Origin: an uncultured Bacteroidales bacterium
GTDB lineage: Bacteria > Bacteroidota > Bacteroidia > Bacteroidales > Muribaculaceae
DNA length: 64,000 nt
Assembly (NCBI GenBank): GCA_949285735.1
Contig: CASEAQ010000001.1
Location: 55,096-119,095, forward strand
Direction of reading: 5' to 3'
Shown here piece by piece: positions 1 through 64,000 of the stretch. Made by a program: the position numbers and the translations under genes. The notes beneath the pieces were generated by a model. The model was not told the DNA's origin, ran no database searches, and saw only the letters and a list, made by a program, of their open reading frames with translations. How positions within the stretch are numbered: position 1 is the first letter of the stretch; each line of letters begins with the position of its first letter.

Positions 1-1011
1 ACCGTGCGCAACGGGAACAAGGCACCGAAGGTGGTGACCGTGGATGCCGACACCTATGTTGAGCATTTGCCCAGCATGAAGCCTATATTGGAGATAATGG
101 ACAAGGGGGAAGTCACAGAGTTTTCGCGCGACGTGACCTATTCCTACGCAGGGCTTAGTGAGACTCGCTATGCCACGGTGATGGCTCGTGCCATGTCGCG
201 CGGCGACGATGGCAAGGTGACGTTGTACACTGGCATACGCAAGGACAACACGAGCTTGATAAAAATACAGATAGATTTAGAGCAGGCAAAGAAGAAGGCG
301 GAGGAAGCCGACAGACTGAAGTCGCAGTTCCTCGACAACATGAGCCACGAGATACGCACTCCGCTGAATGCGATAGTGGGATTCTCGTCGCTGCTACAAG
401 ATGCGTCGCCCGATGAGAGAACGCAGTATGTGGAAATAATCAACAAGGGTGCAGAGCAGTTGCTGACGATTGTCGAGGATATTCTCGATATGTCGAGTAT
501 CGAAGCAGGAACGCTTGAGTTGTCCCCATCGACGTTCGACTTTGCGATAACATTCGACAGCATAGCCTGTAAAATGGAGCGGTTGATGACCACGCCAGAT
601 GTGAAGCTGATTGTTGACAACCCTTACAGGAGTTGCGTCATCACGTTCGACGAAAAACGCATAGGACAGATTGTGAAGATTTTCGTCACCAACGCCATCA
701 AGAACACCAGGAAGGGATATGTGAAAATGGGTTACCGATATGCCGAGGGAACAGGACTGACGATAACTGTCGAGGACACAGGAATAGGCATAAGCAAGGA
801 AAACTACGGGCATGTGTTCAAGCGTTTTGAAAAAATTGATAATTTTGCACAAGGTTCTGGGCTTGAACTGGCAATAGTGAAAGCATTTGCCGACCACACC
901 GGCAATGAGGTGGGATTTACCTCATGCGAGGGGCGGGGTTCGATATTTTACTTTGTGGTTCATTGCACGGCTTCGGTTGAAGAACGGGGTAGCGGCGTGA
1001 TGCCGTTGTAA
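1..1011 (+). CDS. Sensor histidine kinase, 5' end cut by the window
   Basis: The frame is open to the left edge, so only about 335 C-terminal residues are visible. Counting from the GTG at position 4, an H-box (HEIRTPLNAIVGF) with phospho-acceptor His near residue 115 follows a short helical linker. A HATPase domain follows with an N-box (NAIKNTRKG), a G1 box (EDTGIGIS) and a G2-like GSGLELAIVKA. It should autophosphorylate on His and pass phosphate to a response regulator that is not in view. The upstream part resembles a PAS-type sensor end. An ACT protein follows after 20 bases and is probably co-transcribed. Kinase class is certain; the signal is unknown. Confidence 0.9.
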   Translation, partial: TVRNGNKAPKVVTVDADTYVEHLPSMKPILEIMDKGEVTEFSRDVTYSYAGLSETRYATVMARAMSRGDDGKVTLYTGIRKDNTSLIKIQIDLEQAKKKAEEADRLKSQFLDNMSHEIRTPLNAIVGFSSLLQDASPDERTQYVEIINKGAEQLLTIVEDILDMSSIEAGTLELSPSTFDFAITFDSIACKMERLMTTPDVKLIVDNPYRSCVITFDEKRIGQIVKIFVTNAIKNTRKGYVKMGYRYAEGTGLTITVEDTGIGISKENYGHVFKRFEKIDNFAQGSGLELAIVKAFADHTGNEVGFTSCEGRGSIFYFVVHCTASVEERGSGVMPL

Positions 1012-1031
1012 CACATGAAAATAGAAAGGCT

Positions 1032-1466
1032 ATGGATATAGAAACGAAGCAGATAACGGTGAGGTTCGACGACGACCATCCGGGGTCGCTTGCCGGTGTG
1101 ACCGGCATGTTGTCGCGCCATGCGGTGAACATACTCGCAATGACTGCAAGCGGAAACCGCGAGAATGGTTGCGCGCATCTTGTAGTTGACCACATAGGGC
1201 TTGCTTATAACATATTGCATAATCGTGGGTACCAGGTTGTGCTCGAAGATGTGTTGTGCCTGTCGGTGATGAATGTGGCAGGAGCATTGCACAAGTCGTT
1301 GCAGTTGCTTGCCGAGCATGATATCAATATCGATTATATTTATGCGTTTGCGCAGGAAGCCACCGGAGGCGGCACGGCTGTAATCAAGTGTGATGAGGCA
1401 TCGCGTGCCAAGTCGGTTCTTGTTGCACATTTCAAGGGCTTGCATCGTCAGGAAGCCGATTCTTGA
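1032..1466 (+). CDS. Tandem ACT-domain protein
   Basis: The 144-residue protein is almost entirely two ACT-like units (about 6-70 and 75-138). The first opens with ITVRFDDDHPGSLAGVTGML, the usual beta-strand then loop then helix of ACT ligand-binding domains. No enzyme domain is attached, so it is a stand-alone sensor, probably of an amino acid. Bacteroidetes often carry such proteins next to acyl-CoA ligase or branched-chain amino-acid genes. Here the neighbour is a histidine kinase 20 bases upstream, which hints at co-expression but proves no partnership. The ATG at 1032 is the only start that gives a complete first strand. Confidence 0.8.
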   Translation: MDIETKQITVRFDDDHPGSLAGVTGMLSRHAVNILAMTASGNRENGCAHLVVDHIGLAYNILHNRGYQVVLEDVLCLSVMNVAGALHKSLQLLAEHDINIDYIYAFAQEATGGGTAVIKCDEASRAKSVLVAHFKGLHRQEADS

Positions 1467-1482
1467 TGCTGTCTGGCGAGGG

Positions 1483-2373
1483 TTAACGGCGGTTGAACGG
1501 GTGTGGCGATGCCATGCGCGGCATGACGGCTCTGCCAGGCTGCATTGGATTGGGGCTGGTGTAATCTTTCAACAACGAGTGCACTACCTGATATATCAGC
1601 CCGCCGAAGTCTATTCCTAATTTGTGCCCGTTGATGTCGATTTGCGGAATCACGATAGGCGTGGTAAACCACTTTTTGCTGAAAGGGTCGTAATATCGTT
1701 GCACACCCACCTCCATCGAGAATTTGTCGCTCATTTGCATGCCCATCGTTGCACCGTAGCTCGAACGTGCGATGTAGGGCATTGCCTGCATCGAGTGGTA
1801 GAAGCCGTTGTGGTGCTGGTAGTTGCCAAAAGCGTTGAGAGTGATGCGATCGCTCAGCTGGTAGGAGAGGTGCCCCGATACGCCATAGCTGTTGTATAAC
1901 TGGTTGTCGAGGTGGTATTTCGAACCGACAATGGAACCCGTTATGCTGAAACGTCCGAAATCTTGTGTCACCGATACGGCACCGGTTGCAATGTTGCCCA
2001 TTCCGGGGAAGGTGTTCATTGCGCTCGAGGCAAATATGCCGCCACCCTGCCACGTTGTGATGGCGCCGGCTGCATAGTTGCTGTTGAGGTTGAAATTGTG
2101 CGAAAAATTGTAATCGCTCGGGCGTGGCGCAAGTCCGAAGTATGTGCTGTGTTCCTTGACTTCAGCCGATGGAGGTGGCATGAGTGACGGAGCTACGGGT
2201 GTTGTCGTGATGGATGGTGTAGCCAGGGTGTAGGGCGGACGTGTGAAATCACCGTTATAGAGCTTTAATTGAGGGGCTTGCTGCAATGGCTGGCTGGAGA
2301 CCCCGAGCGGCGTCTCTTGTGCATTGGCAGTCATTGCTGCCAAGAGTAATAATATTTTGAGAAATCCCTTCAC
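1483..2373 (-). CDS. Secreted or outer-membrane protein of unknown function
   Basis: The 296-residue product begins with a clear signal peptide (MKGFLKILLLLAAMTANA then QETP). A Pro/Ser-rich segment runs to about residue 85, followed by alternating aromatic beta-strand segments (for example ITLNAFGNYQHHNGFYHS and FSMEVGVQRYYDPFSKKW). That pattern suits a small outer-membrane beta-barrel, but I do not recognise the family. It is convergent with the ACT gene (gap 16 bases), has no operon partner, and its upstream region to 2609 is shared with the divergent cca promoter. The C-terminus is Pro/Met/Arg-rich rather than the usual aromatic end of a barrel. Confidence 0.65.
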   Translation of the reverse strand: MKGFLKILLLLAAMTANAQETPLGVSSQPLQQAPQLKLYNGDFTRPPYTLATPSITTTPVAPSLMPPPSAEVKEHSTYFGLAPRPSDYNFSHNFNLNSNYAAGAITTWQGGGIFASSAMNTFPGMGNIATGAVSVTQDFGRFSITGSIVGSKYHLDNQLYNSYGVSGHLSYQLSDRITLNAFGNYQHHNGFYHSMQAMPYIARSSYGATMGMQMSDKFSMEVGVQRYYDPFSKKWFTTPIVIPQIDINGHKLGIDFGGLIYQVVHSLLKDYTSPNPMQPGRAVMPRMASPHPFNRR

Positions 2374-2476
2374 CGATACTCTATTTTTTGCAATTATAGT
2401 AATTATATTCGTATTTAGTCACTGTTTTAAGTCTGTTTAACTATGAAATTGTCGGGCAGGGGGTGTGCAGGTGAGA

Positions 2477-2508
2477 TTTGCAATTGCGCTTGCTTTATGT
2501 TAACTTTG
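2477..2508 (+). promoter_or_regulatory. Bacteroidetes-type promoter of cca
   Basis: TTTG at 2477-2480, a 20-base spacer and TAACTTTG at 2501-2508 fit the Bacteroidetes sigma-ABfr consensus. Transcription would start near 2515, about 95 bases before cca. The spacer shares a string (GATTTGCAATTGCGCT) with the duplicated promoter at 8.8-8.9 kb. Confidence 0.65.
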
Positions 2509-2609
2509 TCGGATAAAGGAAGGTAGAACTTCGGTCGCAAGGGACTGTTTAGGGGGCTTGCCATTGACTGAAGAAGATTATTAGATATGCTTGGATAAGG
2601 ATTAAAGAT

Positions 2610-4055
2610 ATGCAGGAATTGGATTATAATGGGGAAATGATATTAGAGCATCTGGAGCAACAACCTGCATTCAGGCTTGTGGGAGATGTGGCAGACGAGA
2701 TGGGCAGGGAGTGCTATGTGGTGGGCGGATATGTGCGGGATATATTTCTCGACCGCACGTCGAAAGATATTGATTTTGTGACCGTGGGGAGCGGCATAGA
2801 GGTTGCCGAGCAAGTCGCAAGGCGGCTTGGCAAGCATGCGACGATTGCCGTGTTCCGCAACTTTGGCACGGCACAAGTGAAGTGGCACGGGCTGGAATTG
2901 GAGTTTGTGGGCGCGCGCAAGGAGTCGTACACCCACGACAGCCGTAACCCGATAGTGGAAGACGGTACTCTCGATGACGACCAGCGCAGGAGGGATTTCA
3001 CTATAAATGCGATGGCAGCGTGTGTCAACCGCGACCGCTTTGGCGACCTGCTCGACCCTTTTGACGGAATCCAAGACCTGCGAGACAAGCTGATACGCAC
3101 GCCGCTCGACCCAGATATAACATTCTCGGACGACCCGTTGCGCATGATGCGCGCCGTGAGGTTTGCCACGCAGCTCGGTTTTGAGATTTTCCCCGAGACG
3201 TTTGCTGCGATTGAGCGCAACCGCGAGCGGATAGGGATAATATCGAAGGAGCGGATAACCGACGAGTTGATGAAGATAATGAAATCGGCAGTGCCGTCGC
3301 GCGGCTTTATGCTGCTCGACCGCTGCCGGTTGCTCGAAATCATTTTCCCCGAATTGGCGGCATTGAAAGGTGTGTCGCAGATGAACGGGCGCGGGCACAA
3401 GGATAATTTCCTGCACACGATGCAGGTGCTCGACAACGTGGCACAGCAGAGCGACAATGTGTGGCTCAGGTGGGCGGCGTTGCTGCACGATATTGCCAAG
3501 CCTGCCACAAAACGATATGACGACAAACTTGGGTGGACTTTCCACAACCACAATTTCATAGGCGAAAAAATGGTGCCGCGCATCTTCAAGCGGTTGCGGT
3601 TGCCGATGAACGAGAAAATGAAGTATGTGGCAAAGCTCGTTGGGCTGCACATGCGCCCCATAGCCCTGGTCGAGGAGGAGGTGACCGACTCGGCAGTGAG
3701 GCGAATGCTGTTCGAGGCTGGCGATGACATCGACGACTTGATGTTGCTGTGTGCAGCCGACATAACGTCGAAAAACAGGGAAAAAGTGCGCCGATACCGC
3801 GAGAACTACGACCTCGTGCGCCGCAAACTGGTAGAACTCGAAGAGAAAGACCGAATACGCAATTTCCAGCCTCCGGTGACTGGCGAGGAGATAATGCAGA
3901 CGTTTGACTTGCAACCGTGTGCCACTGTGGGGAAAATAAAAGAAGCGATAAAGAATGCCATTTTGGACGGCAAGTTGGCAAACGACCATGACGAAGCCCG
4001 CAATTACATGCTGGCTGTGGCTGCCGAAATGGGGTTGATACCTGTAAATGATTGA
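2610..4055 (+). CDS. cca: CCA tRNA nucleotidyltransferase / poly(A) polymerase family with HD domain
   Basis: The 481-residue protein shows the class II nucleotidyltransferase core: GGYVRD at 39-44 and the metal-binding DxD at 53-55 (KDIDFV), then RRRDFTINAMA near residue 130. The RNA-binding head domain follows. A C-terminal HD domain is visible in the segment AALLHDIAKP, with a later HNHNFIGEKM. The enzyme adds or repairs the 3' CCA end of tRNAs in the cytoplasm. Some Bacteroidetes members may act in poly(A) addition, but the complete DxD and HD motifs favour the tRNA role. A Nudix gene begins 3 bases after the stop, so the two form an operon from the promoter near 2500. Confidence 0.93.
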   Translation: MQELDYNGEMILEHLEQQPAFRLVGDVADEMGRECYVVGGYVRDIFLDRTSKDIDFVTVGSGIEVAEQVARRLGKHATIAVFRNFGTAQVKWHGLELEFVGARKESYTHDSRNPIVEDGTLDDDQRRRDFTINAMAACVNRDRFGDLLDPFDGIQDLRDKLIRTPLDPDITFSDDPLRMMRAVRFATQLGFEIFPETFAAIERNRERIGIISKERITDELMKIMKSAVPSRGFMLLDRCRLLEIIFPELAALKGVSQMNGRGHKDNFLHTMQVLDNVAQQSDNVWLRWAALLHDIAKPATKRYDDKLGWTFHNHNFIGEKMVPRIFKRLRLPMNEKMKYVAKLVGLHMRPIALVEEEVTDSAVRRMLFEAGDDIDDLMLLCAADITSKNREKVRRYRENYDLVRRKLVELEEKDRIRNFQPPVTGEEIMQTFDLQPCATVGKIKEAIKNAILDGKLANDHDEARNYMLAVAAEMGLIPVND

Positions 4056-4058
4056 AAC

Positions 4059-4628
4059 ATGATGAGTATGACAGGAGGAGAGAAACACCAGTGGAAAGTG
4101 CTTGAAAGCAAGTACTTGGTGAAGCGCAAGTGGCTGACGGCGCGATGTGACCGTGTTCAGCTTTCCAACGGAGTGGTGAATGATGAATATTATGTGCTCG
4201 AATATCCCGAATGGGTGAACACGATAGCCATTACACGTGAAGGGGAGTTTATCGTGATTAGGCAATACCGGCACGGGATAAGGGAAACTGGCTATGAGAT
4301 ATGCGCTGGAATATGCGAAGAGGGAGAGCAGCCCGAACTGGCAGCACGTCGCGAATTGCTTGAAGAAACCGGATATGCCGGCGGAGAGTGGAGCAAATTG
4401 CTTGAGATTGCGCCCAATGCCAGTTCGATGAATAATTATACGCATTGCTTTCTCGCCGTTGGAGTGGAGAAAATAGACGACAGCCACCTCGACCCGACCG
4501 AAGAACTTGACGTGTTCTTGCTTCAGAAGGAAGAAGTCTTTGATCTGTTGCAATCGGGGATGATAAAACAAGCCACTATGGTTGCTCCGTTGTGGAAATA
4601 CTTCTATGAGCAATCATGTGGTAAGTGA
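4059..4628 (+). CDS. Nudix hydrolase, ADP-ribose pyrophosphatase type
   Basis: The Nudix box spans residues 84-106 (starting GICEEGE and ending RELLEETGY), with the REx2EE core intact for Mg2+ binding. A proline-containing N-terminal beta domain (residues 10-80) and the IRQYRHG strand before the box fit the ADP-sugar pyrophosphatase branch. Members hydrolyse ADP-ribose or related nucleotide sugars to AMP plus sugar phosphate. Its ATG lies 3 bases after cca, indicating co-transcription. The exact substrate cannot be read from sequence. A strong stem-loop follows at 4701-4739. Confidence 0.88.
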   Translation: MMSMTGGEKHQWKVLESKYLVKRKWLTARCDRVQLSNGVVNDEYYVLEYPEWVNTIAITREGEFIVIRQYRHGIRETGYEICAGICEEGEQPELAARRELLEETGYAGGEWSKLLEIAPNASSMNNYTHCFLAVGVEKIDDSHLDPTEELDVFLLQKEEVFDLLQSGMIKQATMVAPLWKYFYEQSCGK

Positions 4629-4700
4629 TTGAAACTTAGGAACTGGTTGGGGCTATGCGAAAATACAAGCAATATAAGAGAATTTTCATTTTAATATATA

Positions 4701-4739
4701 CAGCAGTGGGGCTACTCGATAAGAGTAACCCCACTACTG
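4701..4739. terminator. Stem-loop between convergent genes
   Basis: A long hairpin (arms CAGCAGTGGGG-TACTC and GAGTA-CCCCACTACTG around a GATAA loop) lies between the Nudix gene and the convergent ABC permease gene. The flanking T-tracts are weak, so it may protect 3' ends as much as terminate. Confidence 0.6.
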
Positions 4740-4765
4740 TATGTGGATGGGTGTGTGAAGCGTGG

Positions 4766-6079
4766 CTATTTAATCCACGCACCGATATTTTTCCAAGAGA
4801 ATTTTTTGCCATATAGCAATATGCCCTTGCGGTAGATTTTGGCGGCAATTGCAGCGATGCCCAGTGCCGAGCCAAACAGAATGATGATGCTCAGAACAAT
4901 CTCCCACGGCGCGACATCATAGGGGAGTCTCACCATCATCACGATTGGCGACGTGAAAGGAATCATCGAGCACCACCATGCCAGACTGCCGTCGGGATTG
5001 TCGATGCAGGCAATGCCTGCCCACAGGGCAAGGACGAGGAACATCATCATCGGCGTTGTGGCTTGGCTTCCCTCATTGGGTTGGTCAACAGTAGAACCGG
5101 CGGCGGCAAACATCGAGCCGTAAAGCAGGTAGCCCCCGATGAAATACAGCACGAAGCACACGCCAGTTTGCAGGAAGTTGATTGATGAAAGCGATTGTGT
5201 GACAATGGCAATAATATCGTCAGAACCCGCGTCTAAAGCCGGGCCGGCGGCTTGAGCTGGAATCATTGCCTCGGGGTTGGCGATTGCCGTGCCAATGCCG
5301 AATATTGCCGAGATTATGCCAAGAAAAACACACCAGATGGCGATTTGGGCTATCCCGACAAATCCCACGCCGATAATTTTGCCAAGGAGCAACTCGATGG
5401 GGCGGCAGCAGCTTGTCATCACTTCGATGATGCGGTTGGTCTTCTCCTCGACTACGCTTGTGAGAATCATTGCGCCATACATCATTACAAACATATAGGT
5501 GAGGAAGGCGAGTATTAGCCCCAAGATGCTTGCCACCTCGGCATTGGACTGGGATTCCTCGCCGTCGTCGTTCCACTTTATGCAATTCAGGCTCACCGTG
5601 GCTTCGCTCTCGTTAATTATTTTGTTGAGTTGTGGAATGTTGTATGAGTCTATGCGAGCTTGCGTCAACGTGTCGTTGAGGCATTGGCTCAAATGCTCTT
5701 GCAGCCCAATTCTCACGGTGTTGCGTGAGAAGATGTCAACCTTCAGCGACTTGTCGATGTCGGCAGGTATAATCACGATTGCATACAGGTCGTCGCGACC
5801 GTCATACAAGCCCTTGATGTCGCCGGCGGCTTCGTCGGAGTAGTTTTGGAAGCGGAACTCGTCGTTGTCGGTGATTGCGCCGCCATAGCGGTTGCTCTCG
5901 TCAACGATTGCCACTGTCTTAATTTCGCTTTTGTTGAACTGTTCCATTATGAACGGCAGCCCAATGCAAGCCAAGCTGATGAGCGGGACGAGGATAGTCA
6001 TGACGATGAACGACTTCCTGCCAGCGATTGCCATGAACTCGTGGCGCGAGATTATCGATATTCGTTTGAATTTGTTCAT
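4766..6079 (-). CDS. ABC-2 type transporter permease, NatB-like
   Basis: The 437-residue membrane protein has one N-terminal transmembrane helix (about 20-42), a large extracytoplasmic domain (about 45-190) and five or six further helices after residue 195. This is the NatB/ABC-2 layout. The motif TSVVEEKTNRIIEVM between helices is typical of NatB-type permeases. It pairs with the ATPase encoded upstream, whose stop overlaps this start by 4 bases (ATGA), so translation is coupled. NatAB systems export Na+ in Bacillus; other members export drugs or lipids, so the substrate here is uncertain. Confidence 0.88.
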   Translation of the reverse strand: MNKFKRISIISRHEFMAIAGRKSFIVMTILVPLISLACIGLPFIMEQFNKSEIKTVAIVDESNRYGGAITDNDEFRFQNYSDEAAGDIKGLYDGRDDLYAIVIIPADIDKSLKVDIFSRNTVRIGLQEHLSQCLNDTLTQARIDSYNIPQLNKIINESEATVSLNCIKWNDDGEESQSNAEVASILGLILAFLTYMFVMMYGAMILTSVVEEKTNRIIEVMTSCCRPIELLLGKIIGVGFVGIAQIAIWCVFLGIISAIFGIGTAIANPEAMIPAQAAGPALDAGSDDIIAIVTQSLSSINFLQTGVCFVLYFIGGYLLYGSMFAAAGSTVDQPNEGSQATTPMMMFLVLALWAGIACIDNPDGSLAWWCSMIPFTSPIVMMVRLPYDVAPWEIVLSIIILFGSALGIAAIAAKIYRKGILLYGKKFSWKNIGAWIK

Positions 6080-7002
6080 TGCGTTGGTTGAGTTTGGGTT
6101 GAAACGGTTTCGATGAATATTTCGTTCATGCTTGGCAGCAATTCTTGGAATGCAGCCAACGTATAGCGGTCGTTGAGGTGGGCGATGGCATCGTGGAGCG
6201 ACGCGTCGGCATCGAGGCGAATGTTGGCAATGATGCCTCCGAGTGGTGAAGGCTCCACTTGTTCCACGTTGTAAAGTCCTTCGGCAGAGTCTATTTTCAT
6301 CGTGTTTGAAATCCCCACCTGGTAGAGCTTCTTGCTGAAGCGGCGGCGTATCTCGCTCACCTTGCCGTCGAGCACAACCTGCGAGTGGTTGATGAGGGCA
6401 ATCTCTTCACACACCTCTTCGACCGAGCCCATGTTGTGGGTCGAGAAAATAATGGTTGCTCCCTTGTCGTGCAGGTGCAGAATCTCTTTTTTCAGCAATT
6501 CGGTGTTGACTGGGTCGAATCCGGAAAAAGGTTCGTCGAAGATGAGCAACTGCGGTGAGTGGATAACTGTGTTGATGAATTGTACCTTTTGCGCCATTCC
6601 CTTCGAGAGGGTTTCGATTCTTTTGCCAGCCCACTCGGTGAGGTTGAACCGTTGCAGCCACTCGTCCATTGCGGCTTTGGCGTCGGTGCGGCTCATTCCG
6701 CGCAGTTGTGCGATGTAGAGGATATGGTCGGCGACCTTCATTTTCCTATACAGGCCGCGTTCTTCGGGCAAGTAGCCTATGTTGGCAATATCTTTTTCGT
6801 GCAATGGGTGTCCGTCAAACAAGACTTCGCCGCTGTCGGCACGAGTAATCATGTTCAATATTCTTATTAAGGAAGTTTTCCCTGCTCCGTTGGGGCCAAG
6901 CAGCCCGAATATGCAACCGCGTGGCACATTGACCGACACGTGGTTGAGTGCGAGGTGTCCGTCGTATTGCTTGACAACATCCTTGACTTCGATAAAATTC
7001 AT
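6076..7002 (-). CDS. ABC transporter ATP-binding protein, NatA-like
   Basis: The 308-residue ATPase has Walker A at 36-43 (GPNGAGKT), signature LSKGMAQKVQF, Walker B LLIFDEPFSGFD and the H-loop His in STHNMGSVEE. A C-terminal extension of about 90 residues after the nucleotide-binding fold is typical of DUF4162-carrying NatA/CcmA-like ATPases. It powers the permease encoded immediately downstream with a 4-base overlap. A -7 element (TAAGTTTG on the minus strand, 7034-7041) lies 32 bases before the ATG. The export substrate is unknown. Confidence 0.92.
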   Translation of the reverse strand: MNFIEVKDVVKQYDGHLALNHVSVNVPRGCIFGLLGPNGAGKTSLIRILNMITRADSGEVLFDGHPLHEKDIANIGYLPEERGLYRKMKVADHILYIAQLRGMSRTDAKAAMDEWLQRFNLTEWAGKRIETLSKGMAQKVQFINTVIHSPQLLIFDEPFSGFDPVNTELLKKEILHLHDKGATIIFSTHNMGSVEEVCEEIALINHSQVVLDGKVSEIRRRFSKKLYQVGISNTMKIDSAEGLYNVEQVEPSPLGGIIANIRLDADASLHDAIAHLNDRYTLAAFQELLPSMNEIFIETVSTQTQPTQ

Positions 7003-7033
7003 CTGGTTGATAACATTATGGTTAAAAACGTCG

Positions 7034-7041
7034 CAAACTTA
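7034..7041 (-). promoter_or_regulatory. -7 element for the natAB-like operon
   Basis: Read on the minus strand this is TAAGTTTG, matching the Bacteroidetes -7 consensus. A good -33 TTG at the standard distance is not obvious, so only the -7 box is claimed. Confidence 0.5.
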
Positions 7042-7127
7042 CTAAATTTTCTTTTAACAAACCAGCGTCTTGTTGGGATTTGTCGAAAATGTAACATGGT
7101 ATAATCGGGTCTTTATTGCAGCCAAAG

Positions 7128-7158
7128 TTGCATTTGAGCCGCGAGTGTGTTAACTTTG
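7128..7158 (+). promoter_or_regulatory. Promoter of the sulfatase gene
   Basis: TTG at 7128-7130, a 20-base spacer and TAACTTTG at 7151-7158 match the Bacteroidetes promoter. The start codon follows 28 bases after the -7 box. It lies back to back with the promoter of the ABC operon. Confidence 0.65.
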
Positions 7159-7186
7159 CTTTTGTAAAACTAAACATGATATAACT

Positions 7187-8764
7187 ATGCAATTAAGCAA
7201 AAATGTGTTGCTCGCTTCAGTGGGAGTGTTGCCGTTGGCGTTTTCGACCAGTTGCCAGCAGCAAGAAGAACAGACTCGTCCAAATATCGTGCTTTTCCTT
7301 GTCGATGACATGGGCTGGCAAGACACGTCGGTGCCATTTTATAACGACACGACGGCATTAAACCGCCGTTTCTCAACACCAAACATGGAGCGGCTGTCGC
7401 AAATGGGTGTGAAATTCACCGAGGCTTATGCTTGTGCAATATCTTCGCCTACGCGGTGCAGCTTGTTGTCGGGCATGAATGCCTCGCGCCACCGCGTCAC
7501 CAACTGGACGCTTGAGTATGACACCCAGACCGATGCCAAGAGCGATGTGCTTGAACTTCCCGACTGGAACTACAACGGAATACAGCCCGACACGGTGACT
7601 CTGCCGCACAACACAAAGAATGCAACACCCATAACGTCGCTGCCAAGGGTGTTGCACGACAATGGATATTATACGATACATTGCGGCAAGGCGCACTTCG
7701 GGGCGCGCACTACTCCTGGCGAGAATCCATTAACGATGGGATTCGACGTGAACATTGCAGGTGGTGCAAATGGCGCGCCAGGAAGCTACCTTGGCACTGA
7801 GAATTTCGGGGAGCGCGATCCAAGGTTTGCTGTTCATGGGCTTGAAAAATACCACGGGCAGGATATATTCCTCACCGAAGCATTGACTATCGAGGCTATC
7901 GAGGCGATGAAGAAGCCGATAGCCGCGGGGCAACCATTCTTCTTGTATATGGCGCATTATGCGGTGCATTCACCGTATATCGACGATGCTCGGTTTGTTG
8001 ACAAGTACCGCGGACGGTATGACGAGCAGCTCAAAGATACATTGAACGGCAGGGAGGCTTGTTATGCAGCCCTCGTGGAGGGTATGGACAAGAGCCTTGG
8101 CGACTTGCTCGACTTTCTGCAAGGACAGCCCGAAGTGGCAAAAAATACGATTATAATCTTTATGTCGGACAATGGAGGTCAGGCATTGGCGTGGTCGCGC
8201 CAGGGTGTCGGCAACCGCGACCAGAATGCGCCAGCACGGGCTGGCAAGGGGTCGGCATTCATGGGAGGCGTCAGGGAACCCATGATGGTGTATTGGCCAG
8301 GAGTGGCAGAGGGCGGAGGTGCCATCGACCACAGGGTGATGATAGAAGACTTTTACCCGACAATCCTCGACATGGCTGGCGTTTCACAATATGAGACGGT
8401 GCAGACTGTCGATGGTGTTAGCTTTGCCCCCGTGCTTCGAGGTGACAGCATAGCCGAGCATTCTATCGTGTGGCATTTCCCCAACCTGTGGGGAGAATCG
8501 CAAAATACCGAAGAAGGGTATGGCGCTTATTCGGCGATAATGTCGGGTGATTACCACCTTATCTACACTTGGGAAACAGGCCGCATGAGGTTGTATGATG
8601 TGAAAAACGACATTGGCGAGCAAAACGACATTGCAGCCAGCAATCCCGAGGTGGTGGCATCGCTTGCCAGGGAGTTGTCGGAATATTTGCGCCAGCGCGA
8701 TGCGCAGCGTCCGGTGTTGAAGAGCACGGGCAAGGTGTGTCCGTGGCCCGATGAGGTGCTTTAG
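7187..8764 (+). CDS. S1-family sulfatase, predicted lipoprotein
   Basis: The 525-residue protein has a lipoprotein-type signal (hydrophobic stretch, then FSTSC with Cys 23). A formylglycine-sulfatase fold follows. Metal ligands are the Asp pair in FLVDDMGW (40-41). The active-site segment SSPTR puts Ser 86 at the position converted to formylglycine, so this is a serine-type sulfatase that needs an anaerobic radical-SAM maturase encoded elsewhere. HCGKAHFG and IIIFMSDNGG supply further conserved residues. It would remove sulfate esters from host or dietary glycans in the cell envelope. The gene stands alone with its own promoter, not in a visible polysaccharide locus. The substrate is not predictable. 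Confidence 0.92.
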   Translation: MQLSKNVLLASVGVLPLAFSTSCQQQEEQTRPNIVLFLVDDMGWQDTSVPFYNDTTALNRRFSTPNMERLSQMGVKFTEAYACAISSPTRCSLLSGMNASRHRVTNWTLEYDTQTDAKSDVLELPDWNYNGIQPDTVTLPHNTKNATPITSLPRVLHDNGYYTIHCGKAHFGARTTPGENPLTMGFDVNIAGGANGAPGSYLGTENFGERDPRFAVHGLEKYHGQDIFLTEALTIEAIEAMKKPIAAGQPFFLYMAHYAVHSPYIDDARFVDKYRGRYDEQLKDTLNGREACYAALVEGMDKSLGDLLDFLQGQPEVAKNTIIIFMSDNGGQALAWSRQGVGNRDQNAPARAGKGSAFMGGVREPMMVYWPGVAEGGGAIDHRVMIEDFYPTILDMAGVSQYETVQTVDGVSFAPVLRGDSIAEHSIVWHFPNLWGESQNTEEGYGAYSAIMSGDYHLIYTWETGRMRLYDVKNDIGEQNDIAASNPEVVASLARELSEYLRQRDAQRPVLKSTGKVCPWPDEVL

Positions 8765-8810
8765 CCGCTTGTCGAATCGAATTGTCGGGGCTTGGCGATG
8801 GTTTTGCTGA

Positions 8811-8852
8811 GCAAAATCATGCAAGCATGATTTGCAATTGCGCTCGCCTTGC
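8811..8852 (+). repeat. Direct repeat copy 1 with palindrome and degenerate promoter
   Basis: A 42-base sequence recurs exactly at 8888-8929. It starts with a palindrome (AAATCATGC-AA-GCATGATTT) whose right arm runs into a -33 TTTG at 8831-8834. The matching -7 here is CACCTTTG (8854-8861) after 19 bases, so the TA of the box is lost and this copy is probably weak or dead. Confidence 0.7.
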
Positions 8853-8887
8853 GCACCTTTGGATAAGGGAGGCTGCGGCTCGGCAAA

Positions 8888-8939
8888 GCAAAATCATGCA
8901 AGCATGATTTGCAATTGCGCTCGCCTTGCACTACCTTTG
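8888..8939 (+). promoter_or_regulatory. Direct repeat copy 2: active-looking promoter with palindromic operator-like site
   Basis: The same 42 bases as at 8811 are followed by TACCTTTG (8932-8939), exactly 20 bases after TTTG at 8908-8911. This gives an intact Bacteroidetes promoter for the gene starting at 8987. The palindrome at about 8890-8910 overlaps the -33 element, a position expected for a repressor site. Confidence 0.65.
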
Positions 8940-8986
8940 CAGTGCCGTTGCTATGAGCAGCGGCACTAACATTTTAATATTGTTTG

Positions 8987-9949
8987 ATGGTATATTTCCG
9001 CGGGCATTCTTTGGGCATTGTTGTCGCCATCGTCATGGCGGCATGTTGCTTGTTCCCATTGATGGGGCAAAGACGAGTTACGCCTGTCAAGCCCAGCACC
9101 AATAGGGTGATGACCGTCAAGCAGAACGACGAGAAGATGGCAGAACTTCGCCGCAAGGGGTTTGTCGTTGTTGGTGATACGATTTTGCCCGATACCGTTG
9201 CCGCTCGAATGAACGACTCGGTGAAGGTGACGCGAATGAAGTACCCGCTGCTGACGAGTGTGACTATCGGTGTCAACTTGTGGGATCCTGTCATGAGGCT
9301 GTTCGGGCAGACTTATGGTGGTGTTGATTTTTCGGCAGAATTGAGTCTGTGGAACCGCGTGGTGCCGACGGTGGAAATCGGTTTCGGGTCGGCAAACAAT
9401 ACGCCCGATGACAAGAATTTCACCTATCGAGGCAATTTTGCCATGTATGGCAAGATAGGTTGTGGATATAATTTCAAGTATAACAATAAGCCCGATTATA
9501 TGGCTTTGCTCGGTTTGCGGCTGGGCTACAGCAACTTCAAGTATGGCATCACCGACGTGACGATAGACAATGGCTACTGGCAGGAGCAGAGCCGATTTGA
9601 GATCGACGGGTTGCGCTCACATGCGTTGTGGGGCGAACTCGTGGTGGCGATGCACATCAAGTTGTATAAGAATTGGTCGGCAGGATGGACGTTAAAGTAT
9701 CATTTCTTGTTCAACTACAAGAAAAATCCTGTAGCCGACCCGTGGTATATCCCGGGATATGGTACACGAGGGTCGGCGATATCGGGCGGCTTGTCGATTT
9801 ATTATACCATACCGCTGAATAGGAGCAAGTGGCCGCAAGACGAGAATAACGACAAGAAGAATGTATATACTGGCGAGCCTATCGACTCGCCGCAAGATGC
9901 TGGGGTGCGACAGCCGGTATCGATTCCAGGTCCCGGGTCGGGCAATTAA
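8987..9949 (+). CDS. DUF6048-like outer-membrane beta-barrel protein
   Basis: An N-terminal hydrophobic segment (about residues 9-27) serves as signal peptide. Mature sequence includes YPLLTSVTIGVNLWDPVMRL then GQTYGGVDFSAEL and several amphipathic strands (ALLGLRLGYSNFKYG, GELVVAMHIKLYKNWSAGWT). This matches my memory of the Bacteroidales DUF6048 family of small barrels; the name is recalled, not searched. ATG at 8987 is preferred over a TTG one codon earlier. The gene is 15 bases upstream of an SDR gene, likely co-transcribed. Function is unknown; a structural or transport role in the outer membrane is inference. Confidence 0.7.
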   Translation: MVYFRGHSLGIVVAIVMAACCLFPLMGQRRVTPVKPSTNRVMTVKQNDEKMAELRRKGFVVVGDTILPDTVAARMNDSVKVTRMKYPLLTSVTIGVNLWDPVMRLFGQTYGGVDFSAELSLWNRVVPTVEIGFGSANNTPDDKNFTYRGNFAMYGKIGCGYNFKYNNKPDYMALLGLRLGYSNFKYGITDVTIDNGYWQEQSRFEIDGLRSHALWGELVVAMHIKLYKNWSAGWTLKYHFLFNYKKNPVADPWYIPGYGTRGSAISGGLSIYYTIPLNRSKWPQDENNDKKNVYTGEPIDSPQDAGVRQPVSIPGPGSGN

Positions 9950-9964
9950 TCAACGTGTACGGGC

Positions 9965-10708
9965 ATGAAAAGAATTATAATCGTCGGTGCTTCGTCGGGC
10001 ATAGGACATAGCCTTGCCATGCAGTATATAGCCGATGGCGGCTGGATTGTGGGTGTGGCTGCGCGTCGCGGCGACAGACTTGAAGCCTTGAGGCAGATTG
10101 CTCCCGAACGAGTGTGTGCCGAGGTGATAGACGTGACTGCCGCCGATGCGGCAGCCAGCCTTGGCAGGCTCATTGCGAGGATGGGAGGGATGGACGTTTT
10201 CTTGCTGTCGTCGGGCGTGGGCAAGCAGAATCCAATCCTTGATGCCAGTGTGGAAGAACACACCATAGCAACCAATGTGAAGGGGTTTACTGTGATGGTT
10301 GATGCGGCTTATAGGTATTTCCGCGACAATGGGGCTCGTGGGCAAATTGCTGCCATCACGTCGATAGCCGGAACGCGCGGCATAGGTATCGCCGCTTCAT
10401 ATAGTGCCACGAAACGCTATCAATGGAGCTATCTGACAGCCATAGAGCAACTGGCACACACGCAGGGCGTGAATTTGACGGTTACCGACATACGCCCTGG
10501 ATTTGTGAAAACGCCGTTGCTCGACGACGGGAACCGTTATCCGTTGCAACTTCATGCCGATTATGTGGCTCGGGCAATCCGCCGTGCCATCGCTCGTCGC
10601 CGTCGTGTGGTAGTAATCAATTGGGCATATTCGATATTGGTGTTTTTCTGGCGGCTTATACCGCGCGCTGTGTGGCGGCGCATGGTGTTGAATGTAGAAC
10701 ACCAGTGA
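9965..10708 (+). CDS. Short-chain dehydrogenase/reductase
   Basis: The 247-residue protein has the nucleotide-binding motif VGASSGIG at residues 6-13 and the catalytic YSATK (YxxxK) near residue 144, with a Ser in ITSIAGT upstream. These are the hallmarks of classical SDR enzymes using NAD(P)H. A C-terminal hydrophobic segment (about 219-232, SILVFFWRLIPRAVW) suggests membrane association, as in several lipid-modifying SDRs. It follows the DUF6048-like gene by 15 bases and is followed by a T-rich hairpin terminator at 10745. The substrate is unknown. Confidence 0.88.
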   Translation: MKRIIIVGASSGIGHSLAMQYIADGGWIVGVAARRGDRLEALRQIAPERVCAEVIDVTAADAAASLGRLIARMGGMDVFLLSSGVGKQNPILDASVEEHTIATNVKGFTVMVDAAYRYFRDNGARGQIAAITSIAGTRGIGIAASYSATKRYQWSYLTAIEQLAHTQGVNLTVTDIRPGFVKTPLLDDGNRYPLQLHADYVARAIRRAIARRRRVVVINWAYSILVFFWRLIPRAVWRRMVLNVEHQ

Positions 10709-10744
10709 GCATATTTTGCACCGAAATAGGTGTAAATAGGGTGT

Positions 10745-10770
10745 AAAAATGCCATTTTTTGGCATTTTTT
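10745..10770 (+). terminator. Rho-independent terminator after the SDR gene
   Basis: AAAAATGCC and GGCATTTTT form a stem around a T-rich loop and run into TTTTTT. It separates the SDR operon from the RNA or small-ORF unit that starts about 45 bases later. Confidence 0.75.
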
Positions 10771-10781
10771 AGCGCAAATTA

Positions 10782-10812
10782 TTGTAGCAATCATGGAAAA
10801 TCAATATCTTTG
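10782..10812 (+). promoter_or_regulatory. Promoter of a small transcription unit
   Basis: TTG at 10782-10784, a 20-base spacer and TATCTTTG at 10805-10812 match the Bacteroidetes consensus well. No large ORF lies downstream; the product would be the structured transcript at 10818-11153. Confidence 0.65.
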
Positions 10813-10817
10813 CATTG

Positions 10818-11153
10818 TGAAAGCACAAGAAAGAATTGCTGTTTCAAGCATCCCTCAGTGCTAAAGTAGTTTGGCAAGGGATTTGTAATATTAGGATTTG
10901 AGAAAGGTTTATAAAGATTGTTTTAGGGAAGGACCTCAAGTGGTTCTCCCATAATTTAGAGGAACTATGGGAAATTACAGTAATTTTGAAGCTATGCTTA
11001 AGTGCAAGGTTTTACCTACTCACGCCTATCATCCGAATGCTGCTCTTTTGGCAGTGAGAAGGCAAGGTTACGTGGCAACGCCCGTATGTGTAAAACCGAC
11101 AATCGCTGCCTGAACGGAAAGGCGGTGTCATTGTAAATGATGATGTTTTTTTT
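10818..11153 (+). ncRNA. Candidate structured RNA or small-ORF transcript
   Basis: The transcript would run from the promoter above to a compound terminator: a 7-bp stem at 11104-11127 (CGCTGCC with GGCGGTG), a small TCATT-GTA-AATGA hairpin, then eight T at 11146-11153. Inside, ATCCCT and AGGGAT flank a hairpin with an inner TGC/GCA pair (about 10850-10890). CCCATA pairs with TATGGG at 10948-10972, enclosing the start codon of a 48-codon ORF. It is not tmRNA, RNase P or SRP RNA by any motif I can see. It could be a regulatory RNA, a leader plus small protein, or both. Confidence 0.45.
10967..11113 (+). CDS. Possible 48-residue small protein with start codon in a hairpin
   Basis: An ORF opens at ATG 10967 after GAGGAAC and ends at TGA 11111-11113. 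The product starts MGNYSNFEAMLKCKVLPTHA and ends VKPTIAA. I recognise no family. The start codon lies in a predicted stem (CCCATA with TATGGG), with the purine-rich GAGGAA in the loop, which could make translation conditional. Codon use favours A/T-ending codons, unlike the G/C-ending preference of nearby large genes. It may be a chance ORF within a structured RNA; the dedicated promoter and terminator are the main argument for it. Confidence 0.3.
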   Translation: MGNYSNFEAMLKCKVLPTHAYHPNAALLAVRRQGYVATPVCVKPTIAA

Positions 11154-11302
11154 GAGGCTCCTTGGGGCATTTGCCCCCTGGGTCACAAAAAAATTAGGCA
11201 AATTCTCCTGTTCAACAGGAGCTTATTATAACGAAATTTTCCAATCGTGTAGAGTGTTTCCTTTTGCTATAGAAAGTGGTGCGCTGCGATTTTGGAAAAT
11301 TT

Positions 11303-11502
11303 TATTTTTGTAGATAGTTATTTAAAAAATATATATAATCCTCCTATCCAAGAGTGGAGTAGGGTTTTTACAATGAGGATTCTGTTTCTCGAATGTGTAA
11401 ACTTGATCTGCTCAAAAGGAAATAGTTAACCCTAATACCACATTTTATTCATACTATTTTTTTCCTAAGGCTATGCGATGCGATTTCGTGTAGCCTTTTT
11501 TT
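11303..11502 (+). ncRNA. Second candidate small RNA with terminator
   Basis: A TATTTTTG -7-like box (11303-11310) lacks a clear -33. It is followed by AATCCTC at 11337-11343 pairing with GAGGATT at 11375-11381. That stem encloses an inner hairpin (CCTA TCCA AGAG TGGA G TAGG). The unit ends in a convincing terminator at 11467-11502 (AAGGCTA with TAGCCTT, then a T-run). There is no ORF of note. It could also be the tail of the transcript starting at 10818. No known RNA family is recognised. Confidence 0.4.
11467..11502 (+). terminator. Rho-independent terminator of the small RNA region
   Basis: AAGGCTA (11467-11473) pairs with TAGCCTT (11491-11497), followed by a run of T to 11502. No protein gene ends just upstream, which supports an RNA gene. 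Confidence 0.75.
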
Positions 11503-11539
11503 ATTAATTAGTGGCGGAGGGTAGTTTAAGAGTAAGGTT

Positions 11540-11716
11540 GTTTAGGAGACTGTTTTGAATTTTTGTTCAATGGATTGATATGGATTTTTCGGACGTTCCC
11601 AATTGTCGTTTTCGGCATTTAGACCATATAAATTTGCGTGCCAATAATCAAAGCCGTCTCGAAAATTCACCTCAAATCATCTAATAAAAAATTTAAACAG
11701 CTTCTAAATTCCTCAT
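11540..11716. repeat. Palindromic repeat family 2, copy A
   Basis: This stretch is an imperfect long palindrome. Its right half shares the order and most bases of 57110-57174 (for example CTCGAAAAT, TCAAATCATC, AAAAAATTTAA, CAGCTT). The left half is the approximate reverse complement of the right. It lies just beyond the 3' end of the DUF456 gene. It is non-coding. Confidence 0.6.
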
Positions 11717-11755
11717 TCCTGATTGAAATAAAAATTGTTGCTAACAATACCACAG

Positions 11756-12232
11756 CTAATTGAAGAATGCACTTACGAACTCCCAAATGAAGTAGCCGCA
11801 CACCATGCACTTCAGCACTGTGCCACACAGGAAACCTATGAGCGAGCCGATGCTCGACTTTAGTGCCTGATGCGTTTTGCTGCCGCCAATCAGTTCGCCC
11901 ACCAGTGCCCCGATGAAGGGTCCGAGCACTATTCCCCACGGCATGAACAGCAGCCCTATGAGCGTGCCGACAACACAACCACGAGTACCCCACTTGCTGC
12001 CGCCAAAGTATTTGGTGCCAAGCATTGGAACAAAGTAGTCGAGCAATTGCACCACCACTACCACGGCGAGCCATATCAGAAGTTCGGTGGTGGTGAAGTC
12101 GATTGTGCTTGTGAAGTGGAGCAGCAGCAATGCCACGTAGGCGAGCGGCGGACCAGGCAACATAGGCAATATGCACCCTGCCAGCCCGACGATGAGGCAT
12201 ATTGCCCCGATGACAATCAGTAGTATGTCCAT
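11756..12232 (-). CDS. DUF456 family membrane protein
   Basis: The 158-residue protein is very hydrophobic, with about four to five transmembrane helices (roughly 3-25, 30-45, 52-70, 84-110 and 128-152) and glycine-rich helix contacts (GTLIGLLFMPWGIVLGPFIG, GALVGELIGG). These match the small DUF456 integral membrane family widespread in bacteria. The function of the family is unknown. The gene is monocistronic; a palindromic repeat lies directly after its stop. Codon use resembles its neighbours. Confidence 0.8.
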   Translation of the reverse strand: MDILLIVIGAICLIVGLAGCILPMLPGPPLAYVALLLLHFTSTIDFTTTELLIWLAVVVVVQLLDYFVPMLGTKYFGGSKWGTRGCVVGTLIGLLFMPWGIVLGPFIGALVGELIGGSKTHQALKSSIGSLIGFLCGTVLKCMVCGYFIWEFVSAFFN

Positions 12233-12436
12233 AAAAAATCGGTTTGTTGTGCAAAAATAATCTTTTTAGTAGCGATGCAGGTGATTGCTTGGTGAAAAAT
12301 TACTAATTTTGAAAGAGTTAAGAGTTTACCTTTATATTAATGAATGTCAATCCACCGCTTGACTGTGTGACTGGCATCCACAACCGATGACATATCTCAA
12401 TCTAAAAACAACAATAAATCAATCAGCTTTAAGACT

Positions 12437-14008
12437 ATGACATTGATGACAAAATTTTCCGTATTATTATGCAGCTTGGCTGTGGGGAGTGGCTTGAGTG
12501 TGGCGCAAGAGCCGTTGGCGACGTGGGGCGACCAAGGTAACGGCACGTATGTCAACCCGATATTGAATGCCGACTATTCCGACCCCGACGTAATCAGAGT
12601 GGGCGAAAAATACTACATGGTGGCTTCCGACTTCCATTTCATGGGAATGCAGGTGCTTGAGTCGGACGATATGGTCAACTGGAAGTTGATTTCGCAAGTG
12701 TTTTCGCGGCTCGATTTCCCCGGCTGGGATTCCAACGGGCATTATGGCGGAGGTTCGTGGGCACCGGCATTGCGCTACCATGATGGCAAGTTCTGGGTGT
12801 TCTTCTGCACTCCCGACGAGGGATTGTTCATGTCGAATGCCACCAATCCCGCCGGGCCGTGGAGCAAGCTCGTAAACGTGTGCCACGTGAGCGGTTGGGA
12901 AGACCCGTGCCCGTTTTGGGGCGAGGACGGACAGGCATACTTGGGCAGGAGCATACTCGGTGCCGGTCCGATTATAATCCACAAGATGAGTGCCGACGGA
13001 ACGCGGTTGCTCGACGACGGCTGTACCGTTTACACCGGACCAGTGGCTGAAGGCACGAAAATACATAAGATTGGCGAATACTACTACTTGAGTATTCCCG
13101 AAGGTGGGGTGCAAGTGGGGTGGCAAACTGTCTTGCGTTCTAAGAATATTTATGGGCCCTATGAAAAGAAAGTGGTGCTTGAGCAAGGCACGACTGCCAT
13201 AAACGGTCCTCACCAAGGGGCGATGGTCGATACCCCCGATGGAGAATGGTATTTCTATCATTTCCAGCAATATAATCCGCTTGGCAGGGTGGTGCATCTG
13301 CAACCGATGCATTGGGAGGACGGCTGGCCCGTGATAGGTGTCGATATTGACCGCAACGGCATAGGCGAACCAGTGGCTGTGTGGACAAAGCCCGATGTTG
13401 GTAAGCAGTCGGGAATCACGCTGCCGCAGACGAGCGATAGCTTCGACGACGGCACGATGGGGCTGCAATGGCAATTCAACCATAATCCCGACAGTGCGTC
13501 GTGGTCGTTGACCAAGCGCAAGGGAATGTTGACGCTGCAAGCCCTCAAAGCCGACGACTTCAAGGGTGCGCGCAACACGCTCACGCAAAAGACCGTAGGC
13601 TATGTGGGCGAAGCGACGGTGAAGATGGACTTCAAGGCAATTGCCGAGGGGCAACGTTGCGGACTGGCTTGCATGGGGCAACGAAACAACCTGCTTGGCG
13701 TAAAGAAAGAACAGGGGCGCATTGTACTGTATGTCGAGAACGATGGGAAGGAAACAGCGACGCTCGACGTGTCGGGCAAGACGATATACATCAGATTGCA
13801 TGCCGATGCTCGTACCAACCAATACTCGTTGCTGTATAGCAAAGATGGGAAGAAGTTTGTGCAACTTGGCGAAACATTCCCAATGGAATTTGGCAATTGG
13901 AAAGGGGTGCGAGTAGGGCTGTTCTGCTACAACACCCAAGGCGCGTTGGGCGAAGCGGCATTCGACGATTTCACCTATCGCCACGACGGCCCGGCACAGG
14001 GCGAATGA
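12437..14008 (+). CDS. GH43 family glycoside hydrolase (beta-xylosidase or arabinofuranosidase type)
   Basis: A signal peptide (ending near SVAQ) precedes a five-bladed propeller opening NPILNADYSDPDVIRVG, where the first Asp is the usual GH43 general base. SWAPALRYHDGKFWVFF and GPVAEGTKIHKIGEYYYL supply the pKa-modulating Asp and the catalytic Glu regions. The C-terminal 200 residues form a beta-sandwich typical of xylosidase-like GH43 members. Length (523) fits. It would trim arabinose or xylose from plant glycans in the periplasm. No SusC/D pair is adjacent. A second Met three codons in (12446) is a possible start. Confidence 0.92.
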   Translation: MTLMTKFSVLLCSLAVGSGLSVAQEPLATWGDQGNGTYVNPILNADYSDPDVIRVGEKYYMVASDFHFMGMQVLESDDMVNWKLISQVFSRLDFPGWDSNGHYGGGSWAPALRYHDGKFWVFFCTPDEGLFMSNATNPAGPWSKLVNVCHVSGWEDPCPFWGEDGQAYLGRSILGAGPIIIHKMSADGTRLLDDGCTVYTGPVAEGTKIHKIGEYYYLSIPEGGVQVGWQTVLRSKNIYGPYEKKVVLEQGTTAINGPHQGAMVDTPDGEWYFYHFQQYNPLGRVVHLQPMHWEDGWPVIGVDIDRNGIGEPVAVWTKPDVGKQSGITLPQTSDSFDDGTMGLQWQFNHNPDSASWSLTKRKGMLTLQALKADDFKGARNTLTQKTVGYVGEATVKMDFKAIAEGQRCGLACMGQRNNLLGVKKEQGRIVLYVENDGKETATLDVSGKTIYIRLHADARTNQYSLLYSKDGKKFVQLGETFPMEFGNWKGVRVGLFCYNTQGALGEAAFDDFTYRHDGPAQGE

Positions 14009-14026
14009 CGATTCGCGACAAGAAAA

Positions 14027-14073
14027 ACAAAGTAGGGGGGCGCACGGTTGAGAAGTGTGCCCCCATACTTTGT
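14027..14073. terminator. Hairpin between convergent GH43 and SIMPL genes
   Basis: ACAAAGTA-GGGGG-GCGCAC and GTGTGC-CCCC-ATACTTTGT form a long stem in the 83-base gap between two stops. Both genes could use it as a terminator or 3' stabiliser. Confidence 0.65.
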
Positions 14074-14091
14074 GTAATGTACTTGTTGCTG

Positions 14092-14880
14092 CTACTTGAT
14101 TGCAAATGTCACGGTTACTGCGCTGTGCAGTTTTATTACCCCTTTGTCGCGGTCGGCATCGTTCCTGCCGTGTTCTGGAACTACCACGATATTCATCACG
14201 TTGCCCAGTTCGCCGCCTGCTGCTTCCACAAGCGACTTTGCTCCGGTGGTGGCATCGGCAAGGGCTGCAATGCGTGCCTGCTGGCGGTATTCGTTGATTT
14301 TGCTTGATGTCATCTCCTTGATGCGCACATTTCCCAATGCCCGCTTGTCGATAGCCTTCTTTATTTTGTCGATGTCGTCAAAACTGGTGAGCGTGATTTC
14401 ATAGGCACGGGCTTGGCGGCGTGGCAATGGCTTGCCGTCGAAGTGGCGTTTCGGGGCGTTAGCCGAGTCGGGGCGCGACATCTCTTTTCGAGGTGCAGGA
14501 CGGTCGAACCGCCGTGCTGCGTCGATGCGCTGCCTTGTTGCCCTGAATGGTGCAAATGTCACATCGCTCGCAGTCACGTCATTCTTTGAGATGCCCATCG
14601 ATTCAAGTTGCTTGTAGAAATCTTGCTCGATGGTTTCGAGCGACACGGTTGAGGGCGATTTTTTCTCCCCCTCAGCAGGCTCGGCATACTCGTGCAGTTG
14701 CACCGTCACGCATATCTGGTCGGGAGTGACTTCCATTTCCGATGTGCCGGTGACTTGTATCGTGCGTTGTTGTGGCATCATCATTCCGCCCCGTGCGCCA
14801 TCTTGCGGGCGCGGCTGTGCAATTGCGGCAGTGGCAGTCACGACTGCCGCCAAGGTTGCTAATAAAAATCTTGTGTTCAT
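14092..14880 (-). CDS. SIMPL domain (DUF541) periplasmic protein
   Basis: The 262-residue product has a signal peptide (cleavage near AIAQ) and then a SIMPL domain beginning RTIQVTGTSEMEVTPDQICV, the typical family entry. The rest alternates strands and helices. A basic, Pro-rich insert (about residues 115-155, with RRFDRPAPRKEMSRPD) is unusual within the domain. Family members are periplasmic or outer-membrane proteins linked to oxidative stress or signalling, without an agreed activity. The gene is convergent with GH43 and has no operon partner. Confidence 0.85.
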   Translation of the reverse strand: MNTRFLLATLAAVVTATAAIAQPRPQDGARGGMMMPQQRTIQVTGTSEMEVTPDQICVTVQLHEYAEPAEGEKKSPSTVSLETIEQDFYKQLESMGISKNDVTASDVTFAPFRATRQRIDAARRFDRPAPRKEMSRPDSANAPKRHFDGKPLPRRQARAYEITLTSFDDIDKIKKAIDKRALGNVRIKEMTSSKINEYRQQARIAALADATTGAKSLVEAAGGELGNVMNIVVVPEHGRNDADRDKGVIKLHSAVTVTFAIK

Positions 14881-15026
14881 AATATGTGTCTGTTTTTTGG
14901 TTAAACTGTTTCTTTGATGACAAACAGTAGCCGGAAGTTTAATTTGTTATTCTTTTTTAGCACCACTTCTTTTTCGTCAATGTCAGGTTGAGGGTTATTT
15001 ATTAAATATTTTTAAAAATGTCGTTG

Positions 15027-15062
15027 TTTTGGTATATTGCCAAAAAACTATTGGTAAATTGC
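15027..15062 (+). promoter_or_regulatory. Candidate operator repeats before the S24 regulator
   Basis: TTGGTATATTGC at 15029-15040 recurs as TTGGTAAATTGC at 15051-15062. The starts are 22 bases apart, about two helical turns, so both sit on one DNA face. The first also lies in an inverted repeat (TTTTGG-N7-CCAAAA, 15027-15045). This is placed as expected for autoregulation by the repressor encoded 21 bases downstream. Confidence 0.5.
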
Positions 15063-15082
15063 ATAACAAAATCAATTATACC

Positions 15083-15772
15083 ATGTATAACAACAATGAA
15101 ATAACGAAGCGGATAAAATATATTATCGGCGAAATGAGACTGACACAGAATGAGTTTGCCCAACGGATAGGCGTCGATGCTTCCAATTTGTCGAAGTATC
15201 TCAACGGCCGTCTTGCCATCAACGAGTCGCTCATCAACCGCATTGTCGTCAGCATGGGGTTGTCGAAAAAGTGGCTTGAAACTGGCGACGACCTCCCGTA
15301 TGCCAAGCCGCTGCCTGTGATGCCCGACGACACACTCTTTGACGGGCGCATCAGTTGCGAGGCGGCAAGCACAGGCACGCCAGTCTATGACATTGACGTG
15401 ACCGCCGGAGTGATGCCGCGCGACCGAATGTTCACAGCCGAGAACATAATCGGCTATATCGACCTGCCCAATATGTCGGGTCGGTGCCGCATAGTGAAGG
15501 TGAGCGGCGACAGCATGTCGCCCGTGATACGCAGCGGTGATATGCTTGCAGTGAGGGAATTGTCCAACACGCAACACATCTTTTGGGGGCAAATATACGT
15601 GGTTTTGCTCGACGACTATTGCATGGTAAAGTACATACGCCGCCACACCGACCCGCAGAAGGTGATATTGCGCAGCGAGAATCCGCAATACGATGATATG
15701 GAGATTGTCCGCAACGACATACGCGAATTGATGTTTGTCCAAAACATAATACACATAGACACCAGAATGTAA
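15083..15772 (+). CDS. HTH/S24-type transcriptional regulator
   Basis: The 229-residue protein has an XRE-type helix-turn-helix at about 8-60 (QNEFAQRIGVDASNLSKYLN). A C-terminal S24/LexA-like domain carries SGDSMSPVI with the candidate nucleophile Ser, and MVKYIRR with the candidate general base Lys. Such CI/LexA-like repressors cleave themselves or act as redox or stress sensors. Start at 15083 is chosen because the longer frame would read through the operator-like repeats. The nucleoside kinase gene begins 20 bases after the stop and may be under its control. No phage genes are nearby, so this is probably a chromosomal regulator. Confidence 0.85.
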   Translation: MYNNNEITKRIKYIIGEMRLTQNEFAQRIGVDASNLSKYLNGRLAINESLINRIVVSMGLSKKWLETGDDLPYAKPLPVMPDDTLFDGRISCEAASTGTPVYDIDVTAGVMPRDRMFTAENIIGYIDLPNMSGRCRIVKVSGDSMSPVIRSGDMLAVRELSNTQHIFWGQIYVVLLDDYCMVKYIRRHTDPQKVILRSENPQYDDMEIVRNDIRELMFVQNIIHIDTRM

Positions 15773-15792
15773 ATTTAAAAACAAGGAAGATT

Positions 15793-17475
15793 ATGACCGA
15801 GCCATTGAACATATACTGCAAGAATATAGATGAATACTTGCCCGTGCGTGGCGGTGAGACATTGCTTGAGATATACGATCGCATAAAGGACCGCATCGAC
15901 GTAACGCCCATTTGCGCCCATGTCAACAATAAGACCGAAGACTTGCATTTCCCCGTTTATAAACCCAACATGGTGGAGTTTCTCGACTTGTCGTCGCCAT
16001 CGGGGTCGCGCGTGTATGTGCGTTCGTTGTGCATGGTGCTTTACAAGGCTATGCTCGACGTGTGCCCGACGATGCGCCTCCGTATGCGACATTCGGTTTC
16101 AAACGGGTATTATGCCCAGATTGTTGACGGGCAAGACAGCGAGGTGGTGCCCACCGATGAGCTTGTAAGGCAAATCAAGTTGCAGATGCGTCGCTTGGTT
16201 GACGAGGATATACCGTTTGTGCGTCGCCAGCGTCTCACCCGCGACGTGCGCGAGATTTTTGTCAACGCCGGGCTGTTCGACAAGGTGGAATTGCTTGACA
16301 CCTCCGACGAGGTATATTCGGTGTATTACACTCTTGGCGACACCCCCGACAGCTATTATGGCAACCTTGCGCCATCGACTGGTGCGTTGCAGGTGTTCGA
16401 CCTTGTGAAATACCATAACGGAATGTTGCTGCTCGCCCCTGATGCCAACAATCCGAGCATGCCTCGTAGCCCGATACGTCAGGACAAGATGCTTGAGGCA
16501 TTTGACGACTATCTGAAGTTCAACGAGGTGGTGGGCATTACCAATGTTGCCGACCTTAACCGTGCCGTCGTCGAAGGCAAAACGCCGATGCTCATAAACG
16601 TAGCCGAGGCGTTGCACGATGCAAGTTTCTCGCGAATTGCCGACGAGATTGCCAGTCGCTACCGTCAGGGGAAAGCCCGCATTGTGCTCATTGCCGGACC
16701 GTCGTCGAGCGGCAAGACCACTTCTTCGCGCCGCCTTGCCATCCAGTTGATGATAAACCGCATCGTACCTCGTGTAATCTCGCTCGACGACTATTTTGTC
16801 AACCGCGAGGCTACACCCAAGGACGCCAACGGCGAATATGACTATGAGTCGCTCTATGCCCTCGATCTTGAACTGTTCAACACTCACTTGCAGAAACTCC
16901 TTGCCGGTGATGAAGTGGAGGTGCCCTCCTACGACTTTGCATCGGGGCGACGCGTGTTCAAGGGCAACAAGTTGAAGCTCGAAGACAACAATGTGCTGCT
17001 CATCGAGGGCATTCACGGGTTGAACCCCGAATTGACCTCTTTGATTCCCGAGGAGCAGAAGTTCCGCCTGTATGTGTCGGCACTCACCACGCTCACCATC
17101 GACGACCACAACTGGGTACCCACGACCGACAACCGCCTGTTGCGCCGCATAATACGCGACCACAAGTATCGCGGCACCGATGCGTTGCACACCATTGCAC
17201 GCTGGCCCAGCGTGCGCCGTGGCGAGGAAAAGTGGATTTTCCCGTTCCAAGAGAATGCCGATGCCACGTTCAACTCGTCGTTGCTCTTCGAACTTGGCGT
17301 GATGAAGGAGTATGCCGTGCCATTGCTGCGCAAGGTGCCACGCAATACGCCAGAGTTTGCCGAAGCTGTCCGCTTGCTCACGTTTCTTAGCTACTTCTTG
17401 CCCATAAGTGAGGAGCAGATTCCCAGTACGAGCCTCTTGAGGGAATTCCTCGGCGGCAGCAGTTTCCATTATTGA
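15793..17475 (+). CDS. Nucleoside (uridine-like) kinase with TGS-type N-terminus
   Basis: The 560-residue protein has an N-terminal part (about 1-230) resembling the TGS and second editing-associated modules of threonyl-tRNA synthetase. A P-loop kinase of the uridine kinase/phosphoribulokinase type follows, with Walker A AGPSSSGKTTSS near residue 300. RVISLDDYFVNRE and NVLLIEGIHGLNPEL carry further conserved kinase residues. This long architecture is common in Bacteroidetes and Firmicutes and is annotated as nucleoside kinase. It would phosphorylate a nucleoside using ATP or GTP. The gene lies 20 bases after the S24 regulator, likely in one operon. Confidence 0.85.
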   Translation: MTEPLNIYCKNIDEYLPVRGGETLLEIYDRIKDRIDVTPICAHVNNKTEDLHFPVYKPNMVEFLDLSSPSGSRVYVRSLCMVLYKAMLDVCPTMRLRMRHSVSNGYYAQIVDGQDSEVVPTDELVRQIKLQMRRLVDEDIPFVRRQRLTRDVREIFVNAGLFDKVELLDTSDEVYSVYYTLGDTPDSYYGNLAPSTGALQVFDLVKYHNGMLLLAPDANNPSMPRSPIRQDKMLEAFDDYLKFNEVVGITNVADLNRAVVEGKTPMLINVAEALHDASFSRIADEIASRYRQGKARIVLIAGPSSSGKTTSSRRLAIQLMINRIVPRVISLDDYFVNREATPKDANGEYDYESLYALDLELFNTHLQKLLAGDEVEVPSYDFASGRRVFKGNKLKLEDNNVLLIEGIHGLNPELTSLIPEEQKFRLYVSALTTLTIDDHNWVPTTDNRLLRRIIRDHKYRGTDALHTIARWPSVRRGEEKWIFPFQENADATFNSSLLFELGVMKEYAVPLLRKVPRNTPEFAEAVRLLTFLSYFLPISEEQIPSTSLLREFLGGSSFHY

Positions 17476-17577
17476 TAAATTATTAAATCCTGAACAATCT
17501 ATTTTTTTGAAACGGAGTCTGTCGTGAGAATATATTTTTCATGGCTGTTCCTAAAATCTCATAAACTTATTATAGAC

Positions 17578-18669
17578 ATGAATCGTATTACAAAACTTTG
17601 TGTTTTCTCTCTTGTGTTGTTCTTCTCGATGGCTGTTGTGGCGCAGACCAAGTTTGTCGGAGCCGAAAACAGCAACATCAGGTATGAAGGACGTGTCAAC
17701 CTTGCCAATAAGTTCGCGCCCATGATGGCGTTTCCGGGCACTCGTGTCACAGCTTGTTTCACCGGAACTTCGATTGCCGTGCAGATGAAGCCCAACAGCG
17801 GCTACTTCATGGTGGGGGTTGACGGCAAGGATTACAGGAAAATACACTTTGGCGAGCGCGACAGCGTGATACGCATCGCTTCGGGATTGCCCGAAGGCCG
17901 CCACATCATAGAGCTGATGCTTGCCACCGAGGAATATCAGGAGCAAGCTGAATTTTATGGCTTCATCATCGACGACAATGCCGAGTTGCTCGACATGGGC
18001 AAGGACAACCGCCATAGCATAGAATATATCGGCGACTCGATGACTTGCGGCTATGGCACCGAGGCTGCCGATGGCACGGTGAAGTATGACCCGTCGAACT
18101 CCAACTTTTTCTACACCTATGCCGCCAATGTGTCGCGTGAGCTCGATTTGCGCACGACGGTGGTTGCACGGTCGGGGATTGGCGTTTACCGCAACTACAA
18201 CGGAAATATCAATGGTGACGAAGGGGCAATGCCTCACTGGTATGACTACACGCTCATCTACGACGATTCGCAACTGTGGAATACTGCCGGCAATATCCCC
18301 GAAGTGTTGTGCATAGCCTTGGGTACCAACGACTTCAGTACTACTGGGTGCAACGTTGACCTCTTCCGCGAGAACTACGAGAAATTTGTGCGCCACCTGC
18401 GCTCGCTCTATCCCTCGACCAAGATTATCATGCTCTCGGGCTGTATGCTTGGCGGTGAGTCGCTTGCAAGCCAGAATGCCGCCCTCGATGCCATATACAC
18501 GACGTTGCGTGGCGAGGGCGATGAGAATATCTATCGTTTTGACTTCACCCAGCAAACTGGCGACTTGGGCTTCGGTGCCGACCTGCACCCCTCGAAGGCG
18601 CAGCATCGCAAGATGGCAAACGAGCTTATTCCCTACCTGTGTGAAATCACGGGCTGGAAGTTGAAGTGA
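17578..18669 (+). CDS. CE2-like SGNH carbohydrate esterase
   Basis: A signal peptide (to about VVAQ) is followed by a beta-sandwich of about 110 residues and an SGNH hydrolase domain. Visible blocks are EYIGDSMTCGYGTE (nucleophile Ser near residue 154), the Gly/Asn-containing GIGVYRNYNGN, ALGTNDFS and the terminal DLHPSKAQHRK with the Asp-His pair. This two-domain layout fits acetyl xylan esterase family CE2. It would deacetylate plant or host glycans in the periplasm or on the surface. ATG 17578 gives a proper signal peptide; the longer frame from 17524 does not. Confidence 0.85.
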   Translation: MNRITKLCVFSLVLFFSMAVVAQTKFVGAENSNIRYEGRVNLANKFAPMMAFPGTRVTACFTGTSIAVQMKPNSGYFMVGVDGKDYRKIHFGERDSVIRIASGLPEGRHIIELMLATEEYQEQAEFYGFIIDDNAELLDMGKDNRHSIEYIGDSMTCGYGTEAADGTVKYDPSNSNFFYTYAANVSRELDLRTTVVARSGIGVYRNYNGNINGDEGAMPHWYDYTLIYDDSQLWNTAGNIPEVLCIALGTNDFSTTGCNVDLFRENYEKFVRHLRSLYPSTKIIMLSGCMLGGESLASQNAALDAIYTTLRGEGDENIYRFDFTQQTGDLGFGADLHPSKAQHRKMANELIPYLCEITGWKLK

Positions 18670-18729
18670 TGAATATACCGAGATATAAAAACATATATAA
18701 TCTGACAGACTAAAAAAATTACAGGAATT

Positions 18730-19392
18730 ATGAAACTTTACAAATCAATTGTTTCGGCATTGTGCCTCGCTGGCATGATGGTGAGTTGCGGCACTTCTAC
18801 AACGCAACAAAGTGTCGAAGCCGCAGCAGCGTCGGTTGCTGAAATCGACACAGGCAAGGTGGTGATAGAGACAATCATGGCACGCCGCAGCGTGCGCCAG
18901 TACAAGGCACGCCCCGTCGGGCGCGACACGGTGCAGATGTTGCTCGAATGCGGCATCAACGCACCCAACGGCATGAACAAGCAGCCGTGGGCAGTGCGAG
19001 TGATTGACAATCCCGATTACATCAACGGTGTAACCGAGGTGTTCAAGCAAGTCAATCCCAAGATGGCAGCCGACCCGGGATTCAAGAATATGTTCCGCAA
19101 TGCGCCGACTGTGATTTTTGTTGCCAACGACCCCGTTGCATCGTCGTCGCCAGTCGATTGCGGCTTGCTTGGCGAGAACATCATGATTGCAGCCAAGGCA
19201 TTGGGGCTGGGCACATGCTGCCTGGGCAGTTCGGCGGCATTCATACAAAACACCCCACAAGCAGCCGAGTATCTCGAGAAGCTCGATTTGCCCAAGGGCT
19301 ATAAGTTGCTGTTCTGCATTGCCGTCGGCTATCCCGACGAATCCCCGGCAGCCAAAGACCGCGACACCTCAAAAGCAAAATTCATCGACTGA
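18730..19392 (+). CDS. Nitroreductase-family flavoprotein with lipoprotein signal
   Basis: The first 20 residues form a lipoprotein signal (LAGMMVSCGTS, Cys 20). After a short Ala-rich linker, RRSVRQYKARPVGRDTV opens a nitroreductase fold with NAPNGMNKQPWAVRVID and a C-terminal AVGYPDESP. The family binds FMN and reduces nitro, quinone or related substrates with NAD(P)H. Export of such an enzyme is unusual, because neither FMN nor NAD(P)H is plentiful outside the cytoplasm. It lies 60 bases after the esterase gene. Confidence 0.85.
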   Translation: MKLYKSIVSALCLAGMMVSCGTSTTQQSVEAAAASVAEIDTGKVVIETIMARRSVRQYKARPVGRDTVQMLLECGINAPNGMNKQPWAVRVIDNPDYINGVTEVFKQVNPKMAADPGFKNMFRNAPTVIFVANDPVASSSPVDCGLLGENIMIAAKALGLGTCCLGSSAAFIQNTPQAAEYLEKLDLPKGYKLLFCIAVGYPDESPAAKDRDTSKAKFID

Positions 19393-19415
19393 TTCACCAA
19401 CCACCCCTTTATCAC

Positions 19416-19447
19416 AGAGCCGTCAAGCAACAGCGTGGCGGCTCTGC
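19416..19447 (+). terminator. Hairpin after the nitroreductase gene
   Basis: CAGAGCCGTC pairs with GGCGGCTCTG across a 12-base loop, 24 bases after the stop. The T-tract is poor (AATTT), so it is a weak terminator candidate. Confidence 0.5.
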
Positions 19448-19591
19448 AATTTAAATAGAGGGTAGTGGTCGTAATTGTAGAGCCGTGGCGTGCCGCGGCT
19501 CGTTTTGCAGCCACAACGTAAACACTTGATACCTAATTGGAATTATTGCTGTCCACTAAAAATCTTAGTCAAGCTGCAATGTATTATATTT

Positions 19592-19927
19592 AAAAAATAG
19601 AGCGAGGGGCGGCGAAGCCGTCCAACTATGCGTTAACCGACGTGTGACGCAGCCCCACGTAAGTGGGTAAGGAACCCTCGGAACGAAACCATCCCACACA
19701 GTAGGGCCTCGAAGAGGTCCAACGTGCCGCCTTGGTAGCCATTCATTACAAACCATGAGCGTCGTTCCCTCACACAAGAATGGCAATGGAGTTCCGTTGG
19801 ACCTCTTCGAGGCCCTGTGCTGAAAGTGAGGTATCGTCCGACGGTTCCTTACCCACTTACGTGGGGCTGCGTCACACGTCGGTTAACGCATAGTTGGACG
19901 GCTTCGCCGCCCCTCGCTCTATTTTTT
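19592..19927. repeat. Palindromic repeat family 1, copy 1 (85-bp perfect inverted repeat)
   Basis: Bases 19592-19676 are the exact reverse complement of 19843-19927: 85 bp each, with no mismatch seen. Inside lies a second perfect 21-bp inverted repeat (19704-19724 and 19795-19815). No transposase is encoded and both strands have only spurious short ORFs. It fills the gap between the convergent nitroreductase and efflux genes. A diverged copy in opposite orientation lies at 45541-45840. It may be a non-autonomous mobile element, or an extreme RNA hairpin. Confidence 0.85.
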
Positions 19928-20021
19928 ATTAGTGCCCAATAAACGCATAAAAGTACTTAGTTTCCAGTATTGTAGCAATTATGGCACAGTCACTTGCGGT
20001 TCAAGGGAAGCCGTGCGGGGG

Positions 20022-21638
20022 TTAGACCATGTCGTCGCCGGTGCGTATGATTTTCACTTTCACGGTCTTGTGGAATGGAATGAATGCCGAGGCGATGGCA
20101 ATCACCAATGCCACTATGAGCATGTAGCCGAGGACGGTTTTCATCGACAATAGCAGGCTCTGTTGTTGCAGGGTGGTGTAGATGGTGTTGGTCGCCACTT
20201 GCTGGGCTTCCATGAAACCATGCCCCTGCGCCATAGCCGATTGCAGCGAGCTTGAAAACTGGCTGGCGGCGATGGGGTCGCTCATGGTGATGGCGTCGGA
20301 CAGGCGTTGGTTGCCGCGCAGCTGCAAGTAGTAGAGCATATTGCTGAAGAATGACGACCCTATCACCGGGGCAAGCACCGACCGGCACAGAATGAGGAAG
20401 AAGGCGTTGGAGAGCATGTACTTGGGAGGTAACTCTTCCACGACGAACAAGCCGAACGAGATGAAAAGTATCATCATGCCTATGCCTCGCAGGAACATGG
20501 GCAGGTAGAGCATCTCGTAGGTGCTATGGGGCGATATGCCGAAGTACATGATTGCAAAGTAGCCGACGAAGCAGAACATTCCTGCCGACACGAAATAGCG
20601 GAATCGCCAGCGTTGCCACCTGAACCACCAGAAGCACATGAATGCCCCCACGACAAATCCGGGAATGACGTAGAGGTATAGCATATTGGCGTGTACGCTG
20701 TCGGTGCGTACTATTGAGGTGACATAGTTGGTGATGAGCGTTCCCGACGAGCAGAAGAACATGGCGATGAACATATACAGGTAGCCGAGCAAAGCCTTGA
20801 CACGCGTTATCTGTATGAGGTGGACGTAGGGGTCGCGGCTACGGTTTGCCCATTGCACCCACAAGAATAGGAACATGAGCAGAATGGCGGCGACTGAGTA
20901 GTATCGCAGCCGTGGCGAGTGGAACCAGTCAAGTGTGCGACCATAGGTGAACACATACATGGTCATCAATATCGAAATGGCAGCAATGAACATGCTCTTG
21001 AAGTCAATCCCGCGGAATGGTGACCGTATGGGCCGCTTGGCATAACAAAAGGTGGCAAGTACAGCAGTGATGGCGACGAGTAGCAGTATTATCTCCAAGT
21101 AATACATATACTTCCAGTCGTAGTAGTAGGCGAGCTGCGCGGTGACAATCATCGACACTTGTCCCACGCTGAACACAAGTGGATAGAAATAGGCATAGAA
21201 CTCGCTGCGCACGTTGTGTGGGCTGACCAATTTGCTGAGCACCTTCACAAACCACAACATCGCAAATCCTTTGACGAAGCCGAGAATGAAACTATAGGCG
21301 ATGAGCAGGTCGGTGCTGTGTGTTTTGGCACACATCCAGCTTATCACTGTTTGCAGGCTCAGGCTGGTGAGCAGCATGGTCTTTTGGGTGACGCGTGTCA
21401 TCACCTTGTTGATGATGGGATATACTATTGCCATGCCAGCCGAGGCAGAGTAGTAGCCCATGGTGATGTCCTCGGAGAGTGCGCCGAGTGTTCCCGACAC
21501 CTCTTGTATGCTGCCGGTGTATGTGCCGTTAATCATCATCACCGGTATGCCCACAAGGAATGCCGTGACGACGCCCAGCCACCCGGGAAACCCCTCACGC
21601 AGCGGCAAGTCGAGTCTTTTTGTCAGATTGTCAGCCAT
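20022..21638 (-). CDS. MFS multidrug efflux permease, EmrB-like (DHA2)
   Basis: The 538-residue membrane protein has about 14 predicted helices, the count of the DHA2 drug:H+ antiporters. It follows the HlyD-family adaptor gene by 8 bases and a TolC-type gene before that, giving a complete EmrAB-TolC-like tripartite pump across both membranes. A MarR-type regulator leads the operon. The substrate is unknown; hydrophobic toxins, bile acids or uncouplers are typical for the class. The gene ends near palindromic repeat copy 1. Confidence 0.88.
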   Translation of the reverse strand: MADNLTKRLDLPLREGFPGWLGVVTAFLVGIPVMMINGTYTGSIQEVSGTLGALSEDITMGYYSASAGMAIVYPIINKVMTRVTQKTMLLTSLSLQTVISWMCAKTHSTDLLIAYSFILGFVKGFAMLWFVKVLSKLVSPHNVRSEFYAYFYPLVFSVGQVSMIVTAQLAYYYDWKYMYYLEIILLLVAITAVLATFCYAKRPIRSPFRGIDFKSMFIAAISILMTMYVFTYGRTLDWFHSPRLRYYSVAAILLMFLFLWVQWANRSRDPYVHLIQITRVKALLGYLYMFIAMFFCSSGTLITNYVTSIVRTDSVHANMLYLYVIPGFVVGAFMCFWWFRWQRWRFRYFVSAGMFCFVGYFAIMYFGISPHSTYEMLYLPMFLRGIGMMILFISFGLFVVEELPPKYMLSNAFFLILCRSVLAPVIGSSFFSNMLYYLQLRGNQRLSDAITMSDPIAASQFSSSLQSAMAQGHGFMEAQQVATNTIYTTLQQQSLLLSMKTVLGYMLIVALVIAIASAFIPFHKTVKVKIIRTGDDMV

Positions 21639-21646
21639 AGGCGTGT

Positions 21647-22705
21647 TTATTCTTTGTATGCCTCGGTTTCGACCATCATTCCGGCACGGAATTTCGACAT
21701 GTCTTCGGGCGACGCGTCAACAAAGTCGATTCTCACTGGAATGCGCTGTTGCACCTTGACGAAGTTGCCAGCCGAGTTGTCGGTGGGCACGAGCGAGTAT
21801 TTCGACCCTGTGGCTTCGGAAATAGCCGTCACACGCCCCTCGAAAGTGCGTCCGCTGACGGCATCGACCGATATTCTCACCCGTTGCCCGATGAATATGT
21901 TCTCGATTTGTGTCTCGCGGTAGTTGGCTGTGACCCATTTGTCTTGGTTGCGGACGAGGTTGGTGATGGTTTGTCCGGCGGTTACATATTGCCCGGTTTC
22001 GAGTGTTCGCCGCCCGGTGTAGCCGTCGAATGGAGCGGTGACAATGGTATATGACAGGTTGAGCTTTGCCATGTCGAGTCCGGCTTCGCAGCGCATTATG
22101 TTGGCTTCGATGCCGGTCTGCTGGCTCTGGGTCTCGTCTGATTGCAGCATCGACGCGCGGTGCTGTTCGAGCAGGGCGTTGTAGTGGGCTTGGGCGGCAT
22201 CGTAGTTGGCTTTCACTTGGTCGAATTGCTGCTTTGCAACCGATTCTTCCTTGTATAGTTTCTCATATCGGTTGTAGTCTTGTTCGGCTTGCCACAGCCG
22301 AGCTTGAGCCTCCTTTATGTTGGCTTCCTGTATTGCCACGTTGGCTTTCGAAGCCCCGATGCCCGAGTGAAGCACCTTTTGCGAGCCTTTGGCATCGAGC
22401 AGGGCGGCTTCGGCTTCCTTGACGCGTATCAGGTATTCGCTGTTGTCGAGAACAAGCAGCGTGTCGCCCTTGCGCACGTACTGGTGTTCCTTGAAACGAA
22501 CCTCCTTGATATAGCCCGACACACGCACGTTGACGGGGGAAATATACTGGTCGATAAATGCATCGTTGGTTATTTCGTAATTGAAATATTTCCAAAAGTA
22601 GTTGACAGTCCACGTCGCACCAGTTAGTGCAAGTGCGATGCACACGGTGTTAAGTATTATGTTGCGTAGTTTTATGCGTCTTCTTTTTTCAACCCATGTA
22701 CTCAT
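21647..22705 (-). CDS. HlyD/EmrA-type membrane fusion protein
   Basis: The 352-residue adaptor has one N-terminal transmembrane helix (about 15-37). A biotinyl-lipoyl-like strand follows (NVRVSGYIKEVRFKEHQYVRKGDTLLVLD), then a long alpha-helical hairpin (about 85-200), then the second lipoyl half (TIVTAPFDGYTGRR) and a beta-barrel. It bridges the MFS permease (8 bases downstream) and the TolC-like channel (42 bases upstream) through the periplasm. Domain order and length match EmrA. Confidence 0.9.
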   Translation of the reverse strand: MSTWVEKRRRIKLRNIILNTVCIALALTGATWTVNYFWKYFNYEITNDAFIDQYISPVNVRVSGYIKEVRFKEHQYVRKGDTLLVLDNSEYLIRVKEAEAALLDAKGSQKVLHSGIGASKANVAIQEANIKEAQARLWQAEQDYNRYEKLYKEESVAKQQFDQVKANYDAAQAHYNALLEQHRASMLQSDETQSQQTGIEANIMRCEAGLDMAKLNLSYTIVTAPFDGYTGRRTLETGQYVTAGQTITNLVRNQDKWVTANYRETQIENIFIGQRVRISVDAVSGRTFEGRVTAISEATGSKYSLVPTDNSAGNFVKVQQRIPVRIDFVDASPEDMSKFRAGMMVETEAYKE

Positions 22706-22747
22706 AGTGCTTTGGTGTGTATATAAGTGTGATTGTTTGTGGTTAAA

Positions 22748-24055
22748 CTATAAACGTCCGCAGGCGTTGAGTAATTCGTAGTAGGTGTAAACCACGGTGA
22801 CTTGCGCCACGGTGAGTTCGAGTTCTGCCGTCAGCAGCACGTTGTTGGCATCGAGCAGGTCGGTGAGTATGGCAAGTTGCCCGAGGTAGCGGTTTTGTAC
22901 AATCCTGAAGTTTTCACGGGCTTGCTCTACCGACAGGTTCAGGGCTTCGACGCGTTGCAGGGCTTCGGTGTGGTCGAGGTAGGCTTGCCTGATGGACATA
23001 CGCAGCGACTGTTTCAGCCGTTCCTCTTCATTTTGGTAATACAGTTCGTTGCTGCGCCGTTCGTTAACGTTGTCCTTGTTCTTGTAGAGCGACGACAGCG
23101 AGTAGCTGATGCGCACGCCTATGTTCCAGCTGTTGCTGAACTGGTCGGCCATAGTGCGGGTTATTGGGCGGGCAAGCGTGTTGCCTGCGAATAGCGAAAT
23201 TTGCGGCAGGTATTCGGCTTGTGCCGCCCGTGTCTCGTTCTTGGCGAGGGCTGTTTGCTGCCGGGCGAGTTGCATGCGCGGATTATTGGCATACGCGTCG
23301 TTGATGCAGCTTTCATAGTCGGCGAGGGCGATTGGTTGCTTGAGCAGGGTGGTGTCGGGCACGATGAGCAGTGTCTCGTCGATGCCGAGCAGTATGTCGA
23401 GCTGCATCGAGCAGAGAGCTATGTTGTTCTCGGCTTCGGTGAGCGACAGGCGGTCGGTGGTGAGTTGCAGTTCGCTGCGCAACACGTCGTTGTTGGTGAT
23501 TAGCCCCTCCTCCTTCATCTTCTTGATGTCCTTGAGCCTTATTTCCGACTCCTCGATGTTGCGTTGCAGCACCTCGCGCTGCTTGTAGTAGCTGAAGAGG
23601 TTCATGTATTGTTGCAGCAACGCGAGTTTCACGGTGGCTTTGTCGTCCGATGATTGCAGGGCGGCGATTTTGCGTTCGATGTCCGACTGCTTTATTGCGC
23701 TGCGTATGCGTCCGCCGTGATATAGCGGCTGGGTGATGTCAACGGCATAGTTTTGTTGCCAGTTGGGCGACTCGGGGTGTGAGGCTCCCGACAGTCCGCG
23801 CTCGAACACGGTGGGTTGCCCCAAGTATGCTGCCTGCAGCCCCACCGAGACCTCGGGCAACAGGGCTTTGCGCGAAGCCTTGCTGCGCACTTCTGCCATG
23901 CGTTCTTGTATCATGCTTGCGCGCAGTTGCAGGTTGTTGGCAATGCCGATGCTCAACAGGCTGTCAACCGTCAGGAACATCGTTTCGGCTTTTGCCGACG
24001 GCATTGCTGCCACTATCAGTAGCAGCAATATTTTAGTAATCTTCGACAATTCCAT
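22748..24055 (-). CDS. TolC-family outer-membrane efflux channel
   Basis: The 435-residue protein has a signal peptide (ending near AKAE) and two long helical repeats typical of TolC-like proteins. In the first half these are RASMIQERMAEVRSKASRKA and the segment after YAVDITQPLYHGGRI; in the second half, RQQTALAKNETRAAQAEYLP and a late segment rich in Asn, Leu and Leu-Thr. It should trimerise into the outer-membrane exit duct of the pump. Its first 23 bases overlap the end of the marR-like gene, so translation is probably coupled. Confidence 0.9.
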   Translation of the reverse strand: MELSKITKILLLLIVAAMPSAKAETMFLTVDSLLSIGIANNLQLRASMIQERMAEVRSKASRKALLPEVSVGLQAAYLGQPTVFERGLSGASHPESPNWQQNYAVDITQPLYHGGRIRSAIKQSDIERKIAALQSSDDKATVKLALLQQYMNLFSYYKQREVLQRNIEESEIRLKDIKKMKEEGLITNNDVLRSELQLTTDRLSLTEAENNIALCSMQLDILLGIDETLLIVPDTTLLKQPIALADYESCINDAYANNPRMQLARQQTALAKNETRAAQAEYLPQISLFAGNTLARPITRTMADQFSNSWNIGVRISYSLSSLYKNKDNVNERRSNELYYQNEEERLKQSLRMSIRQAYLDHTEALQRVEALNLSVEQARENFRIVQNRYLGQLAILTDLLDANNVLLTAELELTVAQVTVVYTYYELLNACGRL

Positions 24056-24470
24056 ATAGCCTTGTTAATAAGTTCTGGTAAATTTTGATGCTGTCGAGAT
24101 TCATAGTATTCTCGATATATATGTAAAGGTCGTCGATGATGGGCTGCACCGTCGCTTGCAGCGATTTGCCCTCGGCGGTGAGGAATACGTGCTTGTTGCG
24201 CCTGTCGGCGGCACATTCGTTGCGATATATGTATCCTTTTTTCTCAAGGTTGGCAAGGATGCTCGTCAGGCTTGCCTTGTTTTTCGACACCTGTTCGGCA
24301 AGCGTCTGCTGGCTCACTCCCTCCTGTTGCCACAGGCTGTTCATCACTTGCAGCATCTCGAATGTGAGATCGAGCTGGTGGCGGCGTATCGATTTGCATA
24401 TGGCTTGTTTGAACGCCCTGCGCGTGCGAATGACGGCTTGTGCTAATTTCCGTGCTTCTGTACCATCCAT
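24033..24470 (-). CDS. MarR-family transcriptional regulator
   Basis: The 145-residue protein has the MarR winged helix: helices around 30-70, the recognition region QTLAEQVSKNKASLTSILANLEKKGYI and a wing with AADRRNKHVFLTAEG. MarR proteins are dimeric repressors released by phenolic or other small ligands. It is first in the efflux operon, overlapping the TolC gene by 23 bases, so it very likely represses its own operon. A TAACTTTG -7 box on the minus strand lies at 24501-24508, 30 bases before the start. Confidence 0.92.
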   Translation of the reverse strand: MDGTEARKLAQAVIRTRRAFKQAICKSIRRHQLDLTFEMLQVMNSLWQQEGVSQQTLAEQVSKNKASLTSILANLEKKGYIYRNECAADRRNKHVFLTAEGKSLQATVQPIIDDLYIYIENTMNLDSIKIYQNLLTRLYGIVEDY

Positions 24471-24500
24471 AAAACCTATTTACAATCTTTTTTCTGGGTG

Positions 24501-24508
24501 CAAAGTTA
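24501..24508 (-). promoter_or_regulatory. -7 element of the MarR/efflux operon
   Basis: On the minus strand this reads TAACTTTG. The surrounding AT-rich bases would be the natural place for MarR autorepression. Confidence 0.5.
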
Positions 24509-24636
24509 CATCATAATTTTTAAATAGTAAAACATTGAACTAATTTTGTGTTGTAAAGCATTATTTGGCGTTGTGCGATATGTTGTTGCAGGCGCGAGTG
24601 TGACTGTGCCGATAATGCTGGGTGGCGGTTTGCAAC

Positions 24637-24666
24637 TTTGTTGCACGGGCAAAATTGCTAACTTTG
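24637..24666 (+). promoter_or_regulatory. Promoter of the copper ATPase gene
   Basis: TTTG at 24637-24640, an 18-base spacer and TAACTTTG at 24659-24666 fit the Bacteroidetes promoter. The start codon is 16 bases downstream of the -7 box, implying a very short leader. Confidence 0.6.
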
Positions 24667-24682
24667 CACCGGAAGGATATAA

Positions 24683-27139
24683 ATGATTATGGAGAATGAA
24701 ATGACGCGACAGACGTTTCCCGTGCTTGGCATGAGTTGTGCCGCCTGTGCTGCCAGGGTCGAAAAGACTATTGCGCAATTGCCGGGAGTGGTGGGCGCGG
24801 CTGTGAATTTTGCCGCTGCCACGGTGGCGGTGGAGTATGATACCAGGCAGGTGACCCCTGTAGCAATGAAGCAGGCGCTTGAAAACGTGGGCTACGGGCT
24901 TATTGTCGAGACTGGCAAGAAGATGGAAGATGAGGCTGAGAAAGCCCACGAGCAATATATGAAGCGGTTAAGGTTCCGCACCACTTGGGCTATAATCCTT
25001 GCCGTGCCTGTGGCTGTGATAGGCATGGCATTCATGGACGAGCCGTGGGCTGCATGGGTGAGTTGGCTGCTATCGACGCCTGTTGTCTTTTGGCTCGGGA
25101 GCGACTTTTTTGTAAACGCATGGCGGCAATTGAAGCACCGCTCTGCCAACATGGACACGCTCGTTGCCAACAGCACGGGTATTGCCTATCTGTTCAGTGT
25201 TGCCAACTTGTTGTTTCCCGACGTGTGGCACGAGCCTCATGTGTATTTCGAGGCTGCAAGCGTGATTATCGCCTTTATATTGCTCGGACGGCTGCTCGAA
25301 GAGCGTGCAAAGGGGCAGACATCGACTGCCATCAAGAAGTTGATGGGGTTGCGCCCGTCAACGGTGACGCGGCTTGGCATTGACGGGCGGCAAGAGATGG
25401 TGGAGATTGAACAGGTGGCTGTGGGCGACACCATCGTGGTGAAGCCCGGCGAACGGATAGCCGTCGATGGGATTGTTGCCTCGGGCGAGTCGAATGTTGA
25501 CGAGAGTATGCTCAGCGGCGAGCCTGTGCCGGTTGCAAAGCGGCAAGGGGCGCACGTGTATGCAGGAACAATCAACCTGAAGGGCAGCTTCAATTTCACT
25601 GCCCAGAAGGTGGGCGAGGGAACGGTGCTTGCCCAAATCATACGCATGGTGCAGGACGCACAGGGGAGCAAAGCCCCGGTGCAGAAACTTGTTGACCGCA
25701 TTGCTGCCGTCTTTGTGCCGGTGGTGATGTCGATAGCCCTGTTGGCATTTTTGTTGTGGCTGTTCCTCGCTCCAGCCGACGGACTGCTGCACGGGGTGCA
25801 GGCACTCGTCACGGTGCTCATCATTGCTTGCCCGTGTGCCTTGGGGCTTGCCACGCCCACGGCGATAATGGTGGGGATAGGCAAAGGTGCCGAAAACGGG
25901 ATATTGATAAAAGATGCCGTGAGTCTCGAAACGGCTGGGAAAATCGATGCCGTGATGCTCGACAAGACTGGCACAATCACCGAGGGGCAGCCTCGGGTGA
26001 CCGATGTCGCATGGCTTGGCGGCGACGATGGGGCTATGCCCGTGCTGGTGGCGCTGGAGCGGCTGTCGGAGCATCCGCTTGCCGATGCCGTCACCGAGCA
26101 TTTCGGCTGCCCGCTTGCCGAGGTCGAGGTGGAAGGGTTCAAGAGCATAACAGGGCTTGGAATCGAGGGCAGATGTGGCGGAATGCTTTATTACGTGGGC
26201 AACCGCCAGTTGCTTGCCGAGAATGGCATAGACTGCGATGCCGGACTTGAAGAGCGAGCCGAGGCATGGAGCAGCGAAGCCAAGACGGTGATATATTTTG
26301 CCGACAGCAGCAGGCTGCTTGCCGTTGTTGCCATAACCGACCGCATCAAAGCGTCGTCGGCTGAGGCTGTGAGGCAGTTGCAACAGTCGGGGATTGAGGT
26401 GTATATGCTCACGGGCGACAGCGAAGGCACTGCCCGCCACATAGCCAGCCTTGCAGGGATAAGGCATTACCGTGCCGAGGTGCGCCCCGACGGGAAAGCC
26501 GCTTTTGTGAAGCAATTGCAGCAAGAGGGGCATAGGGTGGCAATGGTGGGCGATGGCATCAACGACAGTGCCGCACTGGCGCAAGCCGACTTGAGCATTG
26601 CGATGGGGCAGGGGAGCGACATTGCAATGGACGTTGCCCATGTGACCATCTTGTCGTCCGACTTGCTGAAGGTGCAGGAGACCATCACATTGTCGAAATT
26701 GACCGTGCGCACCATACGCCAAAACTTGTTTTGGGCGTTCATCTATAACACCATCGGCATTCCCATTGCCGCCGGGGCACTTTATCCGGTGTGCCACTTG
26801 TTGCTCAACCCGATGATTGCCGGAATGGCGATGGCTCTGAGCAGCGTGAGCGTGGTGTCGAACAGCTTGCGGCTTAAATCGAGACGAATAACTTCAAATA
26901 ATGAACAAATAACAACAATACAATCAAACACAACAATGGAAAAGGAATATAAAATCGAAGGAATGATGTGCAACCATTGCCGTATGCACGTCGAGAAAGC
27001 CCTAAAGGCAGTGGCAGGAGTGGAAGAAGTGACCGTAACACTCCAACCCCCAGTGGCAAAAGTGAAGTTTGCAGGCGAGGAACTCCCCCTCGAAACCCTG
27101 AAACAAGCAGTGGAAGAAGCAGGATACAAATTGAATTGA
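24683..27139 (+). CDS. copA: Copper-exporting P1B ATPase fused to a C-terminal CopZ-like domain
   Basis: Residues 1-75 hold an N-terminal HMA domain ([12 protein letters not shown]). The P-type ATPase core has the CPC ion motif ([11 protein letters not shown]), phosphorylation site DKTGTIT, SEHPLAD and [20 protein letters not shown]. Copper specificity fits CPC plus the conserved C-terminal membrane residues. After the last helix, an Asn/Thr-rich 20-residue linker leads to a second HMA domain (GMMCNHC, from Met 752). An in-frame ATG at 26936 could start a free 67-residue CopZ-like chaperone. It exports Cu+ from the cytoplasm. No copper regulator is adjacent. Confidence 0.93.
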
Positions 27140-27260
27140 CAATTAACAATTGACAGTTGACAGTTAGCAATTAGCAGTGAGGAGTTAGTAGTTGACAGGG
27201 AGAGCTTTACTGGCTGAGAAATTCCTAACTCTTCATTACTGATTGATTTAATGTAACAAG
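27140..27260. repeat. Short degenerate ACAATT/ACAGTT repeats
   Basis: The gap between copA and the convergent jetD holds overlapping units such as GACAATTAACAATTGACAGT then TGACAGTTAGCAATTAGCAG. No terminator or gene is clear. Such degenerate heptamer-like tracts recur in Bacteroidetes intergenic DNA. Confidence 0.5.
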
Positions 27261-28136
27261 CTATTCGCCGAACGAGGGGGCAATGTAGCCCTCTTGTTCA
27301 TATACTCGGTGGTAGCGGTGTATCATTTCAACAAGGGGTGTGAGCCGTGGGTCGGCTATTTGCAGGTGTCGGAATTGTGAGTATTGGAGGTCGTAGAGTG
27401 TGCTGTTGCCCGTTTTTAATCGTTCGTCGATGTCGGCTGGGATGAAAAATGAGGCTCGGTCGGGCAGGTATTTGTAAAATTCCGATTGGTAGATGCTTAT
27501 TCCTGCCAAGTCGAAGTCGCCGAAGTGAATGTATCTGTTGGGAACGTTTATGAGCCAATTGCGCAAGTCGGTCGATTGAGGATAGCGCGACACAAACAGC
27601 ACTTGGCTGGCATCGAACAAGTGGCGTTGCCGTTCGGCGTGTTGGAAGTTTTCGCCATTTTCCATGCCGATGACGACCACATCGGCTGGGAGGCTGAATG
27701 TGTCGGTGTCTTGGATAAATAGAGCCATGCCCTTTGTGGGCGACAGGGTGACGGTGTTGCCACATAGCGATGCCGTGATGGGTTCGCAACATTTTGCGAG
27801 AAAACCTTTGAAACTCCGCGTCTTGATAGTCTTTGAGCTTCCTGTTTCGTTGACCAGTGCAGCCCGTTCCACATCTCCTTCGGCATTGCCGACTGTTTCT
27901 ATCCATCTTGGCAAACAAGTGCCGTTGGTGTATGTCTGTTCTATGTACAGGCGGCATTTTTCCACGTCGGTGACGATGGCTGTTTTGTGGCTGCCGCGGC
28001 TGATGCTCGTTATCAGCCCTTCCGATTGCAGATTGTCGTAGAACCAGCGTGGCAGGGAGCTGTATGGAATCTTGCCGTCGGCGAGCATCGATTCAGCCTT
28101 TTTCGCCAGTGCCGTGGAAAACTTATTATTTTTCAT
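27261..28136 (-). CDS. jetD: JetD-like Toprim nuclease subunit of a Wadjet-type system
   Basis: With ATG at 28136 the product is 291 residues. The N-terminal half looks like a winged-helix/arm region. The C-terminal half has a Toprim-like pair of motifs: VVIGMENGENF with Glu 159 and YIHFGDFDLAGISIY with Asp 207 and Asp 209. These match the metal-binding residues expected of DUF2220/JetD, the subunit that cleaves plasmid DNA in Wadjet systems. The start overlaps the jetC-like stop by 11 bases, so translation is coupled. The longer frame from 28196 has no support. Confidence 0.8.
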   Translation of the reverse strand: MKNNKFSTALAKKAESMLADGKIPYSSLPRWFYDNLQSEGLITSISRGSHKTAIVTDVEKCRLYIEQTYTNGTCLPRWIETVGNAEGDVERAALVNETGSSKTIKTRSFKGFLAKCCEPITASLCGNTVTLSPTKGMALFIQDTDTFSLPADVVVIGMENGENFQHAERQRHLFDASQVLFVSRYPQSTDLRNWLINVPNRYIHFGDFDLAGISIYQSEFYKYLPDRASFFIPADIDERLKTGNSTLYDLQYSQFRHLQIADPRLTPLVEMIHRYHRVYEQEGYIAPSFGE

Positions 28137-31100
28137 CGCGATATATTTTTTGTTTGTTGTCGAGCAGCAGCACGATGTGGGTGTTGCTCTTTGCATCTTT
28201 GTTCAAGAGATAGGTGTAGCGGTAGTCTTCCACATTGTATGTGGTGGGGGAGCTGTTGATGAGCAATATGTTGCGGCTGTTGGCAAAGTCGATGATTCCT
28301 TTTATATTGTTTGGGTGCAGCTTGCCTATTTCGTCCATCATGCAATGTATTTTGAAATCGCCGAATTTGCGTGAGGCTTTTTCCTTGAATACGTTTATGA
28401 GCATGATGTTGACCATAGCTTTCACCAATATGTCGGTGCCGTCCGATCCGACGTTGGCGATTTTCTCGACCCAGCCGGTGTCGTTGTCATTTTCCATTAT
28501 GCGAAATTCCAATTTGAACGTGTCGGCAAGCACGAGGCTCTTGCGCGAGGGGTCGTCGTGCAACAGCTGGCTGAAACTTGTGAGGTATCTCACTGCCTTC
28601 TCGTTGATTTCGGCACGGTTGTCTTGCGAAAACAGGTCGAGCGCACCCATGTTGAATTGGTTGTCATTGTTGAAACGTTGTATTTCCAATAGCAATTGCA
28701 TCAACTTGTCGTTGCTTGCCAGCGGGCGCAACTCGATGCGCTTTATCACGCCTGCAAAATTCCGCCTTACGAAGTCGTTGTTTATGGCATTGATGGTCTT
28801 GTGTATCTCGCTCTCGTTTTGCGTCAGGTCGCCAGTTTCTTTTGAAATGCGTTGTATGATGTTGGTGTAGCGTTCGCTTATGCGGTTTTTGTATTCCGAT
28901 ATTTTGTCGTTTTCGACAAACTCACACAGGTTGGCGGCGAAGTTGTAATAGTCGTCCTCGCTCGACAGTGCCGTGGGGAAGCTGAAAGTGTTTTTTGCCG
29001 AGAAATTTCCCTTGAACAGGTTGACTGCCTGCTTGAAAATTTCGGTACTTTTGTTGAGCGATACGATTTTTGATTTCAGCATCTCGATAATCTCGCTGCA
29101 ACTTTTATTGGTGGGTCGAGTGTCGGAGGTTGCCGATTCGGGCGGGCATAGTATCTCGTCGCTCTTGAACGACTTCAGTTTGTCTAAGTCATCGAGGAGT
29201 CTTTTTTGCTGGTTTGCCAACCTGTTTTGTTCGTTCTGGGCTTCATTGAGCTGCGAATTGAGGCTGTTTCGGTTGGCGTTGTATCGGGCTTTCAGTTCTT
29301 CGATTTTAGCCTCGTTGTTTTTCTTGTCATTTCGCAATTGCAGCTCGTTGTCGAAGTATTCACGCTTGTCTTTCTGGTATTCAATCACCAGTGTGCGGTT
29401 ATCGTCGATATATTTCTGCTCTTTCTTGAGTTCCTTTATTCGCTGTTCATATTTGCTTATTATCGACGTGTCGGCACCTTCGCCGCTCAGTTCGCGGTGT
29501 TGGGCTTGCTGCAATTCGGCTTTGCGCTTTTCTACGTTTGCAGTTTGTTGTGCAATCTCGTTGTTGATGGCAATGATGCTGTCGTTGAGCTGCTTCTTTT
29601 CGGCTGCTTCTTCCTGCAAATATTCATCTGCCACCTGTTTCAGGCACTTTCCTTTCTCTTCGCTCAATAGTTGCAGGTCGCTTTTGATTTTAATTATGCC
29701 GTGCGACTTCGAGTTAAGCTCGTTTTCTATTTTCGTCAGTTCGGTTTGTTTCCATTCCTCTTCTCTTTTTTGTAATGTAACCAAGTCGGCTTTGGCATTT
29801 TTTATTTTCGACGGGATTTGCCCAAGTTGGGCTTCGAGCAATTGTTGTTGCTCGATGGTGGCACTGATGAGCTTGTTGTAATTGTTCTTTGTGCGTTCGG
29901 TTGCGGCAGTTTTCTCCTCTGAGAGTTTCAGCAGTTGGCGAGTATATTCCTCGCATTTGGCTGTTTTGCTGCCGATTTCTTCTTTTATTTTTGTCAACGA
30001 CGGCACTTCGCGGTTGACGCACGACAAGTCTAATCCTATGCCGAACATTGATGTTGCGCCATCAGGCAAGAGCCGAGGGTTAAGCTCTTGGTTGAAGAGG
30101 ATGTATTCGGTGTCGGCAACTTTCCCTATTGTGTCGTGCCAAGCGGGAACATTGTTGTCGAGCCATTCGCATAACGAACCTTTGTGCTTCTCGACAAGGC
30201 TGTTAAGGTAGCTAATCTCTTTTTGCAAATCTTCGCGCAAGCGGCGCAGTTGGGTGGCTTGGTTGTCGAAGGGTTGGCTTGTCTTTGCCATCTCCTCTTT
30301 GCATTCTTGTCTCAACTTCTCGGTTTGGAGCTTCAGGTGTTCGATTTGGTTGGAAACATTGTTTTGCTCGTGTTCCAAATTTCTGATAACCGACTCGCAT
30401 TCATCAATCTCGGTTTTGAAGTGCGGCACGGCATTGATTGATTGCTTCTTGTTAATCAGGGCGTTTTGCTCTTTTTCGAGTTCAAGTAGGTCCTCGCGCA
30501 TTTTTTCTCGCTTCTCGTCAAATCGCTCCCTCACAATGTTTTCTTGCTCGATGCGCCTGTTGCGAATGTCGTTTATGCGCTTGTTGGCAGCTTCGGTCAG
30601 TTTCAGCAGGGCTTGATTCCTCTCGATTTCAAAAGCCTTCAGGTCGTTGTATAACTGCGCTTCAAGCATCTGGTATTTCTTGATTATGTCGTTGTGGGCT
30701 GCTGTGAGTTCTTCATACATTCGTTGCTGCCTCTCCAATTCTTGGACAACCGAATTTTCGTTTGCCACGCGCCTCATCACTTCGGCGATGTTGCGTGCGT
30801 TATAGTATTGGCGTTGTCGGTCGATGTATTTCAATTTTTCGTTGAAGCTACCCTCTATCTCGCTCAGTTTGTCGCGTTCCTTTTCATATCGTGCGTTTTC
30901 TTCGCCGATGAGTTGCCTTATGTGGGCTACTTTTTCGGCAGCTTGCATTATTTGTTCGTCGAGAGCAGGGCGCAACCTTTTTGCCTCGCTTTCGGCGAAA
31001 TTCAATTCGGCTCGCAAGTCGGCTATTTCCTTTTTGGTGTATAGCAAGTTGCGGTAATACTTTATGGCGTTGTCGGCTTGCTTGCGCACGGCAATTTCTC

Positions 31101-31812
31101 CGTTGCGGTTGGGCTTGAGCCAAAGCATCACGTCGTTGTGTTCTTGTTCAAACACTTCGATTTGACTACGGTAGTAGGACAGGTCGATTGAAATTTCCTC
31201 GTCGTTCATCGAGCGTATGATGGTGTCCTTTATGAAATCGGCATCGAGCTTTGAGTTGAGGAACACATTTTGAATGGTGCGAGGAATGTTTTGGTATTTG
31301 GGGCTTTCCACGATGGCATATTTCCGGTAGAGCGTCATTTCTGATTTGCGGTTGTTGCCGAAAATTATGTCGCGATAGGTTTCGTAGTTGGTTATCAGTG
31401 GGGTCGAAGATATGTGCGACAGGGCGATGCGGCTGCGGATTTCGCTCCAGTCGGCGGACACCTCGTTGTTGGAGTTGATGAACCACTCCTTTGAATAAGG
31501 GGCATCGACAAAGCGGAATGCCGCCCTGCCCATCGATTTCATCACTACGACCGAGTAGGCACCGTTTTCGCGCATCACTTCATATACGATGTAGGAATTG
31601 GAATAGGGCAGGTAGAAGGCATCGAAACCCTTCTTTTCTTTGGGAATGCCCAATCGCTGTTTGTCGGCATTGTAGAAAAACAGTATGGCTCGCAGCAGGG
31701 TACTTTTGCCCACGCCTTGGGTTCCGATGAAGTGGACATTGCCGTCGATTTTCACTTCGGCGTATGGAATATGCGCGCTGTTTAGGAATATTATTTTATT
31801 CAGGTATCTCAT
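28126..31812 (-). CDS. jetC: JetC/MukB-like SMC ATPase
   Basis: The 1228-residue protein has an N-terminal Walker A (GTQGVGKST, residues 30-38). Very long coiled coils follow (roughly 240-480 and 600-900, with many Gln/Glu/Lys heptads). A C-terminal ATPase half carries a signature-like GSDGTDILVKAM and Walker B KIHCMMDEIGKL near 1157, then NILLINSSPT. This split head plus coiled-coil arm defines an SMC/MukB-type motor. In Wadjet it extrudes loops of circular DNA and activates JetD. It overlaps jetB by 17 bases and jetD by 11, so all must be made together. The sequence looks more AT-rich and Lys-rich than neighbouring operons. Confidence 0.88.
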   Translation of the reverse strand: MRYLNKIIFLNSAHIPYAEVKIDGNVHFIGTQGVGKSTLLRAILFFYNADKQRLGIPKEKKGFDAFYLPYSNSYIVYEVMRENGAYSVVVMKSMGRAAFRFVDAPYSKEWFINSNNEVSADWSEIRSRIALSHISSTPLITNYETYRDIIFGNNRKSEMTLYRKYAIVESPKYQNIPRTIQNVFLNSKLDADFIKDTIIRSMNDEEISIDLSYYRSQIEVFEQEHNDVMLWLKPNRNGEIAVRKQADNAIKYYRNLLYTKKEIADLRAELNFAESEAKRLRPALDEQIMQAAEKVAHIRQLIGEENARYEKERDKLSEIEGSFNEKLKYIDRQRQYYNARNIAEVMRRVANENSVVQELERQQRMYEELTAAHNDIIKKYQMLEAQLYNDLKAFEIERNQALLKLTEAANKRINDIRNRRIEQENIVRERFDEKREKMREDLLELEKEQNALINKKQSINAVPHFKTEIDECESVIRNLEHEQNNVSNQIEHLKLQTEKLRQECKEEMAKTSQPFDNQATQLRRLREDLQKEISYLNSLVEKHKGSLCEWLDNNVPAWHDTIGKVADTEYILFNQELNPRLLPDGATSMFGIGLDLSCVNREVPSLTKIKEEIGSKTAKCEEYTRQLLKLSEEKTAATERTKNNYNKLISATIEQQQLLEAQLGQIPSKIKNAKADLVTLQKREEEWKQTELTKIENELNSKSHGIIKIKSDLQLLSEEKGKCLKQVADEYLQEEAAEKKQLNDSIIAINNEIAQQTANVEKRKAELQQAQHRELSGEGADTSIISKYEQRIKELKKEQKYIDDNRTLVIEYQKDKREYFDNELQLRNDKKNNEAKIEELKARYNANRNSLNSQLNEAQNEQNRLANQQKRLLDDLDKLKSFKSDEILCPPESATSDTRPTNKSCSEIIEMLKSKIVSLNKSTEIFKQAVNLFKGNFSAKNTFSFPTALSSEDDYYNFAANLCEFVENDKISEYKNRISERYTNIIQRISKETGDLTQNESEIHKTINAINNDFVRRNFAGVIKRIELRPLASNDKLMQLLLEIQRFNNDNQFNMGALDLFSQDNRAEINEKAVRYLTSFSQLLHDDPSRKSLVLADTFKLEFRIMENDNDTGWVEKIANVGSDGTDILVKAMVNIMLINVFKEKASRKFGDFKIHCMMDEIGKLHPNNIKGIIDFANSRNILLINSSPTTYNVEDYRYTYLLNKDAKSNTHIVLLLDNKQKIYRDEK

Positions 31813-32347
31813 CTTTTGCCTCCTCCGATATGGTTATACAATCTACCAAGTCCTCCATGTAGTGGAATGCGGTGAGCACTTTGTAGGTTTCGTCGTGTTC
31901 GTTTTCGAGTTCAATCATTCCGGCTTTCAAGAGTTCGGAAATCAGCTTTTCGACAATTTCGCCATATTTCTTTTTGTCGGAAAACAGTCGGGTGGCTTTT
32001 TCCTTAAGCTCCATGTTGCACCCTATCTGTACCTCGATGTCGGCTGCGCGGAACAACACGCCAGGGCTGAATGTGGTGTCGTAGGTCTTCAGGAAGCTCA
32101 AGTAGTCGATCCATTTCCATGCCGCCTCAAGTTTGCGCTCGATGTCAACCTTGCTTTCGCGGCGAGTAAACAAGTAGTAGCCGTCGCCTCCTTCGAGGTA
32201 GAAACCGATTCCCTTGTAATAGTTGTAGTAGTCGTTGAAATCGTCTTCGATGGCATCGTAGTAGCGTTTTATCTGGGGCGAAACGCTATTGATGGAGATG
32301 AAGCCTCCGCGGCTGAGTATGTTGAATATTTCTTCGGTATATTTCAT
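31796..32347 (-). CDS. jetB: JetB/MukE-like subunit
   Basis: The 183-residue protein appears to be a winged-helix type: EIFNILSRGGFISINSVSP and a C-terminal VEKLISELLKAGMIELENE. An acidic middle contains DDFNDYYNYYKGIGFYLEGG. Size and place, directly between the kleisin-like and SMC genes, fit JetB/MukE (KITE-type) subunits. It would bind the kleisin and regulate the ATPase. The assignment rests mainly on context; the family is too divergent for certainty by eye. Its end overlaps jetC by 17 bases. Confidence 0.7.
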   Translation of the reverse strand: MKYTEEIFNILSRGGFISINSVSPQIKRYYDAIEDDFNDYYNYYKGIGFYLEGGDGYYLFTRRESKVDIERKLEAAWKWIDYLSFLKTYDTTFSPGVLFRAADIEVQIGCNMELKEKATRLFSDKKKYGEIVEKLISELLKAGMIELENEHDETYKVLTAFHYMEDLVDCITISEEAKDEIPE

Positions 32348-32398
32348 ATTGTGATTTTTGTGGAAAATGTGGGTTGTTGATTGGAGAATGGCAGTGCT

Positions 32399-33595
32399 TC
32401 ACAAGGCATATATCAGAGGATACTCGACGTTGCCTGCCGATGCGTATTGGTCGGTGAACTGCAACTCGTCGGCATATTGTGAAGCTATTTGGCAGAAAAA
32501 CAACAGTTTGTCGCTCTCGGTCACTGGCTTGTGGTAGCGATAACTTGCAACGAAGTTGAACAAATGGGTTCCCGATGCGGCAAATGCGTTGAAGACTTCT
32601 TGCAGGTTGATGGTGTCGATTACCTCGGTTTGCTCGTTCATATATTCGGCAGGAATGGCATTGGCAATGTTCTTGGGGGCAGAAGTCTTGCCTCGTTGCC
32701 GTGTCATCACTTTCCTTATCACCTCCAAAGCTGTGTTTGACGAGCGCAGCAGCTCAATCGAAAGTTTTATACGGTAGTTGGTCTGCGTTTCCATCCACAA
32801 GGGATTCTTGAAAGCCAGCACTTGGCGAATGTCGGTGTGCTCTTCAAGCAGGAATTGGTCGCGCAAGTATTTCAGTTTGCGTACTTTTTCGAATATGCGG
32901 TTTTGGTATGCAATCAGGTTGAGGTAGTGGATTATTTGTTTTTCTATCTCAATCAGGTTGTGAAACGAGTCGTTGAGTTGCAGTTTCACATCGCTCACCA
33001 CCGTGCGCATTTGCACGTCCATCGCTACATTGAAGAATGTCGGTTGCCGAGTGTTTATTACTTCCTCGCTTTGGGTGATGAGCGTGGCTATGTTACGCCG
33101 TTTCTCGTCGAGGTTTTTCAGTTTTGCTAATTTGATTTGGTAGTTTGGTTCGTTTTTGTAGGTGTTGTCGATGTTTCGTTTCAAGTCGATGACGTTGCGC
33201 ATGGTCGTGAGGGCGATGTTTTTCAAGCATCGTTTCACTTCTCGCTGGTAGGCGTATTTCCGTTGCTCGTTGGTCTCCTTCAGATAGTAATCGATGTTTT
33301 CGTTCAGGCGGTCTAAATGGTCGCGCACGAAAGCTACGTTTATCTCTTCGTTGACCTGCAACACGTTTTCAAAGAAATTGAGGTATATATCCTCCATTTC
33401 CAAGAAGTCGCCGCTTTCGCGTATTATGCCATACTCGATGAGGAATTTTATGAGGTCTTCGTCGTAGTCGGTGAGTTCGAGGGCATAATCATAGTTGAAC
33501 GACTGTGATTTGCGCTTGTTGAACAATTCCTTTAGCAGCACTTTTCCACGGTCGAGACTCCTCACCAGTTCGTCGATAGAGCGGAACGTATTCAT
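32399..33595 (-). CDS. jetA: JetA/MukF-like kleisin subunit
   Basis: The 398-residue protein is mostly helical. An N-terminal winged-helix-like part (about 10-75, with FLIEYGIIRESGDFLEMEDI) is followed by long helices rich in Lys/Asn/Gln and a C-terminal globular part. This is the expected shape of a MukF/JetA-type kleisin that bridges SMC heads. It is first in the four-gene operon, 51 bases before jetB, in the JetABCD order. Assignment is by position and architecture. Confidence 0.7.
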   Translation of the reverse strand: MNTFRSIDELVRSLDRGKVLLKELFNKRKSQSFNYDYALELTDYDEDLIKFLIEYGIIRESGDFLEMEDIYLNFFENVLQVNEEINVAFVRDHLDRLNENIDYYLKETNEQRKYAYQREVKRCLKNIALTTMRNVIDLKRNIDNTYKNEPNYQIKLAKLKNLDEKRRNIATLITQSEEVINTRQPTFFNVAMDVQMRTVVSDVKLQLNDSFHNLIEIEKQIIHYLNLIAYQNRIFEKVRKLKYLRDQFLLEEHTDIRQVLAFKNPLWMETQTNYRIKLSIELLRSSNTALEVIRKVMTRQRGKTSAPKNIANAIPAEYMNEQTEVIDTINLQEVFNAFAASGTHLFNFVASYRYHKPVTESDKLLFFCQIASQYADELQFTDQYASAGNVEYPLIYAL

Positions 33596-33639
33596 TTACA
33601 GTTAATGGCAAAAGAATTATGTTGTGGTTCGTGATGCCG

Positions 33640-33671
33640 TAAAGTTACGACAATAGAGCCACAATTACAAA
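33640..33671 (-). promoter_or_regulatory. Promoter of the Wadjet-like operon
   Basis: On the minus strand TTTG (33671-33668), a 20-base spacer and TAACTTTA (33647-33640) give a near-consensus promoter. The jetA ATG is about 45 bases downstream. It is insulated from the neuB operon by the terminator at 33697. Confidence 0.6.
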
Positions 33672-33696
33672 TAATTGCGCAGCCTGCTATAATAAA

Positions 33697-33733
33697 ACTG
33701 AGGCGGCGTTTCTGGTTGAAATGCCGCCTCAGT
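33697..33733 (-). terminator. Terminator of the neuB operon
   Basis: ACTGAGGCGGC (33697-33707) pairs perfectly with GCCGCCTCAGT (33723-33733). On the minus strand it runs into TTTTATTAT, ten bases after the neuB stop. Confidence 0.85.
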
Positions 33734-33743
33734 GCTGGCTGGG

Positions 33744-34757
33744 TTATTTGATTTTGATGAGGGTGTCGCGGGGGAAGTCGTCGATGGCGCGGGTGCCTAT
33801 GACGCTGTCCCATAGCATGGGCGAGATGCCGTTGCCTGGACGCTTGACGGTGATGTTTTGCTCGGTGAGCAGGTCGCCCTTGCGTATGTCGGTGGCTGCT
33901 ACGATGCTTTTCCGTGCCACCTCCTTGTTGGGGCATTCGCTTGCTGTGACGTGCTTGTGACCGTCGCCGAGTGCCAGCTCGATGTTGCGAATCGATTGCA
34001 CCATCTGTGCCAGTTCGGCAGGTTCGAGCGATGCCTTGTGGTCGGGGCCCGGCAAGTTGCGGTCGAGCGTGAAGTGCTTCTCTATCACGGTGGCCCCGAG
34101 GGCGACAGCGGCAATGGGCACTTCGATGCCCACGGTGTGGTCGCTATATCCCACTTTCACGCCGAAGCGGCTTGCCAATTCGTTCATGGCCCGCAGGTTG
34201 ACATCGGCAAACGGTGTGGGGTACTGTGTGTTGCAGTGCAGCAGCGTGATGTCGTCGAGCGACAGCCCTCCGCCACGCAGCACGTCGATGGCGGCAGCAA
34301 TCTCGTCGAGTTCGCACATTCCGGTTGACATTATCACCGGTATGCCCTTTGAGGCAATCTTGCGCAGATAGGGCAGATTGGTGATTTCGCCCGACGGGAT
34401 TTTGTAGTAGTCCATGCCGAGCGGTTCGAGCGTGTCGATCGACACCAAGTCGAAAGGCGTGCTCATGAAGCCTATTCCCGCTTCGTCGCACACCTGCTTT
34501 AGCGGGGCGTATGCCGACAGCGGCAAGTGTATGGCGCGGCACATTTCGAGCTGGCTCTGCTCGCTGCCGGTGGTTTCCTTTTGATATTCGGCTTTGGGCG
34601 CGATTGACGAAATCACCAGTTCGGGCACGGCGGTCTGGAATTTCACATAGTCGGCACCGGCGGCTTTTGCCTCGTGCACCATTTTCACGGCGAGGTCGTA
34701 GTTGCCATTGTGGTTTACTCCAGCCTCGGCTATAACGATTGTGTGGCGGCTCATCAT
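33744..34757 (-). CDS. neuB: NeuB-like nonulosonic acid synthase
   Basis: The 337-residue protein starts IVIAEAGVNHNGNYDLAVKM and has YVKFQT, MSTGMC and EKHFTLDRNLPGPDHKASLE, all blocks of the NeuB TIM barrel that condenses phosphoenolpyruvate with a hexosamine. A C-terminal SAF/antifreeze-like domain (about 275-335) is present. It makes sialic, legionaminic or a related acid; which one is open. ATG 34757 overlaps the preceding stop (ATGATGA), giving coupled translation. It is last in a three-gene operon closed by a strong terminator. Confidence 0.9.
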   Translation of the reverse strand: MMSRHTIVIAEAGVNHNGNYDLAVKMVHEAKAAGADYVKFQTAVPELVISSIAPKAEYQKETTGSEQSQLEMCRAIHLPLSAYAPLKQVCDEAGIGFMSTPFDLVSIDTLEPLGMDYYKIPSGEITNLPYLRKIASKGIPVIMSTGMCELDEIAAAIDVLRGGGLSLDDITLLHCNTQYPTPFADVNLRAMNELASRFGVKVGYSDHTVGIEVPIAAVALGATVIEKHFTLDRNLPGPDHKASLEPAELAQMVQSIRNIELALGDGHKHVTASECPNKEVARKSIVAATDIRKGDLLTEQNITVKRPGNGISPMLWDSVIGTRAIDDFPRDTLIKIK

Positions 34758-35731
34758 ATTATTTGGTTGTTGTAGAATACCACTTCTTTCATGTATCTTG
34801 TCATAAGCACCCCTTCGTGCCAGAATTTTGCAGGGAGGGCGTTGAATCCTATGCTCTCTTCGAGTATCATCTTGGCGATGTTTGCCCCGGCATATATCGA
34901 GCAAATCACGCCGCCCCCAAGCCGTGGGTTGATTTCCATGAGCAGGAAGTGCCCATTGTCGAGGTTGCGTATAAATTGCAGCGTCACTGCGCCTTGCAGC
35001 CGCAGCATCTTCAATATGCGCCACGCCATCTCTTCGAGCACGGGCATGTGGCGCGTTTCGCTCTTTATTACCTCGCCGCCCACGGTGGCGATGCGCAACC
35101 GCGGAACCGAGCATTTCACCTCGCCGTCTTGCATGCCCACGTAGCAGTCAACGGTGTATTCCTCGCGGTCGGCGATGTATTCCTGTATGAGGTAGTTGCC
35201 ATAGTCGATACCGCGCAGGTCGTCGGCACTGTTGGCGATGATGATGCCCTGCGAAGCCGAGCCGCGGCGCGGCTTGAGTATGGCAGGGAATGCAATCTCG
35301 TCGGCATTGTGGTAGGTTTTCGGAATGGGGATTTCCATTTTCTCGAATATTTCAGCCGACAGCACCTTGTCGAACATCTGTTGCGCCGCCTCGACGCTCG
35401 ACACCGGCACAAACACCTCGGGATGGCGCAGCTGGCACCGTGCGGCGACCTCGATGCTCGGGTCGATGAATGGCAACACGATGTGTATGTCGTATTCTTC
35501 GATTATCTGGTCGATTTCGCTGTCGATGTCGGGCGACGAGTATTTGCCGCCCACTATTATCTTCCCCACCGAGGCAATCGGCTCGCAGTCGGTGAGTTCG
35601 TGGCTGAATATCGAAACCGTTATACCATATTCCTTACCAGCCTTGATGAGTTGCTCGGCAAGAGAAACACGTTTTGCGCCACCAAGAAACAGAATGTTGA
35701 TGTTGCGGCGGCGATGGAAATATTCGCTCAT
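34754..35731 (-). CDS. ATP-grasp enzyme in a nonulosonate-type operon
   Basis: The 325-residue protein is an ATP-grasp ligase: a Rossmann-like N-terminal domain (NINILFLGGAKRVSLAEQLI), an ATP-binding segment (FPAILKPRRGSASQGIII), a central EYIADREEYTVDCYV and the metal-binding LLMEINPRLGGGV. Such enzymes join a carboxylate to an amine or other nucleophile through an acyl phosphate. It resembles carbamoyl-phosphate-synthase-like members next to sugar pathways. The neuB start overlaps its stop, and the LegB-like gene is 18 bases upstream. The substrate is unknown. Confidence 0.85.
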   Translation of the reverse strand: MSEYFHRRRNINILFLGGAKRVSLAEQLIKAGKEYGITVSIFSHELTDCEPIASVGKIIVGGKYSSPDIDSEIDQIIEEYDIHIVLPFIDPSIEVAARCQLRHPEVFVPVSSVEAAQQMFDKVLSAEIFEKMEIPIPKTYHNADEIAFPAILKPRRGSASQGIIIANSADDLRGIDYGNYLIQEYIADREEYTVDCYVGMQDGEVKCSVPRLRIATVGGEVIKSETRHMPVLEEMAWRILKMLRLQGAVTLQFIRNLDNGHFLLMEINPRLGGGVICSIYAGANIAKMILEESIGFNALPAKFWHEGVLMTRYMKEVVFYNNQII

Positions 35732-35749
35732 TGCTTGGTGTGAGTTTTG

Positions 35750-36727
35750 TTACCTGTTATATATGCCCGATTTGTATTTTGCGAGGTTATCTTTGACCGT
35801 AAACCATGCGATGGTCTCGCGCAAACCCTCTTCGAGTGTGTATGCCGGCCGCCAGTCGGTGAGGCTCGTGATTTTGCTGTTGTCGCCGAGCAGGCGGAAC
35901 ACCTCGCTCTTGCGCGGGCGCAGGCGTTGCTCGTCTTGCACCCATTTCACTGGGGCATTCATCAGGTCGGCAATCATTTGCAAGGTGTCAGCCATAGATA
36001 TTTCGGTGCCGGTGCAGATGTTTATTTCTTCCCCTTCGATGCCGTCGGCAGTGGCAAGTGTGAGGAAGCCGCGGCAAGTGTCTTTTACATAGTTGAAGTC
36101 GCGTGTAGGCGTGAGGTCACCCACTTTTATCTCGGTTGCGCCACCGGCAATCTGCGTGATGATGGTGGGAATTATCGCCCGTGCGCTTTGGCGAGGCCCG
36201 TAGGTGTTGAACGGGCGGGCAATCACCACTGGCAGCTCAAAGGCATTGTAGAAGCTCTTGGCTATTGCGTCGGCACCGATTTTCGTCGCCGAGTAGGGCG
36301 ACTGGGGCTGCCGCGGGTGCTTCTCGTCGATAGGCACATATTGGGCTGTGCCATACACTTCGCTTGTCGATGTCACCACGATGCGCCTCACGCCGCAGTC
36401 GCGCGCCGCCTGGCACATGTTGAGCGTGCCGCGTATGTTGGTATCGACATAGCTGTCGGGGGCGACGTAGCTGTAGGGTATGGCGATGAGGGCGGCAAGG
36501 TGCAGCACCGTGTCGCATCCTTGGGTGATGTGGCGGCAGAAAGCCGCGTCGCGCACGTCGCCGCACACCACTTCAAGGCGGTCGTGGCTCATGTCGTCGA
36601 GCCAGCCCCAGTAGTTGAACGAGTTGTACTGGCTCAATGCTCTCACTTCATAACCCTCGGCAAGCAGCAATTCCACCAAGTGCGAGCCGATGAACCCGTC
36701 GGCTCCGGTGACAAGAACTTTCTTCAT
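35750..36727 (-). CDS. LegB-like NAD-dependent epimerase/dehydratase
   Basis: The 325-residue SDR-extended enzyme starts KVLVTGADGFIGSHLVELLL (NAD-binding). It carries TSTSEVYGTAQ and SPYSATKIGADAIAKSFYN with the catalytic Tyr-Lys, then ARPFNTYGPRQSARA. It resembles UDP-GlcNAc 4,6-dehydratases such as LegB, the first step of legionaminic-type sugar synthesis. Start 36727 matches the family; an ATG four codons earlier (36739) also exists. It leads a three-gene operon with ATP-grasp and NeuB-like genes. No aminotransferase, epimerase or cytidylyltransferase is in the window. Confidence 0.83.
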   Translation of the reverse strand: MKKVLVTGADGFIGSHLVELLLAEGYEVRALSQYNSFNYWGWLDDMSHDRLEVVCGDVRDAAFCRHITQGCDTVLHLAALIAIPYSYVAPDSYVDTNIRGTLNMCQAARDCGVRRIVVTSTSEVYGTAQYVPIDEKHPRQPQSPYSATKIGADAIAKSFYNAFELPVVIARPFNTYGPRQSARAIIPTIITQIAGGATEIKVGDLTPTRDFNYVKDTCRGFLTLATADGIEGEEINICTGTEISMADTLQMIADLMNAPVKWVQDEQRLRPRKSEVFRLLGDNSKITSLTDWRPAYTLEEGLRETIAWFTVKDNLAKYKSGIYNR

Positions 36728-36753
36728 AGATTCGGGCATATTATTGTTTTCTG

Positions 36754-36761
36754 CAAAGTTA
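36754..36761 (-). promoter_or_regulatory. -7 element of the legB-neuB operon
   Basis: The minus strand reads TAACTTTG 27 bases before the LegB-like ATG at 36727. No good -33 is seen at the usual spacing. Together with the terminator at 33697 it defines a three-gene unit. Confidence 0.5.
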
Positions 36762-36825
36762 GAAACAGTTTTGATTTTTGTTGAATGATTTTAGATGTAT
36801 TTTCGGGCGTTTGCGCAATCCAAAT

Positions 36826-37746
36826 CTATTTCGGGGCAGCCGTGCAATCCATTTGCAGGGTGGTGGCGGTGTCGGTCACGGTGAGCGTGGTTTGCGAGCC
36901 CTCGATGAGTGGCAGGTTGCCGTCGATGTGCCCCACGGGGAAGCCCATTGCCACTGGATAGCCGTAGGGGGCTACCATTCGGGCTATCATCTGCTCCATC
37001 GAGTCGCCGTTGCGGTTGGGGCAGTGATAGTTGGTGAATTGCCCCACGATGAGTCCGGCGAGCTGCCCGAGCGTGCCGTTCAGCTTGAGGGTGTAGAGCA
37101 TACGCTCGACTTTATACACTTCCTCGCTGATGTCCTCGATAAACAGTATGCGCCCAGGCTTCAAGATGTCGAAGGGGGTGGAAACGAGTGCCGTCAGCAC
37201 TGCCATGTTGCCGCCGGCGAGCATGGCGGTAGCCTTGCCGTTGCGGTTGAGCGGGTGGGGAGTGATGTCGTAGGCTGGCAATGTGCCCTCTTGCAGCACT
37301 CCGAGCATGAGGCGGCACAGCGGATCGTCGCTGCCACGCTCGGCAAGCAGCTTGGTCATCGACGAGTGCAGGCTGGCGATGCCTGCGGTGAGCCATGCTG
37401 CGTGGAGTGCCGAGATGTCGCTGAAGCCGATGAGCCACTTCGGGTCGTGGCACAGCAATGCCGCATTGAGCGAGGGGAGAAGGTGCACAGCCCCATATCC
37501 GCCGCGGCTGCACAGGATTGCCCTCACCGACGGCTCTTGCAGTGCCCATAGCAGGTCGGCAAGGCGTTGGCTCTCGGTACCGCTGTAAGTTCCGCTCACT
37601 CCCTTGCAGTGGAGGCACACGACAGGCTCGAATCCCCACTGAGCGATGACGGCGGCAGCCCCGTCAACCCGTGCCGGGTCGATATGCGACGACGGCGACA
37701 AGATTGCCACCTTGTCGCCGTGCGTTAATGGTCGTGGAAATATCAT
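36826..37746 (-). CDS. LD-carboxypeptidase (S66 family)
   Basis: The 306-residue protein has the S66 blocks: ILSPSSHIDPARV, the elbow ILCSRGGYGAVHLL, IGFSDISALHAAW with candidate nucleophile Ser 109, ILFIEDISEEVYKVERML with the Glu, and FPVGHIDGNLPL with the His. These form the Ser-Glu-His triad that removes the terminal D-Ala from tetrapeptides during murein recycling. The family also contains microcin-immunity (MccF) members. ATG 37746 lies 2 bases after the metG stop, so it is the second gene of that operon. Confidence 0.9.
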   Translation of the reverse strand: MIFPRPLTHGDKVAILSPSSHIDPARVDGAAAVIAQWGFEPVVCLHCKGVSGTYSGTESQRLADLLWALQEPSVRAILCSRGGYGAVHLLPSLNAALLCHDPKWLIGFSDISALHAAWLTAGIASLHSSMTKLLAERGSDDPLCRLMLGVLQEGTLPAYDITPHPLNRNGKATAMLAGGNMAVLTALVSTPFDILKPGRILFIEDISEEVYKVERMLYTLKLNGTLGQLAGLIVGQFTNYHCPNRNGDSMEQMIARMVAPYGYPVAMGFPVGHIDGNLPLIEGSQTTLTVTDTATTLQMDCTAAPK

Positions 37747-37748
37747 GG

Positions 37749-39788
37749 CTACTTCACTTGGCTGCCTGGTTTCACTTCGCAGTGGGGTCCAATCACCACA
37801 AGCCTGCCGCCAGCGTCCTCGGCACTCAATATCATGCCTTGCGACACTATTCCCTTGAGCTTGCGCGGTTCGAGGTTGGCGATGAAGCACACTTCCTTGC
37901 CTACCAGGTCTTCGGGTGCATAATATTTGGCAATGCCGCTCACGATGGTGCGGCCGCCCAGCCCGTCGTCAATCTTGAATTGCAGCAGTTTGTCGGCTTT
38001 AGGCACGCGCTGGCATTCGAGCACCTTGCCCACGCGAATGTCGAGCTTGCCGAAGTCGTCGATCGGCACTTCTTGAGCCACCGGCTCGGGGCGGAAGTTC
38101 TTGATGATGTTTTCCTGCTTTATGCGTTCGAGCTTCTGCATCTGTGCGTCGATTGTCGAGTCCTCGATTTTCTCGAAGAGCAATTCGGGCTTCTCGATGG
38201 CGCTGTCGGCGGCAAGAATGTCGATGTTGCCCAACTTGTTCCAGTCGGCTTCGGGCATATTAATCATCTTGCGTAATTTGGCAGCCGAGAAGGGAAGGAA
38301 CGGCTCGAAGGCGATGGCAAGGTTGGCAGTGATTTGCAGTGCCACGTTGAGGATTGTTGCCACGCGATTCATGTCGGTCTTTGCCAACTTCCACGGTTCG
38401 GTGTCGGCGAGATATTTGTTGCCGATGCGCGCCAAGTTCATCGCATCGCGCAGGGCATCGCGGAAGCGGAAGTGCTCGATGTCGTTGCCGAGCGTTTCCT
38501 TCACGTCCTTAAATTCGTCGATTGTCTGGCGGTCGTAGTCGGTGAGCTCGCCTTGTGCCGGCACTTTGCCGTCGAAGTATTTGTGGGTCAACACGATTGA
38601 ACGGTTGACGAAGTTGCCCAATATTGCCACCAACTCGTTGTTGTTGCGTGCTTGGAAGTCTTTCCAAGTGAAGTCGTTGTCCTTGGTCTCGGGCGCGTTG
38701 GCAGTGAGCACGTAGCGCAACACGTCTTGCTTGCCGGGAAACTCCACGAGGTATTCGTGCAGCCACACTGCCCAGTTGCGCGAGGTCGATATTTTGTCGC
38801 CTTCGAGGTTGAGGAACTCATTGGCAGGAACATTCTCGGGCAGTTGGTATGAGCCTTCAGCCATGAGCATTGCAGGGAACACGATGCAGTGGAACACGAT
38901 GTTGTCCTTGCCGATGAAGTTGATGATGCGCGTGTCGTCGCGCTTCCAGTATTCTTCCCAGCGGTCGGGCAGCAGTTCCTTGGTGTTGGAGATGTAGCCT
39001 ATGGGCGCGTCGAACCACACATACAGCACCTTCCCCTCGGCGCCCTCCACTGGCACGGGAACGCCCCAGTCGAGGTCGCGGCTCACGGCACGCGGTTGCA
39101 GCCCGAGGTCGAGCCATGATTTGCATTGACCATACACGTTGGTCTTCCACTCCTTGTGCCCTTCGAGAATCCATTTGCGCAACGTGGGTTCCCACTTGTC
39201 GAGCGGCAGATACCAGTGCTTGGTTTCCTTCTTCACTGGCTTGCTGCCGGTGATTGCCGAGTGTGGATCGATGAGGTCGTTGGCACTGAGCGACGTGCCG
39301 CACTTCTCGCATTGGTCGCCATAGGCGTGGTCGGAGCCGCAATGGGGGCAAGTGCCCACGATGTAGCGGTCGGCGAGGAATTGCCCGGCTTCTTCGTCGT
39401 AGTATTGCTCGGAGGTCTTTTCGATAAATTCCCCCTTGTCGTAGAGGCGGCGGAAGAAGTCGCTTGCCGTCTGGCAATGTATCTTGCTGGTGGTGCGTGA
39501 ATAGATGTCGAACGAGATGCCTAATTCCTCAAACGATTTTTTTATTATGTTGTGGTAGCGGTCAACGATGTCTTGCGGAGTGACACCCTCGGCGCGGGCT
39601 TTGAGCGTGATTGGCACGCCGTGCTCGTCGCTGCCCCCTATCATTATCACGTCCTCGCCCTTCATTCGCAAGTAGCGAGTGTAGATGTCGGCAGGAACAT
39701 ACACTCCTGCGAGGTGCCCGATGTGTACGGGTCCGTTGGCATACGGCAAAGCCGTGGTGACGAGAGTTCGTGCAAATTTCTTTTCCAT
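37749..39788 (-). CDS. metG: Methionyl-tRNA synthetase
   Basis: The 679-residue enzyme has the class I HIGH motif at 22-25 (PVHIGHLAG). A zinc-binding knuckle is visible as [20 protein letters not shown]. The KMSKS-type signature is [11 protein letters not shown]-terminal EMAP/Trbp111-like tRNA-binding domain (from about residue 575, [18 protein letters not shown]) is fused, as in many bacteria. It charges tRNA-Met. A TAATTTTG -7 box on the minus strand (39864-39871) lies about 75 bases upstream. The LD-carboxypeptidase gene follows after 2 bases. Confidence 0.97.
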
Positions 39789-39863
39789 AAATGTTTTTGT
39801 GTAATTGTGTCGTAAAGTGTGCTGGCTTGTTCAGTCGGGAGCCAGTTTAGCGTTACTTTTGTG

Positions 39864-39871
39864 CAAAATTA
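39864..39871 (-). promoter_or_regulatory. -7 element of metG
   Basis: The minus strand reads TAATTTTG, a match to TAnnTTTG. No clear -33 TTG at 19-21 bases is seen. Confidence 0.45.
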
Positions 39872-39964
39872 CAAAATAAAAAGGAAAACAGTATATTTGT
39901 CAGAATAATAACACTTGTGGCATGGTTTTAGCCGCTTTGCGACAGTGGGATAGGTCGGTGTGGG

Positions 39965-40969
39965 TCAAGGCTTGTAGCCGGGGTTGACGATTTGCAAGTA
40001 GCGCGCCATGACGGCGAGCGATATGAGGTGCTCGCGCTGCTTGTCGGCAAACTGTGCTACATACTCGTGGGCATGGTCGATGATTGCCTGCGCTTCGTCG
40101 GGGTGTGCGATATAGTGAGCCACGCGCTCCTCCACGTCGCTGAAGTCGGGCTTTACAGCCACATAGTGATAGTTGGGAATTAGAGTACCCTCCATAAACC
40201 ACGTTTCGCACGTGGGCGGCGGCATCACGGCAAGCGAGTTGGACGACATGACCCACTTCAGGTTGCTTGCCACGTCGTTCCCTTCGAGTGCCATTATGAA
40301 CTTGTAGTCGAGGTGCTGCCTGATGGTCATTTTCTCAACCTCCCATTCGGGGTTGCTGCCGCGCCCGCGTATCTCGCCGAGGTCGAAGAGCCGATTGCCC
40401 CAAAACTTGGTCATGAAGCGGTATCGGTTTTCCTTGCTGTTGTGTTGTCCGCCTATCTTGCCGCGGAATATCACGCGGTCGAGCTTCTCGGTAAAGGGCT
40501 TGTTGTCTTTCACGAAGATGAAGTGGCGTATCTTGTCGAGCTTGAACAGCACCGAGAATTGGTTGTCGGCTGTCAGTGGGCGGCTTTTTACAATCGACGG
40601 CACACTTGGCACGTGGGTGATGTCGCCCGGCAGCAAGTGCCACAACAGGTGTTTGGGGAAGTAGCGCGCATATTCGAGCGAGTCGAAGTAATACACTTTC
40701 CCCTTGCACACCTTCTGGTCTTTTATCGGGTACAATTCGCCCTGCCATTGCTGGTTGCTATCGCCCTGCCCGGGGCGTAGCCGGCAATAATAGTCGATGC
40801 GGCTCATGATATAGTCGCGGTCGGGGCGGCTGTCGATGAGGGCAAGTTGCTTGCGCAGGCTGCGGCGGCACAGCCAGTCGGGGTAGGCATATTTACGCCA
40901 ATAGGCTCGCGTGTAGTAGAGGAATTTGTTGTTTTTCCCGCTTCGCAGGGCGTATAGCAACTTGTTCAT
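39965..40969 (-). CDS. GT90-like (CAP10/LpsA) glycosyltransferase
   Basis: The 334-residue protein has DRVIFRGKIGGQHNSKENRYRF and a later DYKFIMALEGNDVASNLKWVMSS, patterns of the CAP10/LpsA glycosyltransferase group that modifies cell-surface polysaccharide. There is no signal peptide, so it acts at the cytoplasmic face of the membrane. It probably transfers a sugar (often xylose or mannose in this family) to LPS or capsule. It stands between metG and a lipoprotein gene and not in a glycan cluster, though the nonulosonate operon lies 3 kb away. Confidence 0.75.
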   Translation of the reverse strand: MNKLLYALRSGKNNKFLYYTRAYWRKYAYPDWLCRRSLRKQLALIDSRPDRDYIMSRIDYYCRLRPGQGDSNQQWQGELYPIKDQKVCKGKVYYFDSLEYARYFPKHLLWHLLPGDITHVPSVPSIVKSRPLTADNQFSVLFKLDKIRHFIFVKDNKPFTEKLDRVIFRGKIGGQHNSKENRYRFMTKFWGNRLFDLGEIRGRGSNPEWEVEKMTIRQHLDYKFIMALEGNDVASNLKWVMSSNSLAVMPPPTCETWFMEGTLIPNYHYVAVKPDFSDVEERVAHYIAHPDEAQAIIDHAHEYVAQFADKQREHLISLAVMARYLQIVNPGYKP

Positions 40970-41012
40970 GACATCTATTTAGCTGATTAATCGGGGATTA
41001 ATTTGAGTTTTT

Positions 41013-41654
41013 TTAATTGCTGCTGACGATGAAGTGCACCCATTCCAGATTTTCGGGTTCGCATGGATAGTGGGTGTTGACCACATTCCCGTCGGAGTCG
41101 TAGTCGATGGAGGCAATCAGGGTGTAGGCGTTGTAGCGGCCGGCATCGTTGCCGCTGTCGTCGAGCAAGAAGCCCATCACGCCATTGCGGTAGCCCATGT
41201 TGTGGTCGGTGGGCTGGTAGGTGTAAGGCAATATCTGTTGCAGGTAGGTGCAGGGGATATATTTGGTGATGCGCTTGAAGTTGAGCAGATAGGTTTTGCC
41301 CGATTCAAGGCCATACTCCGTGCACCATGTGCCGAATTTCACGCTTTGCCAGTTGTCGTTGAGCAAATATGGCTCGGAGTCGTAACCATATACAGTGTCG
41401 CGTCTTGCCTCCACTTGGTTGCCCGAGTTGCTGCGAACGGTGGAGGGGATAACCAACTCGGTACCTTCGAGCATCTTTATGAAGTCGTTTTCGGTGGCAT
41501 ATTGCGTTACGGCTGTCGTGGCGGTTATTGTACGCCCGTCGGCAGCACGCAATTGATAGTATGTTGGGGTTGTAGGTTCATCGTCGTTGCTGCAAGCTGT
41601 TGCAGTTATCGCCAATATGGCAAGCACAGGTAGGATTTTCAATAAAAGTTTCAT
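41013..41654 (-). CDS. Hypothetical lipoprotein with DUF4827-like features
   Basis: From ATG 41654 the product is 213 residues. A lipoprotein signal is clear (LAILAITATACSNDDEP, Cys 21). After a Thr/Pro linker come mixed beta segments, including the Tyr-rich TYLQQILPYTYQPTDHNMGY and GRYNAYTLIASIDYDSDG. The layout is like small Bacteroidales lipoproteins of the DUF4827 type; I am not certain of the family. A 41692-41706 inverted repeat sits at the likely transcription start. The longer upstream frame is not used because it lacks a signal. Confidence 0.7.
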   Translation of the reverse strand: MKLLLKILPVLAILAITATACSNDDEPTTPTYYQLRAADGRTITATTAVTQYATENDFIKMLEGTELVIPSTVRSNSGNQVEARRDTVYGYDSEPYLLNDNWQSVKFGTWCTEYGLESGKTYLLNFKRITKYIPCTYLQQILPYTYQPTDHNMGYRNGVMGFLLDDSGNDAGRYNAYTLIASIDYDSDGNVVNTHYPCEPENLEWVHFIVSSN

Positions 41655-41691
41655 TATATTTCGTTTTGTTAATGTGATAAATACGTGCGTT

Positions 41692-41722
41692 GTGCCACTT
41701 TGGCACTTGTCGTGCAAATATA
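41692..41722 (-). promoter_or_regulatory. Promoter -7 box and palindrome before the lipoprotein gene
   Basis: The minus-strand -7 TATATTTG is at 41715-41722. A perfect inverted repeat GTGCCA-CTT-TGGCAC lies at 41692-41706, around the expected +1 to +17. It could be an operator or a 5' mRNA hairpin. Confidence 0.5.
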
Positions 41723-41975
41723 AGCATAAATTCAGCAGTAAAGGTGGTTTTCCAACAAAAAAGCCAACGGGGTGGAGTTTTGGAACAGAAATTGACAACC
41801 ATTGCATGGCCGTTAGTTGGGAGTTAACTGTTAATTGCTTGAATGATAGCGTGTTTTGTCTTATGACGGCTTTGCGTGAACAAATTTTTAAAGGCGTTAA
41901 TGAAAATTAGCCGCATGGTTACAAATTGGCGAATATTTTTACTGCTTTGTAATATCGTGATGTCGGTAAAATTGC

Positions 41976-41983
41976 TATCTTTG
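41976..41983 (+). promoter_or_regulatory. -7 element for the multidomain secreted protein
   Basis: TATCTTTG matches the -7 consensus 57 bases before the ATG at 42040. The spacing to any -33 TTTG is not ideal. Confidence 0.5.
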
Positions 41984-42039
41984 TCAGTGTGGTACGCAAG
42001 AATACCGCACAAAAAAATATTAACTAAAAACTTATAGGT

Positions 42040-44031
42040 ATGAAAAAATTTTTACTTGCTTTTTTAATGCTGTTTGCTTTTGCAGCCACCTATGCTACAG
42101 AGGTGACTGTTACAGCAGGTGCTGGGCTTTGGACTTCTGGCGAAGATGCTACTTATGGTGCAGGTTATGAAACCACTCAAGGCTCTGTATTTGTTGGATT
42201 GTACAAGTATGGGAACAATACCGCAATTCCCGAACCAACATCGGAAATGAGGCATTACAAAAATGCCATGATGGTTATCCGCACAACTAATGGTGAAAAC
42301 ATCACAAATGTTGTGTTTAACTGCACTGGTGGTTCGAGCCGTTGCAATGAATTAACTATAAATGGCTCGGCTATATCTCCGAATTCTGATAACAACACTA
42401 TTGTGTGGACTGGGTCTGCTTCTGAACTTTTGGCTGAGGCAACAGAGGCACAGAACCGTTATTCTTCGATAGTTATTACCACAAGTGCAGGTGGTGAAGA
42501 AACAGTTGCTGCTCCTACATTCTCGCCTGCTGGTGGCACTTACTACTCGGCTCAGTCGGTTACATTGTCGGCTGTTGACGGTGCAAGCATCTATTACACT
42601 ACCAACGGTGACGAGCCTACTACTTCTTCGACGTTGTATTCTGCTCCTATCGAAGTGGCTACTACCACCACAATCAAGGCTATCGCAGTGCTTAACGATG
42701 TTGAAAGCTCTGTAGCCGAAGCTACTTACACCATCGAAAGTGTAACCTCTGTTGCCAACATCGCAGCATTCCTTGCTACTGCCGAGGGTACGGTTGTCAG
42801 CTTCACCAATCCTGTGACTGTTTCATTCCAAGATGGCAGCTACACTTTCGTTCAAGATGAAACTGGTTCCACATTGATTTATGGCAATATCGGTATAGAG
42901 TATGCCGATGGCGATGTTATCCCGGCTGGATTTACCGGTACTCGCTCCGCACATCAAGGTGTGCCTCAATTGGCTGATGCTTCATCGTTTGCTGAGGCTA
43001 CCGAAAACAACGGCGAGGTTGTTCCTACCGACTTTGAAGTTGCTGCAGTTACTACCGATCTTGCCAACCAATATATAAAGGTGAGCAATGTTACAATTGG
43101 TTCGGAGCAAGACGGTGACTATACCAACTGGTATGCTTACAGCGGCAGTGACAAGGTGATGATTTATGCTCGTTTCAGCACATTCACTCGCGACGACTTG
43201 GCAGCATTGGAAGCTGATAAGGAATATGACTTGACAGGTTTCGTAACTATTTTCAACGGTCAGCCTGAAATCTATATCGTATCGATTACAGAACCGGGTG
43301 GTGAAGAACCGGGTCCCGATCCAAGTGGTGATGTATTCTTTGAAGAATCGTTCGGCACGTCGCAAGGTGATTTCGTTATCCAAGACGTAGAACTTGGCAC
43401 TTTGGGCTATGTTTGGAAGTATGACGAGACCTATAATTATATGAAAGCCTCGGCATTTGTAGGTGGCGCAGTTGCTGCAGAAAGCTGGCTTGTTTCTCCC
43501 GAAATCGACCTCACCGATGCTGCAACAGTGCAATTGCAATTTGATGAAATTGTCAACCACTTGTATGCTGGCAATATCGAAGAGCTTTGCAAGGTGATGA
43601 TTTCTACCGACTATGTTGACAACGTAACAACCGCATCGTGGACACAAGTTACTCCTACGGGCCGTGCATCTGGGTCGAGCTGGACTCCTTCAACTGTTGA
43701 CCCGATTGACTTGGCTCAATTCGCAGGCAGCAAGATTCGCTTGGGCTTCTGCTATATAAGCACTGCCGAAATTGCTCCAACTTGGGAAATTTACAACATT
43801 GTTGTAAAAGGCACCAAGGGCGCAGGCGTTGAAGATGCAGTGGCTGAAGATGGCGTTAAGGTTCTCGGTCTTGATGGCGAAATCGCAATCGTTGGCGAAG
43901 CAGCCGATGTTGAAGTTTACAACATGGGTGGTGCACTCATCGCCAAGGGCAACTTGACAAGCATCGACTGTGCAGCCGGTGTTTATATCGTTAAGGTTGA
44001 CGGCAATGCACAAAAGGTTATCGTGAAGTAA
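42040..44031 (+). CDS. Secreted multidomain protein with sorting-type C-terminus
   Basis: The 663-residue protein begins with a signal peptide (MKKFLLAFLMLFAFAATYA). An N-terminal beta domain (to about 150) is followed by a chitobiase-C-like domain (about 155-232, APTFSPAGGTYYSAQSVTLS), an OB-fold-like region (about 235-415), a Pro/Gly linker and a choice-of-anchor-J-like jelly roll (about 430-605). The last 55 residues (EIAIVGEAADVEVYNMGGAL to KVIVK) resemble a type IX secretion or DUF6383-type sorting domain and are shared with the protein at 52904. It is probably surface-exposed and glycan-binding; function is not known. A strong terminator follows. Confidence 0.8.
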   Translation: MKKFLLAFLMLFAFAATYATEVTVTAGAGLWTSGEDATYGAGYETTQGSVFVGLYKYGNNTAIPEPTSEMRHYKNAMMVIRTTNGENITNVVFNCTGGSSRCNELTINGSAISPNSDNNTIVWTGSASELLAEATEAQNRYSSIVITTSAGGEETVAAPTFSPAGGTYYSAQSVTLSAVDGASIYYTTNGDEPTTSSTLYSAPIEVATTTTIKAIAVLNDVESSVAEATYTIESVTSVANIAAFLATAEGTVVSFTNPVTVSFQDGSYTFVQDETGSTLIYGNIGIEYADGDVIPAGFTGTRSAHQGVPQLADASSFAEATENNGEVVPTDFEVAAVTTDLANQYIKVSNVTIGSEQDGDYTNWYAYSGSDKVMIYARFSTFTRDDLAALEADKEYDLTGFVTIFNGQPEIYIVSITEPGGEEPGPDPSGDVFFEESFGTSQGDFVIQDVELGTLGYVWKYDETYNYMKASAFVGGAVAAESWLVSPEIDLTDAATVQLQFDEIVNHLYAGNIEELCKVMISTDYVDNVTTASWTQVTPTGRASGSSWTPSTVDPIDLAQFAGSKIRLGFCYISTAEIAPTWEIYNIVVKGTKGAGVEDAVAEDGVKVLGLDGEIAIVGEAADVEVYNMGGALIAKGNLTSIDCAAGVYIVKVDGNAQKVIVK

Positions 44032-44067
44032 ACACAACGCACACGATACGACATAACAGATAACACT

Positions 44068-44116
44068 GGAGGGCAGATTCCGTTTAGCACGGAGGCGTCT
44101 GCCCTCCATTTTTTTG
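44068..44116 (+). terminator. Terminator after the multidomain secreted protein
   Basis: GGAGGGCAGA (44068-44077) pairs with TCTGCCCTCC (44099-44108), followed by ATTTTTTT. It is a strong rho-independent terminator. Confidence 0.9.
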
Positions 44117-44212
44117 ATGTCAATCCATGTCGGTTTTCGGCAGTTTTTGCCATGTTTTAGCCGTCGGGGAGCGTGTTGGTCAAAATATGCTTAATTATGA
44201 GCCAAATGTGTG

Positions 44213-44243
44213 TTGGCGGTAGCGGCTAATTGTTGTATTTTTG
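44213..44243 (+). promoter_or_regulatory. Promoter of manA
   Basis: TTG at 44213-44215, a 20-base spacer and TATTTTTG at 44236-44243 give a consensus Bacteroidetes promoter about 95 bases before the ATG. Confidence 0.6.
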
Positions 44244-44337
44244 CACCGAAGGAAAAAAGCATTATGAATAAATAATGTGGAGGTGTGTGCGGTCTCGTGC
44301 CACAACACACGAGGTGTTAAAAAAAAACGACAATTGC

Positions 44338-45321
44338 ATGGATAGAACTTTTAACATACGGCCGTTTAAATTTGTGCCATATTTGCGTACCGTACTTTGG
44401 GGCGGCGAGCGCATTGCGCAATATAAAGGTATCGATACCGACTTGCACCAAGTGGGTGAAAGTTGGGAAATATCTGGAGTGGAAGGCCATGAATCGGTTG
44501 TTGCCGAGGGCGAAGACAAGGGATTGACTTTGCCTGAACTGATTGACAAGTACCGCGGCAACTTGGTGGGCGACTCGGTGTATAAGGAACATGGCAACCA
44601 GTTTCCGCTGCTGGTGAAGATAATAGACGCCAAGCGCGACCTGTCGTTGCAGGTACACCCAGGCGACCAACTTGCGCGCCAGCGTCATGGCTGCTCGGGC
44701 AAGACCGAGATGTGGTATATATTGGATGCCGAAGCCGATGCTGCGATTTATGCCGGACTTTCGATGAGCATCACGCCAGCCGACTACAGGCGTATGGTTG
44801 CCGATGGCAGCATAATGGAGGCGGTGGCGCGGCACAGCTCCCACCGCGGCGACCTGTTTTTCTTGCCGTCGGGGCGCATACATGCCATCGGGGCTGGGAA
44901 TTTTCTTGTGGAAATACAGCAAACGTCAGACATAACCTATCGTGTATATGACTATGGCAGGGTTGACGCCGATGGCAAGCCGCGCGAGCTGCACACCGAG
45001 TTGGCGATGGACGCGATAGACTATCACGTGTATGACAATTACAAGATTGAAAGCAAGCAAGAAACCGACGGCGGTGTGACCGAGTTGGTGAAGTGCAAGT
45101 ATTTCAATACCTACAAAATTATCGTCGATGGCGCGTATGATGCCGACCTCAGCCATGGCGACACGTTTTGTGTGCTGATGTGCCTTGAGGGCGGGGCAGT
45201 GATTACCGACAACTTCGGTAACATCGTCGAAATGCGCCGCGGCGAGACCGTGCTTGTACCGGCTGCCACGTCGCTGTTGCACATTGCCGGCAGTGCCACA
45301 CTTCTCGCCGCTACACGGTGA
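44338..45321 (+). CDS. manA: Mannose-6-phosphate isomerase, class I
   Basis: The 327-residue cupin enzyme shows the zinc-site pattern QVHPGDQLARQRHG (Gln-x-His), the following KTEMWYIL with the Glu, and the C-terminal His in FLPSGRIHAIGAGNFLVEIQ plus the catalytic Arg in YRVYDYGR. It interconverts mannose-6-P and fructose-6-P, feeding GDP-mannose and fucose pathways. ATG 44338 is chosen because the extra upstream codons lie in the leader. Gene length is typical of the short bacterial class. A diverged palindromic repeat follows at 45541. Confidence 0.92.
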   Translation: MDRTFNIRPFKFVPYLRTVLWGGERIAQYKGIDTDLHQVGESWEISGVEGHESVVAEGEDKGLTLPELIDKYRGNLVGDSVYKEHGNQFPLLVKIIDAKRDLSLQVHPGDQLARQRHGCSGKTEMWYILDAEADAAIYAGLSMSITPADYRRMVADGSIMEAVARHSSHRGDLFFLPSGRIHAIGAGNFLVEIQQTSDITYRVYDYGRVDADGKPRELHTELAMDAIDYHVYDNYKIESKQETDGGVTELVKCKYFNTYKIIVDGAYDADLSHGDTFCVLMCLEGGAVITDNFGNIVEMRRGETVLVPAATSLLHIAGSATLLAATR

Positions 45322-45540
45322 TTACTGGATTGGGCTAATTAGAGTTTTTTGTGCGCGGTTTTTTTATTTAAAATTATTGGAGCCTGTTAAACTTATATAA
45401 ATATTTAATTCTAAGTATTATAACCATTAACAAACTTCCTTTGTGAAATCGGTTCATAGATGCACTGAGGAGGTGTTACAGATAGCAACACAGACCACAT
45501 GGCATGAACTATCAGATTACAACGCCAAGCCCACCCAGCA

Positions 45541-45840
45541 GGGCGGCGAAGCCGTCCAACTATGGCGTAACCGGCGGTGACGCAGCCTAACGTAAGTGGG
45601 CAAGGAACCGTCGGACGATACCTCACTTTAAGCACAGGGCCTCGAAGAGGTCCAACGGAAGTCCGTTGTCATTCTTGTGTGAGGGAACGACGCTCATGGT
45701 TTGTAATGAATGTGCTACCAAAGCGACACGTTGGACCTCTTCGAGGCCCTGTTGCGTGGGTGGGTTTCATCCCGAGGGTTTCTTGCCCTAAAGGGCAGCG
45801 TCGCCCTCGGTTAAGACATAGTTGGACGGCTTCGCCGCCC
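45541..45840. repeat. Palindromic repeat family 1, copy 2
   Basis: The 300-base element has perfect 20-bp ends (45541-45560 and 45821-45840) and an inner perfect 21-bp inverted repeat (45637-45657 and 45729-45749) identical to that of copy 1. Its core reads as the reverse complement of the copy 1 core, so it is inserted in the opposite orientation. The middle arms have diverged and are no longer perfect. It lies in the gene-poor gap after manA. Confidence 0.8.
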
Positions 45841-46130
45841 TCTGTGCTAATGTATTCCGAGCTACGCCGTTATTACACTTTAAATGAAAGAACTGTGTTT
45901 TTTGTAGGTAAAAAGACTGCTATGTTTGTTTTTATCCACGATGTGCTTTATCTTTGTGGTGAGTTTTCGCTCAAATAGTATGAATAAATAAGTTTTTAAG
46001 CATTTTTGTTATCATAGTGATTGTATTTTGCTGCCGGAGGGTGGCAAATGCCTATGTGCGTTTGTTATATACCATGAGCGAATTATCTACTTATGTTTTT
46101 ATTGTTCAACATGGATAATCTCGTATTGTT
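45841..46130. other. Gap without recognisable gene
   Basis: Between repeat copy 2 and the small membrane protein the sequence is AT-rich. Several short ORFs have no coding character. I see no terminator and only weak promoter-like boxes. Confidence 0.5.
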
Positions 46131-46340
46131 ATGAAGGATTTTGTCATGCTTGTTTTATTGATGTTGGTGGTATCATGGATTGTGATTATTGTGTGGTTTT
46201 TAAAGACTTCCCGAATGGCACATTCCAAGCCGGAGCAACAGCATAACGGAGGATGCGGAGGATTGAAACCGGGTTCTGTGTTTGTGTGCATCATGTTTGT
46301 GTCGATTTTTGCGGCATTGATGGCTGTGGTTATGCTTTAG
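46131..46340 (+). CDS. Small membrane protein of unknown function
   Basis: The 69-residue product has two hydrophobic helices (about 5-24 and 49-68) joined by a polar loop with KPEQQHNGGCGG. No family is recognised. Its TAG overlaps the TAA of the opposite-strand gene 46337-46774 tail to tail, so both genes end on the same four bases. It may be part of the small module transcribed toward it, or unrelated. A start by ATG at 46131 is the only sensible choice; ribosome-binding and promoter signals are weak. Confidence 0.5.
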   Translation: MKDFVMLVLLMLVVSWIVIIVWFLKTSRMAHSKPEQQHNGGCGGLKPGSVFVCIMFVSIFAALMAVVML

Positions 46341-46774
46341 CGTGGTGCGAGCAGTTGCCGCAGCGACGACAGCGCGCGTTGCCCGTCGGCGTGGCACTTG
46401 TGCATTTCGGCGGCAAGATGCGGTGACGATGCAAGGAACTCGTGCACGACGCTTAGGGCAATATACTGGTCGATGCGTTGTGCAATGAGCCGCGATGCAG
46501 TTTCTGGCAGTGCCGATGGCAGCATGAAGTCGATGGTTGCCGACTGGCTGTCGCCTACCATCTTGGCGATATATCCACCGAGGGCTGAGCATAGCGACGT
46601 GCAGGCAGCTTGGGCTTTAATCGCTGCCAATTCGTTGAGGCGGCAGCGGTTGAATGGTAGTGCTGGTGTTTGCTCGTCGGCGCGGCAAGCTGTGGCTATT
46701 GCAAGTGTCGCCATTATTTCCTTGGTGAGTTGGGCGTAATCGATGCCCACTGAGAGTGTTCGTGTGTTGTTCAT
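46337..46774 (-). CDS. Hypothetical protein, third gene of a three-gene module
   Basis: The 145-residue product starts MNNTRTLSVGIDYAQLTKEI. It is Ala-rich and helical, with no signal peptide and three of its Cys in the first half. No motif is known to me. The ATG overlaps the preceding stop (ATGA), showing coupled translation with the membrane protein gene upstream. It is probably cytoplasmic. Proteins of this size next to small lipoprotein-like genes occur in Bacteroidetes mobile regions, but no other mobile genes are nearby. Confidence 0.6.
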   Translation of the reverse strand: MNNTRTLSVGIDYAQLTKEIMATLAIATACRADEQTPALPFNRCRLNELAAIKAQAACTSLCSALGGYIAKMVGDSQSATIDFMLPSALPETASRLIAQRIDQYIALSVVHEFLASSPHLAAEMHKCHADGQRALSSLRQLLAPR

Positions 46775-47253
46775 TTTGTCAGAGTTAAAAGTTTGATTAT
46801 AATGGTTGTAACCAATGCGGCAGCAATGACGACGAGCCACCAGCCGATGCCTGTGCGGTGAGGCTTGTTTTGCTCGGCGACTTTTGTCGTGCTTGCCACT
46901 GTGGCGGTTGTCGCCTTGTGAGCTGTGGTGGTCGAACTGTCTTGCGCATTGATATGGCTGCGGCGGGCGACGGTTACTCGGCGGTGGAGCGAGAGGCTTG
47001 CCGTGTCGCCGAGTGTCACAGGTGTAGGGTAAAAATACCATTCATCGATGTTTGCAGTGATGTCGTCGGCTATGTCGATGTCGAGACGTGCGACAACTTC
47101 GGTGGCAGTGCTGTCGGCAATCTGTTGCAGGCTGGCAGCATCGATGGTTTTGCTCGACGAGCGGCACGATGCTGCCACAGCTGTCATGATGCTAATTGTA
47201 GCTGCTAAGCTGGCGGCTTTCGCGGCACACGGTGTAAAGATATTTGTAGGCAT
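46771..47253 (-). CDS. Hypothetical envelope protein with lipobox and C-terminal helix
   Basis: The 160-residue product has an N-terminal hydrophobic stretch with a lipobox-like AVAASC (Cys 30). A polar Thr/Ser/Ala-rich middle follows, and a transmembrane helix at about 136-157 (WWLVVIAAALVTTIIIKLL) ends in a short basic tail. Topology could be a membrane anchor at both ends. No family is recognised. It overlaps the first gene of the module by 62 bases. A shorter start at residue 23 would remove the overlap but also the signal. Confidence 0.55.
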   Translation of the reverse strand: MPTNIFTPCAAKAASLAATISIMTAVAASCRSSSKTIDAASLQQIADSTATEVVARLDIDIADDITANIDEWYFYPTPVTLGDTASLSLHRRVTVARRSHINAQDSSTTTAHKATTATVASTTKVAEQNKPHRTGIGWWLVVIAAALVTTIIIKLLTLTK

Positions 47254-47641
47254 AGTTTTCCGATATGAAGTATCTCGATGCTCTTTCCGATGCCAACACC
47301 CTTGCCAGCGCGCAACTTAGCGACAACGACGGGCGTTTCTCCTGCTCGGCTTTCACTTTGTGGTAGATTTCGAGCCACATGGCTTGCTTTAGCCGCGTTT
47401 TTTTCGACACGTGGCTTTTGCTGTTGATGTGCATTATCACGTTATAGGCATGGTCGAAGTCAACATAGTAGCGAGGTTTGCCGTCGAGCAGCACGCGTCG
47501 CACGATGTCGCGGCGGTTTATTTCAGGGTTGTTTTTGTAGGCATCTTTCAGAGCCTTGCGGTAGTCGCGCAGCAATTCCCTGTTGCGCAGCCTTGTGAGG
47601 CGTTTCCGTTCCTCAGCCATTTGTGTGATTGAGTTTTTCAT
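47192..47641 (-). CDS. Basic protein with two similar halves, first gene of the module
   Basis: The 149-residue, Lys/Arg-rich protein starts MKNSITQMAEERKRLTRLRN. It seems internally duplicated. Residues 19-72 contain VRRVLLDGKPRYYVDFDHAY and residues 83-138 contain LARVLASERASRYFISENYA, with the same spacing to the preceding helices. This two-unit basic helical layout could bind nucleic acid. ATG 47641 is chosen because upstream codons lack similarity and lie in an AT-rich leader. It is co-directional with and overlaps the next gene by 62 bases. No known family is recognised. Confidence 0.6.
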   Translation of the reverse strand: MKNSITQMAEERKRLTRLRNRELLRDYRKALKDAYKNNPEINRRDIVRRVLLDGKPRYYVDFDHAYNVIMHINSKSHVSKKTRLKQAMWLEIYHKVKAEQEKRPSLSLSCALARVLASERASRYFISENYAYKYLYTVCRESRQLSSYN

Positions 47642-47824
47642 GATTCGATGGTATTTTATTAGATTCAGTGTTGCAAAAATAGCACCATGGTTGGTGATGT
47701 GCAAGCATTTTCAGGTATTTTTACCATTATTACCTTTTTTGCTTGTAGTTAATGTCTTGGCAACCAATGCCGGCGACACAATAAAATAATGCTTAAAATT
47801 TAGCGCATTGCGAGCTATAATCCT

Positions 47825-47832
47825 TATCTTTG
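47825..47832 (+). promoter_or_regulatory. -7 element of the TPR/barrel operon
   Basis: TATCTTTG matches the -7 consensus, 31 bases before the TPR gene start. No correctly spaced -33 TTG is evident. Confidence 0.5.
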
Positions 47833-47863
47833 TATCTCAATTACAATAGCAAATGGCAAATAT

Positions 47864-50800
47864 ATGAAGATTGGTGCAATAATAGCGGTCGTGGGTTTGG
47901 CATTGCCCGCGCTTGCAGGCAACCATGCCGGGCTGAAATCATCGTCGCCCGAGGGGTATCTTGCCCGAGGCAAGATGATGTATGAGAACAAGAACTATAT
48001 GGGGGCAATCGACCAGATGACGCATCTCTACATGATGGATGGCGGAGAGGAATATCTGGAAGATGCCGATTATTACATAGCACTTGCCACGTATGAGCAT
48101 GGCGACAAGGATTGTATTGAAATGTTCAAGAAGTTTGTCGCCAAATATCCTGCCTCCCTCAGGGTGCCTATGGCATGGGCGAGGATTGGCGATTATTACT
48201 TCTTCGAGGGCAAATATGGCGAGGCGCTGACTGCCTACCGCAATATAGTGCCTTCGGCGTTCAACAACGACTACAAGCTCGATCTCACCTATCGTGCAGC
48301 ATATTGTATGCTGAAGATGGCGGAATATGACAAGGCAAAGAAACTGTTCGAGAAACTGTCATATACTTCACAGTATCGCCATGCGGGGCTTTTCTATGAC
48401 GCTTATATCGACTATGCCAACAAGGAGTATGCCGATGCCAAGCGCAAGTTTGCCATGATACCATCGGCAAGCGAACTTGGTCAGGCGGCGCAATACTATT
48501 TGTGCCAGATGTACTTCCTCGACGGCGATTACGACCACGTGATACGTGCCGGAAAGCAGTTGATGACGGCAATAGCCGACGACAACAGCGAGTATGCCGA
48601 CGAGATGAGCCGCATCGTGGGCGAAAGTTATTACCACAATGGCGACGACGGCTTGGCTGGCGACTACTTGTCGCGTTACGTCGAGGGTGCCGATTCCGAC
48701 CCCGTGCGCTCGTCGCTGTATATAATGGGTGTGTTGCACTACCGCAATGCCGACTGGAAGAGCGCGGTTGACTGCTTTGCCGGCGTGACGAGCGAGGACG
48801 ACGAACTTGCCCAGAGTGCCTATCTCTACTTGGGGCAGGCATACGTGAAGCTCGGCAACATGAATGGTGCCTCGATTGCGTTTGAAAAGGCGTTGAACAT
48901 GGATTTCAATTCCTCGATACAGGAAACGGCATTCTACAACTACGCAATATCGCAGAACGACGGCGGACGCACGCCGTTCAACCGCTCGATTGACATTTTC
49001 GAGACTTTCCTGAACCGTTTCCCCAACTCGCGCTATGCAAGCGATGTGGAAGATTACATGATAAAGGCATACATGACTGGCAACGACTACCAGCGCGCGC
49101 TGGAAAGCATCGGGCGCATAAGCAAACCGTCAAGCAAGGTGCTTGCCGCCAAGCAGAACGTGCTGTTCCAATTGGGCGTGCAGGCATTGTCGAATGACGA
49201 TGCCGACATGGCTGCCGACTATTTCAACAAGGCTCGTGCCGTGGGCAGGTATGATGCGCGTGTTGTGAACAATTGCAACCTGTGGCTCGCCGAGTGCCGC
49301 TACCGCCAGGAAGACTACAAGGGTGCCGAGAAGTTGCTCAAGGCATTCTTGTCTGATGCCGACGAAGCCGATGGCGGCAACGTAGCTTTGGCGCAATACA
49401 ATATGGGCTATGCGCGATTCCAGCAGCGCAATTACAGCGGCGCGCGCACGGCTTTTGAAAAGGCTGTTGCCGACCAGCAGTTGTCCAAGGAGCTGTGCGC
49501 CGACGCGCTTAACCGCATTGGCGACACATACTATTACGTGCGCGACTACGAGACTGCCGAAAACTATTATGAACAAGCCTACACGGGCGACGATTCGGCT
49601 GGCGACTATGCGCTCTACCAAAAGGCTATGATGCTCGGTTTGCAACGCGATTACAAGGGGAAGATAAATATGCTCGACCAGTTGCTGCGGCAATATTCCA
49701 AGTCGCCGTTGTGCCCGCCGGCATTGTTGCAGAAAGCCGAGTCGTATGTCAACATCGGCAACAACACGTCGGCTATCGACACCTACAAGATGCTCATTTC
49801 GCAATATCCAGGGTCGGCTGATGCACGCAAGGGCTTGCTGCAACTTGCCATAACCGAGCGCAACGCCGGCAAACTCGATCGAGCCATCGAGGCTTATAAG
49901 AATGTCATCAAGTTGTACCCGACAAGCGACGAGGCCGACGTTGCCGCCGAAGACTTGAAGTTGATTTATGCCGATGCCGGGAAGCTCGACGAGTATATAT
50001 CTTTTGTAAAGACAGTGCCAAATGCGCCGCAGGTTGACGTTGACGATATCGACCGTCTTGCCTATGAGGCTGCCGAAAAGGCATACCTTGAACAGCAGGG
50101 TGTGGAAAAGCTCGAAAGTTATGTGAAGGCATACCCCAATGGGGCATACGTGTCGAAGGCACGTTATTACATTGCAATATCGTGCTACGAGGCAGGAAAG
50201 TATGACGAGGCTTTGTCGCTGGTCAACGAGGTGGTGGCTGCGAGTGCCGATGCATCGTTTGCCGTCGATGCCTTGCGCATAAAGGGTGAGATATTGATGA
50301 AGCAGAGCCGTGCCGCCGACGCGCTTGAGGCATACCAGACGATGGCGCAAAAGGCATCGACACAGGAGGCTACCATCAACGCCAACCTTGGCTTGATGAG
50401 GGCGTCGCTCATGCTTAGCAACTTCACCGAGATGCGCGATGCTGCCGACAGACTTTTGAAGTCGGGCGGATTGACAGCCGAGGAGGAGAAGGAGGCTCGA
50501 TATTGCCGTGCCACGGGCAACATGAAACTTGGCAGCGGCTCGGCTGCCGTTGCCGACTTTGAAGTGCTTGCCAAGGACACGCGCAACGAGTATGGCGCAC
50601 AGGCAGCCTATGACTTGGCAAACTATTATTATGCCGCTGGCGACAACGTTGCCGCCGAGGATGTGCTCAACCGCTTCATTGAGGCTGGCACCCCCCACCA
50701 GTACTGGTTGGCGCGCGGGTTCATATTGCTTGCCGATGTTTACCACAAGGAAGGAAAGAAATTTGAAGCAGTGCAGTACCTTAAGAGCTTAAAGGACAAC

Positions 50801-50875
50801 TATCCGGGCTCGGAGAGCGACATATTCGAGATGATTGACACGAGGCTCGAAAAGTGGAACGGGGGTACAAAATAA
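47864..50875 (+). CDS. Large periplasmic TPR-repeat protein
   Basis: The 1003-residue protein has a signal peptide (ending ALAG) and then a continuous array of tetratricopeptide repeats, with units such as KGAEKLLKAFLSDADEADGG and NYSGARTAFEKAVADQQLSK and numerous Gly-Tyr-Ala positions. Several units resemble the YbgF/BamD type, suggesting a scaffold on the periplasmic face. The outer-membrane barrel gene follows 12 bases later; this pair is conserved in Bacteroidetes by memory. Role in envelope assembly or transport is inferred. Confidence 0.85.
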   Translation: MKIGAIIAVVGLALPALAGNHAGLKSSSPEGYLARGKMMYENKNYMGAIDQMTHLYMMDGGEEYLEDADYYIALATYEHGDKDCIEMFKKFVAKYPASLRVPMAWARIGDYYFFEGKYGEALTAYRNIVPSAFNNDYKLDLTYRAAYCMLKMAEYDKAKKLFEKLSYTSQYRHAGLFYDAYIDYANKEYADAKRKFAMIPSASELGQAAQYYLCQMYFLDGDYDHVIRAGKQLMTAIADDNSEYADEMSRIVGESYYHNGDDGLAGDYLSRYVEGADSDPVRSSLYIMGVLHYRNADWKSAVDCFAGVTSEDDELAQSAYLYLGQAYVKLGNMNGASIAFEKALNMDFNSSIQETAFYNYAISQNDGGRTPFNRSIDIFETFLNRFPNSRYASDVEDYMIKAYMTGNDYQRALESIGRISKPSSKVLAAKQNVLFQLGVQALSNDDADMAADYFNKARAVGRYDARVVNNCNLWLAECRYRQEDYKGAEKLLKAFLSDADEADGGNVALAQYNMGYARFQQRNYSGARTAFEKAVADQQLSKELCADALNRIGDTYYYVRDYETAENYYEQAYTGDDSAGDYALYQKAMMLGLQRDYKGKINMLDQLLRQYSKSPLCPPALLQKAESYVNIGNNTSAIDTYKMLISQYPGSADARKGLLQLAITERNAGKLDRAIEAYKNVIKLYPTSDEADVAAEDLKLIYADAGKLDEYISFVKTVPNAPQVDVDDIDRLAYEAAEKAYLEQQGVEKLESYVKAYPNGAYVSKARYYIAISCYEAGKYDEALSLVNEVVAASADASFAVDALRIKGEILMKQSRAADALEAYQTMAQKASTQEATINANLGLMRASLMLSNFTEMRDAADRLLKSGGLTAEEEKEARYCRATGNMKLGSGSAAVADFEVLAKDTRNEYGAQAAYDLANYYYAAGDNVAAEDVLNRFIEAGTPHQYWLARGFILLADVYHKEGKKFEAVQYLKSLKDNYPGSESDIFEMIDTRLEKWNGGTK

Positions 50876-50887
50876 ATAATCACAACT

Positions 50888-52636
50888 ATGCTTATGAAAC
50901 GTTACTGCATATCATTGTTAATAGCCGCTGTCGCTTACAGTACAGCCTTTGCGCAAGAGCAGGAATTGAACAAGGAGATAACTGTTGACCGCGATTTTGT
51001 GCCTGTCGAGCAGAAAGCATCGAAAGCCAACCACCTGCCCGAGGCATATCGCCCACAATCCGATGCCAATGTCGGAAAGATTGGTTATAGCGACTGGGCT
51101 GTGCCTGCCGAGGTGCCCACGTCGGCTGTCACGTTGTCGCCTTATGGGTTTGGCACTACAAACAATTTCTCTGCCAATCGCGGATATTTCGAGTTTGGAA
51201 TCGGTACGTGCCTCAACATGATGGGCAGTGCCGGATACAGGATTGCCGACTTGGAACGCACCAAGTTGAGTATATGGCTGCAACATAATTCCACATGGGT
51301 TGGTGAGAACAAGTCGAGCAATTCGCTCTATGCCATCGACCAGCATTGGAACGACAATGTAATTGGTATCGATTTTTCGCACCGTTTCGACAAAGGGGCT
51401 TTGTCGGTGAATGCGTTTTACCACTACGACAATTTCAACTACTTCGGTCGGGTTATCGACGAATGGCCCACTGCCGACTCCACGCAGTCGGTCAATGAGT
51501 TCCGTATCGATGTCGGGTGGACTGGCAAGTATCACGAAGACGAGGGGCTGAATTACTCTTTCCATGCAATGTATAACTATTTTGGCTTCTCCGAAGATAT
51601 TTTCGACCCCACGCAAGGGAACAGCGAAAACCATTTGAAGCTCACGTTAAAAGGAGACTATGGCAACAATGAGCATTCGCGTGTGGGTTTAAATGTCGAT
51701 TTCGACTTCATCAATTACAACCGTCACCATTATCTCGGGCCCGAAATGGGAGTTGACGTGGGTCATGAAAACTTGGGGATATTCGGCGTGATGCCCTATT
51801 ATTCCTATCGCAGCGACCGCATGAGTTTCTTGGCAGGTGTCAACCTCGATGTGTCGTTCAACGACGGCGCCACATTGCGCCTTGCGCCTCAAGCCGAGTT
51901 CCGCTTCGACCTGCTGCGTGGCTTGCAGTTCTATGCCGAGGTTGAGGGCGGCAAGGAAGCTAATACGTTGAGCCGAATGTTCTCGACCAACCGTTACATC
52001 TCGCCGCGACTGACGCCTGTCAATTCCTATACACCGATAGATGTTACCGGCGGGTTCAAAATTGGACCATTTGCCGGGTTCAACGCCACGCTGTTTGGCG
52101 GCTGGGCAAAGGTTAAGAATGCCATGATGCCAACGCTTAGCGAAATTACGCCCGACAACGTAGGAACGTCTGTAAATACCTACAATCGCAGCATATCCGA
52201 CTATGCCGTTTTCGACATGAAGGGCTGGAGGGCTGGCGGTGAGTTGGCTTATTCGTTCCGCTCGCTTGCCGATGCGTCGGTAGCCCTCACATACTCGCCG
52301 CAGAAGGAAGACGACGGATATATAATGGGTGACGACCGTGCCGAGTTGGTACTCGATGTGAAACTTATGATGCACCCCATCAAGGACCTCACGGTGGGTA
52401 TAGGCTATCAGTACCGTTCCGACCGCTCGGTGATTTTCAGGGGCAGTAGTGGGCAATGGCTTGAACAGGATTTGCAAGATGTCAATTACCTCATGCTCGG
52501 TGCCAATTATAGGCTCAACGAGATAGTGGGCTTCTTCATGGAGTTTGACAATATACTTAACAAGCGTTGGGATACGCACTATGGCATGGGAGCGCAGCCC
52601 ATCGGCTTCTTGGGCGGCGTTAGCTTGTTGTTTTAG
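50888..52636 (+). CDS. Outer-membrane beta-barrel (TonB-receptor-like) protein
   Basis: The 582-residue protein has a signal peptide (ending near AFAQ). No plug domain is visible: after a 60-residue polar segment, amphipathic barrel strands begin. Late strands such as VNYLMLGANYRLNEIVGFFM, then FDNILNKRWDTHYGMG and an aromatic C-terminus (GGVSLLF) are typical of TonB-dependent barrel ends. It may be a plugless barrel partnered by the TPR protein 12 bases upstream. ATG 50888 or the Met two codons later could be the start. A GC-rich terminator follows. Confidence 0.8.
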   Translation: MLMKRYCISLLIAAVAYSTAFAQEQELNKEITVDRDFVPVEQKASKANHLPEAYRPQSDANVGKIGYSDWAVPAEVPTSAVTLSPYGFGTTNNFSANRGYFEFGIGTCLNMMGSAGYRIADLERTKLSIWLQHNSTWVGENKSSNSLYAIDQHWNDNVIGIDFSHRFDKGALSVNAFYHYDNFNYFGRVIDEWPTADSTQSVNEFRIDVGWTGKYHEDEGLNYSFHAMYNYFGFSEDIFDPTQGNSENHLKLTLKGDYGNNEHSRVGLNVDFDFINYNRHHYLGPEMGVDVGHENLGIFGVMPYYSYRSDRMSFLAGVNLDVSFNDGATLRLAPQAEFRFDLLRGLQFYAEVEGGKEANTLSRMFSTNRYISPRLTPVNSYTPIDVTGGFKIGPFAGFNATLFGGWAKVKNAMMPTLSEITPDNVGTSVNTYNRSISDYAVFDMKGWRAGGELAYSFRSLADASVALTYSPQKEDDGYIMGDDRAELVLDVKLMMHPIKDLTVGIGYQYRSDRSVIFRGSSGQWLEQDLQDVNYLMLGANYRLNEIVGFFMEFDNILNKRWDTHYGMGAQPIGFLGGVSLLF

Positions 52637-52658
52637 ACAATGTATATAACGGGTGTAG

Positions 52659-52694
52659 AGCCGCAGGGCGCGTGCGCGTCGTGCGGCTTTTTTT
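52659..52694 (+). terminator. Terminator of the TPR/barrel operon
   Basis: AGCCGCA (52659-52665) pairs with TGCGGCT (52682-52688) around a GC-rich loop, followed by seven T. Confidence 0.85.
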
Positions 52695-52758
52695 GCGATG
52701 GTGGTTAAAAAACTGCCATATTTTTTCGATTTGATTCACAATTCTTAATCTCGTATTA

Positions 52759-52789
52759 TTTGTTGTTTTCGGTTAATTTGTTATGTTTG
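52759..52789 (+). promoter_or_regulatory. Promoter of the SusE/F-like secreted protein
   Basis: TTTG at 52759-52762, a 19-base spacer and TATGTTTG at 52782-52789 match the consensus. The leader would be about 108 bases, long enough for regulation. Confidence 0.6.
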
Positions 52790-52903
52790 CGTCAGTATTG
52801 GAATTTTGCAATGAGACGCGTGTTTGTCACGAGCCCCATGATAAAACCATAGCGTATAATCTTTATTCACTTATTTAAATAACCTCTTAAAATTTTTCAG
52901 CGT

Positions 52904-54268
52904 ATGAAGAAAGTTTTACATCTATTGTTTGCCGTCGTGGCTCTGATGGGTTTGTCATCGCAGGCGGCTGCGCAACTGTTCATTATTGGAGAGGTTGAAG
53001 GTGCTGGCTGGAGCGCAAACCTTGGTGTGCCCATGACCGAGACTTCGACTGCCAATGAGTATGAAATCACCATTCAAGTGAATGGCACGTTTGGGTTTGC
53101 CACCCAGCTTGGCAGCAGTGCCGACGACTGGGATGGACTGAACGCCAACCGCTATGGCGGCGAGTATGACCCTTACCCCATTCAAAGTGGAGTTACTACT
53201 ACGTTGTACAAGAGTTCGGCAGCTTTTCAGATTGCCAATGCCGGCGAATACCACATTGTTGTCAATATGGACGCAATGACTGTCGTGGCTACGGCTACCA
53301 CAGCCGTCGAGTTGCCTACGTCGATGTATGTGATTGGTACTGTTGACGATTGCACCTGGACTCCCAATCAAGGTGTCGAAATGACTGCCGGCGACGAAGA
53401 GGGCGTGTTCACTGCAACTTGCACCGTCAATGGCGGAGCGGGCGACGGTGTAAACAGCCTGGGCTATTTTGCATTTGCTTCGCAACTCGGTGCCGACGAA
53501 AACGACTGGGATGGATTGAACGCCAACCGTTATGGTGCAAATGCCTACAACAAGGTGCTTGCTCCCGAGGTTGCTACGCTCTTGGTGAAGAACCCCAACA
53601 ATTCGTTTGCCGTCGCTGGAGGCGAATACACGATGACTGTTGACTTGAACGCCAATACAGTTACCGTTGTTCCGACGGGAGAGATTGAATATAATTTCCC
53701 CGATGTGATTTATATGGTTGGTTGCGTTGAGGGCGGTACGCCCAATTGGGATTCCACGACCACAGGGCTGGCAATTGCCGAAAGTGAAGACACTCCAGGC
53801 GTGTACAACGCTTCTATCACGGTTGTCGAGAATGGCTATTTTGGCTTTGTTGCAGCCTTGACCGAGACCGAGGGCGATTGGGATTCGTTTAATGTTTTCC
53901 GCTACGTTCCTGCCGGTGATGCCGAATTGGCTGTTGGCACAAGTGCCGATTTTGTAATGAATGGCGGCGATTCGTTCTACATTGCCCCGGGCACTTATAA
54001 TTGCACGATTACTCTCACAAGTATAGGTGCAGGTTCTATTCTCTTCACCGAGCCGGTGAGTGTCGATGAAATTGGTTCCGATGTTGCTGCTGCACGTCCG
54101 CTTGCAGGCAAGGGCGAAATCTCAATTGTTGGCGATGCTGCCGATGTAGATGTTTATACCGTTGGTGGAGCTTTGATTGCTTCGGGTGATATCGAAACCG
54201 TCAATTGTACCGCAGGTGTTTACGTTGTTGTAATCGATGGCATTGCACACAAGGTGATTGTCAGGTAA
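52904..54268 (+). CDS. Secreted protein with three SusE/F-like modules and sorting-type C-terminus
   Basis: A signal peptide (ending near AAAQ) is followed by three similar beta-sandwich modules of about 125 residues. Each starts with FIIGEVEG, MYVIGTVD or IYMVGCVE and holds FGFATQLG..., FAFASQLG... or FGFVAALT... plus a DWD element. This is the SusE/SusF-type starch-binding module arrangement. Unlike SusE/F, it has no lipobox. The C-terminal 55 residues match those of the protein at 42040, consistent with a shared export or anchoring route. It probably binds glycans at the surface. It stands alone with its own promoter and terminator. Confidence 0.75.
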   Translation: MKKVLHLLFAVVALMGLSSQAAAQLFIIGEVEGAGWSANLGVPMTETSTANEYEITIQVNGTFGFATQLGSSADDWDGLNANRYGGEYDPYPIQSGVTTTLYKSSAAFQIANAGEYHIVVNMDAMTVVATATTAVELPTSMYVIGTVDDCTWTPNQGVEMTAGDEEGVFTATCTVNGGAGDGVNSLGYFAFASQLGADENDWDGLNANRYGANAYNKVLAPEVATLLVKNPNNSFAVAGGEYTMTVDLNANTVTVVPTGEIEYNFPDVIYMVGCVEGGTPNWDSTTTGLAIAESEDTPGVYNASITVVENGYFGFVAALTETEGDWDSFNVFRYVPAGDAELAVGTSADFVMNGGDSFYIAPGTYNCTITLTSIGAGSILFTEPVSVDEIGSDVAAARPLAGKGEISIVGDAADVDVYTVGGALIASGDIETVNCTAGVYVVVIDGIAHKVIVR

Positions 54269-54297
54269 ACCACACTCTGCACAGGCGAGAATATAAA

Positions 54298-54348
54298 GCG
54301 AGTGAGCCAAAATCATGAAATTCTTTGGCTCACTCGCTGCTTTTTTGA
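54298..54348. terminator. Bidirectional terminator
   Basis: GCGAGTGAGCCAAA (54298-54311) pairs with TTTGGCTCACTCGC (54324-54337), followed by TGCTTTTTT. It separates the secreted protein gene from the convergent NlpC/P60 gene. Confidence 0.88.
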
Positions 54349-54365
54349 TACCAATTCTACTTGTT

Positions 54366-55025
54366 TTATTTCTTTATCGGGCGGCATGCACCCATATAGC
54401 GTTTGCTGTAATAGGCTTCGTCCGACTTGCTCACGCACACACCTTGCGAGGTGCTGGCATGTATGAAGCTGAAACCAGTTCCCGAGCTATCGACTTCGGT
54501 GACGATTCCCACGTGTCCTATGCTCTTGTTGACTGCCCGACCGTTGAAAAACACGAGGTCACCTGGTCGCAGGTCGCTTTTGTCAACTTGCTTGCCGTCG
54601 TTGATTTGCTGGCGTGACGCACGGTTGAGGGCGTAGCCGAATTGCCCGAACACATAGCTTGTGAATCCCGAGCAGTCGAATGCCTTGGGCCCGTTTGCGC
54701 CACGGCGGTAGCGAGTACCTGTGAACGATGCGGCAAAGTCGAGAATTTCTTTTATTACCTTGCTTTCGGCAATGCTGTCATGGCTTTCGTAGCTGCCTTT
54801 TAAGCCCTCTTTCCAAAAACATGCGCTTTGGTAAAGGCTCACATAGTCGGTTGCGGCGAGCGCGGCTGAGTCGATTGGCTGGTAAAGTGCAGATTGATGC
54901 AATTGCTCAAGCACAGTACCGGGTTGACGTGTGAGCATCTGCCCCCACGCCGAAACCGAAACAACCGCCATGACGGCTGCCATGACAATCTTTGTTGATA
55001 TTTTATTGGTGATATGTTTCATCAT
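54366..55025 (-). CDS. NlpC/P60 (C40) cell-wall hydrolase
   Basis: The 219-residue protein has a signal peptide (to about AWGQ). In its C-terminal NlpC/P60 domain, Cys 118 sits in AFDCSGFTSYVF, His 171 in SIGHVGIVTEV and His 189 in FSFIHASTSQGV. These form the Cys-His-His triad that cleaves the D-gamma-Glu to diaminopimelate bond in peptidoglycan stem peptides. The N-terminal 85 residues are a polar linker. It is monocistronic and convergent with the SusE/F-like gene. The Met at residue 2 is an equally good start. Confidence 0.92.
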   Translation of the reverse strand: MMKHITNKISTKIVMAAVMAVVSVSAWGQMLTRQPGTVLEQLHQSALYQPIDSAALAATDYVSLYQSACFWKEGLKGSYESHDSIAESKVIKEILDFAASFTGTRYRRGANGPKAFDCSGFTSYVFGQFGYALNRASRQQINDGKQVDKSDLRPGDLVFFNGRAVNKSIGHVGIVTEVDSSGTGFSFIHASTSQGVCVSKSDEAYYSKRYMGACRPIKK

Positions 55026-55260
55026 TCAATTTTTTCCGATGCAAAAATACAAAAAAATATTCCACCATTTTGTTTTTAACAAAACAAATGCAAATATTGT
55101 GCCTTCTTTTGGGTGATTCGTATCGGTGGTGTATAGAGTTAAAAACCAGTTGCTTCGGCGTGGTATTTCGGGATTCCAAACGAGCTGTGTTTTAATATTT
55201 GTTTGCAATATTTGAAGCATTTAAACCATGTTGTTGAGGTATCGTTTACAAATAGTTTTG

Positions 55261-55291
55261 TTGTGCTTTTATGTTTAAAAAATTATCTTTG
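55261..55291 (+). promoter_or_regulatory. Promoter of folA
   Basis: TTG at 55261-55263, a 20-base spacer and TATCTTTG at 55284-55291 match the consensus, giving a leader of about 90 bases. Confidence 0.6.
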
Positions 55292-55388
55292 TGAATAAGT
55301 ATCGATTTGGTTTTATGATGAAATGTCCGATAGGCATACAGAGTTTCGAGCAGGTCGGAGATTGGAAAGAGGAAGAAAGGAACAGATT

Positions 55389-55904
55389 ATGAAAATGGAG
55401 ATTGCAGCTATTGTAGTTGTCGATAATGCTTGGGCAATAGGTAGCCAGGGTGGATTGTTGTGCCACTTGCCAGCCGATTTGAAACATTTCAAGGCAACTA
55501 CTATGGGCTATCCTATTATAATGGGGCGTAAGACATTCGAGAGTTTCCCCAAGGGTCCGTTGCCCGGCAGGTTGAACATAATATTGACGCGCAGCAAGGC
55601 GTATGAAGTGCCTGACGGCGCGGTGGTGTGCCATAGTGCCGAAGATGCGCTTGCCATTGCGGCAGGCGAGGGCAAAGGACGTTGCTTTATAATAGGGGGT
55701 GGGCAGGTGTATGCCGATTTTGCCGATTTGTATGACGAGCTTTTCTTGACTCGTGTGTATGCCGATTTTCCCGAAGCCGATACTTATTTCCCAGCCATCG
55801 ACGAGCAGCAATGGACGGTGGTAAAAAAAGAGGATTACGCTGCCGATGAGCGTAATCCATATCCTTATAGCTTCGTTCACCTTAAGCGCAATGCGAAGCC
55901 GTAA
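55389..55904 (+). CDS. folA: Dihydrofolate reductase
   Basis: The 171-residue enzyme has the DHFR blocks: AAIVVVDNAWAIGSQGGLLC, the folate-site Asp in HLPADLKHFK, the NADPH-site TTMGYPIIMGRKTFESFP and CFIIGGGQVYADF. It reduces dihydrofolate with NADPH. ATG 55389 is the family start; the 22 codons before it in frame lie in the leader. Bacteroidetes often place thyA just upstream, which is not so here. It is convergent with the pseudouridine synthase gene (gap 12 bases). Confidence 0.95.
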   Translation: MKMEIAAIVVVDNAWAIGSQGGLLCHLPADLKHFKATTMGYPIIMGRKTFESFPKGPLPGRLNIILTRSKAYEVPDGAVVCHSAEDALAIAAGEGKGRCFIIGGGQVYADFADLYDELFLTRVYADFPEADTYFPAIDEQQWTVVKKEDYAADERNPYPYSFVHLKRNAKP

Positions 55905-55916
55905 CTGTTGTCGTTG

Positions 55917-56858
55917 TTAGTCGTTGGCTTGTTTTTCGGGATGCAGACGCACCAATTTTGCAAAATGCAGCGGAATTGGTGTGGAGAAATTCATTTCCTT
56001 GCGCGTGATGGGGTGAACAAATCGCAGCGTCATGGCGTGTAGAGCCAAGCGGTGGATGGGGCTCGTTGCTGCGCCATATTTGCGGTCGCCCACTATGGGG
56101 TGCCCCAAGTCTTTAGAGTGAACCCTAATTTGGTTTTTGCGGCCCGTGTCGAGTTCATATTCCACGAGCGAATACCCATTTCCCGTTTTCAATGTCTTGT
56201 AACGGGTTATCGCCAATTGTCCTTTTTCGGGGTCGTCGGTCGAGTAAACGTTGAATTGCGAGTTTTCGGCGAGGTAGCTTTTCACCACGCCCTCCTTGTT
56301 TTCCATTATGCCTTCGACCACAGCCACATATTTGCGGTTGATTACCATGTTGTTCCAGTTGTGCTGCATCACGTCTTTGGCTTCTTGTGTTTTTGCCATC
56401 ATCATCAGCCCCGAGGTGTCGCGGTCGAGGCGGTGCACGATGTACACGTGCGCACGTGGATCGTGCGACTTGACGTATTCGCGCATGATGCTATATGCAG
56501 TGCCGTCTTTAATCTTGTCAGTGCTCATCGAGAGCAATCCATATCCCTTGTTTATCACCAAGATATGCTCGTCTTCATAAACGAGCTTCACGCGGCGGTT
56601 GTCAAACACCACAAACGACCGGTCGAAGTTTACCGAGAATGTGTCACCCTTTGCCACGGGGAAGTCAAACTGAGTGTGTGGCACATGGTTGATTGCAAAC
56701 TGGTTGTGCTTCAGCATCGATTTCACTTTTGTCGGGCTGTGGTCCGACAGTATTTTGATTGCAGTTTCGAGCAGTGTGCTGTCTTCGGGCGCAGTCCATG
56801 TCTTTATATTGTCGGGCCGAGTCCTTTTGTTTTCGTCACGGTCGTTTGGCTGTTTCAT
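55917..56858 (-). CDS. RluA-family pseudouridine synthase
   Basis: The 313-residue protein has an N-terminal S4-like RNA-binding part (about 28-80, KVKSMLKHNQFAINH). The catalytic core has VHRLDRDTSGLMMMAKT with the active-site Asp at 145, ITRYKTLKTGNGYSLVEYEL and KNQIRVHSKDLGHPIVGDRK. It isomerises specific uridines of rRNA or tRNA. The charged N-terminus (about 1-25) is longer than in RluA. The exact target is unknown. Its start lies near a gene-free stretch with palindromic repeat copy B. Confidence 0.92.
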   Translation of the reverse strand: MKQPNDRDENKRTRPDNIKTWTAPEDSTLLETAIKILSDHSPTKVKSMLKHNQFAINHVPHTQFDFPVAKGDTFSVNFDRSFVVFDNRRVKLVYEDEHILVINKGYGLLSMSTDKIKDGTAYSIMREYVKSHDPRAHVYIVHRLDRDTSGLMMMAKTQEAKDVMQHNWNNMVINRKYVAVVEGIMENKEGVVKSYLAENSQFNVYSTDDPEKGQLAITRYKTLKTGNGYSLVEYELDTGRKNQIRVHSKDLGHPIVGDRKYGAATSPIHRLALHAMTLRFVHPITRKEMNFSTPIPLHFAKLVRLHPEKQAND

Positions 56859-56976
56859 AACGTTTTAAATTTTCTGCAAAGTTAATACACAACAACGGTA
56901 ATGGCAAATTGTGCGTGTCGCAGCGGTCGCTTGTGGCGTGGAATAGATTTGGTTGCGATCTAAGGTGGCGCGCTTA

Positions 56977-57178
56977 TGAGAAAGAAATTTTTACGCATTT
57001 TTTATAGAGAAGCTGTAAGATCCTTGTTGATGCTTCGAACGTCTTTTCGGTCGTTTACGATTATAATTTTCGACGTTTAGCTCGCTAAACTTACGAAAAT
57101 TATAATCAAAACCGCCTCGAAAATCCATTTCAAATCATCGAACAAAAAATTTAAGCAGCTTTTAAATTTCTCATAACA
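56977..57178. repeat. Palindromic repeat family 2, copy B
   Basis: A near-perfect core hairpin has 14-bp arms at 57059-57072 and 57094-57107, with an inner 7-bp pair (57075-57081 and 57084-57090). Outer arms continue imperfectly to ATGAGAAA at the left and TTTCTCAT at the right. The right part resembles copy A at 11.66-11.72 kb. The region lies between the pseudouridine synthase start and the end of the DUF115-like gene; it has no ORF. Confidence 0.7.
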
Positions 57179-57242
57179 CACGAGAAGCGAGGGGCTGCAT
57201 TGGTATGTCGCCTCTCGCGTTTTTTATTGCCGTCGCGTGGCG

Positions 57243-58106
57243 TTATAGCTTTTGCCGTGGGAATGCGTCGATAAAGCTGCCCGGGGTGATATTTATTATT
57301 TCCTTGCCCAAGTGGCTGGCATAGCGCGCAATGGTGAAGTAGGACTTGAATGCCACGTAGAAGCTGTGCAGGATTGTGTGCAACGGGTAGTGCATATATT
57401 CGGTGTTGATGCGCTGTACCTCCTTGTCGTCTTCCTTGTAGAAGTGGGGTTGAATCGACACTACGTTGTTGTTGTCATCGACCGACAGGGTGCGCATCCA
57501 CGAGTGGTCGGCACCGGCAAGGAACACTCGCTTGTAACCCATTGCGATGGCTGTCATTATCGACGGGATAAGCACGTTGCGCGGGCGCGGCATTCCCCAG
57601 CCGTGGGCAAAGAAGCAGTTTTCTATCGAGGCGAAGCCCTCCACTGGAGTTGTGTTGTAGCGAGCTATGGTGAGGTTGCGGTTGGGCTGTAGCTCGGGCA
57701 ACTTGGCTTTTGCCGGAACAAATAACACCATTTCCCATTCCACGCTGGCGATGTTGTGCCACATCTTTGCCACGTTGGGCTGGTCGAGCGCTTTGAAGTA
57801 GTGGGGGTCGGCAAGCAGGTAATAGCAGGGGCGCAGCTGCGAGAACAGCGGTGTGCAGGCTGCGAAATTCACGGCGAGCAGGTCGTGGCTGGCGAGAAAC
57901 CCTGATGCGGTTGCCACGGTGTCGTTGAGCGACGGCCCGTTGCCAAGTATCACTATGTCGCGGTCGAGGTGGCTGCCCGATGGCTTGTATCGCTTTATGT
58001 GCCACGCCGACAGGAGTATCACTTTCACAATGCTAAGCATTGACTGCCATAGCAAAGATAAGAAGGTCGATATTTTTTCCATTGTGCCATTTGATGTTTT
58101 AGCCAT
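57243..58106 (-). CDS. DUF115/MptE-like or sialyltransferase-like membrane-associated protein
   Basis: The 287-residue protein starts at ATG 58106 with a hydrophobic segment (about 12-30). It then has IVILGNGPSLNDTVATASG, a Rossmann-like strand and glycine loop found in DUF115/MAF-type proteins, and later IMTAIAMGYKRVFLAGADHSW. Similar sequences occur with surface glycan biosynthesis, where MAF proteins transfer nonulosonic acids to flagellin. A glycan role is therefore attractive given the NeuB-like operon at 34 kb, but this is inference. The gene is monocistronic. Confidence 0.6.
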   Translation of the reverse strand: MAKTSNGTMEKISTFLSLLWQSMLSIVKVILLSAWHIKRYKPSGSHLDRDIVILGNGPSLNDTVATASGFLASHDLLAVNFAACTPLFSQLRPCYYLLADPHYFKALDQPNVAKMWHNIASVEWEMVLFVPAKAKLPELQPNRNLTIARYNTTPVEGFASIENCFFAHGWGMPRPRNVLIPSIMTAIAMGYKRVFLAGADHSWMRTLSVDDNNNVVSIQPHFYKEDDKEVQRINTEYMHYPLHTILHSFYVAFKSYFTIARYASHLGKEIINITPGSFIDAFPRQKL

Positions 58107-58157
58107 GCAAAGGTAGTGCAAGGCTGGCGTAATAGCAAATGTGAGAAGTCTGTGTAG

Positions 58158-58195
58158 GGGTATAAAAAAGCCCGGGAGAAGATCTTCTGCCGGGT
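58158..58195. terminator. Symmetric stem-loop, likely bidirectional terminator
   Basis: GCCCGG pairs with CCGGGT around a palindromic AGAAGATCTTCT, with T-runs on both sides on the two strands. No protein gene ends immediately upstream on either strand within the next 600 bases, so a small RNA is possible. Confidence 0.6.
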
Positions 58196-58770
58196 TTTTC
58201 CTACTAATTTACTAATACTTTTAACTATTTCCTTAATGAGAAGTTTTGATACACGATTCACATCGTCTTTTCGTTTGTTAGAAGTTCGTTTTCTGATGCA
58301 AAGGAAACACATTTATCTCGATTGATAACAATTTGCATGGTTAAAAAATGCTTAATTGTGTTTCTAAAACTATCTAATAGTTATTATCAATGTGAATATT
58401 AATGAAATAGTATTTATAAATCATAGTTGTGTAAATGTGTAAATTATTATATATCAAATATATAAGCGAATGCGATGCCTGCATTAAAAAAAGTAGAGAC
58501 GCGATTTATCGCGTCTAAAAGGGAAAGAATGTAAGCTCTACAGAAAATTCCAGTTGTTGTGCAACGCATGAAACTCTTTTAAAATAGAGCGTTGGATGGC
58601 TTTGCCGCCCTTTGTTCAATGTTCTGTCATCGCGCTTTAACCCGAAAAAAACTTCGAGCGGTCTAATGACCGATTTGGGTTTAAATGCAAGAGCCGTGCT
58701 CGGCAATTGGAATTTTCCGCAGGTAAAATACTACCACACACTGGGGAGTGAAGTTTTGGGTTAATCAATG
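58196..58770. other. AT-rich gap with hairpins, a repeat relic and a possible small RNA
   Basis: No credible protein gene is seen in about 580 bases. It holds an inverted repeat at about 58497-58516 (AGACGCGATTTATCGCGTCT). A degenerate end of palindromic repeat family 1 lies at 58591-58610, with two mismatches to the 20-bp terminus. On the minus strand a -7-like TTCCTTTG near 58300 followed by the stem-loop at 58158 could define a roughly 140-base RNA. Confidence 0.4.
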
Positions 58771-58778
58771 AAAAAAGC

Positions 58779-58816
58779 AGGAACGCTCGATGTAGTGCGT
58801 TCCTGCTTTTTCTTCC
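58779..58816 (-). terminator. Terminator of topA
   Basis: AGCAGGAACGC pairs with GCGTTCCTGCT. On the minus strand it is followed by TTTTTTCATT. It lies 15 bases after the topA stop. Confidence 0.85.
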
Positions 58817-58830
58817 CTTGAAAGTGGGTG

Positions 58831-61167
58831 TTATTTCTTTGCCGTGCGGCGAGTTGTCGTGCGTTTCTTCTTTGGGGCATTCGCTTCGTCGGCGATTATT
58901 GCCTTGCAATCTTCGTATGTGAGCGATTCGGTGTCGGTGCCTTTGGGTATCTTGTAGTTTTGCTTTTTGTAGCAAATATACACGCCATAGCGACCGTTCA
59001 ATACCTCCAGTTCGGGGTCTTCGGGGAATGTTTTCAACACCTTCTTTGCCTCGCTCGTGCGCTTCTCCTCGATGAGGTGTATAGCCTCTTCGAGTGTGAT
59101 TTGTTGCGGTGTGAAGTCTTTGGGAATCGACACATACTTGCCATCGTGCTTGACGTAGGGACCGAAACGCCCAACGCCGACGCTCACCTCGCTCCCCTCA
59201 AACTCGCCAAGCGTGCGAGGCAGGTCGAACAGCTTCAAAGCCTCTTCGAGCGTGATAGTGTTCACCGATTGCCCTTTTTGCAGCGGGGCAAATAGTGGCT
59301 TGTTGTCGCCGTCGGCAGTGCCGATTTGCACCAACGGACCGAAGCGGCCGATTTTCACCGACACGGGTTTGCCGCTCTTGGGGTCGATGCCGAGCTGGCG
59401 TTCGCCCACTTTGTGTTCGAGCCGCAGTTTCGATACGTTTTCCACTGTCGGGTGGAACTGGTTGTAGAATTGGCTGATGCCGTCGTTCCACTTCACTTGC
59501 CCGTCGGCGATTTCGTCAAATTCGCGTTCTATCTTGGCAGTGAAATTGTAGTCCATGATTTGCGGGAAGTAGTCTTCGAGGAAGTCGTTGACCACCATGC
59601 CCACGTCGGTCGGGATTAGTTTTCCCTTGTCGGCTCCAGTGGTTTCGCTCTTTTGCGCCGACGATATTTTGCCCGATTTGAGCGTAATCACCTCATACTT
59701 GCGTTCGGTGCCTTTTTTCTCGCCTTTTTCCACATAGTCGCGGTTTTGTATAGTGGAAATGGTGGGCGCATAGGTCGATGGACGGCCTATGCCAAGCTCT
59801 TCGAGCTTCTTCACGAGCGATGCCTCGGTGTAGCGTGGCGGTTGCTGCGTGAATCGTTGTGTGGCTGTTATGCTGTCGGCATCGACGATGTCGCCGCGCT
59901 TCATTGGCGGCAATGTCACTTCGTCGGTAGTTGCCGTGTTATCGTCGTCGTGGGTTTCGATATACACACGCAGGAAACCATCGAACTTTATCACCTCGCC
60001 AGTGGCAACAAATTTCTCGTCGCGACCGGGAATGATGATGTCGGCGGTAGTCTTTTCTATCTGTGCGTCTGCCATTTGCGATGCAATGGTGCGCTTCCAG
60101 ATGAGTTCATACAAGCGTTTCTCTTGCGCTGTTCCTGCAATTTCGTGTTTGTTGATATAGGTGGGGCGTATAGCCTCGTGTGCCTCTTGCGCACCCTTCG
60201 ACGAAGTGTGGTAGTGGCGCACCTTCAGGTATTGCTCGCCAAGGTTGGTGCTGATTTCTTCGCTTATCGACTTGATTGCCAGCGTAGAGAGGTTGACCGA
60301 GTCGGTACGCATGTATGTGATGTGCCCCGATTCATACAGGCGTTGTGCCACCATCATGGTTTGCGACACGGTGAAGCCCAACTTGCGGGCTGCCTCTTGT
60401 TGCAGCGTCGAGGTGGTGAATGGCGGTGCCGGAGATTTCTTGAGCGGCTTCACGGCTATGTCGCCCACGGTGAATTGCGCTCCGCGGCAGGCTTCGAGCA
60501 ACGACTTGGCTGCCTCGCTGTCGCGCAGGCGGCGGTTGAGCTCGGCATCGAATTTCGAGCTTGAGTCGTTGCAGTGCATCTGTGCCACTACGCGGTAGTA
60601 TTGCTCGCTCACGAATGCCTCGATTTCTTTTTCCCGCTCGACGATGAGGCGCACGGCAACGCTCTGCACGCGCCCTGCCGACAATGCTGGCTTGATTTTC
60701 TTCCACAACACGGGCGACAACTCAAATCCCACAATGCGGTCGAGCACGCGTCGTGCCTGTTGGGCATCGACAAGGTTATAGTCGATGTCGCGCGGGTTTT
60801 CGATGGCGTGCAGTATTGCCGGCTTGGTGATTTCGTGGAACACGATGCGGCGGGTCTTTTCGGGTGTCAGCCCGAGCACTTCATACAAGTGCCATGCAAT
60901 AGCTTCTCCTTCGCGGTCTTCATCGGACGCGAGCCACACCATGTCGGCATCGGCGGCAGCCTTTTTCAACTCCTTGACAAGCTCCTTCTTTTCGGCAGGG
61001 ATTTCGTATATCGGTTTGAATCCGTTTTCGGTGTCGATGCTGAAGTTTTTTTTGTGCAGGTCGCGTATGTGTCCGTAGCTTGACATGACTTTGTAGTCCT
61101 TGCCCAAGAATTTTTCAATCGTTTTTGCCTTGGCAGGAGACTCGACTATTACTAAATTGTTTGGCAT
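58831..61167 (-). CDS. topA: DNA topoisomerase I
   Basis: The 778-residue type IA enzyme starts MPNNLVIVESPAKAKTIEKF (Toprim Glu). It carries WLASDEDREGEAIAWH with the Asp-x-Asp acidic triad and HITYMRTDSVNLS with the catalytic Tyr. It relaxes negative supercoils by cleaving one strand. The C-terminal 200 residues hold repeated TopoI C-terminal modules (GRFGPLVQIG, GRFGPYVKHDG, GRYGVYICYK) in place of Cys4 zinc fingers, and end in a Lys/Arg/Thr tail. ATG 61167 is the family start. The promoter lies about 110 bases upstream. Confidence 0.97.
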   Translation of the reverse strand: MPNNLVIVESPAKAKTIEKFLGKDYKVMSSYGHIRDLHKKNFSIDTENGFKPIYEIPAEKKELVKELKKAAADADMVWLASDEDREGEAIAWHLYEVLGLTPEKTRRIVFHEITKPAILHAIENPRDIDYNLVDAQQARRVLDRIVGFELSPVLWKKIKPALSAGRVQSVAVRLIVEREKEIEAFVSEQYYRVVAQMHCNDSSSKFDAELNRRLRDSEAAKSLLEACRGAQFTVGDIAVKPLKKSPAPPFTTSTLQQEAARKLGFTVSQTMMVAQRLYESGHITYMRTDSVNLSTLAIKSISEEISTNLGEQYLKVRHYHTSSKGAQEAHEAIRPTYINKHEIAGTAQEKRLYELIWKRTIASQMADAQIEKTTADIIIPGRDEKFVATGEVIKFDGFLRVYIETHDDDNTATTDEVTLPPMKRGDIVDADSITATQRFTQQPPRYTEASLVKKLEELGIGRPSTYAPTISTIQNRDYVEKGEKKGTERKYEVITLKSGKISSAQKSETTGADKGKLIPTDVGMVVNDFLEDYFPQIMDYNFTAKIEREFDEIADGQVKWNDGISQFYNQFHPTVENVSKLRLEHKVGERQLGIDPKSGKPVSVKIGRFGPLVQIGTADGDNKPLFAPLQKGQSVNTITLEEALKLFDLPRTLGEFEGSEVSVGVGRFGPYVKHDGKYVSIPKDFTPQQITLEEAIHLIEEKRTSEAKKVLKTFPEDPELEVLNGRYGVYICYKKQNYKIPKGTDTESLTYEDCKAIIADEANAPKKKRTTTRRTAKK

Positions 61168-61276
61168 ATTTCTGTGCACCTTGTGTGTTGTGAGATAGAA
61201 AGATAAAGAATGATTCCCGTCGATGTGGGTAGTGTGTGCAGATGGTTGTGCCAGCTGCGAGAGCGGTAAATCGCCG

Positions 61277-61306
61277 CAAAATTAGGCAAAAAACGTCGTA
61301 TTGCAA
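61277..61306 (-). promoter_or_regulatory. Promoter of topA
   Basis: On the minus strand TTG (61306-61304), a 19-base spacer and TAATTTTG (61284-61277) fit the consensus. The leader is about 100 bases and has no ORF. Confidence 0.6.
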
Positions 61307-61408
61307 CTATTTATTGTGATATAAATCTTTAAAATAGCTTGCATGGACGGGAAAATGGAACCGGTTTGCGCTCTCGTGGGGTGGGGCTATGTGGTGTATA
61401 TTTAATGC

Positions 61409-61431
61409 AGGGCGCACGTTTGGTGCGCCCT
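61409..61431 (-). terminator. Hairpin after the GH31 gene
   Basis: AGGGCGCA (61409-61416) pairs with TGCGCCCT (61424-61431), about 90 bases after the GH31 stop. The T-tract is weak. Confidence 0.5.
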
Positions 61432-61521
61432 GTTCCCTGTGTTTTGGTTGAGAATGCTTTGCAGGTTTGGTGTAAGCTGCAGGAGGTGGCGGCTCGTTTG
61501 CTTTTCTCCGCGCTTTGGGGG

Positions 61522-63549
61522 CTACATCGCCTTCACTGTCACTTCCCTGCCCGAGTATTTTATTACTGCTCCGTCCATGTCGGGGTCGAATGGGCGTGGA
61601 TGATTCTTGCCGACGGGGATTACGATGAAATTGCGGTCGTTGGGCATTCCGTCGTATTGACCCTTGCGGTTGCCGATGGTGAGCGTCTTCGACGATTCGC
61701 TATATGTGATAGGGATTGTCGAGAAGTGCCCTTGCTGGTAGCCGAGGCTTGTGCCGTCGTCCTCATAGAGGTTGAATTGCGCGTCAGCCCCTTCATATAC
61801 ATACAGGCGTATCGTGTTGTTTCCCTCTGCGTTGTCGGCGGTGTGCTGCACCAGCTGTCCGGCTGGGATAATCGACCCGGCGCGGACGAAAAGCGGAATT
61901 TGCCCGGATGGGGCTTCGGCGGTGATTGCCTGCCCGGCGGCGATGAAGTTGCCAGTGTAGAAGTCATACCAGCCGGCGCATTGCGGCAAGTAAACCGTGC
62001 GCGAGCGGGCACCATATTCACACACCGGTGCCACCATGATTGCGGTGCCGAACATATATTGGTCGCCGATGTCATTGACTGCTTCGTCGGCGGTGAAGTC
62101 CATTATGAGCGGCCGCATGATGGTGTAGTCGTTAAACCATGTCATTGCGGCAAGGGTGTACAGGTAGGGCATAAGGCGGTAGCGCAGCCGGGCGTGGTGT
62201 GTCACCGACTGGTAGGCTGCCGAGTCTTCGGGGGCTATCTCCCATGGGGCGAGGTGGGAGAGCGCAATGGGGCAGAAGGTTGAAAATTGCACCCATCTCA
62301 CGTTGAGTTCGCACCACTCGTCGATGCTGGCTGGTGCCGGCTGGCTGCCGATGCACGTGTCGCCGATTGCCGTGCCCCAGTAGGGGGTGCCGCATATCGA
62401 GAAGTTTAGCCCAGCCGCAATTTGCGATTTCATCTCGTTCCAGCTCAACGGGGCTTGGCAGTTCAGTGTTGCAGCCGACAGACACTGTTGCCCTGCGCGT
62501 CCGGCATGGGTGAGCGTGAATGCCCGGCTGCTGCCGCCGCTGCCGCCGTTGGGCTGCAGGCTGTCGGTGGGCTGTGGTGCGATGTATAGGTTCATTGCGC
62601 GAATCGAGTCGGCGATTGCTGCAAGGTTGGGAAAGCTGTCGCGGTCGAGCTTGTTGCTGTCGGCAATGATGATGTTGTCGATGGGGATTTGCCTGTTGCG
62701 CAATTCGCGCAGCGTCGATAGCAATGCTTCCTGCGAGCGGGCTCGGCTGCAGTCGAGCCAGTTGCCGAGTGCGCGTTTTGGCACTATCGGAGCTTTGCCC
62801 GTGAGCCGGCGGTAGCTGCTTATTACCCCGTCGATGCTGTTGCTGGCGATGAAGTAGTAGTCGAGCTGCTGGCACATCTCGTTCCACCACGATTGTTTCT
62901 CTTGCAGGGCGGCATCGTTGCTACCAAAGCTGCAACGCGTGTTGTAGTCCATGAGCAACCCATACTTTTTGTTCGACACGATGAAGGGTATCGAGGTGTT
63001 GTCGCCCTTCTGGAAGAGTTCTTCGCTTTTGCTCTTGTAGTTCATCATGCCCGATGGCTGAAGCCCCAAGCCATAGAATGCCTCGTCGGCTGGCGACTCA
63101 AACACCTGCTTCACCGAGTAGCCGCTTGTGCCGTTTATCTCGGTCGGGGTGAATTGCTTGCCGCCGCCGTGCTGCTCTTGCAGCAAGATGTTGCCGTTGG
63201 TGTCGGCAAAGCGCACTTCGCCCGTGGTCAGCACTATCGATGTCTTGAGGGCAGATGTTGTCACGGTCACGGTGTCGTCGGTCTGCGCTACCGTAAATTC
63301 GGGTGTTGTAGCAGGCTTGTCGCTTGCCAAGGGGGCAGAAGTGGCGGCAAGTTCGTCGGCAGGAGTTGCCGATATGTGAATGATGTTTTTGTCAACTACT
63401 TGGATTTTCACGAGTTGTACATCGCTCGGGGAGTCTTGCGACATTTTCACGGTCACACCGTCGGGGTCAATGGTGTAGTCGCTTCCACAAGATGTTGCGC
63501 ACACGAGCAAGCTCGCCAGCAGCAACACTGACATTAGTTTATTAGTCAT
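61522..63549 (-). CDS. GH31-like lipoprotein lacking catalytic residues (probable pseudoenzyme)
   Basis: The 675-residue protein has a lipoprotein signal (LVCATSC, Cys 20), a GH31 N-terminal beta domain (to about 245) and barrel-like segments (RRLTGKAPIVPKRALGNWLD, then ELRNRQIPIDNIIIADSN). Active GH31 enzymes have the nucleophile Asp in a WxDxxEP block. Here only about 20 residues (325-345, with GGSGGSS) replace the roughly 90 that normally carry it. The acid/base SGD is replaced by NCQ at 362-364, and the usual TDIGGF reads TAIGDT. The C-terminal domains are intact. It may bind rather than hydrolyse glycans. Confidence 0.75.
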   Translation of the reverse strand: MTNKLMSVLLLASLLVCATSCGSDYTIDPDGVTVKMSQDSPSDVQLVKIQVVDKNIIHISATPADELAATSAPLASDKPATTPEFTVAQTDDTVTVTTSALKTSIVLTTGEVRFADTNGNILLQEQHGGGKQFTPTEINGTSGYSVKQVFESPADEAFYGLGLQPSGMMNYKSKSEELFQKGDNTSIPFIVSNKKYGLLMDYNTRCSFGSNDAALQEKQSWWNEMCQQLDYYFIASNSIDGVISSYRRLTGKAPIVPKRALGNWLDCSRARSQEALLSTLRELRNRQIPIDNIIIADSNKLDRDSFPNLAAIADSIRAMNLYIAPQPTDSLQPNGGSGGSSRAFTLTHAGRAGQQCLSAATLNCQAPLSWNEMKSQIAAGLNFSICGTPYWGTAIGDTCIGSQPAPASIDEWCELNVRWVQFSTFCPIALSHLAPWEIAPEDSAAYQSVTHHARLRYRLMPYLYTLAAMTWFNDYTIMRPLIMDFTADEAVNDIGDQYMFGTAIMVAPVCEYGARSRTVYLPQCAGWYDFYTGNFIAAGQAITAEAPSGQIPLFVRAGSIIPAGQLVQHTADNAEGNNTIRLYVYEGADAQFNLYEDDGTSLGYQQGHFSTIPITYSESSKTLTIGNRKGQYDGMPNDRNFIVIPVGKNHPRPFDPDMDGAVIKYSGREVTVKAM

Positions 63550-63592
63550 GGCAAAACACAATAAGTGCGTAATCAGATGATTTTCAATTGTG

Positions 63593-63600
63593 CAAATATA
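63593..63600 (-). promoter_or_regulatory. -7 element of the GH31-like gene
   Basis: The minus strand reads TATATTTG, 44 bases before the ATG at 63549. It is at the edge of the tandem repeat array, whose units all carry a similar box (TATATTTA, TATATTTT). Confidence 0.5.
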
Positions 63601-63779
63601 GCAAAAGTCGAGCGTAAAGCAAAAAAAAGAACTTGTTCATTTTTTTTCGCTTTGCCGAGACGCAGCCTATATTCTCTAAATATAGCAAAAGTCGAGCGTA
63701 AGGCAAAAAAAAGGACTTGTTCATTTTTTCGCTTTGCCGAGACGCAGTCTATATTATCAAAATATAGCAAAAGTCGAGC
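63594..63779. repeat. 82-84 bp tandem repeat, about 2.2 copies
   Basis: AAATATAGCAAAAGTCGAGC begins at 63594, 63678 and 63760, the third copy breaking off at 63779. Each full unit holds a poly-A stretch, a GAACTTGTTC-type dyad and a poly-T stretch followed by CGCTTTGCCGAGACGCAG. The arms can fold as GCAAAAAAAA with TTTTTTTTCGC. The array lies directly upstream of the GH31-like gene. Confidence 0.8.
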
Positions 63780-63789
63780 CCTGACTTCG

Positions 63790-64000
63790 TCAACGCGTAC
63801 CCCAAAATTCATCAGCAAACAATGGAGCGATACGTTGATGCCGTTTCATAAGCATAGTCCTACTGATAGTCTGCTTGCTTTGAGGCAATGTCATCTGTAT
63901 AGTCACGATGGTCCGGGCAAGAGCGAGCACCTTGTCCACACTCATATTTATGTCGGATAGTTTCAGCAGACGTTCCAATTCCTTGTAAACTTTCAAGGCC
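63790..64000 (-). CDS. C-terminal part of a probable IS transposase, cut by the window edge
   Basis: The frame is open to the right edge, so only about 69 C-terminal residues are visible. The sequence (KELERLLKLSDINMSVDKVL and KRHQRIAPLFADEFWG) resembles the end of IS4/IS1634-type transposases in Bacteroidetes, by memory and not by search. It ends ten bases beyond the broken third tandem-repeat unit, so the insertion sequence boundary may be at about 63780. Without the upstream catalytic domain the assignment is tentative. Confidence 0.5.
   Translation of the reverse strand, partial: ALKVYKELERLLKLSDINMSVDKVLALARTIVTIQMTLPQSKQTISRTMLMKRHQRIAPLFADEFWGTR

Follow-up and report, generated by a model that had tools for sequence, protein, structure and literature searches.

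A divergent Wadjet-like operon from an uncultured Bacteroidales bacterium: a predicted DNA-looping motor with a DNA-cutting enzyme of its own

The type I Wadjet systems (MksBEFG, or JetABCD), of which those of C. glutamicum, E. coli GF4-3 and P. aeruginosa PA14 are examples, are encoded by four genes that run in one direction, kleisin first, then KITE, SMC ATPase and nuclease; JetA of this type belongs to family DUF3375. MukBEF lacks a nuclease and folds the chromosome, as passages of a 2025 paper describe it (PMC7617805). According to passages of the same paper, Wadjet operons were surveyed there under a length filter of 400-1200 aa for MksF, and the resulting table may include relatives of the operon that is the subject of this report.

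That operon, which shares the gene arrangement of type I, lies in a stretch of 64,000 nucleotides (the window, meaning the whole of the DNA analysed) from a genome that is 79.76% complete. Its best reading is as a divergent branch of Wadjet: a predicted four-gene DNA-looping motor equipped with its own DNA-cutting enzyme. If this is true, some gut Bacteroidales carry a plasmid barrier left unnamed by the annotation examined here, which would matter for how genes move between gut bacteria and for the genetic tractability of isolates, and the branch becomes a test of the minimum size of a Wadjet nuclease (291 aa).

The locus and its genes

The features of the locus, all on the minus strand, are the following:

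33595-27261, minus: the divergent Wadjet-like operon ABCD, four intact co-directional ORFs
33697..33733, minus: hairpin followed by a T-rich tract (inverted repeat I7 and RNA fold)
33641..33671, minus: predicted Bacteroidetes-like promoter, TTTG-N20-TAACTTT (pattern search)
32399..33595, minus: gene A, 398 aa, putative JetA/MukF-type kleisin (fold comparison)
31796..32347, minus: gene B, 183 aa, MksE/JetB-type KITE subunit (PF21980 MksE, E 2.7e-40)
28126..31812, minus: gene C, 1228 aa, MksB/JetC-like SMC ATPase (PF12128 DUF3584)
31699..31725, minus: Walker A of C, GTQGVGKST, residues 30-38 (invariant residues)
28435..28449, minus: residues 1122-1126 of C, GSDGT at the site of the ABC signature (alignment with JetC and MukB)
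28330..28335, minus: Walker B Asp and catalytic Glu of C, D1160/E1161 in CMMDE (81/81 sequences)
27261..28136, minus: gene D, 291 aa, predicted JetD/MksG-type nuclease, winged helix plus Toprim (PF23947 DUF7281)
27660..27662, minus: Toprim metal-site Glu of D, E159 (81/81; aligns with the type I JetD Glu)
27510..27518, minus: Toprim DxD of D, D207 and D209 (81/81; aligns with the type I JetD DxD)
27291..27296, minus: C-terminal Gln-Glu of D, Q281/E282 (79/81, two gapped; type I JetD ends in EQE, which it matches)

The original prediction of a complete Wadjet-like operon is supported by fold (A and D), by profile (B and C) and by conserved gene order: all four frames are intact, run in the order A-B-C-D with the lengths that had been given for them, and overlap as claimed (17 bases at B/C, 11 at C/D). 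Of 89 loci, 75 have the genes in this order (at least two of the 75 being repeats of one contig); among 80 complete sets the B/C overlap is exactly 17 bases in 40 and the C/D overlap is 4 bases in 44. Recurrence of order and overlaps, together with the invariance of the motif residues, is more than chance would produce. Pairwise distances correlate among all four genes (r 0.75-0.96; 0/500 permutations as high), as shared descent alone would also make them do.

A single promoter had been proposed, and the outer end predicted for the locus, 33671, proves to be the -33 box (TTTG) of a predicted Bacteroidetes-like promoter whose -7 box is TAACTTT and which stands 45 bases upstream of the ATG of A; TTTG/TAACTTT is what we take to be the Bacteroidetes consensus. 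The window contains 16 copies of the pattern (2.4 expected; 0/100 shuffles reach 16), while a sigma-70 scan of the window finds 8 matches against 7.1 expected, no excess over chance. Any single match is little proof, since one of the 16 falls inside C. The hairpin at 33697..33733 (-25.6 kcal/mol, z -7.6 against 200 shuffles) is probably the terminator of the upstream sialic-acid synthase-like gene; a consensus terminator scan of the window was not above chance and does not list it. Scans of the window for tRNA and Rfam families found none. The surroundings had been described as free of other defence genes, which needs qualification: among 38 other window proteins scanned, three PADLOC families were matched by one protein each.

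Subunits A and B had been assigned by position; A can now be assigned by fold and B by profile. A matches no credible Pfam family and no PADLOC family, and profile comparison fails with JetA (E 0.079) as with MukF (E 0.098). Its AlphaFold2 model (pLDDT 76), submitted to Foldseek, nevertheless has Wadjet or MukBEF entries for all of its top nine matches (best E: 8as8_E 3.2e-4, 9gm7_C 3.4e-4, 8q72_E 3.8e-4), with low TM-scores of 0.11-0.27 of query or target over the top five. The chains so matched would be the kleisins of those complexes, and A accordingly appears, by fold only, to be the kleisin subunit. B belongs to MksE (PF21980); compared by profile, it matches type I JetB (E 1.3e-5, probability 81%) and fails with E. 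coli MukE (E 0.069).

C matches DUF3584 nearly end to end (E 2.3e-69, residues 18-1191). Walker A sits exactly at the residues foreseen for it, with G30, G33, G35, K36 and S37 in 81/81 sequences and T38 in 80/81, and the Walker B motif that had been placed near 1157 is CMMDE; at the signature position G, S, G and T are found in 81/81, the third residue being D in 63 and E in 18. Type I JetC aligns with C around Walker B only.

D matches DUF7281 at E 3.6e-8. Its longest ORF, of 311 aa, starts at 28196; relatives begin near an inner ATG, which is therefore taken as the start and yields 291 aa. The last protein of the operon had been said to be of Toprim type, and its predicted structure (pLDDT 93) agrees: the top three Foldseek matches are Topo VI-A (1.2e-4), Spo11 (1.6e-4) and JetD 7til (1.2e-3), at TM-scores of 0.33-0.43 of query (moderate overall, 0.26-0.43). 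D shares winged helix and Toprim with the two leading matches and differs from them in that, over 45 sequences, its first 100 residues hold no invariant or near-invariant tyrosine. The nuclease residues singled out beforehand, Glu 159, Asp 207 and Asp 209, are identical in all 81 full sets, and against the type I JetD profile (E 5.6e-4, probability 30%) Glu, DxD and the final QE align. Against JetD_C (PF09983), D scores 11.2 bits (E 0.23), below the cut-off of 22.

Likeness to described systems, and distribution

With type I the operon has in common a JetD-like fold in D, with its Glu, DxD and C-terminal (E)QE. The families differ: DUF3584, MksE and DUF7281 in the window, DUF4194 and JetD_C/DUF2220 in type I. 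So do the sizes, when set against type I sets from Bacteroidota: A is shorter (398 aa versus 482-506), D is shorter by about 100 residues (291 versus 380-403) and C is longer (1228 versus 1122-1137); in place of the signature GSDGT of C, type I JetC carries SGGE or SGGQ. To Pseudomonas MksBEF and E. coli MukBEF the operon is linked by B, through Pfam MksE, and by the fold of A, while the presence of D and the distance of C from E. coli MukB separate the operon from them. In a tree of ATPase heads (FastTree, one method; Smc, RecN, type II/III Jet and P. aeruginosa MksB outside it), rooted by us at this same split, a branch with support 0.88 divides 101 DUF3584 sequences from a set made up of six type I JetC and E. 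coli MukB. As to grouping with MukBEF or RecN, C thus stands apart from E. coli MukB, with RecN lying outside the tree.

The system's anatomy is that of Wadjet/MksBEFG (an operon comprising an SMC protein with Walker A and B, a KITE, a kleisin by fold only, and a predicted nuclease with Glu and DxD), yet PADLOC models for types I-III hardly detect this divergent variant (types were judged here through PADLOC and passages of the literature). Even with E values up to 1 admitted, no PADLOC Jet model is matched by the window's A or B; the best value for C is 5.3e-6, over residues 1-53 only, and for D 6e-4. Among relatives, B of L011 matches JetB1 at 4.4e-4, JetD1 models match D of L283 (6.3e-6) and L105 (2.2e-5), and neither A of L034 nor D of L015 matches any PADLOC Jet model. 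Sequence searches of solved structures, with C and D as single queries and with profiles of A-D, gave no Wadjet or MukBEF match. Two sets of matches were set aside: 41 solved-structure matches of the C profile, which look like coiled coils, and PADLOC JetC3 "matches" in 101/198 Bacteroidota genomes, which are coiled coil at about 29 bits or less.

Inheritance of the operon is patchy and its site varies. The ATPase is found in 3/9 genomes of the window's genus, in 8/61 genomes searched (a coiled-coil match of 22 bits in G027 having been dropped from that count) and in 18/247 Bacteroidales genomes at E up to 1e-30; D is found in 15 of the 247, all among the 18 with C. The same flanking genes enclose two other genes and no operon in G004 and G006. 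Relatives occupy varying sites, and no neighbour family recurs: one Pfam family accounts for at most 5/120 neighbour proteins, in a scan of 120 of the 164 listed. The lineage is divergent, as had been proposed, but not confined to Bacteroidales, since MAGs labelled Fibrobacter, Lentisphaeria and Melioribacter contain members (contamination possible) and a distant group, its genes ordered C-B-A-D, resides on proteobacterial plasmids.

This group comprises loci from Aromatoleum (L115), Vibrio breoganii (L116) and Pseudomonas (L119), and from V. vulnificus (L120), cut at the fourth gene. Their annotation calls A, B and D hypothetical protein and C ATP-binding protein. The three loci tested have a DUF7281 nuclease, and L115, the only one tested for both, has DUF3584 and MksE; against profiles of the window type, D matches at E 3.9e-13 and A at 1.3e-4. 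Gene order sets them apart from the window, as does C, which is about 22-25% identical where it matches.

Plasmid restriction and its rivals

What, then, is the operon for? Gene order, the fold resemblance of A and D, the family membership of B and C, the invariant residues and the patchy, site-variable inheritance are observed, and in our judgement they make it quite probable that ABCD is a complete plasmid-restriction module of a divergent branch of Wadjet/MksBEFG. The kleisin A, the KITE B and the SMC ATPase C would form a loop-extruding motor holding D, a Topo VI-A-like nuclease whose Mg-dependent Toprim site (E159, D207, D209) would cleave DNA once extrusion of a small circle is completed. 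By analogy with type I Wadjet, ABCD would extrude loops, become active on closed circles, leave the chromosome intact and cause plasmids to be lost. The same anatomy would fit a defence module directed against phages or against integrative elements that pass through a circular form, the sequence setting no target, and D was not found in a phage collection and viral contigs, hence is apparently host-side; plasmids are, however, what the group is reported to restrict in passages of the literature (PMC10586767, PMC10123090), and we hold this alternative to be quite improbable.

Improbable, too, is a chromosomal condensin of MksBEF kind that serves a lineage lacking Smc and has D for an accessory or quality-control nuclease. 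It draws on the distribution of canonical Smc, which scores above cut-off in 0/21 genomes around the window (a count that leaves out the genus holding the nuclease-less operons described below) versus 99/118 Bacteroidota, and on those operons themselves. A needed condensin would nevertheless stay conserved and syntenic, and this operon has D, moves between sites and has an ATPase missing from 6/9 genomes of its genus and 229/247 Bacteroidales (E up to 1e-30). A repair or abortive-infection module of Rad50/RecN or Lamassu kind would account for weak matches of C to LmuB (E 0.46; 9.2e-5 in a proteobacterial relative) and Rad50 (0.01) that span long internal stretches; Smc models also match weakly, and no RecN model is among the matches listed. 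These matches are internal, none of them spanning the full length of C, which is DUF3584 from end to end, and it has MksE, a kleisin fold and a JetD-type nuclease for company, none of which is known to us from such systems; this makes the proposal very improbable. A decayed, inactive remnant might be suspected from the strong divergence of the proteins and from relatives that are broken or short of one gene (L063, L218, L103, L074), but four intact frames with invariant motifs leave it scarcely credible.

Related operons without the nuclease

One clade (support 1.00) has ABC without an adjoining D in 18 of 21 loci. The lower-scoring class was examined in every one of its 21 full-length members, its fragments (G589, G590, G596) being left out; of the higher-scoring class, 13/15 members were examined. 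D was sought adjoining C only, and 17 of the 18 absences are secure, L297 ending 448 bases after C. The holder is a genus that appears to be Phocaeicola. Since such operons exist, the motor has a use apart from restriction, and its presence alone does not imply restriction.

Relatives without the cutter may hint at chromosome folding in these bacteria. Hi-C work on Bacteroides reportedly could not identify its condensin; for that role a D-less motor clade, in an order whose sampled genomes around the window show Smc in none, is a candidate only, one that makes chromosome folding in Bacteroides testable. A bolder scenario, which we think doubtful as a whole, would have Smc lost in Bacteroidales, a Wadjet derivative that shed its nuclease serving as condensin in some of them (the apparent Phocaeicola genus, P. 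distasonis, and single loci in B. fragilis and elsewhere), and the window's operon as a sister that still bears arms: a single SMC family in passage between killing plasmids and tending the chromosome.

The idea that another effector, conserved next to the nuclease-less operons, stands in for D was considered and dropped, no downstream family occurring in more than 4/25 loci, and so was a single conserved site, the commonest upstream neighbour being present in 7/25. Phocaeicola massiliensis "plasmid" records were not accepted as plasmid carriage: the label is doubtful, and a contig of 3.1 Mb carries both kinds of operon.

The operon and the folds of its products

The original prediction placed a complete, divergent Wadjet/JetABCD-like operon at 27261-33671, and such it is: a real operon of divergent Wadjet type with four intact genes and predicted activity. 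All four frames are open and their overlaps are those originally described. The locus (in a genome 79.76% complete) is laid out as follows:

before the hairpin on the minus strand, read from 33744: tail of a sialic-acid synthase-like gene
33733-33697, minus: hairpin with T-rich tail (strong fold, z -7.6; not picked up by the consensus scan)
33671-33641, minus: putative promoter of Bacteroidetes pattern (16 in the window vs 2.4 expected)
33595-32399, minus: gene A, kleisin-type by fold, open frame
32347-31796, minus: gene B, KITE/MksE, open frame
31812-28126, minus: gene C, SMC ATPase, open frame
28136-27261, minus: gene D, Toprim-type nuclease, open frame
24683-27139, plus: copper-transporting ATPase-like gene, converging on the operon (named by eye from sequence)

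For these proteins the evidence of predicted fold is clearer than that of sequence. Pfam identifies B as MksE (E 2.7e-40), C, over nearly its full length, as DUF3584 (2.3e-69) and D as DUF7281 (3.6e-8), and finds no credible family for A; an NCBIfam search of all four yielded nothing of use, and solved Wadjet or MukBEF chains were not reached by sequence, either with single queries or with profiles. PADLOC gives only traces, for C (JetC1, 5.3e-6 across 53 residues) and D (JetD1, 6e-4), and no match for A and B. The D model (pLDDT 93) begins with a winged helix (approximately residues 8-55), continues in helices as far as residue 98 or so, and then adopts the Toprim fold foreseen for the last protein, with its predicted metal-site residues at Toprim strand ends: E159 after strand 1, D207 and D209 after strand 3. 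Its top Foldseek matches are Topo VI-A (1.2e-4), Spo11 (1.6e-4) and P. aeruginosa JetD (1.2e-3, probability 0.99), with TM-scores of 0.33-0.43 of query. The A model is weaker (pLDDT 76): an N-terminal winged helix, long helices, a loose linker and a C-terminal winged helix. Each of its top nine matches is a Wadjet or MukBEF entry, and the three strongest have E-values of 3.2e-4 to 3.8e-4. Given the low TM-scores (0.11-0.27 for the top five), this is a match of topology rather than a rigid superposition.

The kind of system is already known; the variant lies outside the PADLOC types tested. DUF7281 is not mentioned in the literature searched, which covers few subscription papers, and its absence from print is not claimed; papers naming DUF3584 do not, going by their titles, concern Wadjet.

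Comparison with type I Wadjet

JetD_C, the type I nuclease domain, is present in 26 of 198 Bacteroidota sampled and was not found in the window's genome; stretches from nine of the 26 served for comparison. With profiles run one against one, B matches JetB (1.3e-5, probability 81%), C matches JetC (5.6e-5, 66%) in the Walker B region only, and D matches JetD (5.6e-4, 30%); A against JetA is not significant (0.079). Type I JetD is longer than D by about 100 residues; its Glu, DxD and final Gln-Glu align with those of D. At the ABC signature position type I JetC has SGGE or SGGQ, whereas C has GSDGT, which is invariant in its family except for D/E at one position. In C. glutamicum MksG, according to PMC10123090, the substitutions E236A and D279A severely weaken the nuclease; for JetD, two Glu close to the C-terminus have been proposed as the nucleophiles.

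The type I Wadjet account is probably the best one for this operon: the parts are in place, and the steps of action are supplied by analogy. A dimeric ABC motor would extrude the circle until none remains, and D would cut once extrusion is complete. PMC10586767 gives this extrude-then-cut model for type I, and loss of JetD as the likely origin of P. aeruginosa MksBEF.

Variants and inheritance

A scan of genome contigs yielded 416 relatives; the 80 best were carried forward. Gene order is ABCD in 75 of the 89 loci examined, with D split in two pieces in one more; nine of the other 13 end at contig edges, and the rest are L075 (B. fragilis S82; ABC without D), L074 (lacking A and D), L103 (lacking A and B) and L052 (lacking A). 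Across 80 complete sets and the window, nuclease and ATPase residues are nearly invariant and all gene-pair distances correlate (r 0.75-0.96; none of 500 permutations was as high). Identity to the nearest relative, L034, is 76% for A, 83% for B, 57% for C and 56% for D; D is faster-evolving than A and B. Within C, the first hundred residues and 1101-1200 are 89-93% identical, and 301-900 are 32-46%. Three operons harbor foreign genes, placed between A and B or B and C: DUF1016/YhcG PDDEXK nucleases in L015 (4597-5637, by eye) and L065 (6190-7227, Pfam), and an AlbA_2 regulator in L084 (6439-7983).

Proteobacterial plasmids carry a more distant group with gene order C-B-A-D. All three members tested for DUF7281 have it, the single member tested for DUF3584 and MksE has both, and the group's D profile matches the window type (3.9e-13). 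Among plasmid records with a C relative, 17 of the 20 listed (of 22) exceed 100 kb, a raw count without baseline in which some plasmid labels are doubtful. Plasmids of that size are said to escape Wadjet.

Might the operon instead encode a housekeeping condensin? Its inheritance, patchy and variable in site, is that of an acquired module, which argues against this. C is found in eight of 61 relatives (one coiled-coil match discarded) and in three of nine genus members, the other two copies being 38-39% identical to the window's. Of 247 Bacteroidales genomes 18 have C, and the 15 that have D all belong to these 18; a phylum-wide draw of 296 genomes found D in the window's genome and in one other, weak and partial. 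The site between the synthase-like and copper ATPase genes is variable: in two relatives (G004 C14 14741-17457; G006 C2 84397-87119) a pair of genes for 750-752 and 97 aa takes the operon's place, and in the remaining six genus members the flanking genes are distant or on separate contigs. At 41 loci, 120 neighbor proteins were scanned, and no Pfam family occurs in more than five of them; PADLOC models match some of them, at most four of 120 for one model (pAgo), a raw count with no background.

A nuclease-less clade and its possible link to chromosome folding

ABC without adjoining D occurs in two of 247 Bacteroidales genomes (L209, L210), and a third case ends at a contig edge. The genus of one of these loci, which the data suggest is Phocaeicola, has C in 33 of 60 genomes, and in 27 of the 37 with completeness of 90% or more and contamination of no more than 5%. 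Its C proteins fall into two scoring classes: of the 15 higher-scoring loci, the 13 retrieved all have D; beside C in the 21 full-length lower-scoring loci D is absent in 18, present in two and not judgeable in one. These 21 form one clade (support 1.00; L210 and L280-L299, considered together with L117), joined by a viral-contig edge, L114; its sister is P. distasonis (support 0.98). Parsimony requires five changes of D across 133 tips. The clade's two D proteins are 43% alike, while each is 31-37% like its four best remaining matches among those listed; this suits an old D that may have been lost repeatedly. The clade's loci occupy differing sites, and this counts against a settled housekeeping gene.

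Of 118 Bacteroidota, 99 have canonical Smc over the cut-off. None does in a set of 21 genomes that surround the window at levels from genus to order (G000-G012, G037-G044; weak matches only), a sample outside which the clade's genus lies. In the survey of the 118, which scored at most five candidates per genome, 11 of 14 matched, the named control Bacteroides ihuae not among them. Fifteen other genomes of the same class gave no match at 1e-40. According to the Hi-C study PMC10197239, B. caecimuris and M. intestinale have no known condensin; B. caecimuris shows a weak arm-alignment signal all the same, and a heading has Bacteroides relying on unidentified SMC complexes. The nuclease-less ABC clade is a lead on chromosome folding in Bacteroidales.

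The predicted viral contig L114 (IMGVR_UViG_2913987674_000003) ends inside a clade-type C, with C at its very edge and further genes beyond, an arrangement that would fit a prophage lying next to a nuclease-less operon.
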